Positions 1 through 64,000 of a stretch of 64,000 nucleotides of DNA are shown one piece after another (position 1 is the first letter of the stretch; each line of letters opens with the position of its first letter). Origin of the DNA: an uncultured Lachnospiraceae bacterium. Its GTDB lineage: Bacteria; Bacillota; Clostridia; Lachnospirales; Lachnospiraceae. Both the position numbers and the translations under genes were made by a program. Location: assembly GCA_902788555.1 (NCBI GenBank), contig CADAKQ010000007.1, forward strand, positions 30,803 through 94,802, written 5' to 3'. The notes under the pieces were generated by a model. The model was given only the letters and a program-made list of their open reading frames with translations, did no database searches and had not been told where the DNA came from.

Positions 1-1
1 G

Positions 2-211
2 GAAGAAAACAGCTTTAGAAGAGATGAGATTATCGGAATTATAGAAGATAAAAAAGACGGAATAAAATATTTTTGTGAAAAATATTATGATGTGATAAAC
101 TATTTTGATAATTGGGTTTTGATTAAAACCGATGATACAAATAGCAGTATTAACAAAATAGTTTTAAAGAAAAAGGGCGATAAACATATTGAAACATCAA
201 ATTGGATTTAA
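2..211 (+). CDS. C-terminal fragment of an unknown protein
   Basis: The frame starting at base 2 is open from the window edge to a TAA at 209-211 and encodes about 69 residues. The segment is rich in Asn, Asp, Lys and Ile and has no motif I recognise. It is followed at once by a good terminator, which supports it as the real 3' end of a gene. Nothing more can be said without the upstream sequence. Confidence 0.55.
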   Translation, partial: EENSFRRDEIIGIIEDKKDGIKYFCEKYYDVINYFDNWVLIKTDDTNSSINKIVLKKKGDKHIETSNWI

Positions 212-217
212 TTAAAA

Positions 218-267
218 AGATACTGTCGCAATAGATAATTAATTCATCAATGCGGCAGTATCTTTTT
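218..267 (+). terminator. Rho-independent terminator
   Basis: A 13-bp stem (AGATACTGTCGCA with TGCGGCAGTATCT, one G-T pair) is closed by a 20-nt AT-rich loop and followed by TTTTT. It ends the transcript of the truncated gene at the window edge. Confidence 0.85.
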
Positions 268-282
268 GTATATACCTGACAT

Positions 283-311
283 TTGCCTGACCTCTCAGTT
301 TGTGGTATGAT
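283..311 (+). promoter_or_regulatory. Putative sigma-A promoter of the translesion polymerase
   Basis: TTGCCT (283-288), a 17-bp spacer and TATGAT (306-311) lie about 40 bp before the ATG at 352. No LexA-type dyad is evident nearby, so SOS control is not shown by the sequence. Confidence 0.55.
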
Positions 312-351
312 ACTTTATGTGAAATGTAAATATATTTTACAGGAGTTTTAT

Positions 352-1722
352 ATGGGTGAGAGAACTTATATAGCAATTGATTTGAAATCCTTCTATGCAT
401 CTGTCGAATGTGTGGAAAGGGGACTTGATCCGCTTACTACAAGGCTTGTTGTGGCGGATGAATCACGTACGGAAAAAACCATATGTCTGGCCGTTACACC
501 TGCTCTTAAGGCATACGGGTTATCCGGAAGGTCGAGACTTTTTGAGGTATATCAAAAGTGTGATGAGGTAAAAAGGTCAACAGGCAGGGAGCTTGATTTC
601 ATAGCTGCTGTACCGCGTATGTCTCTTTATATCGAATATTCCACGAAAATTTATGAAATATATTTAAAATATATCAGTAAGGATGATATTCAGGTTTACA
701 GTATAGATGAAGTTTTTATGGATGTAACCCATTATCTGTCCCTTTATAAGATGACGGCAGAGGAGCTTGCTCGAACGATTATAATGGATGTATTAAATGA
801 AACCGGTATAACTGCAACAGCCGGCATAGCGCCCAATCTGTATCTTTGTAAGGTTGCTATGGATATAGGTGCCAAGCATATAGAGGCTGATAAGTATGGG
901 GTAAGAATTGCGAGTCTTGACGAGCGAAGCTACAGAGAGAAGCTGTGGGGACATAAGCCGATTACGGATTTTTGGAGAACCGGTCCGGGTACTGCTAAAA
1001 GACTTGAAAAATACGGGATTCATACTATGGGTGATATAGCAAGGATGTCTCTTTCGGATGAGGATACATTGTTTAAAGTATTTGGTATAGATGCGGAGAT
1101 TCTTATTGACCATGCATGGGGGTATGAACCTTGTACTATTGAGGATATAAAAAGGTACAAGCCTAAAACTAACAGCTTTTCTTCCGGACAAGTGCTGCAG
1201 GAGCCATATAACTTTGATAAGGCGAGAATAGTAGTGCGTGAGATGACCGAGGAGCTTGTCCTGGAGCTTGTAGATAAGGGACTTACTTCGCCTTCATTTA
1301 CTTTAGAAATAGGTTATGATAGAATAAATGTTGATAGCGGCGGATTTAAGGGAGAAACCAAGATTGACAGATATGGGAGAACCGTACCAAAGTCTGCACA
1401 CGGAACCGCAAATTTCGGAACCTACACATCCTCCACAAAGAAGATTACTGATGAGGTGATTAGGCTTTTTGATGAGATAGTAGATAAAAAGCTTATGGTT
1501 AGAAGGATAACCATAGGTGCCAATAATGTTGTGGCTGAGAGCTATGAACAGTTTGATATATTTACTGATTCAAAGGATCTTGAAAAAGAAAAAAAGATGC
1601 AGCAGGCTATGATTAGCATAAAGAAACGTTTTGGTAAAAATGCAATCTTGAAGGGAACCAATCTTGAAGAAGGCGCAACCATGAGAGACAGGCACAGACA
1701 AATCGGAGGGCATAAGGCATAG
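352..1722 (+). CDS. Y-family DNA polymerase (UmuC/UvrX-like)
   Basis: This 456-residue protein is a lesion-bypass polymerase of the UmuC/YqjW/UvrX group. The palm shows the first metal-binding block (AIDLKSFYASVE, Asp10) and the Y-family motif YSIDEVFMD with Asp119-Glu120. A helix-hairpin-helix region (WRTGPGTAKRLEKYGI) and a little-finger domain follow. I chose ATG 352 because AGGAG lies 6 bp upstream; an in-frame TTG at 283 sits inside the promoter and has no ribosome site. It is paired with the YolD-like gene that begins 1 bp after its stop, the arrangement known for Gram-positive UvrX-type polymerases. Role: replication past DNA damage, probably error-prone. Confidence 0.9.
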   Translation: MGERTYIAIDLKSFYASVECVERGLDPLTTRLVVADESRTEKTICLAVTPALKAYGLSGRSRLFEVYQKCDEVKRSTGRELDFIAAVPRMSLYIEYSTKIYEIYLKYISKDDIQVYSIDEVFMDVTHYLSLYKMTAEELARTIIMDVLNETGITATAGIAPNLYLCKVAMDIGAKHIEADKYGVRIASLDERSYREKLWGHKPITDFWRTGPGTAKRLEKYGIHTMGDIARMSLSDEDTLFKVFGIDAEILIDHAWGYEPCTIEDIKRYKPKTNSFSSGQVLQEPYNFDKARIVVREMTEELVLELVDKGLTSPSFTLEIGYDRINVDSGGFKGETKIDRYGRTVPKSAHGTANFGTYTSSTKKITDEVIRLFDEIVDKKLMVRRITIGANNVVAESYEQFDIFTDSKDLEKEKKMQQAMISIKKRFGKNAILKGTNLEEGATMRDRHRQIGGHKA

Positions 1723-1723
1723 A

Positions 1724-2131
1724 ATGACAGGATATCAGGATATTATAGATAAGGACAGACCGGTTTCAAAAAGAGCGAGGATGAGTGTTGCTGACAGAGC
1801 AAAAATATTTTCACCATTTTCGGCTTTAAAGGGCTTTGAAGAAGCTATTGAAAAAAAGAATATAATTATTAAGCCGAGAACAGAACTTTCCGAGGAGGAA
1901 AAGGAAGAACTGGATGTACGTTTTAAGAAGCTTGAAGAACTGCTTAACAAGGGTGAGCATCCTATTGTTACAGTTATATATTTTATAAAGGCAAGGGACA
2001 CAGAGGAAGATATATGTTTTCAAAAGACGGGCATTGTTGCAAAGGTCAATATTGAAGCAAGATATATACAGATTGTGGATGAGAAAATAAGCTTTGAGGA
2101 CTTGTACAGCGTGACAGGTGAGATGTTGTAG
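1724..2131 (+). CDS. YolD-like partner of the translesion polymerase
   Basis: The 135-residue product contains the N-terminal pattern RARMSVADRAKIFSPFSALKGFEEA, typical of YolD-like proteins encoded beside UmuC/UvrX polymerases. A charged helical stretch (about 40-75) and a small beta-rich C-terminus follow. It starts 1 bp after the polymerase stop, so the two are translationally coupled. Family members are thought to act as UmuD-like accessory factors although they are unrelated to UmuD; this role is inferred from pairing, not from a catalytic motif. Confidence 0.75.
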   Translation: MTGYQDIIDKDRPVSKRARMSVADRAKIFSPFSALKGFEEAIEKKNIIIKPRTELSEEEKEELDVRFKKLEELLNKGEHPIVTVIYFIKARDTEEDICFQKTGIVAKVNIEARYIQIVDEKISFEDLYSVTGEML

Positions 2132-2143
2132 AAGGAGGGAAAT

Positions 2144-2662
2144 ATGAGCTTAGAAGATATTAGAAAAGAAATAAACGAAATAGATGACAAAATGAGGACT
2201 TTATTTGATGCACGTATGGAGTGTGCAACGGAGGTTGCAAAGGTAAAGCTTGAAACAGGTGACAGTATATATAAGCCTGAGCGTGAAAAGGAAATGTATG
2301 AAAGATTCATAGATAATCCGGATTATATTTCTTTTTTAAAAAAGGTTGTTCAGCTAAGCAGAAGAAGGCAGTATGAGTTGTTTTTGGATAATGAGGAAGA
2401 CGGTGAATTGCTTGACAAGTTTTTATCAAAGGATTTAAAGGATGGAAAACTTTCTTTGAAACTTAAGACGGATAAAAGCTGTGAGGAAGGTCTCAATGTA
2501 AAAGCTGTTTTATCAATAATAGCAGATTCCACACTTGAAATAGGAAAGCTTGAAGCAGACAATACGAATATGGTATTTATTGTTTTAAATGTACCGGAGA
2601 ATGAGATATCGCAGAAAGAGGCATATTTGATTAAGTTTATGTTAGAGTCGGAAACCGTATAG
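2144..2662 (+). CDS. AroQ-type chorismate mutase-domain protein
   Basis: A 172-residue protein with a strong site (AAGGAGGG) before ATG 2144. Residues 1-85 match the all-helical AroQ chorismate mutase fold: LEDIRKEINEIDDKMRTLFDARM, then the Lys/Arg pattern VAKVKLETGDSIYKPEREKEM. In this family the fold converts chorismate to prephenate for Phe/Tyr synthesis. Residues 86-172 are an extra acidic domain with no recognised fold. There are no other aromatic-pathway genes nearby, and it sits 12 bp after the YolD-like gene in an apparent operon, so a role other than biosynthesis is possible. Confidence 0.65.
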   Translation: MSLEDIRKEINEIDDKMRTLFDARMECATEVAKVKLETGDSIYKPEREKEMYERFIDNPDYISFLKKVVQLSRRRQYELFLDNEEDGELLDKFLSKDLKDGKLSLKLKTDKSCEEGLNVKAVLSIIADSTLEIGKLEADNTNMVFIVLNVPENEISQKEAYLIKFMLESETV

Positions 2663-2726
2663 CTTTCTTATACAAATGCAATATCGTGTGATTAGAAAGA
2701 TTTGGGTATAATGAGGAGATAAAAAC

Positions 2727-3209
2727 TTGAAATACATAGAAATAAAGAAAATTCTCTTTACCGGAAAACAGAATATCTCTTGGTGTGACGTAGAAAAGTA
2801 TCTTAGAAAATATGACGGAATGGAGATTAGAAATAATGAATATGGTGATATAATAAAAATAAATGCCATTTTTTCTGATGAATATGTTCATTCACAGTAC
2901 ACAAGAAGATTAAGAGGTGGATTGGCAAAAGCAAAAGCAAATCTGGTGCAGATTATACCAGAGATTATTGCAGAGGCTACAAATAGAAGGTGGGTAGAAA
3001 ATAAAGATAAAAAGCACTCGGAGGATGCGATACGGGGATGGTATAGATATGATATTAGATTTTCAATGAATGTATGTAATTCGCAAAACGGTGAGTATAG
3101 TACTAATTATTATAATGCAACAGCGGTAGCAAGAATTAATGATATAGGTGTATTTTTATATGACATAGTAAACATAAAAAAAGAAGCGAGTAAGCCGACG
3201 GATTGCTAA
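2727..3209 (+). CDS. Conserved-looking protein of unknown function
   Basis: 160 residues from a TTG start; GAGGAG (2713-2718) lies 8 bp upstream and there is no better ATG. The protein is basic and mixed alpha/beta, with a central Arg/Lys-rich patch (YTRRLRGGLAKAKANL) followed by a helix (IIPEIIAEATNRRWVENK) and aromatic strands. It loosely resembles domains found in large mobile-element proteins, but I cannot name the family. The 3' end of the gene runs into its terminator. The gap of 64 bp from the previous gene carries no clear promoter. Confidence 0.6.
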   Translation: MKYIEIKKILFTGKQNISWCDVEKYLRKYDGMEIRNNEYGDIIKINAIFSDEYVHSQYTRRLRGGLAKAKANLVQIIPEIIAEATNRRWVENKDKKHSEDAIRGWYRYDIRFSMNVCNSQNGEYSTNYYNATAVARINDIGVFLYDIVNIKKEASKPTDC

Positions 3210-3240
3210 AAGCTACCTTCGGTAGAAAACCGCTTCTCTT
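3181..3240 (+). terminator. Branched terminator overlapping the 3' end of the orphan gene
   Basis: AGAAGCG (3182-3188) pairs with CGCTTCT (3231-3237), followed by CTTT. Inside lies a second hairpin CTACC-TTC-GGTAG. The outer left arm falls within the last codons of the preceding gene. Confidence 0.6.
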
Positions 3241-3320
3241 TGGATGATATTCTATAGCATAAATAATAATTTGTCAAGAAAGATTTACACAAGATAAAAT
3301 AAATCAAATAGGAGGAAGAT

Positions 3321-4610
3321 ATGGTAATTTTAAACGGACACGTGGTTGACCCTGAGACAGGGCTTAACGAGGCAGCAGATGTAGAAGTAAGTGGAGACAC
3401 TATAAAGAAAATATATGTAAGAAGCAAGGGTGAGGCTTACGAGGGTGATGACAGTGAGATTATAGATGCGAAGGGTAAGTATGTTATGCCGGGATTTATA
3501 GATTTGCATGTGCATTTCAGGGATCCGGGACAGACTTACAAGGAAGATATAGTTACCGGTGCTAAGGCAGCAGCACACGGCGGGGTGACGACTGTATGTG
3601 CGATGCCGAATACAAGCCCTGTTGTTGACAGCGTCGAAACTCTTAGATACATATTGGACAAGGCGGATAAGGAAGCGGTAGTCCATGTAAAGCAGCTTTC
3701 CTGTATAACGAAAGGTATGGAAGGCAAAGAGCTTGTGGATATGAAGGCTATGAAAGAAGCCGGTGCGGTAGCATTTTCTGAGGACGGAAAGAGTGTTATG
3801 GATGTAAGACTTTATCGTGAGTCGATGAAGGAGGCGGCCTCGCTTGGTGCGGTAGTTATGGCACATTGCGAGGATAAGGATTTAGTAGGCAAGGGTGTAC
3901 TTAATGAGGGCATTGCATCAGAAAAGTATGGTGTACCCGGTATCCCTAATTCTGTCGAGGATATCATAACTGCAAGAGATATACTCCTTGCTGCAGAGAC
4001 GGGTGCAAAACTTCATATATGCCACTGCTCAACTAAGGGCACGGTTGAGCTTATGCGTATGGCGAAAAGACTTGGTGCTGATGTTACGGCTGAGGTCTGT
4101 CCGCATCATTTTACACTTACGGATGCTGATATAACGGAAGCCAACAGCAACTATAAGATGAATCCGCCGCTTAGGAAAGAGGAGGATGTAAAGGCACTTA
4201 TAGAGGGCTTGATTGATGGGACTATGCCTTGTATATCTACAGACCATGCACCTCACTCAGACGAGGAAAAGGAAAGATATTTCGACAAGGCACCTTTTGG
4301 AATTGTCGGACTTGAGACATCGGCAGCACTTACATATACGGCACTCGTATCTACGGGGCTTATGGATATTATGGAGATGGCAAGAAAGATGAGCTATAAT
4401 CCGGCACATGTAATAGGTATAGATAAGGACTACGGCAAGCTTACCGAGGGTGCAAAGGCTGATATAGCGATATTTGATCCGAATATAGAGTGGGAGGTTA
4501 TGGCTTCGGGGTTTTTCTCAAAAGGACACAACACCCCGTATGAAGGTAAGGTGCTTAAGGGTAAGGTTACCAATACAATAGTTGATGGTAGGGTTGTATA
4601 TAGTGAATAA
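3321..4610 (+). CDS. pyrC: Dihydroorotase
   Basis: A 429-residue class I dihydroorotase catalysing the reversible cyclisation of carbamoyl aspartate to dihydroorotate. Metal ligands are visible: DLHVHFRDPG (His63, His65), MAHCED, LHICHCST and CISTDHAPHS with Asp308. The MPNTSPV loop is also present. AGGAGGAAG lies 5 bp before ATG 3321. The other pyrimidine genes (pyrF, pyrK, pyrD) lie 8 kb downstream, so the usual cluster has been split by accessory genes. I see no PyrR-type leader. Confidence 0.95.
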   Translation: MVILNGHVVDPETGLNEAADVEVSGDTIKKIYVRSKGEAYEGDDSEIIDAKGKYVMPGFIDLHVHFRDPGQTYKEDIVTGAKAAAHGGVTTVCAMPNTSPVVDSVETLRYILDKADKEAVVHVKQLSCITKGMEGKELVDMKAMKEAGAVAFSEDGKSVMDVRLYRESMKEAASLGAVVMAHCEDKDLVGKGVLNEGIASEKYGVPGIPNSVEDIITARDILLAAETGAKLHICHCSTKGTVELMRMAKRLGADVTAEVCPHHFTLTDADITEANSNYKMNPPLRKEEDVKALIEGLIDGTMPCISTDHAPHSDEEKERYFDKAPFGIVGLETSAALTYTALVSTGLMDIMEMARKMSYNPAHVIGIDKDYGKLTEGAKADIAIFDPNIEWEVMASGFFSKGHNTPYEGKVLKGKVTNTIVDGRVVYSE

Positions 4611-4663
4611 CTGATTTATAATTCACCAAAAGTTGATAAAAAATTAGGTTTTGGCGAATTATA
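4594..4663 (+). promoter_or_regulatory. Promoter plus inverted-repeat unit, copy 1
   Basis: TTGTAT (4594-4599), 17 bp, then TATAAT (4617-4622). The -10 is itself the first half of a 15-nt arm (4617-4631) that pairs with 4649-4663 across 17 bp, with one mismatch (TATAATTCaCCAAAA against TTTTGGcGAATTATA). The unit lies partly in the end of pyrC. A second unit follows 84 bp downstream with identical spacing. Confidence 0.65.
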
Positions 4664-4677
4664 ATTATTATTTAACA

Positions 4678-4747
4678 TTGCAATTCTTTTGAAAATAGTA
4701 TATAATTTTCCAAAAGTAATAAAATTTTTGATATTTGGCGAATTATA
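4678..4747 (+). promoter_or_regulatory. Promoter plus inverted-repeat unit, copy 2
   Basis: TTGCAA (4678-4683), 17 bp, then TATAAT (4701-4706). The left arm TATAATTTTCCAAAA (4701-4715) and right arm ATTTGGCGAATTATA (4733-4747) are separated by 17 bp, exactly as in copy 1. The right arm runs into the ribosome site of the AAA ATPase (AAGGTGG, 4747-4753). A protein bound to the dyad would cover the -10 and the transcription start, so this is a probable operator (inference). Confidence 0.7.
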
Positions 4748-4758
4748 AGGTGGTAAAA

Positions 4759-6189
4759 ATGATTATAGGTAGAGATAGGGAATTATCATTATTAAAAAAA
4801 ATAATTAATGATGATAGTTCACATTTTTTAGCTGTATATGGAAGAAGAAGGATAGGAAAGACGTACCTTATCAGAGAGGCTTATGAAGGAAGATTTACAT
4901 TTCAACACGCAGGATTGTTTGAAGGAATGTTAAGGGAACAGCTTTTTGCTTTTGAAAACTCAGTCAGGGATGCAGGAGGTGAATCTTCAAAAAATCCTAA
5001 AAATTGGTTAGAGGCTTTTGAAGATTTAAAGGAGTTGATAAGAAACTCTACAGAAAAAAAGAAAATAATATTTATTGATGAATTATCATGGATGGATACA
5101 CCTAAAAGCAATCTGATTACAGCTCTTGAACATTTTTGGAATAGCTGGGCATCGGCGAGGAAGGATATAGTTCTTATAGTATGTGCATCTGCAACATCGT
5201 GGATGTTATCTAAAGTAGTTCATAATAAGGGAGGACTTTATAACAGACTTACGGAGCAGATTAATCTACAGCCGTTTTCATTATTTGAATGTGAGGAGTA
5301 TACGCGTGTAAACGGACTGTCATTTAACAGAGAACAGATTTTACAATATTATATGGTCTTTGGGGGAGTACCGTATTACTGGAGCTTTTTGAAAAAGGGC
5401 TTAAGCTTAGCACAAAATATAGATAGAATACTATTTAAAAAAGACGCTCCATTAAGGGAAGAATTTAAATATTTATATGTATCAATATTTAAAAAACCTG
5501 ATATGCATCTTAAAATAATTAATGTTTTAAGCTTAAAAAAGGTTGGAATGACAAGAGAAGAGATAACTAAAAATGCAAATTTTGATAGTTCAGGCGAATT
5601 GACTAAAAAATTAGAAGAGCTTGAAAGCTGTGGATTTATCAGGAAATATTATGCATATGGTATGAAAAAGAAAAATGCTGTTTTTCAGCTGATAGATTGC
5701 TTTACCTTGTTTTATTACAGATTTTTAGTGAATGAGCCAACGGATGAGCATTTTTGGAGCAATCAGATAAATACCCCTGCTGTTAATACATGGATGGGAT
5801 ATGCCTTTGAAAGAGTTTGTCTGATGCATATAGAACAAATAAAGCAAAAATTAGGGATATCAGGCGTATATACCGATGTGAATTCGTGGTATTGCAGGGC
5901 TGATAGGGATAACGGTATAGCAGGCTCTCAAATTGATTTGCTTATTGTGAGAAAAGATAAAGTGATAAATCTTTGCGAAATGAAATATTCAAATACAGAA
6001 TATACGATAACACAAAAAGTAGATAAAAATATAAAAAATAAAATAAATGATTTAATTGTTTCAACAGGAACCAAATATGCTATTTATCCTACACTTGTTA
6101 CAACTTATGGAATGGTTGACAATTCGTATTCAGGTAATATTCAGTCGGTTGTAACTATGGATGATTTATTTAAGTATAAAGATAATTAG
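4759..6189 (+). CDS. Archaeal-type AAA ATPase with C-terminal PD-(D/E)XK nuclease-like domain
   Basis: A 476-residue STAND-like P-loop ATPase of the archaeal ATPase/DUF234 group. It shows Walker A (GRRRIGKT, 28-35), Walker B (IIFIDELSWMD, Asp107-Glu108), a winged-helix middle region (about 260-320) and a C-terminal nuclease-fold signature: Asp393 in SQIDLL followed by Glu407-x-Lys409 in CEMK. The family is common in bacteria and archaea but its role is unsettled; links to mobile DNA or defence are suggested, not shown. ATG 4759 is chosen because AAGGTGG lies 5 bp upstream; an in-frame TTG at 4735 lies within the dyad. The duplicated dyad upstream suggests autoregulation. It is 10 bp before dtd. 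Confidence 0.85.
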   Translation: MIIGRDRELSLLKKIINDDSSHFLAVYGRRRIGKTYLIREAYEGRFTFQHAGLFEGMLREQLFAFENSVRDAGGESSKNPKNWLEAFEDLKELIRNSTEKKKIIFIDELSWMDTPKSNLITALEHFWNSWASARKDIVLIVCASATSWMLSKVVHNKGGLYNRLTEQINLQPFSLFECEEYTRVNGLSFNREQILQYYMVFGGVPYYWSFLKKGLSLAQNIDRILFKKDAPLREEFKYLYVSIFKKPDMHLKIINVLSLKKVGMTREEITKNANFDSSGELTKKLEELESCGFIRKYYAYGMKKKNAVFQLIDCFTLFYYRFLVNEPTDEHFWSNQINTPAVNTWMGYAFERVCLMHIEQIKQKLGISGVYTDVNSWYCRADRDNGIAGSQIDLLIVRKDKVINLCEMKYSNTEYTITQKVDKNIKNKINDLIVSTGTKYAIYPTLVTTYGMVDNSYSGNIQSVVTMDDLFKYKDN

Positions 6190-6198
6190 AGGTCAGAT

Positions 6199-6648
6199 AT
6201 GAAATTCGTAATTCAACGTGTAACAAAAGCAAGTGTTACCATAGACGGAAGTGTAAGCGGTAAAATTGATAAAGGATTTATGGTCTTAATCGGCGTCTGT
6301 GAGGAAGACACAAAGGAGATAGCGGATAAGCTTGTAAAAAAACTAATAGGATTAAGAATATTTGCAGATTCGGAGGGTAAAACCAATCTATCCATAAAGG
6401 ATGTGGATGGACAGCTTCTTCTGGTATCACAGTTTACCTTATATGCAGACTGCAAAAAGGGTAACCGCCCATCATTTATAAAAGCCGGAAGCCCTGAACA
6501 TGCAGAAAAACTTTATGATTATATAGTAGAATTATGTAAAAATGAAATCGAAGTGGTTGAGACTGGAGAATTTGGAGCGGATATGCAGGTCGAGCTTATT
6601 AACGACGGACCATTTACCATAATTCTTGATAGCTCGGAGTTGTGTTAG
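6199..6648 (+). CDS. dtd: D-aminoacyl-tRNA deacylase
   Basis: 149 residues, full length for Dtd, which removes D-amino acids (notably D-Tyr) mischarged onto tRNA. The two signature blocks are intact: [17 protein letters not shown] and [11 protein letters not shown] (the cross-subunit Gly-Pro region that gates chirality). AGAGG lies before ATG 6199, and the gene follows the AAA ATPase by 9 bp, so it is probably co-transcribed from the dyad-controlled promoter. Confidence 0.93.
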
Positions 6649-6671
6649 GATGGAAAAAGGAGGTATATATT

Positions 6672-7292
6672 ATGGACAATAAGGCATTATACAAGCTTTC
6701 ATACGGAGTATTTATGCTTGGTACGAAAAGCGGGGACAGGATGAACGCATGTATAACCAATACGTGTATGCAGGTGGCAAATGATCCTGTGCGTGTGGCA
6801 ATATCAGTAATTAACAAAAATTACACTTGTGAACTTATTAAGGAAAGCAGGCAGTTTGCGCTTACCATGCTTGACAAGACGGTGAGCTTCGACACTATAA
6901 AAAGATTTGGCTTTCAGTCAGGTCGCGATGTAGACAAGTTTGCGGAATTTGTTCCACAGCTTGATGCTCTGGGCAATCCGTATATAGCATGGCAGTCCTG
7001 TGCAGTTATATCCTGTAAGGTGCTTTCTGAAACCGACCTCGGCTCACATACATTATTCGTAGCTGAGATAGTGGATGCGAAGGTGCTTAGCGACAATCCT
7101 CCGCTTACTTATGCGGATTATCAAAGTGATGTGAAGCCAAAGCCTGAAAAAGTAGATAAGGAAAAGAAGATAGTAGGCTGGAAATGTAAAATATGCGGAT
7201 ATGTATATGATGGCGAGACATTACCTGCGGATTATATATGTCCGTTGTGCGGACATGACGCAAGTGATTTTGAACCTATATATGAGTCATAA
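6672..7292 (+). CDS. Flavin reductase-rubredoxin fusion
   Basis: 206 residues. Residues 1-150 are an FMN-binding flavin reductase-like split barrel (SYGVFMLGTKSGDRMNACITNT ... GSHTLFVAEIVDA). A Lys-rich linker leads to a short rubrerythrin-type rubredoxin domain with Cys172-x2-Cys175 and Cys190-x2-Cys193; only 14 residues separate the pairs, fewer than in classic rubredoxin. Such Hrb-like proteins pass electrons from NAD(P)H to rubrerythrin or flavodiiron proteins that remove O2, NO or peroxide in anaerobes. AAAGGAGG precedes ATG 6672; an upstream in-frame start at 6642 overlaps dtd and is less likely. Confidence 0.88.
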   Translation: MDNKALYKLSYGVFMLGTKSGDRMNACITNTCMQVANDPVRVAISVINKNYTCELIKESRQFALTMLDKTVSFDTIKRFGFQSGRDVDKFAEFVPQLDALGNPYIAWQSCAVISCKVLSETDLGSHTLFVAEIVDAKVLSDNPPLTYADYQSDVKPKPEKVDKEKKIVGWKCKICGYVYDGETLPADYICPLCGHDASDFEPIYES

Positions 7293-7306
7293 CGGCTTTG
7301 TCAAAA

Positions 7307-9160
7307 CTATTGCTGTGAATAAAACAGGTTGTTTAGCTCAACAAGAGATTTGGCATCGGTTTTTATTCTTATATTGGAAAGATGACGCTGGACGGTACGC
7401 AGGGTTATTCCCTGCATATCCGCCAGCTCTTTTTGTGTCTTTTCAGGATTTTCAAGAAAAACTCTTAAGGTCTCGGATTCTTTTTCCGACAGTGTATACT
7501 CCTTTGCAAATTGTTTAACTTTATCGGAAAGCGAAGTGCTGTCTGTCTCGGCGGTGGCTTTTTTGCTCTCGACCGTGGCTACAGCTTCTTTAGCGGAAAT
7601 ATCATCCTTTTCAATGGTTATATCAGCATTGTTAGCGGAAATATCAGCCTTTTTAATGGTTATATCAGCATTTTTATCTATAATATCAGTATCATTAACC
7701 TCAATATCAGCATCATTTTCAAAAGAGGCATTTGCTGTGTCAGCATCTCCTTCCTCTTCAGGCATCTCATAATAAAGATGCTTAACCGCCTGAAAAGAAC
7801 TGCAACCGGTTTTATCACAGATATTTCCGAGATTTCGATACAGAACACTTCGTGACATATAAAGACTTTTAGCAAGCTCCGACATAGTACCGTCAAAGGA
7901 AAGAGCAGCAGTAAAAACATCCGTTTCCTTATCAGTCATACCAAAACGTCTGGAAAAATCCGAAGGAGATATGCGCCGTGATGAACTTGGCCTGTTATTG
8001 CCAAAATCAAACATTCCCATAAATGCAAATAACATCATAATTATAATAATCGCCACAAGCTCAATTCCGATAATAATAATTAAAGAAAAATCTGATATCG
8101 CGTGAGAAGTAAATATAAAAGAGAAAATACTGTCTATAATTCGACCGCTTACAGCTATAAAGGGCGCAAAGCGATGTCCGCGTGCCAGCTTGAACATCAT
8201 TAGTACAAAAAAGCTGTTGATAACACCGGCGACAATGTAGTAAATACAGGTATTTGCATATATTGATGAATCCTCACTCATCAAAACCGGATTCAATATA
8301 CCAAAAAGAACTATAGCACTTGTAACTACAGGGATATACTTCATATCCTTTATATCAGAGATAATTCCCATGATAATATAAGAAAAAATAATAAAAAGAC
8401 GAGGGGACTCGTAAACAAGCGCTTCGCCGTTATACATAAGTATAAGAAGCGGATAGGAGAGAAAATTACCTATAAATTCAAATGCAATAATTACGATAAG
8501 CATACCTATATATATAAACTTGAAATTCGTGCTTTTAGGCGGCCTGGAATTGATGACTTCTTCAGGCTCCGTATCTGACAGATAATTCACTATGCCTGAT
8601 AAATTCAAAAAGGCAGCGACAAATGCCATAAGAAGAATACTATACAATATAAGATTATCGTTTTTTATATAAGATTGCAGGTAATATTGCAATAATATTG
8701 TGCAAGACATACTGACAATATATACACAGCCTGTATGTGACATATAGGAAAAGGCTCTGTACATAAGCTTATAATAATATACACATAAAGCGCCTATGAT
8801 AAATAACAGAATATACGAAGATGCAAGGAAAATATGTGCGTTGCCGGTCTTGAATAAAAACAGCATAAATAAAGGCATGATGAGCGTAATTACGCCCATA
8901 AGACGGCTTAATCTATAAGGCGAAATATCCATGAGACTTAATAATAAACCAAATATTATAAGAGATGCAGCAAAGAAAAGCAGCAAAAGATTATTATAAA
9001 ATATACTGTCCTTTTCATTGAAAAATTTGTTTATCAAGAAATAAAAGCTACTGCTTACTGAGGAATAGGTAAAATTATATATGAAAAATAAAACGGCAAG
9101 CAAAATATGTCTGCCAAATCTAATATTATTTATGGAAAATCGTTTGTAAGCTTTGTCCAT
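7307..9160 (-). CDS. Membrane-embedded LuxR-type regulator with two HTH domains
   Basis: 617 residues. The N-terminal ~385 residues form about 10-12 hydrophobic segments resembling a major-facilitator-like sensor. Two LuxR/GerE-type helix-turn-helix domains follow: FGMTDKETDVFTAAL ... MSRSVLYRNLGNICDKTGC (about 400-460) and YTLSEKESETLRVFL ... TLRTVQRHLSNIRIKT (about 550-610). They are joined by six 7-residue repeats built on Asp-Ile. Membrane-tethered LuxR regulators are known in Firmicutes and Actinobacteria; the doubled HTH is less usual. GGAAGGGTG precedes the ATG (complement of 9160). It is divergent from the surface protein at 9466, a plausible target. Confidence 0.8.
   Translation of the reverse strand: MDKAYKRFSINNIRFGRHILLAVLFFIYNFTYSSVSSSFYFLINKFFNEKDSIFYNNLLLLFFAASLIIFGLLLSLMDISPYRLSRLMGVITLIMPLFMLFLFKTGNAHIFLASSYILLFIIGALCVYYYKLMYRAFSYMSHTGCVYIVSMSCTILLQYYLQSYIKNDNLILYSILLMAFVAAFLNLSGIVNYLSDTEPEEVINSRPPKSTNFKFIYIGMLIVIIAFEFIGNFLSYPLLILMYNGEALVYESPRLFIIFSYIIMGIISDIKDMKYIPVVTSAIVLFGILNPVLMSEDSSIYANTCIYYIVAGVINSFFVLMMFKLARGHRFAPFIAVSGRIIDSIFSFIFTSHAISDFSLIIIIGIELVAIIIIMMLFAFMGMFDFGNNRPSSSRRISPSDFSRRFGMTDKETDVFTAALSFDGTMSELAKSLYMSRSVLYRNLGNICDKTGCSSFQAVKHLYYEMPEEEGDADTANASFENDADIEVNDTDIIDKNADITIKKADISANNADITIEKDDISAKEAVATVESKKATAETDSTSLSDKVKQFAKEYTLSEKESETLRVFLENPEKTQKELADMQGITLRTVQRHLSNIRIKTDAKSLVELNNLFYSQQ
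7593..7718. repeat. Six 21-bp repeats encoding Asp-Ile heptads
   Basis: The string ATATCA recurs at 7599, 7620, 7641, 7662, 7683 and 7704, an exact 21-bp period. On the - strand each unit encodes a heptad of the form (N/K)-(A/D)-D-I-x-x-(K/N). The array forms the linker between the two HTH domains of the membrane regulator. Confidence 0.9.
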
Positions 9161-9465
9161 AATACGACACCCTTCCTAATACCGTGCTTTAATCAGATTT
9201 TTGCTGACTGATATGGATATTATAAAGCATTTTTTTATATTTGAAAAGATGCATTATAAAACAGATGTCGTAAATACGACAGCCAAATTATTCGAAAGAA
9301 ACATATGTCAGCTTTAATATATTTCCATAATTTAATAAAATATCATCGTTATATATTGTGTGCGACACGGAATATTAAAGAGGGGGGTGTAGGTATAAAT
9401 TGATGTCGCTACACAGCAAAAGGTTAAATAATAAGAAGAATAATTAATAGGAAGGGAGACTATTT
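9161..9465. other. 305-bp divergent intergenic region
   Basis: This gap separates the membrane regulator (-) from the secreted repeat protein (+). It holds the TGTCGTA-AA-TACGACA dyad at 9266-9281, a TACGACA half-site at 9163-9169 in the regulator leader, and related GCGACAC and GTCGC strings near 9362 and 9404. The + gene has a good ribosome site (GGAAGGGAG), but I could not assign a convincing -35/-10 pair for either gene. Confidence 0.6.
9266..9281. promoter_or_regulatory. Perfect 7-2-7 palindrome, candidate operator
   Basis: TGTCGTA and TACGACA flank AA. LuxR-type HTH dimers bind dyads of about this size, and a TACGACA half-site lies at 9163-9169, directly next to the ribosome site of the divergent regulator. 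Binding by that regulator is an inference. Confidence 0.5.
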
Positions 9466-11463
9466 ATGAAGTTAAGAAAAAAGAAATCATTATTAAGCTT
9501 CGCATTGGCATTGGTGATGGCTTTAACATTTGTGCCGGGTGGAGCTATAAAGAGTTTGGCGGCGGATGTTATTGAATTAACCCAGGCTGATTTTGAAGAA
9601 GCTTATGAGGCAAATGGCACTCAAACATCAAAGTATATATCATATGAGTCAGGTGCAGAATATACAGGCTATATATTGAATGAAGGAAGAACATATAAAT
9701 TAATGGATGATGTTTTACTTGTAGATGTAGAAGAAGAATATCCTGAAAATGTGCAAATTTCTACGGCTGAGGATGCTACAATTGATTTGAATGGTCATAC
9801 TTTGGCAGCAGAAATTGATTTTGGAGGTTCATCAAAGTCTGTAATTACAGGAAATGGTAAATTGACAAATGGGGGATTTTACACATCATTAACAATATCT
9901 GATAATGCTGATGTAACTGTTGATAATACTACTATTGTATGTGGAATATCGGTTGGAACAGGAGAAGAAGGAAAAAAATCAAAGCTAACCTTTAATGATG
10001 TTACATTTAAAGGAAGTATGTCAGTAAGCTCAGGAACTGTAATTATTGATAAAAGTATTCTTGATGGAGAAAATTCAAGAGGATCTGCAAATATATATGT
10101 ATTCGGAAATTCAAGTATTGAAGTAAATGATGGAACATTTACATCTCCAGACACAGGTATAGAGTCTCTTGGAACAGGCAATACTATAACAATTAATAAA
10201 GGAAAGTTTACTGGTTATGATGGAATACGACTTAATAGTGATGACAAAGTTGTAATTGTATCAGGAACATTTATTAGTTCTAATGATAGTGAGACAGAAG
10301 GATTTGGAATTTCTATTACTGGAACTGAAGATACTAGTTTATTTGGTGGATTATTGGCAGATGGTTCTTCATATTCTCCTGAGTTAACGGCTTCTGTCCT
10401 TCCAAATGAAAATCTACCTTCTGTTCATTCTCAGAAAGAAATATCGGTGGTTAATGCCTCGGATGAACCTGCTGAATATACTGTAACATATGAGACAAAT
10501 GGCGGTAGTACTGTTAAAGCTGAGACTGTTGAAGAAGGTAAAACAGCTACAAAGCCGGCTGATCCTACAAAAGAAGGCTATAAATTTGATGGTTGGTATG
10601 CAGATAAGGATTTAAAGACTGCATTTGATTTTACAACAGCAATAAATGAAGATACTACTGTTTATGCTAAGTGGACAGAAGATAAGAAGGAAGACACCAA
10701 GGAAGATGACAAGAAGGAAGACACCAAGGAAGATGACAAGAAGGAAGACACCAAGGAAGATGACAAGAAGGATGATACCAAGGTAGACGACAAGAAGGAT
10801 GATACCAAGGTAGATGACAAGAAGGATGATACCAAGGTAGATGACAAGAAGGACGATACCAAGGTAGACGACAAGAAGGAAGTTATACCTGATGTACCGG
10901 AGGATGCTGAGGAGTTTGCAACCTATGACGGACGTACCTTCTATGAGACAGAAGATGGTGATATAATTGTTACAAAGGCAAACGGCGAACGTGAGCAGGA
11001 TGAATTTGTATGTGATGGTACTTATACATATTTTGTTCAGTTCGACGGAACTGTTATGAAGGACAGACTTTCATATCATCCGGATGGAGAACACGTAATC
11101 TACTTTGATGAAGACGGACATGAGGTATTCAATGACTTTGCACATGTTAAGCGTTCAATAGCAGGAGAAGAGGTTGACGATTACTGCTTCTTCGATGTAT
11201 TCGGACATATGTATGTCGATGTAATCACATGGGATAAGACCGGTACGGTTCTTTACTATGCTAATCCATATGGAGTTATGGAGATGAATAAATGGTTCCA
11301 GTTCTCAGACACAGTAGTTTGGGGCGACGGAACACCTACAGAGGGTATCGCAGGCGGCTACGGATATGCTACGGAGAACGGTACACTTATGAGAGACCAG
11401 GCAACCTATGACTGGGAAGGAAAGCCTTGTTATATGCAGGGTAATGGTGTAGCGCTTTACTAA
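9466..11463 (+). CDS. Secreted surface protein: beta-helix, InlB-type repeat, charged repeats, wall-binding-like tail
   Basis: 665 residues with a signal peptide (1 to about 33, KKKSLLSFALALVMALTF...SLAA). Residues ~60-330 are Thr/Ser/Gly/Asn-rich short strands typical of a right-handed beta-helix. An InlB B-type repeat follows (YTVTYETNGGSTVKAETV ... GYKFDGWYADKDL ... TVYAKWTE). Then come seven 9-residue Asp/Lys repeats. The C-terminal ~190 residues contain aromatic-Gly units (GYGYATENGTLM, CYMQGNGVALY) like those of cell-wall-associated Clostridia proteins. There is no LPXTG motif. Probable role: surface adhesion or carbohydrate contact. A strong terminator follows. Confidence 0.8.
   Translation: MKLRKKKSLLSFALALVMALTFVPGGAIKSLAADVIELTQADFEEAYEANGTQTSKYISYESGAEYTGYILNEGRTYKLMDDVLLVDVEEEYPENVQISTAEDATIDLNGHTLAAEIDFGGSSKSVITGNGKLTNGGFYTSLTISDNADVTVDNTTIVCGISVGTGEEGKKSKLTFNDVTFKGSMSVSSGTVIIDKSILDGENSRGSANIYVFGNSSIEVNDGTFTSPDTGIESLGTGNTITINKGKFTGYDGIRLNSDDKVVIVSGTFISSNDSETEGFGISITGTEDTSLFGGLLADGSSYSPELTASVLPNENLPSVHSQKEISVVNASDEPAEYTVTYETNGGSTVKAETVEEGKTATKPADPTKEGYKFDGWYADKDLKTAFDFTTAINEDTTVYAKWTEDKKEDTKEDDKKEDTKEDDKKEDTKEDDKKDDTKVDDKKDDTKVDDKKDDTKVDDKKDDTKVDDKKEVIPDVPEDAEEFATYDGRTFYETEDGDIIVTKANGEREQDEFVCDGTYTYFVQFDGTVMKDRLSYHPDGEHVIYFDEDGHEVFNDFAHVKRSIAGEEVDDYCFFDVFGHMYVDVITWDKTGTVLYYANPYGVMEMNKWFQFSDTVVWGDGTPTEGIAGGYGYATENGTLMRDQATYDWEGKPCYMQGNGVALY
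10681..10869 (+). repeat. Seven 27-bp tandem repeats (9-residue Asp/Lys units)
   Basis: Units begin at 10681, 10708, 10735, 10762, 10789, 10816 and 10843. The first three encode DKKEDTKED and the last four DKKDDTKVD, so two sub-families expanded separately. A partial eighth unit follows. All units keep frame, so copy changes would alter only the stalk length of the surface protein. Confidence 0.95.
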
Positions 11464-11511
11464 GCTTATATAGTCGGTTATATAGCTGGATATATAATGC
11501 CTTAACAGGTA

Positions 11512-11561
11512 AAAAGTCCAAATTTTCGGACCGCAGTCCGAAAATTTGGACTTTTCTTTTT
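11512..11561 (+). terminator. Very strong intrinsic terminator
   Basis: A perfect 20-bp stem (11512-11531 with 11536-11555) is closed by the loop CGCA and followed by CTTTTT. The A-run on the left arm makes it able to act on both strands. Confidence 0.95.
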
Positions 11562-11654
11562 GTATTTCCATTAATTTTTGCGCAAAGATTACATTGGTTT
11601 TTTTGATTTAATTATGAATTGTAATGATGTTTTAATAATGGAGGTGATAAAATT

Positions 11655-12185
11655 ATGCCGGTTTATACCATTGTCATATTTGAAGATAGTCCAAAGGAAT
11701 TGAAAAATCATAAAGTGCATTATATACATAAATCGAAAACAGTATTTGATACGGGTGTTAAAATCAACCTACTCCAAAAATTTATATTTATATCCCTTGA
11801 CAATTTCAAGTATATTTTGCAAAATAGGATTGAAACAGGAAAAGAAAATATGTCTGGAGATGATATTTTAAAGAACAGACTTGAAGAGTGGCTGATGTTT
11901 TTGAGTGTTGATGAACCGGAACTGATAGAGCTGCTTATAAGTCACAGACCTTATTTTGAAAAATTGTATGCGGATATATATAATATGTGTATAAACACGG
12001 AAAGGCTGATGAATATGTATTCAAAGGAATTGGCACAGTTAGATTATAATACGGTTGTATATATGGTAGACGAGTTAAAGGCGGAGATAGATAACCAAAA
12101 GGCGGAGATAGATAACCAAAAGGCGGAGATAGAGAAAAAGAATGCCGAGATAGAACGATTAAAAAAGCTTCTTGACGAAAAATAA
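11655..12185 (+). CDS. Truncated Rpn-family (PD-(D/E)XK transposase-like) protein with coiled-coil tail
   Basis: 176 residues resembling the C-terminal half of Rpn-type recombination-promoting nucleases/putative transposases (PVYTIVIFED ... FISLDNFKYIL ... RLEEWLMFLSVDEPE). The N-terminal catalytic Asp/ExK part is missing, and the frame is closed by a TGA 21 bp upstream of the start. Even so, it has an excellent ribosome site (GGAGGTGAT) before ATG 11655 and its own terminator, so it may be expressed. The last ~35 residues are heptads (KAEIDNQ repeats, then NAEIERL, KKLLDEK) that would form a coiled coil. It is either a decaying gene or a small regulatory derivative. Confidence 0.65.
   Translation: MPVYTIVIFEDSPKELKNHKVHYIHKSKTVFDTGVKINLLQKFIFISLDNFKYILQNRIETGKENMSGDDILKNRLEEWLMFLSVDEPELIELLISHRPYFEKLYADIYNMCINTERLMNMYSKELAQLDYNTVVYMVDELKAEIDNQKAEIDNQKAEIEKKNAEIERLKKLLDEK
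12078..12161 (+). repeat. 21-bp heptad repeat array
   Basis: Four 21-bp units encode KAEIDNQ, KAEIDNQ, KAEIEKK and NAEIERL. The first two are identical at the DNA level. They form the coiled-coil tail of the Rpn-like fragment. Confidence 0.9.
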
Positions 12186-12235
12186 AAATATGGCTTAGCA
12201 ATAATTATGTGTTTTTATATTTTTCAAAATGAAAG

Positions 12236-12270
12236 CAGAAGGTATTTAGAATATATACCTTCTGTTTTTT
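12236..12270 (+). terminator. Intrinsic terminator
   Basis: CAGAAGGTAT pairs with ATACCTTCTG across a 9-nt loop and is followed by six T. It ends the Rpn-like gene. Confidence 0.9.
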
Positions 12271-12398
12271 CTTTTAACATTCCTTTTTTTTATATGGAAT
12301 TTATATATAAAGTCTGTTAAAATAAGAATATCTGTTGTGAATAGAATTTATGGTCAAGAATTCTTTTGCGGATAGAATTAATAATAAGGAGAATTGTT

Positions 12399-13322
12399 AT
12401 GATAAATACACTTATAAAAAATATTCAGAAAAAAAATGCACCCATAGTTGTAGGTCTTGATCCGATGATGAATTATATTCCGGAGTATATTCAAAGGAAT
12501 GCCTTTGAGGAGTATGGAGAGACTTTAAAGGGAGCAGCTGAAGCTATATGGATTTATAATAAGGGGATAATAGACGCAACCTATGATTTGATTCCGGCGG
12601 TTAAGCCGCAGATTGCTATGTATGAGCAGTTTGGTATTGAGGGACTTGTGGCATTTCATAAGACCTGTGCTTATGCGAAGGAAAAGGGCTTGGTTGTAAT
12701 AGGTGATATAAAGCGTGGTGATATAGGTTCGACTTCGACGGCATATGCAGTTGGTCATCTGGGAAAGGTAAAGGTTGGTTCAAAGGCATATGCGGGCTTT
12801 GATGAAGATTTTGTAACGGTAAATCCTTATCTTGGTACGGATGGTGTAAAGCCTTTTGTAGATATATGTAAGGAAGAAAACAAGGGTATATTTGTTCTGG
12901 TTAAGACTTCGAACCCTTCGTCGGGAGAGTTTCAGGACAAGCTTGTCGATGGAAGACCTCTTTATGAGCTTGTTGCCGAAAAGGTTGTAGAGTGGGGCAA
13001 TGAGTGTATGGGTGATAGATACAGCAATGTTGGCTGTGTTGTGGGAGCAACCTATCCGGAAATGGGAAAGGTGCTTCGTAAGCTTATGCCTAAGTCCTAT
13101 ATTCTTGTTCCGGGCTATGGTGCTCAGGGTGGAAAGGCAGAGGATTTGGTTCATTACTTTAATGAAGACGGACTTGGAGCAATCGTTAATTCTTCAAGGG
13201 GAATTATAGCTGCCTATAAGCAGGATAAATATTCCTCCTTCGGAGAAGCAAATTATGCGGATGCAAGCCGTCAGGCAGTGGTTGATATGATAGCGGATAT
13301 AAACGGAGCACTTGGAAGATAG
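12399..13322 (+). CDS. pyrF: Orotidine-5'-phosphate decarboxylase
   Basis: 307 residues, the length of the type 2 (longer) OMP decarboxylases. It converts OMP to UMP, the last de novo step. The catalytic Asp-Lys-Asp region is visible as VVIGDIKRGDIGSTS, with the substrate-binding start IVVGLDPM and the phosphate-gripping ends VPGYGAQGG and VNSSRG. ATG 12399 is chosen because AAGGAG lies 7 bp upstream; an in-frame start at 12366 lacks a site. It begins the pyrF-pyrK-pyrD run. Confidence 0.95.
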   Translation: MINTLIKNIQKKNAPIVVGLDPMMNYIPEYIQRNAFEEYGETLKGAAEAIWIYNKGIIDATYDLIPAVKPQIAMYEQFGIEGLVAFHKTCAYAKEKGLVVIGDIKRGDIGSTSTAYAVGHLGKVKVGSKAYAGFDEDFVTVNPYLGTDGVKPFVDICKEENKGIFVLVKTSNPSSGEFQDKLVDGRPLYELVAEKVVEWGNECMGDRYSNVGCVVGATYPEMGKVLRKLMPKSYILVPGYGAQGGKAEDLVHYFNEDGLGAIVNSSRGIIAAYKQDKYSSFGEANYADASRQAVVDMIADINGALGR

Positions 13323-13405
13323 ACAGGTAAATGTGGAAGTCATATATTTACAATATGTATATATGAAGCTTTGTGACAAATATATAAAAAAGGAGAAGCG
13401 GGGAT

Positions 13406-14170
13406 ATGGATAAAATAAAGTTGACTGCAAAGGTTATAAGGCAGGATGAGATTGCTTATGAAATTTATTCGCTTTTGCTTTCGGCAAAGGAAATTGCAGA
13501 TATAGCGAAGCCGGGACAGTTTGTCAATCTTTATTCGGCGGATAAAAGCAGACTTTTACCAAGACCGATAAGCATATGTGAGATAGACAAAAATGCAGGT
13601 ACAATAAGACTTGTATATAGAGTTGTAGGAGATGGAACAAAAGAGTTTTCAGGTCTTACCTCAGATCATACTATCGAGGTTCTCGGACCTTTGGGAAATG
13701 GGTTTAAGCCGGAAGGAAAAAGAGCAATAATCATAGGAGGCGGTATCGGAATTCCACCTATGCTTGAACTTTCAAAGCAGCTTGAATGTGAGAAGTCCAT
13801 AGTATTAGGCTTTAGAGATGAGGAATTTTTATCAGAAGAATTTACACCTTACGGAAAGGTTTATAAATCAAGCGATGCAGGAAATATAGGTGTTAAGGGC
13901 ACTGTTATGGATGCCATAAAAGAATACGGAATAACAGGAGATATCATATATGCCTGTGGACCTATTCCTATGCTTCGTGCGATATCTGATTATGCACTTG
14001 CAAATAACATCACGGCACAGATTTCAATGGAAGAAAGGATGGCATGTGGAATAGGTGCATGTCTTGCATGTGTTTGCAAATCAAGTGCTGTAGATGAACA
14101 TTCAAAGGTTAATAATAAAAGGGTATGTAAGGAAGGTCCTGTATTTTATGCCGGGGAGGTGGAGTTTTAA
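13406..14170 (+). CDS. pyrK: Dihydroorotate dehydrogenase B, electron-transfer subunit
   Basis: 254 residues of the PyrK/ferredoxin-reductase family. It has the flavin-binding RPISICEID, the NAD-binding IIGGGIGIPPMLELSK and the C-terminal [2Fe-2S] cysteines (ACGIGACLACVCKS ... RVCKEGPVF). It passes electrons from PyrD to NAD+. AAGGAG precedes ATG 13406. The last base of its stop codon is the first base of the pyrD ATG (TAATG), showing translational coupling with its partner subunit. Confidence 0.95.
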   Translation: MDKIKLTAKVIRQDEIAYEIYSLLLSAKEIADIAKPGQFVNLYSADKSRLLPRPISICEIDKNAGTIRLVYRVVGDGTKEFSGLTSDHTIEVLGPLGNGFKPEGKRAIIIGGGIGIPPMLELSKQLECEKSIVLGFRDEEFLSEEFTPYGKVYKSSDAGNIGVKGTVMDAIKEYGITGDIIYACGPIPMLRAISDYALANNITAQISMEERMACGIGACLACVCKSSAVDEHSKVNNKRVCKEGPVFYAGEVEF

Positions 14171-15072
14171 TGAATACTAAGGTAAGTATAGCAGGAGTAG
14201 AATTAAAAAATCCGATAACTGTAGCCTCAGGTACCTTTGGCTCCGGTATGGAATACGGAGAATTTATAGATTTATCTAAGCTTGGAGCGGTTACGACAAA
14301 GGGCGTGGCAAATATACCTTGGCCGGGTAATCCTACACCACGTATTGCCGAAACCTATGGCGGTATGATGAATGCGATAGGACTTCAAAATCCCGGCATA
14401 GATACATTTTGTGAAAGAGATATACCTTTTCTTAAAACAAAGGATACGAAGATTATCGTAAATGTATGTGGAAAAAGTGAAGGAGATTATGTAGAGGTAG
14501 TAGAAAGACTTGGTGATGAACCGGTTGATTTACTTGAGATAAATGTTTCCTGTCCCAATGTTAAAGAGGGTGGAATAGCCTTTGGTCAGAATCCTAAGGC
14601 ACTTTTCGATATAACTAAAGCTGTGAAGGCTAAGGCAAAACAGCCGATAATTATGAAACTCAGTCCGAACGTTACGGATATTACCGAGATGGCGAAAGCG
14701 GCTGAGGCTGCAGGCTCGGATGCACTTTCTCTTATCAATACTCTTACAGGTATGAAGATAGATGTTAAAAAGAGGACTTTTGCGGTTGCCAATAAGACAG
14801 CAGGTGTTTCGGGACCGGCGATTAAACCGATAGCGGTTCGCATGGTATATCAGGTGGCGAATGCAGTAAAGCTTCCCATCATCGGTATGGGTGGAATTTC
14901 CACGGCTGAGGATGCTCTTGAATTTATAATGGCAGGTGCTACGGCGGTAGCTGTTGGAACTGCCAATTTCCGTAATCCTTATGTGACGACGGAAATTATA
15001 AAGGGAATAGAAGAGTATATGATAGCAGGTAAGATTGAGGATATCAATGAATTAATCGGATGTGTGAAGTAG
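14170..15072 (+). CDS. pyrD: Dihydroorotate dehydrogenase B, catalytic subunit
   Basis: 300 residues, class 1B. It oxidises dihydroorotate to orotate with FMN. The class 1 catalytic cysteine loop is seen in EINVSCPNVKEGG, FMN-binding at MKLSPNVTD and GMGGISTAEDA, and the start VASGTFGSGMEY is typical. It overlaps pyrK by one base. pyrE, often next in this cluster, is absent; an orphan membrane gene follows instead. Confidence 0.96.
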   Translation: MNTKVSIAGVELKNPITVASGTFGSGMEYGEFIDLSKLGAVTTKGVANIPWPGNPTPRIAETYGGMMNAIGLQNPGIDTFCERDIPFLKTKDTKIIVNVCGKSEGDYVEVVERLGDEPVDLLEINVSCPNVKEGGIAFGQNPKALFDITKAVKAKAKQPIIMKLSPNVTDITEMAKAAEAAGSDALSLINTLTGMKIDVKKRTFAVANKTAGVSGPAIKPIAVRMVYQVANAVKLPIIGMGGISTAEDALEFIMAGATAVAVGTANFRNPYVTTEIIKGIEEYMIAGKIEDINELIGCVK

Positions 15073-15131
15073 GCAGACCACATAACGAAGGGATGTTTAA
15101 AAATATATTAATTGCTTAGGGTAGTTAAATT

Positions 15132-15461
15132 ATGTCTATATTTAATAAGAAGAAAAAATATTATTTTTCAGATGACTCCATAGCCTCTGATACCATAATT
15201 GCATTTATTCTTGGAGGGGTTTCCTTTATAGCTGAGATTATCGGGATAATATCCTCGATAAGAACCAAAGGAAATGTTTCGGAATTTATCGGAGTTTTAT
15301 ATGCATGTGCGATTTTGCTTTCCGTCTGTGGCGTGGCATTTGCGTGGTTTGGATTTGGTGCAGAGGAAGGCGGAGTTAAGAGTAAGCGATGGTCGATATC
15401 TCTCAACATTTTTACATTGCTTGTGCCTTTATTTATGATTGGATTATATTTTTTTGTATAA
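15132..15461 (+). CDS. Small membrane protein of unknown function
   Basis: 109 residues with a Lys-rich N-terminus (FNKKKKYYFSDD) and three hydrophobic segments (about 22-42, 53-76 and 90-108). The layout resembles small uncharacterised membrane families of Lachnospiraceae, but no function is known. It lies 60 bp after pyrD with only a weak ribosome site, and its stop is 20 bp before the HD-domain gene. Confidence 0.65.
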   Translation: MSIFNKKKKYYFSDDSIASDTIIAFILGGVSFIAEIIGIISSIRTKGNVSEFIGVLYACAILLSVCGVAFAWFGFGAEEGGVKSKRWSISLNIFTLLVPLFMIGLYFFV

Positions 15462-15480
15462 TAAAAGGAAAGATTTTCAC

Positions 15481-16071
15481 ATGGATGAACGATTAAAAAA
15501 ACAACTTGATTTTTTGCTTGAAATCGACAAATCAAAGGAAGTAGGAAGACAGACCTATCTTGCGGACGGAACCAGAAAGGAAAATGATGCTGAACATAGT
15601 TGGCATCTTGCGCTTATGGCTATACTTCTTTCAGAGTATGCAAACTCTGATATAGATGTTTTAAAAACGGTTACAATGGTACTTATACATGATTTGGTTG
15701 AAATCGATGCAGGTGATACCTATGCTTATGATGTGGAAGGAAATAAGACTAAACGGGAAAGAGAAATAAAGGCTGCGGACAGGATATTTAATCTTTTACC
15801 TAAGGATCAGGCAGACAAGATGAGAGCCGTTTGGGAGGAATTTGAAAGAGGTGACACACCTGAATCACAGTTTGCGGCAGCTCTTGATAAGACACAGCCG
15901 GTTATATTAACGGACAAGCAAGGCGGAAAATCATGGTTGGAACATGGCGTAAAGAAAAGTCAGATAGCAAAAAGAACGGCGTCGGTCTCCTTAGGTTCGA
16001 AAGTGCTTGGAGATTTTGTTGATGATGCTGTGGAAAGAAATGTCAAAAAGGGGTTACTTAAAGACGAATAA
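15481..16071 (+). CDS. HD-domain phosphohydrolase (YfbR/5'-nucleotidase-like)
   Basis: 196 residues with the HD motif series: His in DAEHSWH, the His-Asp pair in VLIHDLVEIDAGDT, and a later Asp in AAALDKTQPVI. This order is typical of the HD_3/YfbR-like family, which hydrolyses nucleotide monophosphates. ATG 15481 is preferred because AAAGGAAAG lies upstream; an in-frame TTG start at 15439 overlaps the previous gene. The substrate is not shown by the sequence. Confidence 0.85.
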   Translation: MDERLKKQLDFLLEIDKSKEVGRQTYLADGTRKENDAEHSWHLALMAILLSEYANSDIDVLKTVTMVLIHDLVEIDAGDTYAYDVEGNKTKREREIKAADRIFNLLPKDQADKMRAVWEEFERGDTPESQFAAALDKTQPVILTDKQGGKSWLEHGVKKSQIAKRTASVSLGSKVLGDFVDDAVERNVKKGLLKDE

Positions 16072-16134
16072 AAAAATGCGTTTTTGCGGTGAAAATATAT
16101 AGTATATTAAAACAATGCAGGGAGATTTTTAATA

Positions 16135-18183
16135 ATGGATGAGGATTTAAAAGAAAGAATTAAACTAAGCATAGGAAGATTGAGATATATAAAAAAGGAT
16201 GCTTATAGTGCGAGATATAAAGCTTATTTTAAAGAGGTGGCTGATTTTATACTTTATGCCTATGACAATATTCCAAAGGCAAAGCTTACAAACAGACTAA
16301 GCTTCAATGAGCTTTATGAGATTAATCAGGAGCTTTATGATGACATTTTACCGGATAATTATACGACAAGCTTTGCCAATCCTGACTATGCGGTAGAGTT
16401 TTTAGGAGAAGAGTTTGGAAGTATTCTTTCTTTTTTGTATTATGAGATTCGAGGTATAATTCATTATCTTTATGAGGGAAGATATGAGGAATTTGCTGCT
16501 GTTATAGAGCTTTTCCTTGAGGTTTATAATATATTCTTAGATCCGGAAACCGCAAGTCTTATGTATGTTAAGGATGCCGTTTATTATCATATGTACGACT
16601 ATGCAGATGTCATGGTTGAAAGAAGGACTCTTGAGACTATAAGTCCTGACTTTACATTTGCAACGGACATAATTATGAATAGTGACCTGACAGATTTAAG
16701 ATATCTTTTTAAGTACGGTGAGTATATAAGTGAAAATGAGACTAAGACAGCGGAATTTTTAAATAAGCTTACGGATAAAGAGGTAAGAGCCATGGCAAAA
16801 ACCTATGTAGATGGTTTTATCAATGGCTTTAAAACTATGGGTATTGATATAACACCGAAAAGAACGGTCAACATAAGATATTCGATTGGACAGGAGAGAA
16901 TGGTTAAGTATGCCATAGAGTTATTTAAGGAAAAAAATCTTAAACCTATTATATTCAGATATGCAACGAGCAGAATAAACAGGAAGCTTACCATAAGAAC
17001 AGGTTATATATCAACCTTTGCCAATCAGCAGTATGAGTATGACCATAGGATGGATGAGGTGTTATTTTCAGATAAGGCATTACTTGAAAGAAAGCTTGAG
17101 GTTATAGAGGATACTTATAAGAAAAATAAAAAGCTTGCGTCTGAATATGCCGGTCCTGCGGTTATAGAAACCTTTGGCGAAAATCCTTTTGAGCCGGTTA
17201 TTTCAAAAAATGCTTTGAGATTTGATGAAAAGCAACAAAAAATAATGCTGGATTATCAATCAAAGGTTGCCAATATAACTAATGCTTTTATACCGAGAGA
17301 CAGATACAGCTTTACAATAATTGCGTATCCTATACCTGAGATAGGTAATAATTTTGAGGAGATTTTTGCAGAGGTTGTCAAAGTAAATACTCTTGATAAT
17401 AATGTATATAAGGAAATACAGGAAAATATAATAAATGAGCTTAACAAAGCAACATATGTACATGTATTGGGTGCAAACGGAAATAAAACAGATATAAAAG
17501 TAATGCTTCATAAGCTTGATAATCCCGAAAAGGAAACCAACTTCGAAAACTGCCTTGCAGATGTAAATATTCCGCTTGGAGAGGTGTTTACATCTCCGGT
17601 GCTTACCGGAACGAATGGTGTGCTCAACGTAAGCGAGGTTTATCTCAATGATTTAAAATATATTAATTTAAATATAGAATTTAAAGACGGAAAAATGTAC
17701 AAATACACCTGTGATAATTTTGAAAGACAAGAGGACAACAAAGCATTTATCGAGGAAAATCTTATGTTCAATCATGAAACACTTCCGATAGGTGAATTTG
17801 CGATTGGAACAAATACGGTTGCTTATGTTATGGCGAGAAAATTTGATATACTCCACAGGCTGCCGATTTTGATAGTAGAAAAAATGGGACCACATTTTGC
17901 GGTAGGTGATACCTGCTATAGTTATAGTGAGGATATGAGGCTTTATAATCCTGATGGAAAAGAGATAATAGCTAAGGACAATGAATGCTCGATACTCAGA
18001 AATTCAAAGGATAAAACGGAACAAAAGAAAGCATATTTTAACTGCCATACGGATATAACCATACCTTATGAGGAAATTGGAAGTATAACATCTGTTCATT
18101 CTGACGGAAGTGAGGTTTTGATTATAGAAAATGGAAGATTTGTTCTTCCGGGTACGGAGAGGCTTAATGAAGCATTTGAATAA
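16135..18183 (+). CDS. M29-like aminopeptidase with long N-terminal extension
   Basis: 682 residues. The C-terminal half carries a set of candidate metal ligands in the order seen in family M29 aminopeptidases: Glu483 (LGEVFTSP), Glu554 (IGEFAIGTNT), His587 (MGPHFAVGDTCYS), His638 and Asp640 (CHTDIT). The N-terminal ~320 residues are an alpha-rich domain absent from classic ~410-residue M29 enzymes. There is no signal peptide, so it is likely cytosolic and involved in peptide turnover. AGGGAG precedes ATG 16135. Confidence 0.7.
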   Translation: MDEDLKERIKLSIGRLRYIKKDAYSARYKAYFKEVADFILYAYDNIPKAKLTNRLSFNELYEINQELYDDILPDNYTTSFANPDYAVEFLGEEFGSILSFLYYEIRGIIHYLYEGRYEEFAAVIELFLEVYNIFLDPETASLMYVKDAVYYHMYDYADVMVERRTLETISPDFTFATDIIMNSDLTDLRYLFKYGEYISENETKTAEFLNKLTDKEVRAMAKTYVDGFINGFKTMGIDITPKRTVNIRYSIGQERMVKYAIELFKEKNLKPIIFRYATSRINRKLTIRTGYISTFANQQYEYDHRMDEVLFSDKALLERKLEVIEDTYKKNKKLASEYAGPAVIETFGENPFEPVISKNALRFDEKQQKIMLDYQSKVANITNAFIPRDRYSFTIIAYPIPEIGNNFEEIFAEVVKVNTLDNNVYKEIQENIINELNKATYVHVLGANGNKTDIKVMLHKLDNPEKETNFENCLADVNIPLGEVFTSPVLTGTNGVLNVSEVYLNDLKYINLNIEFKDGKMYKYTCDNFERQEDNKAFIEENLMFNHETLPIGEFAIGTNTVAYVMARKFDILHRLPILIVEKMGPHFAVGDTCYSYSEDMRLYNPDGKEIIAKDNECSILRNSKDKTEQKKAYFNCHTDITIPYEEIGSITSVHSDGSEVLIIENGRFVLPGTERLNEAFE

Positions 18184-18213
18184 ATGTATTAGAATTGTGT
18201 GAGGAGAATCGGT

Positions 18214-19533
18214 ATGGATAATAATTTTAACAATGGACAGCAAAGCTATAACAATCAGGGCTACGGACAGACGAACTATGGACCACAGGGATATACGCAG
18301 CAAAACTATAACGGGCAGCAGGGCTATGAACAGCAAAATTATAATGCAGGGCAGGGCTATGGACAGCAAGATTATAATACAGGGCAGGGCTATGGTCAGC
18401 AAGATTATAATGCTGGGCAGGGCTATGGTCAGCAGGGCTATGGACCACAGGGATATACGCAGCAAAACTATAACGGACAGCAGGGCTATGAGCAGCAAAA
18501 TTATAATGCAGGGCAAGGCTATGAGCAGCAAGGCTATGGTCAGCAAGGATATGGTGTACAGCAGGATTATACACAGCAGGGATACATAGAGCCAAATTAT
18601 GAACCTTCAAAAAAGAATAAGAAAGAAAAAAATAAAAAATCGGGAAGTAAAACGTCGGTTGGATGGCTTATAGCACTTTGTGTATCAATTATAGTAATTA
18701 TAGTAGGTGTATCAATTATCGGATTTATACTTGTAGGTAAAAAGAATCAGATTAATAAAGTGAAAAATTCAAGTATAAAGCTGTCAAATGCAGGATATAC
18801 CGTGACCTATGGAGAATTATTTGATAAGTCAATGGATAATGTCAAGTGGGATTATTTTAGGGAAGATGGTGAAAAGCTGGTACAGGCTAAGGGAGATTAT
18901 GCTAATCCTGAGTCCTCATCGAAGGAGGAGATTATCATACAGTTCAACGTTGATAACGGAGTTAAAATTTCATGTGTTGCTGTTAATGATAAGCCGTACT
19001 CGCTTGCTGATTCCGAAAGATTTATAGAACGTATGTATATCACTAATTTCGGAGGCAATGAAGATTTGATCACGGATGAACTTTTTGGTAAGTCTGAAAC
19101 GGCAACAGAGGAGGCTGTAAGCGAGTCGGCAACAGAGGAGGCTGCTCAAACAACGGTCGAGACTTCTACGGAAGCAACGGAAGCCTTATCCGAAACGACA
19201 ACAGAAACAACAGAAACAACAGAAGCTACTACAGAGGCAACAACAGAGGAGCAAAAAAATGAATATATACTGAAAAACAGCAGTTCAGAATATATATCTG
19301 AGGCAGATATAAAGGGTTTTACCAAGGAACAGTGCCGGATTGCAAGAAATGAGATATATGCAAGGCATGGAAGACTTTTTGATGATGAATCGCTACAGGA
19401 ATATTTTAATTCCTGCAGTTGGTACAGCGGGTATATATCCCCGTCGGATTTTTCAGAGAATTCACTCAATGCATATGAGAAGGCAAATCTTCAGACCATC
19501 ATAGAATACGAGAAAGAGATGGGATACAGATGA
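18214..19533 (+). CDS. Membrane-anchored YARHG-domain protein with Gln/Tyr/Gly-rich N-terminus
   Basis: 439 residues. Residues ~5-130 are a low-complexity Gln-Gly-Tyr-Asn tract with imperfect repeats ([17 protein letters not shown]). A Lys-rich stretch and one membrane segment (about 150-175) follow, so the tract is probably cytoplasmic. Outside lie a small beta-rich domain, a Thr/Glu linker and a C-terminal YARHG domain ([18 protein letters not shown] ... WYSGYI), a family found in exported envelope proteins. ATG 18214 follows GAGGAG. Its stop overlaps the next gene by 4 bp (ATGA). Confidence 0.8.
18229..18600 (+). repeat. Low-complexity Gln/Gly/Tyr/Asn coding repeats
   Basis: Imperfect repeats with the recurring strings CAGCAAAACTATAA, GGGCAGGGCTATGG and CAGCAAGATTATAA make up this tract. 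A long unit (GGACCACAGGGATATACGC...) appears twice, near 18280 and 18440, indicating duplication within the array. The array stays in frame. Confidence 0.85.
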
Positions 19534-20447
19534 AAAACAAACATAGACTTGCAATACTTTTTATGACTTTGATTTTTTTAACCGGCTGTGGAAGTGACAG
19601 GAAAAATAAAAAAATAATGCCTGATGAAACGACTGCGGAGCCGGTTGAAACCGAGGAGAATACAGTGACGGAGGAATTGGAGGATATAGCTACGGATTCA
19701 GATACGTATTATCTCGGTGAGCTTGAAGAAACGGATATAAGTAAATATGGGGAAGCATCAAAAAGTGATGCAGACAAAGCTGATGAAAACGACAAAGCTG
19801 ATAACGTTGAAAAAAACGGATACCTTGTTGTGATAGATGCAGGACATCAGGCTCATGGTAACTCTGAAAAAGAACCTATCGGTCCCGGAGCTTCGGAGAT
19901 GAAGGCTAAGGTTTCAAGCGGTACCAGCGGATGTGTTTCGGGACTTTATGAATACGAGCTTAATCTTATGGTAGCCTTAAAGCTTCGTGATGAGCTTCTT
20001 GATAGAGGATATGAGGTTATCATGGTAAGAGAAACCAATGATGTTGATATAAGTAATAGTGAGAGAGCGGCTGTTGCGAACGAAGCAAATGCAGATGCAT
20101 TTATCAGAATCCATGCAAACGGATCCGAAAATTCTTCTGTAAACGGTGCCATGACAATATGCCAGACTGCATATAATCCGTATAATAGTGAATATTATGA
20201 AAAGAGTAAAGCACTTTCGGAAAGTGTTTTGGACAGCCTTGTTGCTTCAACAGGCGCAAGAAAGGAATATGTTTGGGAAACTGATACCATGAGTGGCATA
20301 AACTGGTGCATGGTACCTGTAACAATAGTTGAAATGGGGTATATGACAAATCCTGATGAGGATTCTCTTATGGCAACGGATGAGTATCAGAATAAGATAG
20401 CCTGCGGAATTGCAAATGGAATAGATGAGTTTTTAGGTATTTATTAA
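19530..20447 (+). CDS. Lipoprotein N-acetylmuramoyl-L-alanine amidase
   Basis: 305 residues with a lipoprotein signal (LIFLTGC, Cys20), an acidic linker (25-95) and an Amidase_3 zinc hydrolase domain. Zinc and catalytic residues are visible: His in VVIDAGHQ, Glu in YEYELNL, His in FIRIHANGS and Glu in IVEMGYMTN. It cleaves the bond between MurNAc and the stem peptide. The ATGA overlap with the YARHG protein gene shows co-translation, so the two envelope proteins may act together. Confidence 0.92.
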
Positions 20448-20458
20448 GGGGGCTTAAT

Positions 20459-21664
20459 ATGGGAAGACGTGTTATATGGATAGTTCTTGACAGTGCAGGT
20501 GCAGGCGAGATGCCTGATGCAGATAATTATGGTGATAAGGGTGCAGATACCTTTGGACACATTTTAAAGACTTATCCTGATTCAGAGTTTGATAATATGG
20601 CAAGGCTTGGTCTATTCGATATAGACGAAACAAGCTTTAAAGGTATGAATCATGGCTGCAAAAAAACTGACAGAATAATAGGCTGCTATGGTAAGGCAAG
20701 GGAGATTTCAAACGGCAAGGATACCACAACCGGACATTGGGAGATGATAGGTCTATATACTAAGATACCATTTCCTACATATCCAAATGGTTTTCCGAAA
20801 GAGATAATAGATGAATTTATAGAAAAAACCGGATGTGGCGGAGTATATGGAAATAAAGTTGCTTCCGGAACAGTGATTATTCAAGAATACGGCGATGCGC
20901 ATATGGAAACGGGTTATCCGATTGTTTACACTTCAGCGGATTCCGTGTTTCAAATAGCTGCGTCAGAGGAAAAGGTGGGACTTGATAATCTATATGCTAT
21001 GTGTGAAACCGCAAGGAAGATACTTCAGGGAAAGAACAATGTAGGTCGTGTTATAGCAAGACCGTTTACAGCTACGGAAAACGGCTATGAAAGAACAACA
21101 AACAGACATGATTATGCACTTCCTCCAAATAAGGACAATGTATTGGTTCATCTTCAGAAAAAAAATATTAAGACCTGCGGAGTGGGAAAAATAGGAGATA
21201 TATTTGATAATGTAGGTATATCCGAGGGGATTCATACCAATGGTAATACAGATGGCATGAATAAGACTCTGGAATATATGGAAAGGATTGACGAAGGGCT
21301 TATATTTACAAATCTTGTTGATTTCGATTCAAAGTACGGACACAGAAGGGATGTACTTGGATATAAAAATGCTCTGGAGGAATTTGATACATGGCTTGGC
21401 GAAAGGCTTATGCCGGCTATGAAGGATGAGGATATAGCTATTATAAATGCAGATCATGGCTGTGACCCGACCTTTAAGGGAACAGACCATACAAGAGAGT
21501 ATATACCTGTGCTTATTTACGGAAAGAAATTAAAGAAGGGAACCAATCTTGGAGTGATTAATTCCTTTGCCGATATAGGTAAGACCGTAGAAGAGTATTT
21601 GCTTGGAAATGTGATTGAGGATACAGCTTCAATCGGAGAAAGCTTCTTGGATAAAATCATATAA
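20459..21664 (+). CDS. deoB: Phosphopentomutase
   Basis: 401 residues of the alkaline-phosphatase superfamily. It interconverts (deoxy)ribose 1- and 5-phosphate in nucleoside salvage. Metal-site blocks are intact: WIVLDSAGAGEMPDA, DTTTGHWEM (phosphorylated Thr), NLVDFDSKYGHR and INADHGCDPTFKGTDHTRE. AAGGGGG precedes ATG 20459, 11 bp after the amidase stop. Pairing with pdp downstream makes a nucleoside-degradation module. Confidence 0.96.
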   Translation: MGRRVIWIVLDSAGAGEMPDADNYGDKGADTFGHILKTYPDSEFDNMARLGLFDIDETSFKGMNHGCKKTDRIIGCYGKAREISNGKDTTTGHWEMIGLYTKIPFPTYPNGFPKEIIDEFIEKTGCGGVYGNKVASGTVIIQEYGDAHMETGYPIVYTSADSVFQIAASEEKVGLDNLYAMCETARKILQGKNNVGRVIARPFTATENGYERTTNRHDYALPPNKDNVLVHLQKKNIKTCGVGKIGDIFDNVGISEGIHTNGNTDGMNKTLEYMERIDEGLIFTNLVDFDSKYGHRRDVLGYKNALEEFDTWLGERLMPAMKDEDIAIINADHGCDPTFKGTDHTREYIPVLIYGKKLKKGTNLGVINSFADIGKTVEEYLLGNVIEDTASIGESFLDKII

Positions 21665-21742
21665 GCTGCTAATAGTTATAATTTTGAAAAAATAAATGTA
21701 TTTTATAATACTATAAAAATACTGCCGTGGGGGTGAAGATAT

Positions 21743-23110
21743 ATGAGAATGTACGACCTTATTATGAAAAAGCGTAACGGCTATGAACACAGTAAGGAAG
21801 AGATAAGATATATAATTGAAGGATTTACGAAAGGGGAGATACCTGATTACCAGATGTCAGCATGGCTTATGAGTGTTTATTATAAGGGTATGACCGGTGA
21901 AGAAACCCTTGAGCTTACCAATGCCATGGCAGACAGCGGTGACAGGCTTGATTTGTCGCGCATAAAAGGAATAAAGGTAGATAAGCACAGTACAGGCGGG
22001 GTTGGTGACAAGACAACATTTATTGTTGCACCGATACTCGCTTCTTTAGGTGTACCTATGGCAAAGATGAGCGGAAGAGGACTTGGACATACAGGCGGAA
22101 CCATAGATAAGCTTGAGGCGATAAAGGGCTTTAATGTAGCCATATCAGAAGATTTATTTATAAATAATGTCAACAATATCAAGCTTTCTTTGGTTGGACA
22201 AACGGGAAATCTTGCACCGGCGGATAAAAAGATATATGCACTTAGAGATGTTACTGCAACAGTTGACAGTATACCTCTTATAGCATCAAGCATAATGAGC
22301 AAAAAGCTTGCAGCGGGAGCAGATGTAATAGTTTTGGATGTAAAATGCGGTTCCGGTGCATTTATGCAGGATGAAGTATCCGCAAAGGAGCTTGCACGTA
22401 CCATGGTTGATATAGGCAACGGTGCAGGCAGAAAAACCTATGGAATAATAACTGATATGAATGAACCTCTCGGATGTAAGGTTGGAAATGCACTTGAAGT
22501 ATATGAGGCTTGTGAGGTTCTTAAATTAAAAAATTTGGAAAAAATTGATTACGGTATAAAAAGGCTGCTTGAGGTTTCGCTTACATTGGCTGCTTATATG
22601 CTGATGGGTGCAAAGAATCAAAGCATAAAAACAGATGATTTTAATGATAAAGATAATAAAGCTCTTACCTACGAGGAAGCTCGAAGACTTTGTGAGGAGG
22701 CTTTGACAAGCGGAAAGGCGCTTGATAAGTTTGCGGAGTTTGTAGCTGCTCAGGGCGGTGATGCGGATATGATTTACAATCCGGATTTGCTTCCTAAGGC
22801 TAAATATATCGTTCCTGTTTATATGGAGAAGGAAGGATATGTAGCTTCCTGTAAAACCAGCGAGGTTGGTATGGTAAATCTTATACTGGGAGGCGGCAGA
22901 GAAACCAAGGAAAGTAAGATTGATCTTGCTGTCGGAATTGATATAAGAAAGCATATCGGAGACTTTGTTAAGGGCGACGAGGTTTTCGCTTACATACATG
23001 CGGATGATGAAGGTGTGATAGAGGAGGCAAAGAAGAGACTTGTCGCTGCTTATAAGTTAAGTGACGAGAGAACTTTTCCTGAAAAAATTATTAAAGGGAT
23101 AATTGAATAA
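21743..23110 (+). CDS. pdp: Pyrimidine-nucleoside phosphorylase
   Basis: 455 residues of the thymidine/pyrimidine phosphorylase family, which split uridine or thymidine with phosphate into base and sugar 1-phosphate. Signatures: DKHSTGGVGDKTT (phosphate binding), MSGRGLGHTGGTIDKLEAI and DVKCGSGAFM. Its product is the substrate of DeoB just upstream. GGGGGTGAAG precedes ATG 21743. Specificity between thymidine only and broad pyrimidine use cannot be settled by eye. Confidence 0.94.
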   Translation: MRMYDLIMKKRNGYEHSKEEIRYIIEGFTKGEIPDYQMSAWLMSVYYKGMTGEETLELTNAMADSGDRLDLSRIKGIKVDKHSTGGVGDKTTFIVAPILASLGVPMAKMSGRGLGHTGGTIDKLEAIKGFNVAISEDLFINNVNNIKLSLVGQTGNLAPADKKIYALRDVTATVDSIPLIASSIMSKKLAAGADVIVLDVKCGSGAFMQDEVSAKELARTMVDIGNGAGRKTYGIITDMNEPLGCKVGNALEVYEACEVLKLKNLEKIDYGIKRLLEVSLTLAAYMLMGAKNQSIKTDDFNDKDNKALTYEEARRLCEEALTSGKALDKFAEFVAAQGGDADMIYNPDLLPKAKYIVPVYMEKEGYVASCKTSEVGMVNLILGGGRETKESKIDLAVGIDIRKHIGDFVKGDEVFAYIHADDEGVIEEAKKRLVAAYKLSDERTFPEKIIKGIIE

Positions 23111-23194
23111 AAAATGTTCATTAATGATTGATAAAAAATTAATACATCACAAGAAAAATGATTTAATTATTAATTGTTTTATTGTCTTAATTAT

Positions 23195-23223
23195 TTGACT
23201 TAATTATCATAAAGATCTATAAT
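23195..23223 (+). promoter_or_regulatory. Promoter of the atp operon
   Basis: TTGACT (23195-23200), exactly 17 bp, TATAAT (23218-23223). It lies 49 bp before the atpB start in a 161-bp AT-rich gap and is the only strong promoter seen ahead of the seven atp genes. Confidence 0.85.
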
Positions 23224-23271
23224 AGCATTTGATATAAAAATACAATTTTACAGTAGAAAGGAGTCTTTAGT

Positions 23272-24150
23272 TTGAGTAAAAAGAAAAGGACTACTGCCAT
23301 CATTTTACTCATCATAATCGAGCTTTTACTTGCAGCCGGAATTGCATTTACAAACGGGGCGGCGGAAAAGCACGAAACGATTAAGGAAATGATGAGAGAT
23401 GCGGTGCTCCACGAGGAAAACAAGATAAGTCTTTTCGGACTTTCGGTTAATCCTTCGCTTATAGCAGGATATACCGTGACCGGAATCATACTTATCTTTG
23501 CACTGATTGTGAGGATATTTGTTATACCGAGATTCAAAAATGTGCCGGGTAAATTTCAATTGGTATTGGAAACCTGGGTTGGATTTTTTGATAATCTGGC
23601 AAAGACAAACAGTCCGCACAGCAACGGATTTTTGGGAGCATATATATTTGCAACGGGAACCTATGTATTTACGGGTACTTGCTTTGAACTGTTCGGAATT
23701 CAGGCAATAACTACCGAGGGACATTCCATTTCACTTCCGGCACCTCTTGCCGATATAAACGGAGCGATTATGATGGGATGCTTATCATATCTTATTATAA
23801 TGTCCGGCGGTATTATGAATAACAAGCTAAGAGGCGTGGGACTTACATTGAAGGAATTTTCACTTCCTCTATCTATGAGCTTCCGTCTTTTCGGAGCGCT
23901 CCTTTCGGGTATGCTTGTTACAGAGCTTATATACTTTACCTTGGGACTTTCGATATTGCTTCCGGTAGTGGTAGGCGTGGTTTTCACATTACTGCATGCA
24001 CTTATACAGGCATACGTGCTTACACTGCTTACGGCGATATTCTACGGAGAGGTTTCAGAACCGCCGAAGCCTAAGGAAAAGAAGCAAAAGAAAGATAAGA
24101 ATAAGAATAAAAATGATGCCGAGCCGGATGTGAAGGTTCAGGAAGCATAA
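23272..24150 (+). CDS. atpB: ATP synthase Fo subunit a
   Basis: 292 residues, five to six membrane helices. It forms the stator half-channels for the coupling ion. The essential Arg lies in the helix LPLSMSFRLFGALLSGML, followed by HALIQAYVLTLLTAIF. The Lys-rich tail (PKEKKQKKDKNKNKND) is longer than usual. The start is TTG with AAAGGAG 8-9 bp upstream; no in-frame ATG fits. It is the first gene of the operon, with no atpI before it. Confidence 0.95.
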   Translation: MSKKKRTTAIILLIIIELLLAAGIAFTNGAAEKHETIKEMMRDAVLHEENKISLFGLSVNPSLIAGYTVTGIILIFALIVRIFVIPRFKNVPGKFQLVLETWVGFFDNLAKTNSPHSNGFLGAYIFATGTYVFTGTCFELFGIQAITTEGHSISLPAPLADINGAIMMGCLSYLIIMSGGIMNNKLRGVGLTLKEFSLPLSMSFRLFGALLSGMLVTELIYFTLGLSILLPVVVGVVFTLLHALIQAYVLTLLTAIFYGEVSEPPKPKEKKQKKDKNKNKNDAEPDVKVQEA

Positions 24151-24201
24151 TAAAGAAGATAAATCGATTAAATATGATTATTAATCCAATAAAAAAGATA
24201 A

Positions 24202-24684
<483 letters not shown>

Positions 24685-24702
24685 CAAAGCGAGGTGTCTA
24701 AT

Positions 24703-25209
24703 ATGGTACTAACAGGATTACCGCTTAATATTGATTTTCAACAGATATTACTTCATCTTGCTAACTTTGCCATACTTTTCTTTGGTTTATATATTCTTCT
24801 TTATAAACCTGTTAAAGATTTTATGGATAAAAGACAGGCACATTATAAGAGTCTTGATGATGAGGCAAATGACAAGCTTGCCGGTGCAAAGGAAAAAGAA
24901 GAAGAATATCAAAATAAACTTAACAGTGTTGATGAAGAAATAGATAAAAAGAAGAAGGAAGCTGCGGCAGAGCTTGATACCATGCGTGTTGAAAAAGAAA
25001 AGGAAGCTAAGGAAAAGGCAGATAAGATTGTCGAGGATGCACGTAAGGAAGCAGAGAGTGTCCGTGCCAATATCATCAACAGTGCAAGTAAAGATATAAC
25101 TGATATGGTAAGTCAGGCGGCTGAAAAGATATTTATGAGTGATGACATAGAAAAGGCTTATGATGTTTTCTTGGAGGATGCTGAAAGGAGCGTAAAGGAT
25201 GGAGAATAA
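24703..25209 (+). CDS. atpF: ATP synthase Fo subunit b
   Basis: 168 residues with one N-terminal membrane helix (LLHLANFAILFFGLYILLYKPVKDFMDKR) and a long charged coiled coil, the peripheral stalk. ATG 24703 has GAGGTG 6 bp upstream; an in-frame GTG at 24694 overlaps that site. Its end overlaps the atpA frame by 11 bp. There is only one b-type gene and no atpH after it, unlike the usual B-E-F-H-A-G-D-C order. Confidence 0.93.
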   Translation: MVLTGLPLNIDFQQILLHLANFAILFFGLYILLYKPVKDFMDKRQAHYKSLDDEANDKLAGAKEKEEEYQNKLNSVDEEIDKKKKEAAAELDTMRVEKEKEAKEKADKIVEDARKEAESVRANIINSASKDITDMVSQAAEKIFMSDDIEKAYDVFLEDAERSVKDGE

Positions 25210-26983
25210 AATGCCCGAAAAGCGTAATGCATATCTCTATGCCAAGGCAGCACCCACACAGGAACAAAAGGCAAGATTTGAGAGCTTTCTTAAGCAGAAA
25301 TATAATGAGGATATAAGCCTGGAATGGGTAGAAGATAATGAAATAAGAGGCTTTAAACTCATTTATGATACGGAAATATTTAACTGGACTCCGGAGGGAA
25401 GATTTGCTCAGTTTAAGGATAAGTTAGATGAAATTTCCATGAGATATGCCAGCAAGTCACAGCCTGATCAGATGATTACCCTGCTTAAAAAGTCCATTGA
25501 AGACTTTGAACTTGAAGCGGTTGCCGAGGAAGAGGGTAAGGTCAAAACCGTAGGTGACGGTATCGTCGTTGTGGAAGGCCTTGATTCGGTTAGGTATGGC
25601 GAGATAGTAGTCTTTGAATCCGGTGTAAAGGGTATGGTTCAGGATTTAAGACGTGGTGAGATAGGTGTCATTCTCTTTGGTGAGGATGATGAGATAACAG
25701 ACGGAAGTCTGGTAAGAAGAACTAAAAAGACTGCCGGTATTGCCGTTGGTGAAGGCTTTGTAGGCAGAGTTGTAGATGCACTTGGAAACCCGATTGACAA
25801 TAAGGGGGACATAGCAGCATCTGATTATCGTGCTTTGGAGACACCGGCGCCAAGTATAATTGACAGACAGCCGGTAAATGAACCGATGGATACCGGACTT
25901 TTATCCATTGATTCCATGTTCCCTATAGGACGAGGACAAAGAGAGTTAATTATAGGTGACAGACAGACGGGAAAAACTACGGTTGCCCTTGATACAATAC
26001 TTAATCAAAAGGGTAATGGCGTTATATGTATATATGTTGCGATAGGACAAAAGGCGAGCAGTGTTGCACAGCTTGTCGGAACATTAAATAAGCATGATGC
26101 TATGAGCTATACAATAGTCGTAAATGCATCTGCTTCCGACACGGCTCCGCTTCAGTATATAGCTCCTTATGCGGGTACCGCTTTGGGAGAATATTTTATG
26201 GAGCAGGGCAAGGATGTGCTTATTGTATATGATGATTTATCAAAGCATGCGATAGCCTATAGAGCCTTAAGTCTTTTGCTTGAGCGTTCTCCGGGACGTG
26301 AGGCATATCCTGGAGATGTATTTTATCTTCATTCAAGACTTTTGGAGCGTTCTGCACATCTTTCTGCTGAAAAAGGCGGCGGTTCACTTACTGCGCTTCC
26401 TATAGTAGAAACTCAGGCAGGAGATGTTTCGGCATATATTCCGACCAATATTATATCCATAACTGATGGTCAGATATTCCTTGAGAGCGAGCTTTTCTTC
26501 TCGGGACAAAGACCTGCGGTAAATGTCGGACTTTCCGTATCCCGTGTAGGCGGAGCCGCACAGACCAAGGCTATGAAAAAAGCTGCCGGCGGTGTAAGAC
26601 TCGACCTTGCACAGTACAGAGAGATGGAGGTTTTTACCCAGTTTTCAAGTGACTTGGATGATGCGACCAAAAGACAACTGGTTTACGGTCAGGGACTTAT
26701 GAGACTTTTAAGACAGCCGCAGAGTCATCCGATGAAGCTGCATGAGCAGGTTATAACTCTTGTTTCGGCTACTGCTCATGTTATGCAGGATATACCGCTT
26801 GAGAGCATGCTGGATTTTAGAAATAAGCTTTTTGATTATTTCCATGCAAATGCCATGACACTTTGTAATACCATAGACGATACAGGTCTGTTATCCGATG
26901 ACGATAAGCAGACTATTATAGATGAGGCAAAGAAGTTCTGTGACGAATACCTTGAGGGTATGGTAAATGAGGACGGTGAGTAG
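25199..26983 (+). CDS. atpA: ATP synthase F1 alpha subunit fused to a delta C-terminal-like domain
   Basis: 594 residues against about 505 usual. Residues ~87-594 are a complete alpha subunit: PDQMITLLKKSIEDFE, Walker A GDRQTGKT (253-260), VYDDLSKHA and the Arg finger in SVSRVGGAAQ. Residues ~8-80 fit the C-terminal domain of subunit delta/OSCP: a first strand into PTQEQKARFESFLKQKY, then EDISLEWVEDNEIRGFKLIYDT, matching the delta pattern of beta strand, helix, v-L-x-x-x-vD-x-x-l-x-GG, then a terminal helix. No separate atpH exists in the operon. ATG 25199 has AAAGGAG 9 bp upstream; ATG 25211 is an alternative, and both keep the extra domain. Confidence 0.92.
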   Translation: MENKMPEKRNAYLYAKAAPTQEQKARFESFLKQKYNEDISLEWVEDNEIRGFKLIYDTEIFNWTPEGRFAQFKDKLDEISMRYASKSQPDQMITLLKKSIEDFELEAVAEEEGKVKTVGDGIVVVEGLDSVRYGEIVVFESGVKGMVQDLRRGEIGVILFGEDDEITDGSLVRRTKKTAGIAVGEGFVGRVVDALGNPIDNKGDIAASDYRALETPAPSIIDRQPVNEPMDTGLLSIDSMFPIGRGQRELIIGDRQTGKTTVALDTILNQKGNGVICIYVAIGQKASSVAQLVGTLNKHDAMSYTIVVNASASDTAPLQYIAPYAGTALGEYFMEQGKDVLIVYDDLSKHAIAYRALSLLLERSPGREAYPGDVFYLHSRLLERSAHLSAEKGGGSLTALPIVETQAGDVSAYIPTNIISITDGQIFLESELFFSGQRPAVNVGLSVSRVGGAAQTKAMKKAAGGVRLDLAQYREMEVFTQFSSDLDDATKRQLVYGQGLMRLLRQPQSHPMKLHEQVITLVSATAHVMQDIPLESMLDFRNKLFDYFHANAMTLCNTIDDTGLLSDDDKQTIIDEAKKFCDEYLEGMVNEDGE

Positions 26984-26985
26984 GG

Positions 26986-29300
<2,315 letters not shown>

Positions 29301-29333
29301 TTGTTAAAAAGGCTGTAAAGAGGTGATGTTTTA

Positions 29334-29747
29334 GTGGAACATACATTTAAAGCAAGAATATATGAGGCAGACAGTCCGTTTTTTGAAGGGGAGCTTACTT
29401 CGGTAGTTGTACCTGCGATAGACGGAGAGTATGGTGTATTGGCTAACCACAGAAATGTCGTTATAGCTATAGTTCCGGGAAATATGCACTTTACTTTGCC
29501 GGATGGCACAGTAGAATATGTTATCGTTTCCGAGGGTATGATGAGGGTTGAAAATAACGATGTATTAATCCTCATTAATCATGCCGAAAGACCGGATGAG
29601 GTAGAGGCAAACCGTGCCAGGGAAAAGGAAGAGGAGCTTATCGAAGCAAAACTTCAAAAGAAAAGTGTAGAAGAATATCTCGAGGCTGAGCTTATGATGC
29701 AAAGAGCCATGGCGGGACTAAGAGATAAGGGACGTAAGATGGATTGA
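29334..29747 (+). CDS. atpC: ATP synthase F1 epsilon subunit
   Basis: 137 residues: N-terminal beta sandwich (EGELTSVVVPAIDGEYGVLANH) and C-terminal helical hairpin. It starts with GTG after AGAGGTGATG. It ends the atp operon; I see no clear terminator in the 55 bp before the next gene, so read-through is possible. Confidence 0.93.
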   Translation: MEHTFKARIYEADSPFFEGELTSVVVPAIDGEYGVLANHRNVVIAIVPGNMHFTLPDGTVEYVIVSEGMMRVENNDVLILINHAERPDEVEANRAREKEEELIEAKLQKKSVEEYLEAELMMQRAMAGLRDKGRKMD

Positions 29748-29802
29748 TTTAGTTTGTTAATTTAATATTAAATATATTTAAAGATAATCAATGGAGGACA
29801 AA

Positions 29803-30789
29803 ATGGACGATTTTAATCAAACAAATGATAGTAGTGAAGAAAGTACCACAGTTTTGACGGCGGATATGTTAGGGGAGTCATTTAGTGACAATACTGAGAA
29901 GCTTACTTCAGATATGAAGAAGGATTTTCAGGACTCTAAGGAAAGAGCAACAAAGCAGATTCAGCAAAATAAGGCTCAGCTTATGAATCAGCTTCCGCCA
30001 CAGGGACAGATGCCGCCTCAGATGTCACCACAGACAAAGGGCATAAAGCCACAGGGACAGATACCACCACAGAATCAGCTTCCGCCACAGATGGCACCGC
30101 AGACAAATGGTATGCCACCACAGCAGATGCCACCTTTGCAAAATAATAAGCAAGCCAAAAATCAGAAGGTTAAAAATACTGAAAAAAAATCAGGCGGAGG
30201 TTCACATGCATATACTATAATTTCTCTTATTTTGATTGCAGGTCTTATAGGAACCGGAGTTTGGGGATTTTTACATTTTAATGGTAAGATTAACAGCCTT
30301 GAGGACGAGAAAAAACAATTATCGGATGAATTGGAAGTATACAGAGGAAATGCTGCTGATTTGGAAGATGAAAAGGCTGATTTTGAAACTCAGTTAGCAG
30401 ATAAGGATTCTGAGATTGCCGGTCTGGATGAGCAGCTTAGCTATTATCAGACACAGACAGAAGAGTTGACCAATATTTTTAATTATATAAATACATACTG
30501 TGCACCTTTGGGATATCAGGATTTTATTGTCAGTGACAATAGCTTTAATCTTAAGGTTGGAGATGAGGTTGAGTTTACAATATATGTTAAAAATCCGGAT
30601 GACGGTTTATATTTTGAGCAGGATAATTCAGATATTGCATGGGCAGAAGGAATATCGGATGCGTATGACGGAAACAGCAGTATAAAGGCTTATAAGCTTC
30701 ATGCAGTCCAAGCGGGTTCGACTTCTATGACAATATACACAACTACTTCAAATCAGGCAATAACGATTAATATAAATGTTTCTGAATAA
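29803..30789 (+). CDS. Membrane protein with Pro/Gln-rich cytoplasmic region and external Ig-like domain
   Basis: 328 residues. An acidic Ser/Thr N-terminus is followed by a Pro-Gln-Met-rich tract (about 62-115, repeated QLPPQ/QMPPQ units), a basic stretch, one membrane segment (about 135-157), a coiled coil (SLEDEKKQLSDELEVYRG ... LSYYQTQTEEL) and a C-terminal beta-rich domain (YVKNPDDGLYF ... STSMTIYTTTSNQAITININV) like bacterial Ig-like folds. I chose ATG 29803, 5 bp after GGAGG; ATG 29791 contains that site. The function is unknown. Confidence 0.72.
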   Translation: MDDFNQTNDSSEESTTVLTADMLGESFSDNTEKLTSDMKKDFQDSKERATKQIQQNKAQLMNQLPPQGQMPPQMSPQTKGIKPQGQIPPQNQLPPQMAPQTNGMPPQQMPPLQNNKQAKNQKVKNTEKKSGGGSHAYTIISLILIAGLIGTGVWGFLHFNGKINSLEDEKKQLSDELEVYRGNAADLEDEKADFETQLADKDSEIAGLDEQLSYYQTQTEELTNIFNYINTYCAPLGYQDFIVSDNSFNLKVGDEVEFTIYVKNPDDGLYFEQDNSDIAWAEGISDAYDGNSSIKAYKLHAVQAGSTSMTIYTTTSNQAITININVSE

Positions 30790-30819
30790 ATCTATAATAT
30801 ATAAGGTGAGGAGAAAACA

Positions 30820-31371
30820 ATGATAGATTTGTCAAATTATCCTAATTTAACTAATCTTGCCAACAGTCTTGGTGGAGTAAGAAAAGCTGCACTCAATAAA
30901 AAGCTTTTGGAAAGATCTGAGGAAAGCTGGAGAACTATAACTCAGGAGGAGGTTGTAAGTCTCGAGCAGCAGGTACCTTATGCAAGAAAAATTATGAATG
31001 CGTATGTTACACCAACCGCAATTCTTTATATGAGCAACCATGCATTATTTGTTATACCTACAAGAAATCTTATCTGGGTATACGGAAGCGTAACAACCAT
31101 GCGTATGAATTTCATACCATACAGCAAGCAGCATAACCTTTTGGCAGTTACAAGAGATGGCGATTCTCATAATCTGGGTCTGGCAACAACGGGAGGATTT
31201 TCAAAAAAACGTCCATGTGATGCCGCTATTATGGAGCTTCAGCAGATACTTGCTCCTTCAAAGCCGGGAATTATTTTTGGTTATTCTGACCAGGTTGCCA
31301 ATGCGGTTAAAAGTAACTTTGCAGGCGTTGTTCAATCGGTGGATGCAAGAAATAACGGACAGATGATGTAA
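30820..31371 (+). CDS. Conserved-looking protein of unknown function
   Basis: 183 residues, soluble, mixed alpha/beta. A central strand-rich stretch (MSNHALFVIPTRNLIWVYGSVTTMRMNFIPYSKQHNLLAVTRDG) looks PH-like (bacterial PH-domain-like sensing), preceded by helices and followed by one helix (DAAIMELQQILA). It lies 30 bp after the Pro/Gln-rich membrane protein with its own GTGAGGAG site, so the two are probably co-transcribed and may interact. I do not recognise the family with certainty. Confidence 0.62.
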   Translation: MIDLSNYPNLTNLANSLGGVRKAALNKKLLERSEESWRTITQEEVVSLEQQVPYARKIMNAYVTPTAILYMSNHALFVIPTRNLIWVYGSVTTMRMNFIPYSKQHNLLAVTRDGDSHNLGLATTGGFSKKRPCDAAIMELQQILAPSKPGIIFGYSDQVANAVKSNFAGVVQSVDARNNGQMM

Positions 31372-31471
31372 CAATGAACAATATTTGATCATAAGTGAGT
31401 GGAGAATTAAGATTACCGAAGCTTTCTTATGTAAAAATGAAGTAGAATAAAAATAAGTTAGGAGTAGTATT

Positions 31472-31960
31472 ATGAGAGTAGCAGTTATTATGGGCTCGAC
31501 TAGTGATATGGGTAAGATTGAGCCTGCGGTTGATATATTGAAGAAATACGGAGTAACCGTGGATGTAAGATGTCTTTCGGCACACAGGGCGCATGCCGGA
31601 CTTTCGGCATTTATTGAGGAAGCAAATTCAAACGGAACCGAGGTAATAATAGCTGCAGCAGGTATGGCAGCGGCACTTCCGGGAGTGGTAGCAAGCATGA
31701 CAGTACTTCCTGTAATCGGAGTACCTCTTTCCGGCTCGGTGCTTGATGGTACAGATGCACTATATTCCATAGTTCAGATGCCTTCGGGAATTCCTGTTGC
31801 AACTGTTGCGATTAACGGAGGTAAAAATGCGGCTTATCTTGCACTTGAGATAATGGCTGTTAAGCATGATGAGTTAAAGACAAAGCTTATTGACTATCGC
31901 AAGAAGATGGAAGAGGATGCAATGAAATCAAATGAAGAAATAATTGCAAAATATTCATAG
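31472..31960 (+). CDS. purE: N5-carboxyaminoimidazole ribonucleotide mutase
   Basis: 162 residues, class I PurE, which moves the carboxyl group to form CAIR in purine synthesis. Signatures: VAVIMGSTSDMGKIEPA, VRCLSAHRAHAG (catalytic His), AAAGMAAALPGVVA and GVPLSGSVLDG. AGGAG precedes ATG 31472. No purK follows; a terminator and pcrA do. I saw no purine riboswitch in the 100-bp gap upstream. Confidence 0.95.
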   Translation: MRVAVIMGSTSDMGKIEPAVDILKKYGVTVDVRCLSAHRAHAGLSAFIEEANSNGTEVIIAAAGMAAALPGVVASMTVLPVIGVPLSGSVLDGTDALYSIVQMPSGIPVATVAINGGKNAAYLALEIMAVKHDELKTKLIDYRKKMEEDAMKSNEEIIAKYS

Positions 31961-31980
31961 AAAAGTTAGTGAATCATAAG

Positions 31981-32011
31981 TCGGGTTAGTGATTTACCAA
32001 CCCGATTTTTT
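31981..32011 (+). terminator. Intrinsic terminator after purE
   Basis: TCGGGTT (31981-31987) pairs with AACCCGA (31999-32005) across an 11-nt loop and is followed by TTTTT. Confidence 0.88.
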
Positions 32012-32035
32012 CGTTATGAAAACAGGAGGAAAAGG

Positions 32036-34342
32036 TTGAAGGGATTAAATGACAAGCAGTTGGAAGCCTGCTGCTATACCGATGGTCCGCTTCTTATACT
32101 TGCAGGAGCGGGAAGCGGAAAAACACGAGTTATAACACACAGAATAGCTTATCTTATAGATGAGAAGGGAGTAAATCCATATAATATTCTTGCTATAACC
32201 TTTACCAATAAGGCAGCCAATGAGATGCGAGAAAGAGTGGATAATCTTGTTGGTTTTGGATCGGAAAGTATATGGGTTAGCACCTTTCATTCAATGTGTG
32301 TAAGGATACTGAGAAAGCATATTGATAAAATCGGAGGAACGAGAGATTTTACAATTTATGATACGGATGAACAAAAGGTTGTTATGAAAGAGGTTATAAA
32401 ACACCTTAATCTTGACCCAAAGCTATATCCTGAAAGAGCCATGCTTGCAGTCGTTTCAAAGGCCAAAGAGGATTACATGTCTCCGGATGATTATGAAAAG
32501 GCTCATGCGGCAAGCTTTCGTGACCAGCAGATTGCCGGAATATACAGGGAGTATCAAAAAAGGTTAAAGAGCAATAATGCTCTTGATTTTGATGACCTGA
32601 TTTATCAGACTATTTTTTTGTTTGAAACTAATCCTGATGCTCTTGCTGAATATCAGGAGAGATTTAAATATATAATGGTGGATGAGTATCAGGATACAAA
32701 TCATTCCCAGTTTGTTTTGGTTAAACAGCTTGCAGCAAAATACAGAAATCTGTGTGTTGTGGGGGATGATGATCAAAGCATATACAAGTTTAGAGGAGCA
32801 AATATATATAATATTCTTAATTTTGAAGATACATATCCTGACGCTAAGGTTGTAAAGCTTGAGCAAAACTATCGTTCAACCTCTAATATTCTTAATGCAG
32901 CCAACGGTGTTATATCCAATAATGAAGGAAGAAAGGACAAGACGCTTTGGACTGCAAATGATGAAGGAGAAAAGGTTACATTTACAAGATATAATAATGA
33001 GTATGATGAAGCGGAAAAGGTAGCATTGAAAATCCGTTCACTGAACAGACAGGGAGTTTCCTTTGACGATATTGCTATACTTTACAGAACAAATAATCAG
33101 TCACGTGTATTTGAAGAAAAGCTTATATATGAAAATATTCCGTATAAACTTTATGGCGGTACAAACTTTTATTCACGTAAAGAAATTCGTGATATGGTAA
33201 GCTATCTGAAGCTTCTTGTAAATCCAAGTGATGATACTGCCGTAAAGAGAATTATAAATGTTCCGAAGCGTGGTATAGGTGATACTACCATAAACAAAAT
33301 AAATGATTTTGCAATAGATAACGGAATTAACTTTTATGATGCTGTGATTGATATAGATGAGGTTCCGGGAATGTCAAGGGCAGCAGATAAAATAAAAAGG
33401 TTTGCTTCGCTCATAGAGGAATTAAAAAGTATGCTTGATGAAGAGGGGGTTTTTTTGAGTGAGGTATATGATGCACTTTTAGAAAAAACCGGATATCTTG
33501 ACGAGCTTGTGTCTGAGGGAACCGATGAGGCAAAGGCAAGAATAGAAAATATTGAGGAATTAAAAAATAAAATTGTAAAATATGAAGAAGAAACAGAATA
33601 TCCAAATCTTACGGAGCTTTTGGAGGATATATCCTTAGTAGCTGATGTTGATGAGGGTGACGAGGATAGTGAAAAGGTAACACTTATGACACTTCATAGT
33701 GCAAAAGGACTGGAATTTCCTTATGTATTTATAGGTGGATTGGAAGAAGGCCTTTTTCCGAGCCAGATGTCGATGGATTCAGATGATCCGGATGCAGTCG
33801 AGGAGGAAAGAAGATTATGCTATGTTGGAATAACAAGAGCTAAGGAAAAGCTTTATCTTTCTGCGGCGGCACAAAGAATGATAAGGGGCACTACATGTTA
33901 CTCAGATATATCAAGATTTATTAAAGAAATACCGGATGATTATATAGAAAAAAACGGTAATATATCAGAAGGTAATAGTGTTTTTAAAGACAATCCTTAC
34001 AGCATAGGGTTTAATCAAAGCGTTGTTAAAAAGCCTATTTCCAATATAGGCTTTGGAAGACCGAAAACCAATCAGATGGATTATGGTAAAAATAATCCAT
34101 ACGCAAAGAAAAGTTATGGCGCAAATCCCTCTGCAAATCCCGGATTCGGAAAAGCATTTCCTATGGGAAATAATGTATCATCCGAATACTCGGTAGGAGA
34201 TAAGGTAAGGCATATAAAATTCGGTACCGGAATCGTTACTTCAGTTGTTCCGGCAGGAAGCGACCGGGAGATAACCGTTGATTTTGAACGGGTTGGAGAA
34301 AAGAGGATGTTTGCTTCACTTGTCAAGATGAAAAAGCTTTAA
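32036..34342 (+). CDS. pcrA: ATP-dependent DNA helicase PcrA/UvrD
   Basis: 768 residues, superfamily 1A helicase. Motifs in order: Q motif LNDKQLEA, Walker A GAGSGKT, ITFTNKAANEM, VDEYQDTN, VVGDDDQSIYKFRGA, EQNYRST, LMTLHSAKGLEFPYVF and VGITRAKEKLYL. The C-terminus has a Tudor-like domain (VGDKVRHIKFGTGIV ... KRMFASLVKM) that in PcrA binds RNA polymerase. It starts at TTG 32036 after AGGAGGAAAAGG; the next in-frame ATG would remove the Q motif and Walker A. It acts in replication, repair and transcription-coupled repair. Confidence 0.95.
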   Translation: MKGLNDKQLEACCYTDGPLLILAGAGSGKTRVITHRIAYLIDEKGVNPYNILAITFTNKAANEMRERVDNLVGFGSESIWVSTFHSMCVRILRKHIDKIGGTRDFTIYDTDEQKVVMKEVIKHLNLDPKLYPERAMLAVVSKAKEDYMSPDDYEKAHAASFRDQQIAGIYREYQKRLKSNNALDFDDLIYQTIFLFETNPDALAEYQERFKYIMVDEYQDTNHSQFVLVKQLAAKYRNLCVVGDDDQSIYKFRGANIYNILNFEDTYPDAKVVKLEQNYRSTSNILNAANGVISNNEGRKDKTLWTANDEGEKVTFTRYNNEYDEAEKVALKIRSLNRQGVSFDDIAILYRTNNQSRVFEEKLIYENIPYKLYGGTNFYSRKEIRDMVSYLKLLVNPSDDTAVKRIINVPKRGIGDTTINKINDFAIDNGINFYDAVIDIDEVPGMSRAADKIKRFASLIEELKSMLDEEGVFLSEVYDALLEKTGYLDELVSEGTDEAKARIENIEELKNKIVKYEEETEYPNLTELLEDISLVADVDEGDEDSEKVTLMTLHSAKGLEFPYVFIGGLEEGLFPSQMSMDSDDPDAVEEERRLCYVGITRAKEKLYLSAAAQRMIRGTTCYSDISRFIKEIPDDYIEKNGNISEGNSVFKDNPYSIGFNQSVVKKPISNIGFGRPKTNQMDYGKNNPYAKKSYGANPSANPGFGKAFPMGNNVSSEYSVGDKVRHIKFGTGIVTSVVPAGSDREITVDFERVGEKRMFASLVKMKKL

Positions 34343-34498
34343 TAATCAGTTTAATGGTATAGTTTATGCTTTTATTTAAATAATAATAAAAATATTATAT
34401 TTAAGTGGAAATCAAAAATAAAATATGTTATAATGTGTGCATGGTTCTTTGTTTGGACAAAGATAAAAATTATATGATGAAAGAGAGGTATTATTGTT

Positions 34499-34762
34499 AT
34501 GTGCAGAAATTGTGATGAGATTAAGGTTGTGCAGAAGGATGATTGTGTAGAAGAAGCTAAGAATGCGTTTTTGGCAGTTGCAATTATAGTAGGTATTATT
34601 ACAATTATAGTTGGTATCTGTGTAGCTGTTTACAAGTATCTTACACCGGATTATCTTGATGATTTTGATGATTTTGATGATGATTTTGATGACAGCTTCT
34701 TTGATGACGATGAAGAGGATGAGGCTTCTGCTGACGAAGCAAAGGAAGATACTGAAGAGTAG
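34499..34762 (+). CDS. Small membrane protein with Asp/Glu-rich tail
   Basis: 87 residues: a short N-terminus with CRNC, one hydrophobic segment (about 25-47, AVAIIVGIITIIVGICVAVY) and a very acidic C-terminus (DYLDDFDDFDDDFDDSF, then Glu/Asp). GAGAGG lies about 10 bp before the ATG. A terminator follows. The family is unknown; the acidic tail could bind cations or a basic partner (inference). Confidence 0.68.
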   Translation: MCRNCDEIKVVQKDDCVEEAKNAFLAVAIIVGIITIIVGICVAVYKYLTPDYLDDFDDFDDDFDDSFFDDDEEDEASADEAKEDTEE

Positions 34763-34797
34763 CTTTGGTCGATTATAATTTAATAACAATTATTATT

Positions 34798-34836
34798 GCA
34801 GGGAGATATCAAAAATGTCTTCCTGCTTGTTCTTTT
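34798..34836 (+). terminator. Intrinsic terminator
   Basis: GCAGGGAGA (34798-34806) pairs with TCTTCCTGC (34818-34826), one G-T pair, followed by TTGTTCTTTT. Confidence 0.82.
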
Positions 34837-34896
34837 AGTCATTTTGTAATAGTATAATCGCAGGCTTAAAAATATTAAATTATTTTAAAAAAAATG

Positions 34897-34925
34897 TTGA
34901 CAATAAAGGATGGTTATAATATAAT
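34897..34925 (+). promoter_or_regulatory. Consensus promoter of the tRNA array
   Basis: TTGACA (34897-34902), 17 bp, TATAAT (34920-34925): both hexamers match consensus perfectly, as expected for a stable-RNA operon. Transcription would begin about 50 bp before the first tRNA. Confidence 0.9.
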
Positions 34926-34979
34926 ATGTCTTGCGTCAAGCGATGGGATACATAAAATCGTTTAGCATAAAGATTCCAT

Positions 34980-35054
34980 CGGGGTGTGGCTCAGCTTGGC
35001 TAGAGCGCCTGATTTGGGATCAGGAGGTCGCAGGTTCGAATCCTGTCACCCCGA
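34980..35054 (+). tRNA. tRNA-Pro (UGG)
   Basis: Acceptor arms CGGGGTG and CACCCCG pair fully. The anticodon loop TTTGGGA gives UGG. The T-arm GGTTCGAATCC is canonical. CCA is not encoded. Confidence 0.96.
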
Positions 35055-35083
35055 CTAAAAACACTTATATGCATATAAAACAT

Positions 35084-35154
35084 GCGGGTGTAGTTCAATG
35101 GTAGAACACTAGCCTTCCAAGCTAGATACGTGGGTTCGATTCCCATCACCCGCT
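35084..35154 (+). tRNA. tRNA-Gly (UCC)
   Basis: Acceptor arms GCGGGTG and CACCCGC pair fully; the anticodon loop CTTCCAA gives UCC. A short D-arm (71 nt overall) is typical of tRNA-Gly. Confidence 0.96.
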
Positions 35155-35191
35155 CTTTATTTTCGCAAATTACATATTGTGAAAATCAAAT

Positions 35192-35265
<74 letters not shown>

Positions 35266-35313
35266 TTTTTCTTTTTACATCATTAGGTTATACCTTTTGG
35301 GTAATAAAGTTAT

Positions 35314-35388
35314 GGTGGGTATGGCGCAGTTGGCTAGCGCGCCAGATTGTGGCTCTGGAGGCCGAGGGTTCGAGTCCCTCTATCCACC
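35314..35388 (+). tRNA. tRNA-His (GUG)
   Basis: The acceptor stem GTGGGTA/TATCCAC is extended by an encoded G at -1 opposite C73, the tRNA-His identity element. The loop ATTGTGG gives GUG. Confidence 0.95.
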
Positions 35389-35444
35389 CTATATATAAGT
35401 ATATTTACTTATATATCCTCTCGGGATATCCCGATTATGCATAT

Positions 35445-35516
35445 TGGGCTATCGCCAAGCGGTAAGGCACAGGACTTTGACTCCTGCATTCGTTGGTTCG
35501 AATCCAACTAGCCCAG
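35445..35516 (+). tRNA. tRNA-Gln (UUG)
   Basis: Acceptor arms TGGGCTA and TAGCCCA pair fully. The anticodon loop CTTTGAC gives UUG. The weak U1-A72 pair is typical of tRNA-Gln. Confidence 0.95.
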
Positions 35517-35534
35517 CTAGTTACAAATATATAT

Positions 35535-35607
35535 GGGCCACTAGCTCAGTCGGTAGAGCACTTGACTTTTAATCAAGTTGTCGGGGGTTCGATTCCCCCG
35601 TGGCTCA
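35535..35607 (+). tRNA. tRNA-Lys (UUU)
   Basis: Acceptor arms GGGCCAC and GTGGCTC pair with one G-U; the anticodon loop CTTTTAA gives UUU. Confidence 0.96.
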
Positions 35608-35622
35608 CTAAAAAAATATAAG

Positions 35623-35651
35623 GGTTTCAGGAATAAATCCTGAAACCTTTT
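35623..35651 (+). terminator. Terminator between tRNA-Lys and tRNA-Leu
   Basis: GGTTTCAGGA pairs with TCCTGAAACC over a 5-nt loop, followed by TTTT. Its place before tRNA-Leu means either that tRNA-Leu depends on read-through or that the hairpin serves processing. Confidence 0.75.
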
Positions 35652-35657
35652 GATTAT

Positions 35658-35739
35658 GCGGATATGGCGGAATTGGCAGACGCGCCAGATTTAGGTTCTG
35701 GTGGGAACACCCGTGCAGGTTCAACTCCTGTTATCCGCA
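35658..35739 (+). tRNA. tRNA-Leu (UAG)
   Basis: Acceptor arms GCGGATA and TATCCGC pair fully; the loop ATTTAGG gives UAG. The long variable arm (82 nt overall) fits a class II tRNA. Confidence 0.96.
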
Positions 35740-35752
35740 CTATAAAAGAGGT

Positions 35753-35778
35753 CAAGGGCAAAAGCCCTTGGCATTTTT
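35753..35778 (+). terminator. Terminator of the tRNA array
   Basis: CAAGGGC-AAAA-GCCCTTG hairpin followed by GCATTTTT. Confidence 0.85.
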
Positions 35779-35780
35779 AG

Positions 35781-35809
35781 TTGGTAAAAATATCAAATTA
35801 TGGTATAAT
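35781..35809 (+). promoter_or_regulatory. Promoter of the diguanylate cyclase
   Basis: TTGGTA (35781-35786), 17 bp, TATAAT (35804-35809), placed right after the tRNA terminator. Confidence 0.75.
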
Positions 35810-35866
35810 TTTATTTGGTTTAGCGAACAGGATTATATAACATTTTTTGAAAGGCGGATATGTAAA

Positions 35867-37366
35867 ATGGAAGAGTCGAATTCTAAAGAATATGATGATT
35901 TTTTAATTCAAAATACAAAAAAAGTCAATAAATATCTGAATATAGCATTATGGTTCTTTATTATAACGGGGCCTGCAATTGCTTTTGGAATAAAAATCGG
36001 GTTTTATAAAAATATCAGTTACGGAACCTGCTTTAATATTTCTGTGTTTGTTTTTGCTTTGGCACTGATTCATTTTATTATGTTAAGAAAAAATCCAAAA
36101 TCGATTTTAACGGGTATGTTTGCCCTTACTGCTCTTGATGCCTTATTGGTATATATGAATTATTCGCATGTTAATATTTATCTTACATGGTTTCTGGTTC
36201 CTGTATTAAGCCTTTTGTTTGCCAATAAAGTTATATATATTTATTCGGTAACCTTAAATTATGTTTTGATGTTTGCTTCAGTCTGGATAACAGCACCATA
36301 TTATGCTTCGATGAGTTCGTATTATGAAGAACCACTGGATTATTTCAAAGATATAATCGGCGGATTTACCATAGAAACTTTTATTTTGATAGCTGCAACA
36401 TTCGTGATAGTCAGACTTACATCTGATTATTTCAAAGGTCTTTTCAGTCAGTATGATACGATTAAAAAGCATGAAGCGGCAATGAAAGAAAAAATGGACA
36501 TTTTAGATTCTATGTCAGAAATTTATGATAATGTTAATCTTGTTGATTTTGTTGACAATACCGAAATGTCACTTAGAAATTCAGATCAGAAAAAACAGGG
36601 CATTGATATGGAAACTCAATCGCAAACAATTATGAATCAGTCTTTAAGTGAGCATGTTATGCCGGATCAGTTGGAAGATTTTAAGAAGTTTACGAATATT
36701 AAAACAGTACGAGCCCGTTTGTCTCAAAAGAAGATAATAAGTGCGGATTTTATTGATGCTGTTGACGGATGGTTTAGAGCTCAATATATAACGGTTGATT
36801 CGACAATTGACGGTATACCCAACAGAGTGATTTATACGACAAGAAATGTTGACGAAGAAAAAAGGCGTGAGGAACATCTTATCAGAATATCACTGACTGA
36901 TGAAATGACGAGATTGTTCAACAGAAGGTGCTATGAAGAGGATTTGGAGAAATTCAGGCAAGGTCCTTTGGCAGATGATTTTGTTATGTTTTCAGTGGAT
37001 GTAAACGGATTAAAAAAAGTAAATGACACAAAGGGACATGCTGCAGGAGATGAGCTTATTAAGGGGGCTGCCAACTGCCTCACACTTGCAGTCGGTAATA
37101 ACGGTAAAGTCTACAGAACCGGCGGCGATGAATTCATGGCTGTTTTATTTACGGAAAATCCGGAAAAAATACGTGATGAGATTAAAAACAAGGCAGATAA
37201 TTGGCACGGAGTTTATACGGATGAGCTTACTTTGTCCGTTGGTTATGCTGCGGTTTCGGATAATAAAAATTCTACAGTGGATGAGCTTGAACATATTGCG
37301 GATGCCGATATGTATTTAGAAAAAGATAAATATTATAAAGATAAGGGTATAGAAAGAAGAAAATAA
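35867..37366 (+). CDS. Membrane diguanylate cyclase (GGDEF)
   Basis: 499 residues. The N-terminal ~200 residues hold about six membrane helices, followed by a coiled segment and a divergent PAS-like region (about 215-340). The C-terminal GGDEF domain is intact (LTDEMTRLFNRRCYEEDL, DVNGLKKVNDTKGHAAGDELI, YRTGGDEFMAV), so it should make cyclic di-GMP. The product-inhibition RxxD site normally five residues before GGDEF is missing. I chose ATG 35867 after AAGGCGG; a further in-frame start at 35768 lies within the terminator. Signal and output are unknown. Confidence 0.88.
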   Translation: MEESNSKEYDDFLIQNTKKVNKYLNIALWFFIITGPAIAFGIKIGFYKNISYGTCFNISVFVFALALIHFIMLRKNPKSILTGMFALTALDALLVYMNYSHVNIYLTWFLVPVLSLLFANKVIYIYSVTLNYVLMFASVWITAPYYASMSSYYEEPLDYFKDIIGGFTIETFILIAATFVIVRLTSDYFKGLFSQYDTIKKHEAAMKEKMDILDSMSEIYDNVNLVDFVDNTEMSLRNSDQKKQGIDMETQSQTIMNQSLSEHVMPDQLEDFKKFTNIKTVRARLSQKKIISADFIDAVDGWFRAQYITVDSTIDGIPNRVIYTTRNVDEEKRREEHLIRISLTDEMTRLFNRRCYEEDLEKFRQGPLADDFVMFSVDVNGLKKVNDTKGHAAGDELIKGAANCLTLAVGNNGKVYRTGGDEFMAVLFTENPEKIRDEIKNKADNWHGVYTDELTLSVGYAAVSDNKNSTVDELEHIADADMYLEKDKYYKDKGIERRK

Positions 37367-37409
37367 AACAATTTATCAAACTATAAATAATCGGAAACGG
37401 AATGACATT

Positions 37410-38750
37410 ATGAAAAAAACTCAGGACAGATTTGAATATTTGACTACAACGCCGGTACCGAAGCTTATAACTACGCTTGCGGTTCCGACTATAATAAGTA
37501 TGCTTGTAACAGGTATATATAATACCGCTGATACATTTTTTGTGGGTAAGATTTCCACTCAGGCAACGGCTGCGGTTGGACTTGTATTTCCTGTTATGGC
37601 TATAATTCAGGCGTCCGGATTTTTCTGCGGACACGGTTCGGGTAATTATCTGTCTCGTATGCTGGGCGCAGGCAAAAAGGACGAGGCAAATAATATGGCT
37701 TCCACAGGCTTCGCTCTTTCTCTTATTATCGGAGTGATAGTTGCGGCAGTTGGTATAGCTTTGTCACCATATATAGCAAAGGTTATCGGTGCAACCGATT
37801 CAACCATGGAGGACACTTTAAGCTATATGAGAATTATAATGCTTGGTGCACCTTTTATGATGGGACAGTTTGTTATCAATAATCAGTTAAGATTCCAAGG
37901 CAGTGCTATGTTTGCTATGATAGGTCTTATGTGTGGTGCTGTTATAAATATCGTACTTGATCCGCTTCTTATCCTTACCCTTGATATGAAGGTAAAGGGT
38001 GCAGCCATAGCCACTGTGTCCGGACAGATAGCGAGTTTTATAGTTTTACTTATCGGAAGCAGAAGAGGAGAAAATATAAGACTTGCCATACATAATATTC
38101 ACATAAACGGGCATTATTTATATGAGATACTAAATGGTGGCATTCCTTCACTTTTCAGACAGGGACTTGCTGCTGTTGCGACCATGCTTTTAAATCATGC
38201 AGCCGGTGACTTGGGAAATGATGCTGCGATTGCAGGTATGTCGGTTGTTACAAGAGTTATGATGCTTGTATCCTCGGCACTCATCGGTTTTGGTCAGGGT
38301 TATCAGCCGGTTTGCTCCTTTAATTATGGAGCTAATTTAAAAAAACGTGTAAGAGAGGGATATTTCTTTTGTGTAAAGTATGGGACAATATTTTTATTTG
38401 CGGTAGGTGCACTTTGCTTCGTGTTTGCCCCTCAGATTGTAGGTTGGTTCAGAGATGATCCCGATGTTATAGCGGTAGGTAAGGTGGCACTTAGATGTCA
38501 GGCGGCAGTGCTTTTTTTAAATGCGACAACAATTATAACCAACATGATGCTTCAGTCCATTGGAAAGGGCTTTAAGGCCTCGGTTACCGCTTCGGCACGT
38601 AACGGTATATTTTTTATTCCACTGATACTTATACTTCCGAAAGCCTTTGGTCTTCTCGGAGTTGAGATAACACAATCATGTGCGGATGTACTATCTCTTA
38701 TAATTTCAGTTCCGCTTGCATATTCTGAATTAAAGAAGATGAAGGAGTAA
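37410..38750 (+). CDS. MATE-family efflux transporter
   Basis: 446 residues, 12 membrane helices, with the MATE opening pattern (VPKLITTLAVPTIISMLVTGIYNTADTFFVG) and the repeat-type half boundary (GGIPSLFRQGLAAVATMLLN). Members export drugs or metabolites with Na+ or H+. It lies 43 bp after the diguanylate cyclase with no terminator between, so they may be co-transcribed. The substrate cannot be told from sequence. Confidence 0.92.
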   Translation: MKKTQDRFEYLTTTPVPKLITTLAVPTIISMLVTGIYNTADTFFVGKISTQATAAVGLVFPVMAIIQASGFFCGHGSGNYLSRMLGAGKKDEANNMASTGFALSLIIGVIVAAVGIALSPYIAKVIGATDSTMEDTLSYMRIIMLGAPFMMGQFVINNQLRFQGSAMFAMIGLMCGAVINIVLDPLLILTLDMKVKGAAIATVSGQIASFIVLLIGSRRGENIRLAIHNIHINGHYLYEILNGGIPSLFRQGLAAVATMLLNHAAGDLGNDAAIAGMSVVTRVMMLVSSALIGFGQGYQPVCSFNYGANLKKRVREGYFFCVKYGTIFLFAVGALCFVFAPQIVGWFRDDPDVIAVGKVALRCQAAVLFLNATTIITNMMLQSIGKGFKASVTASARNGIFFIPLILILPKAFGLLGVEITQSCADVLSLIISVPLAYSELKKMKE

Positions 38751-38783
38751 TTCATAAATTTGATAGAAAAAGTAAAATTATAC

Positions 38784-38812
38784 TTGACATTTCCGGTAAA
38801 GACCTTTATACT
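38784..38812 (+). promoter_or_regulatory. Promoter of the tRNA-Val/tRNA-Met pair
   Basis: TTGACA (38784-38789), 17 bp, TATACT (38807-38812), 24 bp before tRNA-Val. Confidence 0.85.
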
Positions 38813-38835
38813 AACTAAGGTGTTTGAAAGCACAT

Positions 38836-38908
38836 GGGATCTTAGCTCAGCTGGGAGAGCATCTGCCTTACAAGCAGAGGGTCACAGGTTCGAGCCCTGT
38901 AGGTCCCA
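38836..38908 (+). tRNA. tRNA-Val (UAC)
   Basis: Acceptor arms GGGATCT and AGGTCCC pair with one G-U; the loop CTTACAA gives UAC. Confidence 0.96.
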
Positions 38909-39002
38909 TTTTAATGCATATGTTCGTGTATGGGCTTTTTTGTTTAAGCCGGATGCGAGCGATGCTATGGGTAGGATTAGTCTACTCAACTTAACTTAAT
39001 AT

Positions 39003-39076
39003 GGCGGGATAGCTCAGTTGGCTAGAGCACATGGTTCATACCCATGGTGTCGAGGGTTCAAATCCCCCTCCCGCTA
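39003..39076 (+). tRNA. tRNA-Met (CAU), elongator type
   Basis: Acceptor arms GGCGGGA and TCCCGCT; the loop TTCATAC gives CAU. The first pair is G-U rather than the C-A mismatch of initiator tRNA, and the anticodon stem lacks the three G-C pairs of initiators, so this is the elongator. Confidence 0.9.
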
Positions 39077-39080
39077 CTGA

Positions 39081-39110
39081 AAAATCACTTTTTTGAAAGT
39101 GATTTTTTTA
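39081..39110 (+). terminator. Terminator after tRNA-Met
   Basis: AATCACTTT pairs with AAAGTGATT across a 4-nt loop, with A-run before and seven T after. Confidence 0.88.
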
Positions 39111-39134
39111 CTTTTGAAAGATTGGAGCTTAAAA

Positions 39135-39704
39135 ATGAGAATAGGTACAGGCTATGATGTTCACAGATTGGTAGAAGGTAGAAAGCTGATAATTGGAGGA
39201 GTTGATATACCCTATGAAAAAGGCTTGCTTGGTCATTCCGATGCCGATGTATTGCTTCATGCTATTATGGATGCAATTTTAGGTGCAGCGGCTCTTGGCG
39301 ATATAGGAAAACATTTTCCTGATACGGATGAAAAATATAAGGGTGCTGACAGCATTATGCTTTTAAAAGAAGTAGCACGCATGATAGATAAGGAAAATAT
39401 GCTAATTGGCAATATTGATGCGACTATAATAGCACAGGCACCAAAGCTTAGACCGTATATTGATGATATGAGAAAAAATATAGCAGATGCACTTTCTGTT
39501 GATATTAGTCAGGTTAATATTAAGGCAACAACAGAAGAAAAACTCGGTTTTACGGGAGAAGGACTTGGCATAAGTGCACAGGCTGTATGCCTTCTTGAAA
39601 CAGTTAATAATTTTGATTATAGAATTAGTAGTGAAGTAAATGCTTTTGCAGACTTTCGGTGTGGCGGATGCGGTGGATGTCCGATAAGAAATAAAAATAA
39701 TTAA
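39135..39704 (+). CDS. ispF: 2-C-methyl-D-erythritol 2,4-cyclodiphosphate synthase with Cys-rich tail
   Basis: 189 residues. The first ~156 are a complete IspF of the MEP isoprenoid pathway: metal ligands Asp and His in [34 protein letters not shown] and [15 protein letters not shown]. About 33 extra residues follow, ending with Cys176-x2-Cys179-x2-Cys182 ([12 protein letters not shown]). ATG 39135 is chosen after TTGGAG; an in-frame start at 39093 lies in the terminator. No ispD is adjacent, so it is not the bifunctional IspDF. Confidence 0.94.
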
Positions 39705-39724
39705 GAGGTTTAACGCAAGAATTG

Positions 39725-41062
39725 ATGAAATCTGATAATAAAAGTAAAGTTAAAAAATTTATTGTTACTGCTTTGCTTTTGGTTGTTATAATACCATTGG
39801 CAGTTTTTATCGGATTAAGCTTAAAAAAGAATAATAATAAAGATATTCAATATAAAGGTGATATTGTTTCGGATGAATTCGTAAAAGAGACAACTTCATT
39901 GACGAGTCAGGATACTTCTGATTTGACGGAACAAACGCAAAATATGTCTGATTCGGAGGAAGAGGCAGAAACAGTTTTGGAATCTGATATTGATCCGGCA
40001 ATTACTTATGCTGACGAAATGCTTGCAGGTATGAGCCTGCATGAAAAAATATGTCAGATGTTTATTGTTACACCTGAAGCTGCAAGCGGATATAATGTTG
40101 TAACGTATATTGATGAAAAGCAAAAGAAAGCTTTGTCGGATTATCCGGTTTGCGGATATATATTTTTTGCACAGAATTTAAATAATAAAGAGCAGACATA
40201 TGATATGCTTGCAACAGTTAAACAATATGCAGAAGAATATAATGATATACCTTTTTTTACATGTGTTGATGAGGAAGGCGGAAAGGTTTCAAGATGTGCA
40301 AAAATGCTGGGAACAACGAGCTTTAGTCCTATGTATGATTATCGTGAGGATGGAGAAGGTAAGGCTTATTATAATGCTTATGTAATTGCCGAGGATATAT
40401 CAGAGCTCGGATTTAATCTTGATTTTGCCCCTGTTGCGGACATTTGGTCAAACACCTCAAATTCCGTGATAGGAAAAAGAGCTTACAGCGATAATTACGA
40501 AGAAGGGGCAAGACTTATCGCTTCGGCTGTAAAGGGGTTTAATGACGGTGGTGTGATATGCTGCCTGAAGCATTTTCCGGGTCATGGTGATACTGCCGGA
40601 GATAGTCATAATAAAGCTGTATATCTGAATAAATCATTATCGGAACTTGCCAATCAGGAATATCTCCCTTTTTTGTCGGGAATAGATGCAGGTGCAGGGA
40701 TGGTTATGATAGGACATCTTTATTTATCTGATGAAGATATTACATCTGAAGCGGATGAGCTCCCTGCTTCACTAAATTATAAAGTCATTACGGGAGAATT
40801 AAGGAACAAGCTGGGATATAACGGCGTTGTTATAACGGATTCACTTAGTATGGGAGCGATAACCGGATATTTTACAAGTGATGAAGCGGCTAAGCTCTCG
40901 GTTTTGGCGGGAGCGGATATTTTACTTATGCCTGAGGATTTTTCTCTCGCTGTTACAACACTTGAAGAAGCAGTAGAAAAAAATGAGATATCCGAAAAGA
41001 GAATAGATGAAAGTGTAAGAAGAATTCTTATATTAAAGTATAATTATTTACAAAGAAAGTAA
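39725..41062 (+). CDS. Membrane-anchored GH3 beta-N-acetylglucosaminidase-like hydrolase
   Basis: 445 residues. One N-terminal hydrophobic segment (about 12-33), an acidic Ser/Thr linker, then a glycoside hydrolase 3 domain of NagZ type: VDEEGGKVSR, KHFPGHGDTAGDSH (Asp-His acid/base loop) and ITDSLSMGAI with the catalytic Asp. It probably trims GlcNAc from peptidoglycan fragments outside the cell. The ribosome site is weak (AAGAGG about 14 bp away), so the exact start (TTG 39722 or ATG 39725) is uncertain. Confidence 0.88.
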   Translation: MKSDNKSKVKKFIVTALLLVVIIPLAVFIGLSLKKNNNKDIQYKGDIVSDEFVKETTSLTSQDTSDLTEQTQNMSDSEEEAETVLESDIDPAITYADEMLAGMSLHEKICQMFIVTPEAASGYNVVTYIDEKQKKALSDYPVCGYIFFAQNLNNKEQTYDMLATVKQYAEEYNDIPFFTCVDEEGGKVSRCAKMLGTTSFSPMYDYREDGEGKAYYNAYVIAEDISELGFNLDFAPVADIWSNTSNSVIGKRAYSDNYEEGARLIASAVKGFNDGGVICCLKHFPGHGDTAGDSHNKAVYLNKSLSELANQEYLPFLSGIDAGAGMVMIGHLYLSDEDITSEADELPASLNYKVITGELRNKLGYNGVVITDSLSMGAITGYFTSDEAAKLSVLAGADILLMPEDFSLAVTTLEEAVEKNEISEKRIDESVRRILILKYNYLQRK

Positions 41063-41124
41063 AAACCTTGAAGTAGGGAAAATTATTAAATGATAATTTA
41101 TTTCAATTTAAGGTTTTTATTTTT
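41061..41124 (+). terminator. Intrinsic terminator
   Basis: AAAAACCTT (41061-41069) pairs with AAGGTTTTT (41110-41118), with an inner AATTATTaaaTGATAATT hairpin and an ATTTTT tail. It overlaps the stop codon of the GH3 gene. Confidence 0.7.
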
Positions 41125-41223
41125 GTTTACTTATGATATAATGCCAAATAGTGAGTCTGCATATGGGTTTATGCAGATAATAGATATTAATTAAGGCAAT
41201 ATTTTTGAATGGAGGATGCTTTT

Positions 41224-42048
41224 GTGTATAAGATTGTAAAAAAAGAAGTATTGAACCGTGATGTTATTCTGTTAGAGGTTGAAGCACCTTATGTATCTGC
41301 AAGATGTGAGGCGGGTCAGTTTGTAATTGTAAGAATGGGAGAGGATGGAGAAAGAATTCCGCTTACCATAGCTGATTTTGACAGAGAAAAAAATACGGTT
41401 ACAGTCGTTATTCAGATGATAGGTTATTCTACAAAGCTTATGGGTAAACTTGAAGAAGGAGATTACTTTGATGATTTTGTAGGTCCTTTAGGCCAGCCGG
41501 CTCCGCTTGATGAAAAGTGGGAAAGAGTAGTGGGTGTGGCCGGAGGATTGGGAGCAGCTCCATTGTATCCACAGCTCAGAAAGCTTGCCGAGATGGGTGT
41601 TAAGGTCGATGTTATAATAGGAGGACGTTCTGCCGAATATGTAATATTTGCCGATAAATTCAGAGAATTTTGCGACAATGTCTACATAATGACAGATGAC
41701 GGCTCACTTGGTGATAAAGGCTTTGGAGTTGATAAATTAAAGGAACTTGTTGCGAATGGAGAAAAATATGACCACGCTATAGCGATAGGTCCTCTTATTA
41801 TGATGAAGTTTGTTGTTCTTGCAACAAAGGAGATGAATCTTCCGACAGCAGTTTCGTTAAATCCTATCATGATTGACGGAACAGGTATGTGTGGCGGATG
41901 CAGAGTGACAGTTGGTGGAGAAACAAAATTTGCTTGTGTCGATGGACCGGATTTTGACGGCTTTTTAGTGGATTTCGATGAATGTATAAAAAGACAAGCT
42001 TTCTTTAAAGAAGAAGAACACGAATGTATGATGAAGATAGGAGAATAG
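41224..42048 (+). CDS. nfnA: NfnA / sulfide dehydrogenase-like FAD-[2Fe-2S] subunit
   Basis: 274 residues: FAD-binding (FVIVRMGEDGERIPLTI), NAD-binding (VVGVAGGLGAAPLYPQL) and C-terminal [2Fe-2S] cysteines (GTGMCGGCRVTVGGETKFACVDGP). With the next gene it makes the NADH-dependent ferredoxin:NADP+ oxidoreductase Nfn, an electron-bifurcating enzyme that links ferredoxin, NADH and NADPH pools. GTG 41224 is chosen because GGAGG (41211-41215) lies 8 bp upstream; ATG 41209 overlaps that site. It resembles PyrK, but the partner gene decides the call. Confidence 0.88.
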   Translation: MYKIVKKEVLNRDVILLEVEAPYVSARCEAGQFVIVRMGEDGERIPLTIADFDREKNTVTVVIQMIGYSTKLMGKLEEGDYFDDFVGPLGQPAPLDEKWERVVGVAGGLGAAPLYPQLRKLAEMGVKVDVIIGGRSAEYVIFADKFREFCDNVYIMTDDGSLGDKGFGVDKLKELVANGEKYDHAIAIGPLIMMKFVVLATKEMNLPTAVSLNPIMIDGTGMCGGCRVTVGGETKFACVDGPDFDGFLVDFDECIKRQAFFKEEEHECMMKIGE

Positions 42049-42052
42049 GAAT

Positions 42053-43441
42053 ATGCCAAATATGAGTATGACCAAGGTTCCAATGCCTGAGCAGGAGCCT
42101 GATGTAAGAAATAAAAACTTTGAAGAGGTTGCAACAGGCTATACAAAAGAGATGGCTATAGAGGAAGCAACCAGATGTCTTAATTGTAAGCATAAGCCGT
42201 GTGTAAGTGGCTGCCCTGTAAATGTTCCTATTCCGGAATTTATAGAAGCTGTTGTTGCAGGAGATTTTGACAAGGCTTATGAAGTAATAACCAGTGAAAA
42301 TGCACTTCCTGCAATTTGTGGACGTGTATGTCCTCAGGAAAATCAGTGTGAAGGAAAGTGTGTAAGAGGAATAAAGGGCGAATCTGTATCTATCGGTCGT
42401 TTAGAGAGGTTTGTTGCTGATTACCATATGGCACAGGGAATTAAGTCAAATCCGGATATAAAGAAAAACGGAATAAGGGTTGCAGTGGTAGGTTCAGGTC
42501 CTGCCGGAATTACCTGTGCAGGTGAGCTTGCAAAAAAAGGCTATGATGTAACCATATTTGAGGCTTTGCATAAGGCAGGTGGAGTTTTAAGCTATGGTAT
42601 TCCGGAATTCAGACTTCCGAAGTCGCTTGTGGCAAAGGAGCTTGAAAATGTTACAGACCTTGGTGTAACCATAGAAACGAATGTGGTTGTCGGACGTTCG
42701 ATTACGGTTGACGAGTTATTTGAAAAGGGCTTTAAGGCAGTATTCCTCGGAACAGGTGCAGGACTTCCGAATTTCTTAAGGATACCGGGAGAAAATCTTC
42801 TCGGGGTTTACTCTGCAAATGAATTTCTTACAAGAGTTAATCTTATGAAGGGCTATAAGAAGGGTGAGGTACCGACTCCTGTTAAGGTTGGTAAGAACGT
42901 TGCTGTTGTTGGAGCAGGTAATGTGGCTATGGATGCTGCAAGAACTGCAAAGAGACTCGGGGCTGAAAATGTTTACATAATTTATAGAAGAAGCGAAGAG
43001 GAGATCCCTGCAAGAGCTGAAGAGGTTGAGCATGCTAAGGAAGAGGGAGTTATCTTTAAGCTTTTGAATAATCCTGCAAAGATAATAGGTGAAGATGGAT
43101 GGGTTAAGGGCATTGAGGTAATTAAGCAGCAGCTTGGTGAACCGGATGCATCCGGAAGAAGAAGACCTGAGCCTATTGAAGGTTCTAATTATGTTATAGA
43201 TGTTGAAACAGTTGTTATTGCTATAGGTCAGTCACCTAATCCGCTTATAAGACAGACTACTGAAGGACTTGAGACCGAGAAGTGGGGCGGAATTATTGTA
43301 AATGAAGAAACTAATGAGAGCACAAGAAAGAATGTCTATGCCGGAGGAGATGCCGTTACGGGTGCAGCAACGGTTATTCTTGCGATGGGTGCAGGAAAGA
43401 AGGCTGCAAAGGCTATAGATGAGTCCTTTCAAAATGATTAA
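42053..43441 (+). CDS. nfnB: NfnB / glutamate synthase small-subunit-like oxidoreductase
   Basis: 462 residues: N-terminal Fe-S region (RCLNCKHKPCVSGCPVNV, ICGRVCPQENQCEGKCVRG), an FAD-binding Rossmann fold (VAVVGSGPAGITCAGELAKKGYDVTIFEA) and an NADP-binding fold (NVAVVGAGNVAMDAARTAKRLGA). Together with NfnA it carries the second FAD and two [4Fe-4S] clusters of the bifurcating Nfn complex. It begins 4 bp after nfnA. Alternative naming as gltA/sudA homologue is common, but pairing with NfnA favours Nfn. Ferredoxin reduced by the Bcd-Etf reaction at 59-62 kb is a likely electron source. Confidence 0.9.
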   Translation: MPNMSMTKVPMPEQEPDVRNKNFEEVATGYTKEMAIEEATRCLNCKHKPCVSGCPVNVPIPEFIEAVVAGDFDKAYEVITSENALPAICGRVCPQENQCEGKCVRGIKGESVSIGRLERFVADYHMAQGIKSNPDIKKNGIRVAVVGSGPAGITCAGELAKKGYDVTIFEALHKAGGVLSYGIPEFRLPKSLVAKELENVTDLGVTIETNVVVGRSITVDELFEKGFKAVFLGTGAGLPNFLRIPGENLLGVYSANEFLTRVNLMKGYKKGEVPTPVKVGKNVAVVGAGNVAMDAARTAKRLGAENVYIIYRRSEEEIPARAEEVEHAKEEGVIFKLLNNPAKIIGEDGWVKGIEVIKQQLGEPDASGRRRPEPIEGSNYVIDVETVVIAIGQSPNPLIRQTTEGLETEKWGGIIVNEETNESTRKNVYAGGDAVTGAATVILAMGAGKKAAKAIDESFQND

Positions 43442-43455
43442 GGTCAGGTTATAAA

Positions 43456-43965
43456 ATGGATAATTATACAGAGCAGATAGTTAATTCAAAACCGGGAGCA
43501 AAGCAGCTTTTGCTTTTTACGGGAGCGATTATTTTTACTGCATTTGGTGTTTTTACCTTATTATTTATAAGCTTTAGTACAGGTGCTATGCTGATTATTT
43601 TGGGTGGAATAGGCATTTATTTTGCAAAGCTTGGTATGTCATTTGAATATGAATATATTTTTACAAATGGAGATTTTGAGGTTGCAAAGATAATAGCAAA
43701 ATCATCCAGAAAAAATGTATGTGAAATTCATGAGGGAGATATAAAAAGAATTCTTCCGTATAATTCGGAAAAATTTCAAAATGAGCTGGATATAAATGAC
43801 AAAATGACAGTAAAGGATTTTTCCTCAAAAGAAGAACAAGGGAGAGCAGATTGCTTTGCTTTTATAAAAAACGATAATGGCAGGGACTTGGCAGTAATAC
43901 TTGAATTAAATGATAAAAATAAGGATTATATAAAATCGACTTATAAAAATAAGCTTGAATATTAA
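43456..43965 (+). CDS. Small membrane protein of unknown function
   Basis: 169 residues with two hydrophobic segments (about 18-40 and 44-60) and a soluble C-terminal beta-rich part (YEYIFTNGDFEVAKIIAKSSRKNVCEIHEGDIKRI ...) that looks PH-like. It may belong to an uncharacterised Lachnospiraceae family; I cannot confirm. It is 14 bp after nfnB and is followed by a strong terminator. Confidence 0.65.
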   Translation: MDNYTEQIVNSKPGAKQLLLFTGAIIFTAFGVFTLLFISFSTGAMLIILGGIGIYFAKLGMSFEYEYIFTNGDFEVAKIIAKSSRKNVCEIHEGDIKRILPYNSEKFQNELDINDKMTVKDFSSKEEQGRADCFAFIKNDNGRDLAVILELNDKNKDYIKSTYKNKLEY

Positions 43966-44007
43966 AAAATACCTCATATCAGAAAAAGCTGATATGAGGT
44001 ATTTTTT
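43965..44007 (+). terminator. Strong bidirectional terminator
   Basis: A perfect 18-bp stem, AAAAATACCTCATATCAG with its complement, closed by a 6-nt loop and followed by a T-run. Confidence 0.93.
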
Positions 44008-44070
44008 TTGAGTGAATAAAAATAGAAAACGGCAATAAAATAATAGTATAAATGGAGTTGGATATATAAT

Positions 44071-44532
44071 ATGAACATAATTAAAAAATCAAATATAAGA
44101 TTAGCGGTTGTAAAATATATAAATATGCTTGTTTTATGGATAACAGGAGGTTTGTTTTATTTTTATCTGGAGATAGCATTTAGAAATTATTCGCATTATT
44201 CAATGATATTATGTGGCGGAACATGCTTTTTGATTGTCGGGATGATAGGAGATTATATTCTTGAAAAAGAAAAAAATATAATTAAGGCTTTAATACTTAT
44301 TATGTTTTTCGGAGCACTGACTATAACGACACTTGAATTGTTTACAGGTATAATAGTAAACATAATTTTTGATATGAGAGTATGGAATTATTCAGATATG
44401 AAATATAATGTATACGGACAAATATGTTTTTATTATACAATGCTTTGGGCACTGTTAAGTCTGCTATGCGTATATGTCACAAGGCTGATGGAAGAATGTA
44501 TATTTGAGATAAATAAACCGGACCTGAGATGA
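44071..44532 (+). CDS. Membrane protein of the putative CmpB-like permease family
   Basis: 153 residues, four hydrophobic segments. The pattern MRVWNYSDMKYNVYGQICFYYTMLWALLS matches the family annotated as putative ABC transporter permease (ABC_trans_CmpB), abundant in Firmicutes and without proven function. No ABC ATPase is adjacent, so transport is unproved. The stop codon lies in the loop of the hairpin at 44517-44542. Confidence 0.7.
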   Translation: MNIIKKSNIRLAVVKYINMLVLWITGGLFYFYLEIAFRNYSHYSMILCGGTCFLIVGMIGDYILEKEKNIIKALILIMFFGALTITTLELFTGIIVNIIFDMRVWNYSDMKYNVYGQICFYYTMLWALLSLLCVYVTRLMEECIFEINKPDLR

Positions 44533-44542
44533 CAGGTCCGGT
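44517..44542 (-). terminator. Terminator of the small minus-strand gene
   Basis: A perfect 10-bp stem ACCGGACCTG/CAGGTCCGGT with a 6-nt loop. Read on the - strand it is followed by TTTATTT, so it best serves the gene at 44563-44796. On the + strand no T-run follows. Confidence 0.75.
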
Positions 44543-44562
44543 CTAAGATAAACTATGTAATT

Positions 44563-44796
44563 TTACGGCTCTAACGGAGTCATTTTAAGACCTTTATACA
44601 TCTTAGTATATAAGCTTTTCTCATCCTGATATAACATATAACCACGCGGACCGTCTTTAACAACATATGCATACTTATTTTTCTGCACATTCATATATAA
44701 AACCTCGTCTACATTAAGCTCCTTAGCCTTCGCTTTAGCAGTGTACACGTTAAGCGGCTCTAACTTGAATTTTTTTACAGCCTGATCAACTGTCAT
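44563..44796 (-). CDS. Small orphan protein
   Basis: 77 residues, basic, with a helix-turn-like start (TVDQAVKKFKLEPLNVYTAKAKAKELNVDEV) and a strand-rich end (KYAYVVKDGPRGYMLYQD). GGGAGGTAAT precedes the ATG. It has its own terminator and a 180-bp AT-rich upstream region, so it is an independent transcription unit. No family is recognised. Confidence 0.6.
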   Translation of the reverse strand: MTVDQAVKKFKLEPLNVYTAKAKAKELNVDEVLYMNVQKNKYAYVVKDGPRGYMLYQDEKSLYTKMYKGLKMTPLEP

Positions 44797-44976
44797 GATT
44801 ATTACCTCCCTGAAAGTAACTGATTTAATACTTGATAATAATTATACAAATGAATATAATTATTATTAAATATTATAATGCATTCTATTCTAAAGATAGT
44901 ATATGGTATATTATTTACAAAGTCAATTGCAAAATGAAAAATAAAACAAATTTTTTTAATAAATAAGGAAAAAAAT

Positions 44977-45570
44977 ATGGAAAAGAAGAAGCTTTTACTG
45001 CATGCATGTTGCGCACCCTGTAGCTCATATGTATTGGAATATTTGGAAGAACAATATGATATAACGGTTTTTTATTACAATCCCAATATAACAGAGAAGG
45101 AAGAATACATAAAAAGAGTGAATGAGATTAACCGATTTGTAAGTGAAGCTCCGTTTGCGGCTAATGTAAAAATAATTGAAGGTGAATATGAGCCTTATAT
45201 GTTTTTTGAAATTTCAAAGGGGCTGGAGAATGAGCCTGAAAGAGGAAAAAGATGCTATAAATGCTATGAACTTCGTATGGACAAGACTGCACGTTTTGCA
45301 AAGGAAAAATGCTATGATGTATTTACAACAACACTTTCCATAAGTCCTCATAAAAATGCCAAATGGTTAAATGAAATAGGTATGAGATTGTCTGAAAAAT
45401 ATCAAGTACCATATCTTTACAGTGATTTTAAGAAAAAGAATGGTTATACCAGGTCAATTCAGCTTTCAAAGGAATATAATCTGTACAGGCAGGATTATTG
45501 CGGATGTGTCTTTAGTAAGGAGGAAAGCCTAAAAAGGAAAAATGCATCGGAAACTAAAAACTTAAAATAA
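44977..45570 (+). CDS. queH: Epoxyqueuosine reductase QueH
   Basis: 197 residues of the QueH (former DUF208) family. It reduces epoxyqueuosine to queuosine in tRNA, using a [4Fe-4S] cluster and a second metal. Cysteines are in place: LLHACCAPCSSY (Cys11, 12, 15), RGKRCYKCYELR and YRQDYCGCVFS. AAGGAAAA precedes ATG 44977. The gene stands alone here; queuosine precursor genes are not in the window. Confidence 0.93.
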   Translation: MEKKKLLLHACCAPCSSYVLEYLEEQYDITVFYYNPNITEKEEYIKRVNEINRFVSEAPFAANVKIIEGEYEPYMFFEISKGLENEPERGKRCYKCYELRMDKTARFAKEKCYDVFTTTLSISPHKNAKWLNEIGMRLSEKYQVPYLYSDFKKKNGYTRSIQLSKEYNLYRQDYCGCVFSKEESLKRKNASETKNLK

Positions 45571-45608
45571 GAAAATTAACTTGTTAAGTTTATAATTCTA
45601 TAGTAAAA

Positions 45609-46190
45609 TTATAAAAATGTATTGATTAAAGAATTAACTATTTCTTTTTGACGAATATTAAGTTTATTATAATTTGATAAAAGCTGTATATTTTCTGCAG
45701 ACAGTTTTTCGGGGGTAACCTTGTTGAGTCTTATGAATTCGGCAGACATGCTTTCTTTTTGAGGCGTAAGCAAAGTGCCTATAAGGTCTAAAGGCTTTAA
45801 TTGGTAAAAGTCTGATATTTCAATCAAAGTTTCTAAACGAGGAATTCTTTGACCGCTTTCATAACTTTTATATGAAGAAGGAGCGATATTGAGTAAGTCG
45901 GCAGCTTCTTTTTGACTAATTCCTTTTTTTTGTCGCTCTAAGCGTAGTGTTGCTGAAAACTCATCAGTTTGCATGTTTGTCCTCGCTTTCTTCATGAAAT
46001 ACATAAAAAGATTTGTGTCAAGAATAACTGACAACTCGGCTAAGGTATCAGCATCGGGTATCCTTAGTCCTTGTTCGTAGTTACTATATGCCTGTCTGGA
46101 AATGCCGAGTTTCTTTGAAACATCAAGCTGGGTAAGATGTAGGTCGTTACGAATTTCCTTAAGGTGTAAACCGAAATTGTTATTTAACAT
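45609..46190 (-). CDS. Double-XRE helix-turn-helix regulator
   Basis: 193 residues with two Cro/C1-type HTH domains: about 5-60 (LKEIRNDLHLTQLDVSKKLGISRQAYSNYEQGLRIP) and about 75-130 (LRLERQKKGISQKEAADLLNIAPSSYKSYESGQRIP). The two are clearly related, suggesting internal duplication. A helical tail follows. GGAGGTG lies 8 bp before the ATG (complement of 46190). It is divergent from thyA with about 100 bp between, so it may control thyA-folA or itself (inference). Confidence 0.88.
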   Translation of the reverse strand: MLNNNFGLHLKEIRNDLHLTQLDVSKKLGISRQAYSNYEQGLRIPDADTLAELSVILDTNLFMYFMKKARTNMQTDEFSATLRLERQKKGISQKEAADLLNIAPSSYKSYESGQRIPRLETLIEISDFYQLKPLDLIGTLLTPQKESMSAEFIRLNKVTPEKLSAENIQLLSNYNKLNIRQKEIVNSLINTFL

Positions 46191-46292
46191 GGTTGATTCA
46201 CCTCCGTATAGTGTAAATGTTAGCATATTTAGGAAAATTTGCAAAGGTTAATTTAATTGTACTGATAGTATAAAATAAGAAAGGAATAAGAT

Positions 46293-47123
46293 ATGAGTAA
46301 GGCGGATGATTTATTTATTAAAATGTGCACGGACATTATTGAAAATGGTTTCAGTACTGAAGGAGAAAAGGTCAGACCTAAATGGGAGGACGGAACATAT
46401 GCATATACGATTAAAAGATTTGGAGTGGTCAACAGATATGATCTTTCAGAGGAATTTCCTGCCATAACATTAAGAAAGACCTATATAAAGTCTGCTGTAG
46501 ATGAGATGCTATGGATATGGCAGAAAAAATCAAATAATGTAAATGACTTGAAAAGCCATATTTGGGATGCATGGGCAGATCCTGACGGTTCAATAGGAAA
46601 AGCTTACGGATATCAGATGGGAGTTAAGCATATGTATAAAGAAGGCATGATGGATCAGGTTGACAGAGTTATTTACGATCTCAAGAATAATCCGTATAGC
46701 AGAAGAATAATGACGAATCTGTATGTTCATCAGGATTTACACGAGATGAATCTTTATCCTTGTGCATACAGTGTAACATTTAATGTTACCGGCAATAAGC
46801 TTAATGCTATTTTGAATCAACGGTCTCAGGATGTTCTTGCTGCAAATAACTGGAATGTTGTGCAGTATGCGGTTTTGGTATATATGCTTGCTCAGGTAAC
46901 AGGCTTTGAACCGGGAGAGTTAGTACACGTTATAGCGGATGCGCATATATATGACAGACATATAGATATAGTTAAGGAATTGATAAAAAGACCGACGTAT
47001 CCGGCACCTAAATTCACATTGAACCCTGATATAAAGGACTTTTACGATTTCACAACGGAAGATATAATTATAGAAGACTATGTTACGGGACCGCAGATTA
47101 AAGATATACCGATAGCGGTTTGA
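46293..47123 (+). CDS. thyA: Thymidylate synthase
   Basis: 276 residues. It methylates dUMP to dTMP with methylene-tetrahydrofolate. The active-site Cys lies in NLYPCAYSVTFNV, preceded by the Arg pair SRRIMTNL and followed by LNQRSQDVLAANNWNVVQYA. The Cys context differs from the E. coli PPCH pattern. GAAAGGAAT precedes ATG 46293. It is followed 25 bp later by folA, which recycles the dihydrofolate it produces. Confidence 0.96.
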   Translation: MSKADDLFIKMCTDIIENGFSTEGEKVRPKWEDGTYAYTIKRFGVVNRYDLSEEFPAITLRKTYIKSAVDEMLWIWQKKSNNVNDLKSHIWDAWADPDGSIGKAYGYQMGVKHMYKEGMMDQVDRVIYDLKNNPYSRRIMTNLYVHQDLHEMNLYPCAYSVTFNVTGNKLNAILNQRSQDVLAANNWNVVQYAVLVYMLAQVTGFEPGELVHVIADAHIYDRHIDIVKELIKRPTYPAPKFTLNPDIKDFYDFTTEDIIIEDYVTGPQIKDIPIAV

Positions 47124-47148
47124 TAAAATAAAAAGTGTGGAGGAAAAA

Positions 47149-47652
47149 ATGGATTTAATTGTAGCTGTTGATAATAATTGGGCGATAGGCAATAAAGGAG
47201 AATTGCTTGTATCCATACCTGAAGACCATAAATTTTTCAGAAATATTACTATGGGTGGGGTTGTCATCCTGGGAAGAAAGACACTGTCAACTTTTCCCAA
47301 TGGTCTGCCTTTGAAAGGAAGAGACAATATAATTCTTTCAAAAAATAAAAGCTATAAGGTTGATGGAGCAAAGGTAGTAAATTCAAAGGACGAATTACTC
47401 ACGGTATTAAAAGATTATAAGGAGCGCGAAATATTTGTAATAGGTGGTGGAAGTATCTACGAAATGCTTCTTCCATACTGTCGATATGCATATGTGACAA
47501 AGATAAATTATAGCTATGAGGCTGACACATATTTTCCGAATCTTGATAAGCTTGAAAACTGGAAGCTGATTGAGGAAAGTGAGGAACATACATATTTCAG
47601 TATAGAGTATTTTTATTATAAATACGAGAATGAAAAACCATTAGAAATTTAA
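47149..47652 (+). CDS. folA: Dihydrofolate reductase
   Basis: 167 residues, full length. Signatures: LIVAVDNNWAIGNKGELLVSIPED, GGVVILGRKTL and FVIGGGSIYEMLLPY. It reduces dihydrofolate with NADPH, regenerating the cofactor for ThyA. ATG 47149 follows GGAGG by 5 bp; an in-frame GTG at 47137 precedes that site. Confidence 0.95.
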   Translation: MDLIVAVDNNWAIGNKGELLVSIPEDHKFFRNITMGGVVILGRKTLSTFPNGLPLKGRDNIILSKNKSYKVDGAKVVNSKDELLTVLKDYKEREIFVIGGGSIYEMLLPYCRYAYVTKINYSYEADTYFPNLDKLENWKLIEESEEHTYFSIEYFYYKYENEKPLEI

Positions 47653-47675
47653 TTGTATAAAATAAACAAAAATAC

Positions 47676-47704
47676 TTTAAAAAAGCATTTATATGTGTTA
47701 TAAT
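47676..47704 (+). promoter_or_regulatory. Promoter of the YbjQ-zinc finger gene
   Basis: TTTAAA (47676-47681), 17 bp, TATAAT (47699-47704), 45 bp before ATG 47749. The -35 is weak. Confidence 0.55.
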
Positions 47705-47748
47705 TTTACGAGGATTTTTAAATTACATATTTTGTGGGAGGTTTACAT

Positions 47749-48846
47749 ATGGGTAATATATTGGTTACAACAGGCTCGAATATCGAGGGATACGACATTG
47801 TTGAATATTTGGGATTTGTTAGTGGTGAAACAGTTTTAGGTTCAAACTTCTTAAAAGGCTTTGTGGCAGGTGTTACAGAGGCTTCTGATTCGGAAAGTGA
47901 AAAGCTCACAGCTAATTTGGAACAGGTTAATGGAATTGCTTTGGAAAAATTAAAAAGAGTTGCTGAAAAGCAGGGGGCAGATGCTATAATCGGTCTTCAG
48001 CTTAATTATACTCAGTTCGCAAACTATTCAGTAGGAACAATAGCTTCCGGAACGGCAGTTAAGCTCCATAAAAAGGATATTGCCGAGCAGGTTATTTCAA
48101 AGGATTTATATGTTACTAATTATTATAACAGACTTGTACCGAGACCTGTAAAGGTTATATTGAGCGGAACTAATAAGGCGGTTAAGATATCAGCTTGGTT
48201 CTACAATTATAATATGGACGATATAAAGGCGATAAGAGCTGATGTGGAATTGACTAATCTCTATGAGGAGAAACTTTTACTTAAGGATTTGGATTTCGTT
48301 TTTGAAAAGGGAAATATAACACAGATAGAGTCAAATGAGATTGATTGTAAATTGCCTGCAAAGGATATACTTTTAATAAAGGATTCTAAGGTTACAATCT
48401 CAAAATATGTAACCAGCAGAGGAGTATTTGCATGTAATGATCTTCCTATAAATGTTACAATGCCGATGCATAGACTTATTGCTCTTAAGGATAAAAGAGG
48501 AATTGATGCGGTTGAAAAATACAGGACAGACGGAATGGTTTGGACCTGTAACTGCGGATATGTTAATGAGGCAGGCGCAGATGAGTGCGTAATCTGTTCA
48601 CGTAAGCAGGAGGATATGAAGAGTACATCTAAATTTAATCCTGATGAAATGATTGCAAAGATGCAGACTAAGGAGTATGTAATTGAGATAAAGGATGTAC
48701 TTATGGAATACATCAAGGATATAGACAGTGAATACAGAATGGAGCTTCTTGAAATTATGGAATCCGGTTTACAGTACGAGAAAACAAGAGGCAATATGAA
48801 GGATACTGTTATAGAAAAAGTTGAGAAGGTCTTTGAAGGACATTAA
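47749..48846 (+). CDS. YbjQ-domain protein with C-terminal zinc-ribbon
   Basis: 365 residues. Residues 1-100 form a YbjQ-type domain (TTGSNIEGYDIVEYLGFVSGETVLG ... ADAIIGLQLNYTQF), a small pentameric fold of unknown role. A beta-rich middle follows. Residues ~265-285 form a zinc-finger of RanBP2/double-zinc-ribbon style (WTCNCGYVNEAGADECVICSRKQ) with an unusual Cys-x-Cys first pair. The C-terminal ~70 residues are helical. GGGAGG precedes ATG 47749. It opens the locus that runs to mreB, so an envelope or cytoskeletal role is inferred from context. Confidence 0.75.
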   Translation: MGNILVTTGSNIEGYDIVEYLGFVSGETVLGSNFLKGFVAGVTEASDSESEKLTANLEQVNGIALEKLKRVAEKQGADAIIGLQLNYTQFANYSVGTIASGTAVKLHKKDIAEQVISKDLYVTNYYNRLVPRPVKVILSGTNKAVKISAWFYNYNMDDIKAIRADVELTNLYEEKLLLKDLDFVFEKGNITQIESNEIDCKLPAKDILLIKDSKVTISKYVTSRGVFACNDLPINVTMPMHRLIALKDKRGIDAVEKYRTDGMVWTCNCGYVNEAGADECVICSRKQEDMKSTSKFNPDEMIAKMQTKEYVIEIKDVLMEYIKDIDSEYRMELLEIMESGLQYEKTRGNMKDTVIEKVEKVFEGH

Positions 48847-48881
48847 TAAAATTTAAAGGTTTATGTAACGAGGTGGCACTT

Positions 48882-51625
48882 ATGGGTTCCGGTCTTAGCA
48901 TGGCTAGTGTAAACAAAATTAAAGAGTTAGCTAATCAAAGAGAGTATAGCCTTGCATTGGATATAATTGATAGTCAGGATTTATCAAAATCGCTTAATCC
49001 GCAGTTTTTAAGATTATGTGGTGAGATATTTATCAGGTCAAAAAGGTATGTTGATGCAAGAAAAACTCTTGTTATGGCGCACCGACTTGCACCTGAAGCT
49101 AAAAGAATAATATATGATTTAGTGGATTTATATTCTAAGATGGGATATAAGGAGCTTGTAGAAAAGTATTATACTATTTATATGCATGATTCTGATGAGG
49201 AAAGTATAGATACAAAACAGCTTCTTTATCTCTATGATAAATATTCAGGAAAAGATATTGAGGATATAAGAAAGTACATTATTCCTTATTATATTGATAA
49301 TTTGGATTATGATTGGAGCTTTCAGGCTTATCTTTTGCTTAAGCTTTTAGATGATGAGGATGATGAGGAATTATTAAAAGGACTTGTGGAGGAATATTTT
49401 GCAACATTTAAAAATAGTGATAATTGCAAGATAATAGAATCCATAAAGGACGATAAATCCATAGCAGTAAGCAAGTTCTATGATTTCAAGAAAGAAACGG
49501 TTGAAGATGATGATGCTTCTCAAAAAGAAATCAGAAGAGAAGAAAAAAAGATTCTTGCCGTGGATGAGGAAAGAATAAATCCTAATGATGATTTTGAAAT
49601 AATAGACGAAGAAGAAATAACCTCTAAAAAGTTCTTTAAAAGAAGGAATAGAAATAATGATTTCGTCGATGATGAAGCAGAAGAATCAAAGTCTGAAGAA
49701 ATAACACAGGAAGCTTCAAATGAGGAAAAAAACCGGGATGAAGAAATAAATAACACTTTGGATGAGAAAAAAGAATCTTATTCGGAAGAAGATAAAAAAC
49801 CGGAAGGTGATTTCGAAGAAGAAAAAAAATCGAATTTCTTTAAAAGAATTTTTTCAAGAAATAAAAAAGAAGATTCTGATAAGATATTGGAGAGTAAGGA
49901 ATCTGATGACAGTAATAAAACTGTAAAAGATGAAAAAACAGAAGCTGTAAAAGCAGAAGAAGCTACCGAGAAAGCGGAAGCTGTAAATGCAGAAGAAGCT
50001 ACCGAGAAAGCGGAAGCTGTAAAAACAGAAGAAGCTACCGAGAAAGTGGAAGCTGTAAAAACAGAAGAAGCTACCGAGAAAGCGGAAGATAAAAAAACAG
50101 AAGAAATTGTTGAAGTTCCGACAGATATAATCAAAGACGAGGCTATTAATAATAAAATTGATGAAACGGTCGAAACTGAGGATAGTGCAGATAATATCAG
50201 GGACGAGGAAGAAAATATGCATGAACCTTTTAAACCGATGGAATTAAATGAAGATTTTGATGATGAAGAATTTGATGATTTTTCATCGGAATCAGATATT
50301 GATGATTTTGCGGCTGAGTCAGAGACTATTGACGAACTTCATTTAAAAGAGCTTGAAAAAGAAAAAGTTGAAAATAATGAATATCATGAAGAAAAAACGG
50401 AACATAAGAATTCGGGCGTATTGTTTGAAGAGGTAGATATTTCCTTTGATAATGACGAGGAAGATTCGGAGATTGATGATTTTTCAGCAAAGCCTGTAGA
50501 TGAGTTCGGTTATATGGAAGAGACCGAGGAAGAAGCAACGTATGAGCCTGAGGATATAAAAGAGCCTGAGGTCGAGGAAGAGACCGAGGCAGAAGCAACA
50601 TATGAACCTGAGGATATAGAAGTGCCTGAGGTCGAGGAAGAGTCTGAGGCGGAAGTATCATATGAACCTGAGGTTATAGAAGAAGCTGAGGCAGAGGAAG
50701 AGACCGAGGAAGAAGCAACATATGAACCTGAGGTTATAGAAGAGCCAGAGGTTGAGGAAGAAACTGAGGCAGAGGATGAGACCGAGGCAGAAGCAACATA
50801 TGAACCTGAACTGAGGCAGAGGATGAGACCGAGGCAGAAGCAACATATGAACCTGAGGTTATAGAAGAACCTAAGGTCGAGGAAGAAGCTGAGGCAGAGG
50901 AAGAGACCGAGGAAGAAGCAACGTATGAAGCTGAGGTTATAGAAGAGCCAGAGGTTGAGGAAGAGTCTGAGGCAGAAGCAACATATGAACCTGAGTTTAT
51001 AGAAGAGCCAGAGGTTGAGGAAGAAGCCGAGGCAGAGGAAGAGACCGAGGCAGAAGCAACGTATGAAGCTGAGGTTATAGAAGAGCCAGAGGTTGAGGAA
51101 GAAGCCGAGGCTGAGGAAGAGACTGAGACAGAAGCAACATATGAACCTGAGGTTATAAAAGAGCCAGAGGTTGAGGAAGAAGTCGCAGACGAAAGCACAA
51201 CTAAGACATTTGAGGAAACATACGAAGAAGAATCTCCGGAGGAAATAAAAGAACTTTTTAGGAGGGAAAAAGATAAGATAAAGAATGAAAACAAGGAAAA
51301 GAAGCTTGATTTCCCTGTATTCAGGTCCTCGCTTTTCCCTAACTATCATAATGATACTCCTGAGGTTGAAAATAATTTTGATGAAATATTAAGTGGCAGC
51401 AGAAGTAAGATAAACGAAAATCTTGAAAAAGAAGAACAGCTTCAAAGAGAGACAGAACAACTACTTGCTTCATTGGGAATTAATTTAGGCAGCGTATCAG
51501 TTTCTGCCGGTAATGTTCCTGAGAAAACCATAAAAAAAGATATTGTAGAAAAAAAAGCACCATCAATTTCAAGAGATGAATTAAAAAATTCATTAAGGAT
51601 AAGTGCTGATAAAAAAAATATCTTA
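48882..51625 (+). pseudogene. Acidic TPR-domain protein, frameshifted by a 47-bp tandem duplication
   Basis: The frame starting at ATG 48882 (GAGGTGG 5 bp upstream) stops at 50864 after a 17-residue aberrant tail. Removing one copy of the 47-bp repeat at 50762-50856 restores one frame to TAA 51623-51625, giving about 898 residues. Residues 1-190 are TPR-like helices; then come Lys/Glu-rich segments, Ala-Val-Lys-Glu repeats near 50000, and long repeats of ATYEPEVIEEPEVEEE type. The C-terminus (DFPVFRSSLFPNYHND ... ETEQLLASLGINLGSVS) is non-repetitive, so the downstream frame looks like real protein. It may be a pseudogene, a phase-variable gene or an assembly artefact in repeats. Confidence 0.75.
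50762..50856 (+). repeat. 47-bp tandem duplication causing a frameshift
   Basis: Bases 50762-50809 recur exactly 47 bp downstream (to 50856). As 47 is not a multiple of three, the second copy moves the reading frame, and the first frame stops at 50864. Copies are identical, so the event is recent. Confidence 0.93.
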
Positions 51626-51684
51626 AAAAAAATGAAGGAATATAGATAAATGGCAGAAGATGTTGCCGAAAGGGGGAAAATATA

Positions 51685-54606
51685 GTGGCTATTGATCAAA
51701 GAGAAGCGTTGATTGCTGCTGTAAGAGCACAAGTCGAAAAGGAAAAAGCTGCTAAGGCTGCTAAACTAAAAAAAGAGCAGGAAGCTGCCAAGCTAGCAGG
51801 TGTAGATATACCTGATGGAGATAAGGCAGATGATAATAAGCCTAAATATAAGGCACTATCAGCAGAAGACTTGGCAAAGATTGAAGAGAAAAAGAGACGT
51901 AAATATGCTGCTGAACATGGTATTGATTTAGAAGCGGAGGAAGCAAAGGCTGCCGAAGAGGCAAAGAAGGCGGAGGAAGCAAAGGCTGCCGAAGAGGCAA
52001 AGAAGGCAGAGGAAGCAAAGGCAAAGAAGGCAAAGGCTGCTGAGGAAGCTAAAAAGAATAAGGCTGCACATGAGGAAGGCGAAAGCCTTGGAATGAGTGT
52101 TGGAATACAGCATGATAAGTCGGGTATGTCTTTGGCTGGTTCTACAGCAAAGAAAGAAGATAAAGATAAGGAAGGCGGAGGTCTTGGATTAAAACTCAAA
52201 CTTTCCGGTGATAATTCTAAAAAAGCAGAAGAAAATCATAAGCCTAAGGTGGACGAAAAAGCAAAATTACGCCCTGAAAAGCTTGTTGGTGGCAGTGATA
52301 CCGTAAAGATAATTAGTGATGGAGCAGTTGATGAAAATGATGAATCAATAGTTAAAGATGGAGATACAACTGTAATATTAGAGGGAGGCGGCTGGCAGGC
52401 ATCGAAGGATGATAAGCAACAGTCTAATCCTGATGACATTATAAATATTGTACCTAACAGAGCAGCTCCTTCAGGTGATGTTAAGAGTATGTATGATCTG
52501 GATGATGATGGAGAAGACTCTTTAGGAGCTGAAATATCAAAGCTTGCTGATTATAATGATGGTAAAAAGACTGCTGATAATGTATCCGCTGATGAAGGAA
52601 CTGAAAAGAAGCAGGATAAGACAGATATTGCCAATAAGAAGCTTGCTGAGGAAGAGGCAAGAAAGAGAGCTGCCGCCGAAGCAGCTAAAAAGAAGGCTGA
52701 TGGTTCTTCCGAAAAGAAGGTTTCGGCTGCTGAAGAGGCTTTAAAGAAAGCAGAGGCTCAGAGAAATAAATTAAGAGAAGCCGAAAGAAGTGCTGATGAG
52801 AGAGAAAGACGTATAGCTGAAGCGCAGGCAAAGAGAAGAGCAGAGGAAGCAGCAAAGAAGAAGGCAGAAGAAGCAGCAAAGAAGAAGGCGGAAGAGGAAG
52901 CTAAGAGAAAAGCCCTTGAGGAAGAACGTAAAAAGGCTGCTGAGGAAGCAAGACGCAAAGCTGAAGAGGAAGCAAGACGTAAGGCTAAGGAAGAAGCACA
53001 AAAGGCTGTTGATGAAGCAAAGAAGGAAGCAGCGGAAATTGAAAATAAGCTCAATGAAGCAAAGAAGGCAGAGGAAGCAGCAGCTAAGAATACTGCTGAT
53101 TTAAATAAAAAGCTTGAAGACAATTTAAAGAAGCATGCTGATGAAGAAGCAAAGGCAAAGGAGCAGGAAGAAAGCTTAAATAAGGCTAAGGAAGAAGCCA
53201 GAGCAAAAGCAGAGGAAGCTGCAAAGAAAAAGGCGGATGAGCGTGCTAAAAAGAGAGCTGATTTTGAAGCTAAAGCAAAAGCAGAAAAGGAAAATAGAGA
53301 TAAGCGCCTTGAAGCAGCAAAGAAAGCTGAAGAAGAAGCCAAGAAGGGTGTTGATACAGCCAAGGCCGGTGTAGAAGCAGCGAAGAAAGCTGTCGCTGAT
53401 GCTAAGAAAAAGGTTGAAGAGGCAGCTAAACAGTTAGAAGCAGCTAAGGCTGCACAGGCTGATGTTGAAAAGAATGTAGCTGAGGCTGATAAGAAGGTTG
53501 AGGAAGCTAACAATAAGGTTGCTGAGGAAGCTAAGAAGGTTGAAGAGACAGCTAAGAAGATAGAAGAAGAAGCAAAGGCTGCTGAAGAAGCTGAAAAGAA
53601 GCTTAAGTCAGAAGAAGAGGCTGCTGCAAAGGTAGATGCAGACAGTATTAAGAAGGCTGAGTTTGCTGCTGTTGTTAAGCTTGATGAGTTTATCAAGGAG
53701 AAGGCGGAGGCAGAGAAAACAAGAAAGGCTGAGGAAGAGGCAGATAAGAAAGCTGTAGATGAAGCTAAGAAGAAGGAAGAGGAAGCAAAGAAAAAGGTTG
53801 CAGATATATCTAAGGAAGCTGAAGCAGTAAATAAGAAAATTGCTGAAGCTGAGAAAGCTGTAAGTGCTGCAGATACACTTAAGCTTGATATCAAGACCTT
53901 TAATGCAGGCAGACTTCCTATCGCAGCATCATATCTTGTTAAGTATACAAAGGCTGAGGTACTCGGAGATAAGATTGTATCAGTATTTGAAGAGGTATCA
54001 AAGTCACAGGGCGCATCAAGAAATATGCTTCTTTTAGGTGAACACGGATTCGGTCTTACAAGTGTAGGTGAGGATTTTGCAAGAAGCTTTTACGATATGG
54101 GGGTTTGTAAGGCAAAAACAATCGCTAAGATTAAGGCTTCTGCTTTAAATAAGGTTAAGCTTGCAGATGCAATGACAAAGCTTAAAGGCGGATGCCTTGT
54201 AGTTGAAAGCTCAGGTCTTATAGCGGCAGACAGATTGAGAGAGCTCCTTACACTGACCGCACCTGAAAATAATGATATTATTATGATACTTACCGGCGAG
54301 CAGGATTCGATTAAGAGACTTCTTAAGGATGTAAAGGAATCAAACGGTAAATTTGAACATCAGATTAAGATAAACAGTATCAAGAATGATGACATGGTCA
54401 ATATTGCGAAGGGCTATATTGAACAAAGAGACTTCAAAGCTGATTCTGATATTGATGGAACAATCAAGAATTTACTTATGTCTATGGAATCCGGAAATAT
54501 TGACAGAATGTTAAAGGCTATAGACGATGCGATGCTTAAGTGTGAAGAAAGAGAAAAAGCAAAAGGAAGTAATGACAAAAAATTACTTGCTGCGGATTTT
54601 AAATAA
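51685..54606 (+). CDS. Giant Ala/Lys/Glu coiled-coil protein with degenerate CbxX/SpoVK-like AAA domain
   Basis: 973 residues from GTG 51685 (AAGGGGG 9 bp upstream). Residues ~1-130 and 310-735 are TolA-like Ala-Lys-Glu coiled coil; 140-300 are less repetitive. The C-terminal ~230 residues follow the layout of CbxX/SpoVK AAA proteins (RNMLLLGEHGFGLTSVGEDFARSFYDMG ... LKGGCLVVESSG ... NNDIIMILTGEQDSIKRLL). Walker A Lys is replaced by Leu791 and Walker B Asp-Glu by Glu841-Ser842, so ATP hydrolysis is unlikely. There is no signal peptide. It lies between the acidic TPR gene and mreB, suggesting a scaffold role (inference). Confidence 0.8.
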   Translation: MAIDQREALIAAVRAQVEKEKAAKAAKLKKEQEAAKLAGVDIPDGDKADDNKPKYKALSAEDLAKIEEKKRRKYAAEHGIDLEAEEAKAAEEAKKAEEAKAAEEAKKAEEAKAKKAKAAEEAKKNKAAHEEGESLGMSVGIQHDKSGMSLAGSTAKKEDKDKEGGGLGLKLKLSGDNSKKAEENHKPKVDEKAKLRPEKLVGGSDTVKIISDGAVDENDESIVKDGDTTVILEGGGWQASKDDKQQSNPDDIINIVPNRAAPSGDVKSMYDLDDDGEDSLGAEISKLADYNDGKKTADNVSADEGTEKKQDKTDIANKKLAEEEARKRAAAEAAKKKADGSSEKKVSAAEEALKKAEAQRNKLREAERSADERERRIAEAQAKRRAEEAAKKKAEEAAKKKAEEEAKRKALEEERKKAAEEARRKAEEEARRKAKEEAQKAVDEAKKEAAEIENKLNEAKKAEEAAAKNTADLNKKLEDNLKKHADEEAKAKEQEESLNKAKEEARAKAEEAAKKKADERAKKRADFEAKAKAEKENRDKRLEAAKKAEEEAKKGVDTAKAGVEAAKKAVADAKKKVEEAAKQLEAAKAAQADVEKNVAEADKKVEEANNKVAEEAKKVEETAKKIEEEAKAAEEAEKKLKSEEEAAAKVDADSIKKAEFAAVVKLDEFIKEKAEAEKTRKAEEEADKKAVDEAKKKEEEAKKKVADISKEAEAVNKKIAEAEKAVSAADTLKLDIKTFNAGRLPIAASYLVKYTKAEVLGDKIVSVFEEVSKSQGASRNMLLLGEHGFGLTSVGEDFARSFYDMGVCKAKTIAKIKASALNKVKLADAMTKLKGGCLVVESSGLIAADRLRELLTLTAPENNDIIMILTGEQDSIKRLLKDVKESNGKFEHQIKINSIKNDDMVNIAKGYIEQRDFKADSDIDGTIKNLLMSMESGNIDRMLKAIDDAMLKCEEREKAKGSNDKKLLAADFK

Positions 54607-54613
54607 TAATTGA

Positions 54614-54668
54614 AAAAAACAGTGCCTATGTTTATAATAAATATATTATAAAAAAGGCACTGTTTTTT
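54614..54668 (+). terminator. Intrinsic terminator
   Basis: AAAAAACAGTGCC (54614-54626) pairs with GGCACTGTTTTTT (54656-54668), with an inner TTTATAAT/ATTATAAA stem. It separates the coiled-coil gene from mreB. Confidence 0.88.
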
Positions 54669-54746
54669 ACTTTATAGAAAAGATATCTTGTAAAGTAAAA
54701 AAGCTTTACTAAAGAAGTATAAATAATATTTTAAGGATGAGTAAAT

Positions 54747-55754
54747 ATGGTCAATATCGATATAGGAATAGATTTGGGAACCTGTAATACGGTTATTTAC
54801 ATAAAGGACAAAGGAATCGTAGTAAATCAGCCTTCAGTAGTAGCTTATGAGGTTAAGACAAAGAAAATTATTGCCGTGGGTTCAAAAGCAAAGAAGATGA
54901 TAGGAAAAACACCAGAGGAAATAGATGTTGTAAGACCTATAGTTAAGGGTGTTATATCTGATTACACGCTTACAGAAAGAATGATTAAGGCGTATGTAAG
55001 AAATGCTATAGAACAGAGAAAAATATGGGGTAAGCCTACAATCTGTGTATGCGTTCCAAGCGGTGTGACACAGGTTGAAAAAAAAGCTGCCTGCGATGCT
55101 GTTTACCGAACAGGAGCAAAGAAGGTATATGTTCTTGAAGAGCCGTTTGCGGCAGCCATCGGAACAAATGTGGATATAGATGGACCTAATGGACATATGT
55201 TTGTAGATATAGGCGGCGGTACAACTGATATTGCGGTTGTTTCAAAGGGAGCAATCAATACGAGCAAATCCATAAAGGTTGCAAGTGGGGATTTTGATGA
55301 TGCCATAATTAAATATTTAAGAAAAAAATATGGAGTTTTGCTTGGTGACATGTCAGCAGAACAATTAAAGATTGAGATAGGAGCAGTTTATCCCAGAGAG
55401 CAGGATGCTGTTGGATATGCTAAGGGGAAAGAACTTATGAAAGGTCTTCCGACCAAGCTTCCCGTACATTCCTCAGAAATTGAAGAAGCTACAGGAGAAG
55501 TAGCCAATACGATAGTTGAAGCTGTTAGACAGGTACTTGAAAATACACCTCCTGAGTTGGTAAATGATATTGCCGAATTTGGAATCGTCTTATCCGGGGG
55601 TGGAAGTAAAATTTACGGAATGGATAAACTTATAGAAGAAAAGACGGGTGTAAGAGTAAGAAAAATGGAGAATCCTGAGCTTGTCGTGGCAACGGGTGCC
55701 GGTACAGCAAGAAAATATGTGGCAGAAGAGGTAGTCATAACCTCAGATGTGTAA
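54747..55754 (+). CDS. mreB: MreB/Mbl-family bacterial actin
   Basis: 335 residues, full-length MreB-type actin that polymerises under the membrane and guides wall synthesis. Nucleotide-binding blocks: IDIGIDLGTCNTVIYIK (phosphate 1), MFVDIGGGTTDIAVVS (phosphate 2) and IVLSGGGSKIYGMDKLIE (adenosine). Also VCVPSGVTQVEKKA and LEEPFAAAIGTNVDI. The internal amphipathic loop is not obvious. AAGGATGAG precedes ATG 54747. The usual mreC-mreD partners are absent, which suggests an Mbl/MreB paralogue rather than the main rod operon copy. Confidence 0.92.
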   Translation: MVNIDIGIDLGTCNTVIYIKDKGIVVNQPSVVAYEVKTKKIIAVGSKAKKMIGKTPEEIDVVRPIVKGVISDYTLTERMIKAYVRNAIEQRKIWGKPTICVCVPSGVTQVEKKAACDAVYRTGAKKVYVLEEPFAAAIGTNVDIDGPNGHMFVDIGGGTTDIAVVSKGAINTSKSIKVASGDFDDAIIKYLRKKYGVLLGDMSAEQLKIEIGAVYPREQDAVGYAKGKELMKGLPTKLPVHSSEIEEATGEVANTIVEAVRQVLENTPPELVNDIAEFGIVLSGGGSKIYGMDKLIEEKTGVRVRKMENPELVVATGAGTARKYVAEEVVITSDV

Positions 55755-55852
55755 ATTATTTGAATGAAAGTATTTAAAATTAATAGAAGCTTGTAGATGG
55801 TGACATTAAGATCAAGATTAAACTGATGAAGTAATGATGAAGGGGTGAGAGT

Positions 55853-56323
55853 GTGTCGGATAATAAAGATTTTTTAAGGTTTATCGGACAAGAGTGTCTG
55901 TTCTTACTAAAGGCTGTATTTATCTCTGTTGTTACAAATCTTATTCAATTTATCGGTAGAAAATACGAAGGAGATTATTCGAGCTTTATGTTTGCAGGCT
56001 CGAATTATCATTATAATCTCTTGTTTTACATACTTGGGCTTCTTTTGTTTTTTGCTTTTTTGATTGCAACATACGTTCGTTTTTGGAAAAGCAGGCAGGA
56101 GGAGATTAAGATTTTTGCAAAATCAAAGATAGTAGGAATAGGTGTAATCGCTCTTGTTTTCGCATTTGGAATGCTTGTTGCTCTTGTAATTTGTAATCTT
56201 GCTCTTCTTGGTCTGGGAGATAATATGAAGCCGAAATTCTTATTTGACTTTACGGTATTAGGATGGCCGATAATTACATTTATTTATGTAATGATAATTG
56301 TAATTCTTTCTAAAAAAGGATAA
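55853..56323 (+). CDS. Membrane protein of unknown function next to mreB
   Basis: 156 residues from GTG 55853 with AAGGGGTGAG upstream. Four hydrophobic segments (about 14-30, 53-75, 92-118 and 128-152); the first contains [16 protein letters not shown]. The family is not recognised. It lies about 100 bp after mreB in the same direction with no terminator in between, so it may be part of the same unit. Confidence 0.62.
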
Positions 56324-56343
56324 TAAATTCAAGGTTTATGGTG

Positions 56344-56372
56344 TTGCTTTAAAGCTTCAAATATGGTATTAT
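56344..56372 (+). promoter_or_regulatory. Promoter of the butyrate operon
   Basis: TTGCTT (56344-56349), 17 bp, TATTAT (56367-56372), 64 bp before the thl start. A TTGACA at 56403 has no matching -10. Confidence 0.55.
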
Positions 56373-56435
56373 CTATGTATCACTGTCGAGTGGTATGCAC
56401 ACTTGACAAAAAATAAAACAACGGAGGTTTTCAAA

Positions 56436-57635
56436 ATGGCAAAAAAAGTAGTTTTAGCAGGCGCATGTCGTACAGCAATAGGTACTATGGGTGGTTCATT
56501 AAGTACTACACCGGCAGCAGAGCTTGGTGCAATAGTAATTAAGGAAGCACTTAACAGAGCAGGCGTTGCACCTGAGAAGGTAGACCAGGTTTACATGGGC
56601 TGTGTAATCCAGGCAGGTTTGGGACAGAACGTAGCACGTCAGGCATCAATTAAGGCAGGTCTTCCTATTGAGGTTCCTGCAGTAACCATCAACGTAGTTT
56701 GCGGTTCGGGACTTAATTGTGTAAATATGGCTGCACAGATGATTCAGGCAGGAGATGCTGATATCGTTGTTGCAGGTGGTATGGAGAATATGTCAATGGC
56801 TCCATTTGCACTTCCACAGGGACGTTACGGATACAGAATGACTTGGCCAAGCCAGAGTCAGGGTGCTCTTGTTGATACTATGGTAAAGGATGCTCTTTGG
56901 GATGCATTTAACGATTATCATATGATTAAGACTGCTGACAACGTAGCTGAGCAGTGGGGACTTACAAGAGAAGAACTTGATGAGTTTGCAGCAAACAGCC
57001 AGCAGAAGGCAAGCAGAGCTATCAAAGAGGGAGCATTCAAGAAGGAAATCGTTCCTGTAGAGATTAAGAAGAAGAAAGAGACAGTTGTATTTGACACTGA
57101 TGAAGGAGTTCGTGACGGTGTTACACCTGAGTCACTTGCAAAGCTTCGTGCTCTTTATCCGAACGGATATGTTACTGCAGGTAATGCATCAGGTATCAAT
57201 GATGGTGCAGCAGCAGTTGTTGTAATGTCAGAAGAGAAAGCTAAAGAGCTTGGCGTTAAGCCTATGGCTACATTTGTAGCAGGTGCTCTTGCAGGTGTTG
57301 CTCCTGAGATTATGGGTGTTGGCCCTGTAGCAGCTACTAAGAAGGCTATGGCTAAGGCAGATATGAAGATTGAAGACTTTGATATCATCGAAGCAAACGA
57401 GGCTTTTGCTGCACAGTCAGTTGCAGTAGGAAAGGACCTTGGTATAGATGTAGAAAAGCAGCTTAATCCAAACGGTGGTGCTATCGCACTCGGACATCCT
57501 GTTGGAGCTTCAGGCTGTCGTATCCTTGTTACACTTCTTCATGAGATGGAAGCTAAAGATGCTAAGACAGGTCTTGCTACACTCTGTATCGGTGGTGGTA
57601 TGGGTTGTGCAACCATCGTAAAGAGGGAGGACTAA
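56436..57635 (+). CDS. thl: Acetyl-CoA acetyltransferase (thiolase)
   Basis: 399 residues. It condenses two acetyl-CoA to acetoacetyl-CoA, the first step of butyryl-CoA formation. The nucleophilic Cys is in [12 protein letters not shown], the catalytic His in [17 protein letters not shown] and the second Cys in [12 protein letters not shown] 56436 follows CGGAGG; an in-frame upstream start at 56403 overlaps it. Codon use is strongly biased and regular, consistent with high expression. The gene ends 1 bp before crt. Confidence 0.96.
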
Positions 57636-57636
57636 T

Positions 57637-58428
57637 ATGGAATTCATAACATACGAGCAGGATGGATTTGTTGGTGTTGTTACTATTAACAGACCACAGG
57701 CACTTAACGCTTTAAACAGTCAGGTGCTTGAAGAGATAGAAGCTACTTTCGATGCCATTGATTTAGATAATACAAGAGCAGTTGTTCTTACAGGTGCCGG
57801 AGAGAAGTCATTTGTTGCAGGAGCAGATATAGGAGAGATGTCAACTCTTACAAAAGCTGAGGGTGAAGCCTTCGGTAAGAAGGGTAATGATGTATTCAGA
57901 AAGATTGAAACCTTCCCTATCCCTGTTATTGCAGCTGTAAACGGCTTTGCTTTGGGCGGCGGATGTGAGATTTCTATGAGCTGCGATATCAGAATTTGTT
58001 CTGACAATGCTGTATTTGGACAGCCTGAGGTTGGACTCGGAATTACACCAGGCTTTGGTGGAACCCAGAGACTTGCCCGTCTTGTTGGCGCCGGTATGGC
58101 AAAGCAGATGATTTACTCTGCAAGAAATATCAAGGCTGATGAAGCATATAGAATCGGTCTTGTAAATGCAGTTTATACTCAGGAAGAGCTTCTTCCTGCT
58201 GCTAAGAAGCTTGCAGCAACTATTGCGGCAAATGCTCCGATAGCAGTACGTAACTGCAAGAAGGCAATTAATGAAGGTCTTGAGGTCGATATGGACAAGG
58301 CTATCGTTATTGAAGAAAAATTATTCGGTGACTGCTTCGAGACTGAAGATCAGAAGGCAGGCATGGGTAATTTCTTAGAAAAGGATAAGGAAAAGAAGCT
58401 TAAGGTTGTTCCTTTCCAGAATAAGTAA
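57637..58428 (+). CDS. crt: 3-hydroxybutyryl-CoA dehydratase (crotonase)
   Basis: 263 residues of the enoyl-CoA hydratase family. It removes water from 3-hydroxybutyryl-CoA to give crotonyl-CoA. The oxyanion hole (AGADIGEM and GFALGGGCEI) and both catalytic Glu residues (around GQPEVGLGITPGFGGTQRL) are present. It starts 1 bp after the thl stop. Confidence 0.95.
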   Translation: MEFITYEQDGFVGVVTINRPQALNALNSQVLEEIEATFDAIDLDNTRAVVLTGAGEKSFVAGADIGEMSTLTKAEGEAFGKKGNDVFRKIETFPIPVIAAVNGFALGGGCEISMSCDIRICSDNAVFGQPEVGLGITPGFGGTQRLARLVGAGMAKQMIYSARNIKADEAYRIGLVNAVYTQEELLPAAKKLAATIAANAPIAVRNCKKAINEGLEVDMDKAIVIEEKLFGDCFETEDQKAGMGNFLEKDKEKKLKVVPFQNK

Positions 58429-58442
58429 TTAATGCGTTGGGT

Positions 58443-58478
58443 GAGCCAGGCGAATATAGGTATATATTCGGTTGGCTC
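58443..58478 (+). other. Hairpin in the crt-hbd gap
   Basis: GAGCCA pairs with TGGCTC and CGAATATA with TATATTCG, with a 2-nt internal loop and a 4-nt apex. No T-run follows, so it is not a standard terminator. It lies in a 115-bp gap inside an otherwise tight operon and may stabilise or process the mRNA. Confidence 0.6.
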
Positions 58479-58543
58479 TCGGCGCGACTTTGAGCATTAT
58501 TATAATGTGCTCGAGATATAAATATAATATAGGAGGACTAAAA

Positions 58544-59383
58544 ATGATAGTAGGAGTTATTGGTGCCGGAACTATGGGTTCAGGTATTGCACAGGCTTTC
58601 GCAATGACTGACGGTTATGAGGTTAGACTTTGTGACATTAAGGAAGAATACGCAGAGGGTGGAAAGGCTAAGATTCAGAAGAATATAGATTTCCTCGTTG
58701 GTAAAGAGAAGATTACAGCAGATAAGGGTGCAGAGATTATGAGCAAGATTACAACAGGTCTTAACAATATCTGTGCTGATTGTGATCTTATAATCGAGGT
58801 TGCACTTGAGAAGCTTGAGATTAAGCAGAATATATTCAAAGAGCTTTCAGCTATGGTAAGCAAGGATTGTATCTTTGCTTCAAATACTTCATCACTTTCT
58901 ATCACTAAGATTGGTGAGGGCTTAGACAGACCGCTTATCGGTATGCACTTTTTCAATCCTGCTGACAGAATGAAGCTTGTTGAGGTTATTAAGGCTGAGA
59001 ATACTCCACAGGAAATGGTTGATAAGATTAAGGCTATCGCTGTTGAGATCGGCAAGACTCCTGTTGAGGTTAAGGAAGCTCCGGGATTTGTAGTAAACAG
59101 AATTTTAATCCCTATGATTAATGAAGCAATTGGTGTTCTTGATGCAGGTACTGCTTCAGCAGAGGATATCGATATTGCTATGCAGCTTGGTGCATCACAT
59201 CCAATGGGACCTCTTCATCTTGGAGATCTTATCGGACTTGATATCTGTCTTGCAATTATGGAGGTTCTTTATACTGAGACTAAGGACGAGAAGTATGCTC
59301 CACAGCCACTTCTTAAGAAGATGGTTGCAGACGGTAAGCTCGGCAGAAAGACCGGCGAAGGTTTCTTTAACTACGCAAAATAG
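58544..59383 (+). CDS. hbd: 3-hydroxybutyryl-CoA dehydrogenase
   Basis: 279 residues. It reduces acetoacetyl-CoA to 3-hydroxybutyryl-CoA with NAD(P)H. N-terminal Rossmann motif IGVIGAGTMGSGIAQAFA, catalytic His in IGMHFFNPADRMKLVEVI, and the conserved PGFVVNRIL. ATG 58544 is chosen after AGGAGG; an in-frame upstream start at 58472 falls in the hairpin region. Confidence 0.96.
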   Translation: MIVGVIGAGTMGSGIAQAFAMTDGYEVRLCDIKEEYAEGGKAKIQKNIDFLVGKEKITADKGAEIMSKITTGLNNICADCDLIIEVALEKLEIKQNIFKELSAMVSKDCIFASNTSSLSITKIGEGLDRPLIGMHFFNPADRMKLVEVIKAENTPQEMVDKIKAIAVEIGKTPVEVKEAPGFVVNRILIPMINEAIGVLDAGTASAEDIDIAMQLGASHPMGPLHLGDLIGLDICLAIMEVLYTETKDEKYAPQPLLKKMVADGKLGRKTGEGFFNYAK

Positions 59384-59425
59384 TATATTAACTATAAAAA
59401 CATATAAAATGGAGGAACAAAAATC

Positions 59426-60592
59426 ATGGATTTTACATTGAGCAAAGAACATGAGATGGCAAGAACTCTTTTCAAGGACTTCGCTGAAAATGAGGTTAAG
59501 CCGCTTGCTCAGGAAATCGACGAGCAGCACAGATTTCCAAGAGAAACAGTAGAAAAGATGGCTAAGTACGGATTCTTAGGAATTCCTGTACCAAAGGAAA
59601 TGGGCGGACAGGGATGCGATCCTTTGACATATGTTATGTGTGTTGAGGAGCTTTCTAAGGTTTGCGGTACTACAGGCGTTATCGTATCAGCACATACTTC
59701 ACTTTGTGTTGACCCTATCCAGACCTATGGTACACCTGCGCAGAAGGAGAAATATCTTCCTGATCTTGCTTCAGGTAAGAAGCTCGGTGCATTTGGTCTT
59801 ACTGAGCCGGGTGCAGGTACTGATGCTCAGGGACAGCAGACTAAGGCTGTACTTGACGGAGATGAGTGGGTACTTAATGGTTCAAAGTGCTTCATTACCA
59901 ATGGTAAGGAAGCTGATGTTTATATCGTTATCGCAGTTACAGGTACTGTTGAGAAGCGTGGCAAGAAGATGAAGGAAATATCAGCATTTATAGTTGATAA
60001 GGGAACTCCTGGATTCACATTCGGTACTAAGGAAAACAAGATGGGTATCTGTGGTTCATCAACTTATGAGCTTATATTTACTGATTGCCGTATCCCTAAG
60101 GATGCACTTCTTGGACAGAAGGGTAAGGGCTTCAATATTGCGATGCATACACTTGACGGTGGACGTATCGGTATCGCTGCTCAGGCACTTGGTATTGCAG
60201 AGGGCGCTCTTGAAACTACAATTAACTATGTTAAGGAAAGAAAGCAGTTTGGCAGAAGCATAGCTCAGTTCCAGAATACACAGTTTGTTTTGGCTGACCT
60301 TGCTACTAAGGTTGAGGCTGCTAAGCTCCTTGTATATAAGGCTGCTATGAAGAAGGCTGAGTTTGCTGCTAATCCAAAGACTTCATACTCAGTTGAGGCT
60401 GCTATGGCTAAGCTTTGTGCAGCAGAGGTTGCTATGGAAGTAACTACTAAGTGTGTTCAGTTACATGGTGGTTACGGTTACATCAAGGAGTACGATGTAG
60501 AGCGTATGATGCGTGATGCTAAGATTACTGAAATCTACGAAGGAACTTCTGAAGTTCAGCGTATGGTTATCAGCGCAAACTTATTAAAGTAG
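59426..60592 (+). CDS. bcd: Butyryl-CoA dehydrogenase
   Basis: 388 residues, acyl-CoA dehydrogenase family. With EtfAB it reduces crotonyl-CoA to butyryl-CoA and, by flavin-based bifurcation, reduces ferredoxin with NADH. Substrate and FAD motifs: GLTEPGAGTDAQ, CFITNGKEADVY and the catalytic Glu in ITEIYEGTSEVQRMVI. TGGAGG precedes ATG 59426. Confidence 0.96.
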   Translation: MDFTLSKEHEMARTLFKDFAENEVKPLAQEIDEQHRFPRETVEKMAKYGFLGIPVPKEMGGQGCDPLTYVMCVEELSKVCGTTGVIVSAHTSLCVDPIQTYGTPAQKEKYLPDLASGKKLGAFGLTEPGAGTDAQGQQTKAVLDGDEWVLNGSKCFITNGKEADVYIVIAVTGTVEKRGKKMKEISAFIVDKGTPGFTFGTKENKMGICGSSTYELIFTDCRIPKDALLGQKGKGFNIAMHTLDGGRIGIAAQALGIAEGALETTINYVKERKQFGRSIAQFQNTQFVLADLATKVEAAKLLVYKAAMKKAEFAANPKTSYSVEAAMAKLCAAEVAMEVTTKCVQLHGGYGYIKEYDVERMMRDAKITEIYEGTSEVQRMVISANLLK

Positions 60593-60604
60593 GAGGAAGA
60601 GAAC

Positions 60605-61387
60605 GTGAAGATTATCGTTTGTATAAAGCAGGTACCTGATACAAAGGGCGGCGTTCAGTTCAACCCTGATGGTACATTAAACAGAGCTGCAATGCTTACA
60701 ATCATGAATCCTGATGATAAGGCTGGTCTTGAGGCAGCGCTTAGATTAAAGGATGAGTACGGTGCAGAGGTTACTGTACTTACAATGGGATTACCAAAGG
60801 CTGAGGATGTTCTTCGTGAAGCTATGGCTATGGGAGCTGATAAGGGAATCCTTGTAACAGACAGAGTTTTAGGTGGTGCTGATACTTGGGCTACATCTAC
60901 TACAATCGCAGGTGCAATCAGAAATCTTGAGTATGACCTTATTATCACAGGTCGTCAGGCTATCGATGGTGATACTGCTCAGGTTGGACCACAGATTGCT
61001 GAGCATCTCGGACTTCCTGTTATCTCTTATGCACAGGATATAAAGATTGATGGAGACAGCGTTATCGTTAAGCGTCAGTATGATGACGGTTATCATATGT
61101 TAAAGGCAAAGATGCCATGTCTTATTACAGCACTTTCAGAATTAAATGATCCAAGATATATGACTCCTGGTGGAATCTTTGATGCAGTTAAGGCTGAGAT
61201 TACTACTTGGGGAAGAGCAAATCTTGTAGATGTTGATGATGCAAACCTTGGACTTAAGGGTTCACCGACTAAGATTGCAAGAGCTTCCGATAAGGTAAGA
61301 AAGGGTAGCGGAGAAAAGGTTAACCTTGATGCCGAAGAGTCAGTTAAGTATATCGTAGATAAGTTAAAAGATAAGCACGTAATATAA
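60605..61387 (+). CDS. etfB: Electron transfer flavoprotein, beta subunit
   Basis: 260 residues. Starts KIIVCIKQVPDTKGGVQFNPDGTLNR, typical EtfB, with the AMP/FAD-binding region LIITGRQAIDGDTAQVGPQIAEHLG. In bifurcating Etf this subunit binds the NADH-oxidising beta-FAD. It starts with GTG 60605, 12 bp after bcd, with AGGAGG overlapping the bcd stop. Its partner is etfA. Confidence 0.95.
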   Translation: MKIIVCIKQVPDTKGGVQFNPDGTLNRAAMLTIMNPDDKAGLEAALRLKDEYGAEVTVLTMGLPKAEDVLREAMAMGADKGILVTDRVLGGADTWATSTTIAGAIRNLEYDLIITGRQAIDGDTAQVGPQIAEHLGLPVISYAQDIKIDGDSVIVKRQYDDGYHMLKAKMPCLITALSELNDPRYMTPGGIFDAVKAEITTWGRANLVDVDDANLGLKGSPTKIARASDKVRKGSGEKVNLDAEESVKYIVDKLKDKHVI

Positions 61388-61402
61388 TATAAAGGAAAAG
61401 TG

Positions 61403-62455
61403 GTGAATAAAATGGGATTAGAAGAATATAAGGGCGTATATGTCTTTGCACAGCAGGTTGATAACGTTTTAAGTAACATTTCCTTCGAATTAATCGGTGA
61501 AGGTAAGAGACTTGCTAAGGATTTAGATACAGATGTAACAGCAGTTTTAGTAGGTTCAGGTGTTAAGGCACTTGCAGATGAGCTTGCTGCTTATGGTGCA
61601 GACAAGGTTATCGTTGTAGATGATCCTGAGCTTAAGAATTACAGAACTGAGCCATATGCTCATGCGCTTGCTTCAGTTATTAATGAGTACAAGCCTGAGA
61701 TTTTCTTGGTTGGTGCAACAGCTATCGGTAGAGATTTAGGTCCTACTGTATCAGCAAGAGTAGCAACCGGTCTTACTGCAGACTGTACTTCACTTGAGAT
61801 AGGTGATTTCCCTATCAATGCTATACCGGGACAGGAGCAGAAGCACAATCAGCTTCTTATGACTCGTCCTGCATTTGGTGGTAACACTATAGCAACTATC
61901 GCTTGTCCTGATAATCGTCCACAGATGGCTACAGTTCGTCCGGGCGTTATGCAGAAGCTTGACAAGGTTGAAGGAGCTAAGGCAGAGGTTATCGAGTTCA
62001 ATCCTGGATTTACTCCAAATAACAGATATGTAGAGATTCTTGAGGTTTCTAAGGCAGTTTCGGATATCAAGGATATCATGGATGCTAAGATTCTTGTATC
62101 AGGCGGACGTGGTGTTGGTTCACCTGAGAACTTCAAGCTTCTTGAGGATTTGGCAGAGGCTATCGGCGGACAGGTTTCATGTTCACGTGCCGTTGTTGAT
62201 TCAGGCTGGAAGCCAAAGGAACTTCAGGTTGGTCAGACAGGTAAGACTGTTCGTCCAAATGTTTATTTTGCAATCGGTATCTCAGGTGCTATTCAGCACG
62301 TTGCAGGTATGGAGGAGTCTGATATCATCATCGCTATCAACAAGGATGAGGATGCTCCGATCTTTGATGTAGCTGACTACGGTGTAGTTGGTGACCTCAA
62401 CAAGATTGTACCGGCACTTACTGAGGCAATCAAAGCAGAAATAGCTAATAAGTAG
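61403..62455 (+). CDS. etfA: Electron transfer flavoprotein, alpha subunit
   Basis: 350 residues. The C-terminal FAD domain is typical (LVSGGRGVGSPENFKLLEDLAEAIGG ... VGQTGKTVRPNVYFAIGISGAIQH ... AINKDEDAPIFDVADYGVVGDL). It passes electrons between beta-FAD and Bcd. GTG 61403 is favoured because AAGGA lies 6 bp upstream; ATG 61412 is close and nearly equal on sequence grounds, GTG 61400 less so. It is the last gene of the thl-crt-hbd-bcd-etfB-etfA cluster; the terminal butyrate-releasing gene (but or buk/ptb) is not in this window. Confidence 0.94.
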   Translation: MNKMGLEEYKGVYVFAQQVDNVLSNISFELIGEGKRLAKDLDTDVTAVLVGSGVKALADELAAYGADKVIVVDDPELKNYRTEPYAHALASVINEYKPEIFLVGATAIGRDLGPTVSARVATGLTADCTSLEIGDFPINAIPGQEQKHNQLLMTRPAFGGNTIATIACPDNRPQMATVRPGVMQKLDKVEGAKAEVIEFNPGFTPNNRYVEILEVSKAVSDIKDIMDAKILVSGGRGVGSPENFKLLEDLAEAIGGQVSCSRAVVDSGWKPKELQVGQTGKTVRPNVYFAIGISGAIQHVAGMEESDIIIAINKDEDAPIFDVADYGVVGDLNKIVPALTEAIKAEIANK

Positions 62456-62456
62456 G

Positions 62457-62730
62457 AGCTATGTTCATTTGGTTACACCAAGTGTGTGAGATATGCAACC
62501 GCAGTACAGGGATGTGTTAATCAAAACACGTTCTCACTCGGTTGAAAGACGTAGCGGTACTAATAAAATTCTCAAATATAAATAGCGGGCAGGTATTAGA
62601 ATATATATATTCATACCTGCCCGCTATTATATTTTCGACTTTTAAAGTACCGACGTTTTCAAACGGTTTTGATTTAACACACCCTGTACTGTGGCTGCAT
62701 ATTCCGCACTTCGTGCGGATGAACATAGCT
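62457..62730. repeat. Long imperfect palindrome (about 274 bp)
   Basis: The outer 12 bp AGCTATGTTCAT (62457-62468) pair with ATGAACATAGCT (62719-62730). Further matching blocks run inward: CAGTACAGGG with CCCTGTACTG, GTGTTAATCAAAAC with GTTTTGATTTAACAC, GGTACT with AGTACC, and a perfect centre ATAGCGGGCAGGTAT/ATACCTGCCCGCTAT. A small hairpin CCGCAC-TTC-GTGCGG lies at 62704-62718. There is no reading frame and no obvious target-site duplication. It could be a MITE-like element or a large structured 3' end. Confidence 0.75.
62582..62637 (+). terminator. Central hairpin, likely terminator of the butyrate operon
   Basis: A perfect 15-bp stem ATAGCGGGCAGGTAT/ATACCTGCCCGCTAT with a 16-nt loop, followed by the T-rich TATATTTTC. 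It is the core of the larger palindrome. Confidence 0.6.
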
Positions 62731-62786
62731 GATTTTTGTACTATATTTTATTATATTATTAAAATCAGATTATTTTTAAACGATAA

Positions 62787-62815
62787 TTGACAAAAAATAT
62801 TGATGATGATATATT
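62787..62815 (+). promoter_or_regulatory. Promoter with no following gene on its strand
   Basis: TTGACA (62787-62792), 17 bp, TATATT (62810-62815). The only features within the next 90 bp on this strand are two hairpins, the second a terminator. Confidence 0.75.
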
Positions 62816-62820
62816 GTTAG

Positions 62821-62905
62821 TAAGGTGTTACCTCGAAAGCGGTTCGCCTTAGTTTATTGCGACATAAAGAAGCAACCTACTTGGCTGGGCGGTTGCTTCT
62901 TTTAT
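62821..62905 (+). ncRNA. Candidate small RNA, about 85 nt
   Basis: Starting about where the promoter predicts, the RNA would fold into TAAGGTG/CGCCTTA (62821-62827 with 62845-62851) enclosing ACCTC-GAAA-GCGGT, an apparent GNRA tetraloop hairpin with one internal mismatch. A single-stranded stretch GTTTATTGCGACATAA follows, then the terminator AGAAGCAACC/GGTTGCTTCT (62868-62900) with TTTATTT. No supported reading frame fits. The terminator also serves the converging gene at 62902. I do not recognise an RNA family. Confidence 0.5.
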
Positions 62906-63708
62906 TTATTTTCTTCAATATATTTCCTTACCTCATCAGGGTTGTTTTCGATTACAAGTGGCTCGGCATTTCCGTTTAAGGAGTATAGTGTAAATGTGCC
63001 GGAAGTTTTGTATTCAAGGAAGAAGCCGTCTGCTACAGGATAGTAATTTATAACCATTCCTGAGCCGGTTGTTTGATATAAGTAGTAGGAAAAATCAATC
63101 TTTGCCGTTACAGTGTCGTATATTTCTTCCGGAAGACTGTCTTTTACAGCTTTGGCGCTTGTAGCAGTTTCGGAACTCCAGGCATTTCTTATAACTTCGT
63201 TTATTGCTTCCTTATCTTCGCCTGCATAGGTTATGATGTCATCGGTTGTAAGAGTATGGACAGTTATATATTCCCTTAGTTCATCAAGCCCTTCGGTTTT
63301 GTATTCATCACCATCGATTATTATGTTGTCACCATGAAATTGAAACATAATTCTTGTATCAGGATAGGTTGGGACGTAGGCAATATCAAATCGTTTTTCA
63401 CTTTCGGAGGCTTTTTTTGTCTTTGATTTGATTTTTATATTACCAAGAATTCTGTATATATCCTCGTTAATATCAAAAAAAAGATACATACTGTGTAAGT
63501 TGTCCTGATTATAGTCAAAATAATTGTTCAGTGTACCGTAATAACCTATTCCGTCATCTAAATCAACATTTATTTTTTTGTAGGAATCCAAATCACGTAT
63601 ATGGTAGTTTTTATATTTATTTTGTGTTGTAAAATATATGGCACCAAATATTATCAATATAAGTATTACAGCCAAAGTTGATAATAGTTTTATCTTTTGT
63701 TTTTTCAT
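62902..63708 (-). CDS. Membrane-anchored exported protein of unknown function
   Basis: 268 residues. One N-terminal hydrophobic anchor (about 8-27, LLSTLAVILILIIFGAIYFT) after KKQKIK, no lipobox; the rest is a beta-rich soluble domain presumably outside the membrane (YKNYHIRDLDSYKKINVDLDDGIGYY ...). The family is not recognised. AAGGGGC lies before the ATG (complement of 63708). It shares its terminator with the small-RNA candidate. Confidence 0.7.
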   Translation of the reverse strand: MKKQKIKLLSTLAVILILIIFGAIYFTTQNKYKNYHIRDLDSYKKINVDLDDGIGYYGTLNNYFDYNQDNLHSMYLFFDINEDIYRILGNIKIKSKTKKASESEKRFDIAYVPTYPDTRIMFQFHGDNIIIDGDEYKTEGLDELREYITVHTLTTDDIITYAGEDKEAINEVIRNAWSSETATSAKAVKDSLPEEIYDTVTAKIDFSYYLYQTTGSGMVINYYPVADGFFLEYKTSGTFTLYSLNGNAEPLVIENNPDEVRKYIEENK

Positions 63709-63807
63709 TTTTATGCCCCTTGTCTTTATACAATTTAAATCACATATCCTTTAATATACTAAATTATTATATATCAAAAATCGGAATTGAACAATCGAAA
63801 CAACTGA

Positions 63808-63836
63808 TTGATTTAGGATAGCCGCCTTGCTATAAT
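63808..63836 (+). promoter_or_regulatory. Promoter of the gene at the window end
   Basis: TTGATT (63808-63813), 17 bp, TATAAT (63831-63836), about 105 bp before ATG 63941. The leader between is AT-rich with no clear structure. Confidence 0.7.
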
Positions 63837-63940
63837 GATTATTGTAATACTTTGAAATAAGTTCTCGCTTGATTTTTTAGGTGGCAGATATAATAATATA
63901 TATAAGAGGTGTAGTTGTTATGTTACAAAGGAGGTTTTTT

Positions 63941-64000
63941 ATGTTAAATAATATTAAAATAAAAAAATTAATAGCTGCGGTATTGTGCGGCGGTATCCTT
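63941..64000 (+). CDS. Start of a secreted protein (truncated by window end)
   Basis: Only 20 codons are visible, MLNNIKIKKLIAAVLCGGIL, a basic start followed by a hydrophobic core typical of a signal peptide. AAAGGAGG lies 7-8 bp upstream and a good promoter precedes it, so the start is sound. The mature protein lies outside the window. Confidence 0.7.
   Translation, partial: MLNNIKIKKLIAAVLCGGIL

Follow-up and report, generated by a model that had tools for sequence, protein, structure and literature searches.

A delta C-terminal domain joined to the ATP synthase alpha subunit in Lachnospiraceae and other Clostridia: candidate F1Fo enzymes with more than one peripheral stalk

The window, a 64,000-nucleotide stretch of DNA from an uncultured Lachnospiraceae bacterium, carries an F-type ATPase operon whose alpha subunit begins with the b-docking C-terminal domain (CTD) of subunit delta, the delta N-terminal domain (NTD) having been lost. 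The sequences of this operon and its relatives show three b docks per F1, absence of the NTD, intact catalytic residues and, among relatives, independence of any free delta. We consider it fairly likely that the product is a proton-coupled F1Fo that uses its three docks to hold more than one stalk of b2 and a, and thereby acts as a low gear.

The operon occupies positions 23272-29747 of the window on the forward strand, with seven genes in the order atpB-E-F-A-G-D-C, as the initial annotation had read it. atpB (23272-24150) encodes a subunit a of 292 residues, against 244 in the other subunit a of the same genome, and contains the essential Arg, which was kept in 72 of 72 aligned rows from CTD-only fusions and in 21 of 21 from fusions with the entire delta. 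The subunit c encoded by atpE (24217-24684) has 155 residues, its two-helix core with the ion-site Glu being preceded by 81 extra residues (24217-24459) that comprise a hydrophobic, signal-like start and then an acidic tail; long c subunits are typical of most of the main CTD-only clade, and short ones were seen in the full-length fusions. atpF (24694-25209) encodes a subunit b of 171 residues whose C-terminus is alike across the fused operons displayed; of its two solved relatives at E<=0.1, the b of a two-stalk Chloroflexus enzyme is the closer (E 3.7e-10). This gene overlaps atpA (25199-26983), so that there is no space for an atpH between them. The remaining genes are atpG for gamma (26986-27915), atpD for beta (27912-29300) and atpC for an epsilon of 137 residues (29334-29747), the C-terminal part of which is weakly matched by Pfam. 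Subunits a, c, b, alpha, gamma, beta and epsilon of an F-type enzyme are thus all encoded in one operon, and the Walker A motif of alpha, the Arg of a and the Glu of c are all present; a delta/OSCP protein with NTD and CTD is not, the CTD alone occurring within alpha. N-ATPases (TIGR03324, TIGR03305) presumably also lack a separate delta, with a different gene order; that assignment was rejected, the window alpha scoring 605.1 bits against a cut-off of 750.5 and the beta 589 against 752.

The fused atpA is an uninterrupted frame of 594 residues that combines the delta CTD with a complete alpha, and the N-terminal extension of 85 residues claimed for it was borne out: the match to the alpha model TIGR00962 begins at residue 88, and the alpha core, aligned by blast with the genome's other alpha, begins at residue 85. 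Within the extension, residues 9-83 (25223-25447) form the delta CTD, the dock of b, and are followed at residues 89-102 (25463-25504) by the alpha N-terminal helix that binds delta in ordinary enzymes. The HMM search proposed for residues 1-86 gave a divided answer. Pfam found no OSCP match at E<=1 in these residues or in the whole window protein, and the assignment needs the family alignment because Pfam misses the window extension on its own; profiles built from family alignments matched the delta CTD without ambiguity. A 12-row profile of the extension picked up the CTD of free deltas from three congeners (best E 2.4e-7), along with stop-free frames of free-delta size elsewhere in the family (to E 2e-17). 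When 62 extensions were compared with 11 free deltas using hhalign, window residues 7-83 aligned with delta 105-179, which is the CTD (probability 96.7%, E 3.9e-10), and a profile search of the PDB gave as its best match the CTD of E. coli delta (residues 111-176, E 1e-6) and also retrieved an engineered fusion, 9jc1 (E 1.7e-5). A home-built delta-CTD model aligned with the extension of every complete fused alpha scanned, at 0.7 to 28 bits, the matches in L008, L035, L059, L066, L081 and L086 being non-significant alone (E 0.14 or worse); on alphas of free-delta operons it gave negative scores or none. The NTD model matched the extension only in a class of 671-684 residues (4 to 15 bits) and not in the CTD-only class, in agreement with the proposal that the NTD has been dispensed with. 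The operon therefore presents a CTD on the alpha N-terminus with neither NTD nor atpH, the arrangement of a delta(deltaN)-alpha fusion.

Predicted structures agree with the profile comparisons. The AF2 model of the extension reached a pLDDT of 79-94 by blocks over residues 11-80, and the first 39 Foldseek rows obtained with it were all ATP synthase entries, the two at E<=0.001 both being delta chains, which supports a structural match to the delta CTD. The fold was of the delta CTD type, as the initial annotation had suggested, with the predicted order strand-helix-strand-strand-strand-helix, one strand more than it had counted, followed by the alpha helix. The model of the whole protein (mean pLDDT 75, with lower confidence at 407-453) matched best the three alpha chains of the engineered PS3 fusion, which took the first three places among the PDB matches and aligned over 572 columns, the other PDB rows listed spanning 469-507. 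The extension is, judging from codon comparisons, under purifying selection: among five sequences its dN/dS was 0.07-0.22 in six of ten pairs, the other four being saturated, and that of the alpha core was 0.03-0.06. The ribosome-binding site of atpA, AAAGGAG (25184-25190), lies 8 bases 5' of the ATG and was identical, at the same distance, in nine sequences displayed. Given this selection and the conserved AAAGGAG, a translation start near residue 86, which had been raised as an outcome that would undo the fusion, is not expected.

The claim that atpH is missing holds for the operon and fails for the genome. A separate full-length atpH, a result that the initial annotation had counted against its own reading, turned up on contig C4 in a second complete F-ATPase operon (locus L002, 7492-14701), with a 179-residue atpH, a 500-residue alpha and a c subunit that carries the Na+ signature described below; an atpI-like gene, a putative label given from its position, is also present there. 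Across the genus, a fused alpha was found in 17 of 37 genomes, 13 of them CTD-only by frame (589-605 codons) and four full-length (680-683), and all 17 also carry a free delta of about 180 residues. Relatives with a fused alpha in which no free delta was found nevertheless show that an atpH of the C4 type is dispensable for the fused enzyme.

These relatives came from a survey of atpA length of the kind that had been proposed. A complete fused frame is present in at least 74 of the 397 family genomes surveyed, a count based on a match list down to E about 1e-8 with classes assigned by frame length; the alpha identity of the frames was confirmed in all 11 + 21 fused genomes checked. PF00213 was then searched in 74 genomes, namely 72 of the at least 74 fused ones and two contig-edge cases (by frame length 40 CTD-only, 26 full, six neither and two contig-edge fragments), the window's own genome and G026 being covered by the genus-level free-delta scan instead. 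No free delta was found by this search in 14 of the 40 CTD-only genomes, nine of the 14 being at least 95% complete; G135, which has two delta fragments at contig ends, was left out of the 14. Each of these nine, as well as Acutalibacter sp. 1XD8-36 and Ca. Paralachnospira caecorum, has one alpha at E<=1e-60, and it is fused. The Acutalibacter record is not marked as MAG, and neither is that of Lachnospiraceae bacterium AC2029, which has a CTD-only fusion and also a free delta. Similarly, in 12 of 12 further Clostridia genomes (four single contigs; two less than 90% complete, at 72 and 86%) the sole delta match and the sole alpha lie in one frame, and in other Clostridia PF00213 matched over the CTD part inside the alpha frame with E-values to 7.6e-20. 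In one of the 12, G608, the PF00213 match at 29-170 runs across a stop codon. The NTD model had no match in or before alpha in G608 and four like cases, and in these five cases examined the weak upstream PF00213 matches through stop codons are readings that enter atpF. The CTD-only genomes without a free delta argue that the NTD is not needed, and the fused enzyme seems to be the only F-ATPase of many genomes, with no need of a delta from elsewhere; a delta from elsewhere as obligatory partner was accordingly rejected.

Fusions that retain more of delta were also found. Four congeners carry the entire delta, NTD and CTD, ahead of alpha, with PF00213 (OSCP) E-values of 8e-23 and 3e-19 in the two scanned, and full-length delta-alpha fusions occur in Pseudobutyrivibrio ruminis DSM 9787 (L097, 4710-6725) and Agathobacter ruminis (L102, 881-2902), each beside a free-delta gene; the c subunit of both is without the Na+ signature. 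At L099 (4839-6824) the extension has 140 residues, a size between the CTD-only and full-length classes, and is not matched by the NTD model.

To place these forms, an alpha-core tree of 108 rows was built by the 'quick' method with SH-aLRT support only, near-copies and L112 being left out. All 94 fused rows formed one clade (support 100), separate from the 14 free-delta rows, and divided into a clade of 59 that is entirely CTD-only (97) and a clade of 35 (89) with 22 full-length rows, 12 CTD-only rows and L099; three CTD-only rows share a clade of support 97 with 20 full-length rows. In a second tree of 79 rows, to which further Clostridia were added, ten CTD-only rows lay with 17 free-delta rows across a branch of support 100. 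These are loci of other Clostridia families whose CTD-only fusions group with free-delta alphas: L126, L128, L129, L132, L134, L139, L142, L144, L147 and L148. In three of the ten, the free-delta CTD model scored 57-59 bits and PF00213 matched over 100-172 only (E 7.6e-20 to 3.4e-19). Starred branches of the 79-row tree, a 'quick' tree with no root inferred and a sample biased towards fusions, force at least four changes of the CTD-only label. With CTD-only rows spread in this way over both trees, the CTD-only state seems to have had more than one origin, and the ten loci apparently represent separate origins. A single clade of CTD-only fusions is contradicted by both trees and was dropped.

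Two further designs that would multiply docks were each seen in one genome. In G128 (96% complete), a single frame of 778 residues (L175, 1156-3492, contig C33) combines b, the delta CTD and all of alpha, with PF00430 (b) matching residues 9-137 (E 9.4e-18) and PF00213 residues 131-249 (E 1.2e-6); the operon reads a-c-[b-CTD-alpha]-gamma-beta-epsilon, and no separate b gene is present in the 11 kb around it. If this fusion is real, every alpha would bear its own b. In G710 (97% complete), a free delta of 261 residues (L179, 1271-2056, contig C84) combines one NTD with a tandem pair of CTDs (E 2e-21 and 8e-19) whose sequences have clearly diverged, beside an ordinary alpha of 503 residues; this delta would offer one axis-binding domain and two b docks.

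The fused enzymes also differ from the free-delta enzymes at the ion site of c. We take the Na+ signature, from Ilyobacter, to be a Gln in helix 1 and a Thr/Ser pair after the Glu in helix 2; the window c has Met at the Gln position and T-V, not T-T, after the Glu. The Gln was present in 13 of 14 free-delta operons and, among rows with a readable residue, in none of 73 CTD-only and none of 22 full-length ones (counts that include near-copies, the free-delta count excluding L112, which has a broken alpha frame, and repeats of the window genome's own operon), and inspection by eye of 12 further fused operons gave no Na+ signature. From these residues we infer that the fused enzyme is a proton enzyme; the C4 enzyme, with its free delta and Na+ signature, would serve a sodium circuit. 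An Ech-driven proton circuit as partner was rejected for the genus: PF00346 (Complex1_49kDa), which would show Ech, was found in none of its 37 genomes, and the control set gave matches in 11 of 14.

The window architecture has an engineered counterpart. Ueno et al. (2025; PMC12229609) fused delta residues 105-178 to alpha in Bacillus PS3. In their account, every ATP synthase then known has one a, with c-ring size setting H+/ATP, and the delta NTD on the axis restricts stalks to one. The fusion raised a 2.2-fold and b 1.8-fold on gels and gave an H+/ATP of 5.8 versus 3.0, and cryo-EM found 0, 1, 2 and 3 stalks in 15, 51, 26 and 8% of particles, the maximum being three stalks with three a-subunits (PMC12229609). 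The idea that the CTD is tied to alpha, giving three b-docking domains per F1, fits the evidence, and such a design has been built and solved by cryo-EM; the stoichiometry puzzle noted in the initial annotation has an answer in principle (PMC12229609). Like the PS3 fusion (9jc1), the window operon has the delta CTD on the alpha N-terminus, the NTD deleted and no separate delta; unlike it, the window fusion is natural, its epsilon is present at 137 residues whereas the epsilon C-terminal domain was removed from PS3, and its c has the signal-like N-terminus. As natural cases, the Discussion of PMC12229609 names Acidaminococcus fermentans and two UniProt entries; the A. fermentans operon, as reported there, resembles that of the window in being a natural delta-alpha fusion without NTD. 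Acidaminococcus was absent among the 80 of 108 relatives kept in the contig scan. We take A. fermentans to belong to another class of Bacillota than the window bacterium. The mycobacterial b-delta fusion (e.g. PDB 7jg5), which the initial annotation had drawn as a parallel, likewise joins delta to another stator subunit, but there delta is on b (445 residues), whereas the window fusion has the CTD on alpha and lacks the NTD. Chain counts reveal a natural enzyme with two stalks: in PDB entries for Chloroflexus aurantiacus (9itj series), each F1 comes with 3 alpha, 1 gamma, 2 delta, 4 b and 2 a. Its delta is a separate chain of 157 residues, unlike that of the window, and the comparison uses the PDB chain counts, our literature search having returned no paper on the Chloroflexus ATP synthase. 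Beside PMC12229609, searches of titles and abstract starts, with most subscription journals out of reach, returned no other reports of natural fusions or multi-stalk enzymes and no experiments on any natural fusion.

Taken together, these data lead us to favor a mechanism in which each alpha permanently bears the b-docking delta CTD and the NTD, whose place on the threefold axis restricts the ordinary enzyme to a single stalk, has been lost. Because F1 contains three alphas, the sequence provides three equivalent docks per F1. By analogy with the engineered homologue, two or more b2 stalks, each bringing an a of its own, would assemble round one c-ring; as each a would pass one proton per c step, H+/ATP would grow with the number of a-subunits. 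Such a low gear could allow ATP synthesis when the proton-motive force does not suffice for the ordinary enzyme and, run in reverse, would export more protons per ATP. For the window enzyme itself, we infer a stoichiometry of more than one stalk. The PS3 precedent, the Chloroflexus chain counts and the other dock-multiplying designs support assembly of several stalks, the b-CTD-alpha and tandem-CTD proteins raising its odds slightly. Against it count the 51% of PS3 particles with a single stalk, as a dock need not be filled, the full-length C4 delta available in trans, and the window operon itself, which like an ordinary one has a single b and a single a gene; against a low gear counts the lack of PF00346 in the genus.

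The main competing explanation, which we regard as possible and distinctly less probable, is that b, a or the c-ring is limiting, so that only one b2 and one a bind despite three CTDs, the fusion serving to save a gene and to firm the alpha-delta joint. In cryo-EM of the engineered enzyme, about half of the particles showed just one stalk (PMC12229609), and in the full-length fusions three NTDs would compete for the axis, so that idle copies would have to be tolerated. A firmer joint alone, however, does not explain why CTD-only forms occur to either side of a branch with strong support as well as inside the full-fusion clade; moreover, the engineered enzyme averaged two a by gel and by H+/ATP (PMC12229609), and the G128 arrangement would not leave two alphas without b. 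A hybrid in which the C4 operon lends its full-length delta, and with it an NTD, to the fused enzyme to make one ordinary stalk is improbable: such a delta accompanies the fusion in all 17 fused genomes of the genus, but in Acutalibacter sp. 1XD8-36 and Ca. Paralachnospira caecorum, for example, the single alpha belongs to a CTD-only enzyme of the same clade and a free delta was not found. A mixture in which an internal start or cleavage yields some plain alpha, leaving one CTD-bearing alpha per F1, is very doubtful; Met occurs at residues 81 and 92 and a gap at 83-89 separates the final helix of the CTD from the alpha helix, but no ribosome-binding site was seen by eye before either Met, and the aligned near relatives have Leu, Ala or Gly in place of Met81. 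An unrelated domain or an assembly error as the source of the extension, for which the failed Pfam scan of the extension alone might speak, is scarcely credible and was rejected in view of the profile and fold matches and of the same fusion in many genomes, some of them single-contig or in records not marked as MAG.

The delta(deltaN)-alpha kind of fusion is already in print (PMC12229609, 2025). New, as far as the literature was searched, are how widely it occurs in Lachnospiraceae and other Clostridia, its full-length intermediates and its repeated appearance; the fused-only genomes, the c subunits without Na+ signature and the coexistence with a sodium-type enzyme; and the two further designs, b-CTD-alpha and the delta with tandem CTDs. 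On balance we lean narrowly towards a broader reading, in which Clostridia have repeatedly evolved multi-stalk, multi-channel F1Fo enzymes by several routes and many gut bacteria run a proton gear. In one route the whole delta would have been joined to alpha, after which several lines would have lost the symmetry-breaking NTD, with a CTD-only fusion on a separate branch; in others, b itself would have been fused in one genome, and a free delta would have gained two CTDs in another. Each route would free F1 for two or three stalks and a-subunits, and the proton gear would be the only F-ATPase in some gut bacteria and stand beside a single-stalk sodium enzyme in others. The engineered PS3 fusion showed that the one-a rule can be broken, and the same architecture is widespread in Clostridia, with intermediates, recurrence on separate branches, records from cultured strains and genomes in which no other F-type alpha was found. 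ATP synthases with more than one proton channel may thus be at work in nature, a question that is now directly testable in natural enzymes and that matters for how rumen and gut fermenters balance their energy.
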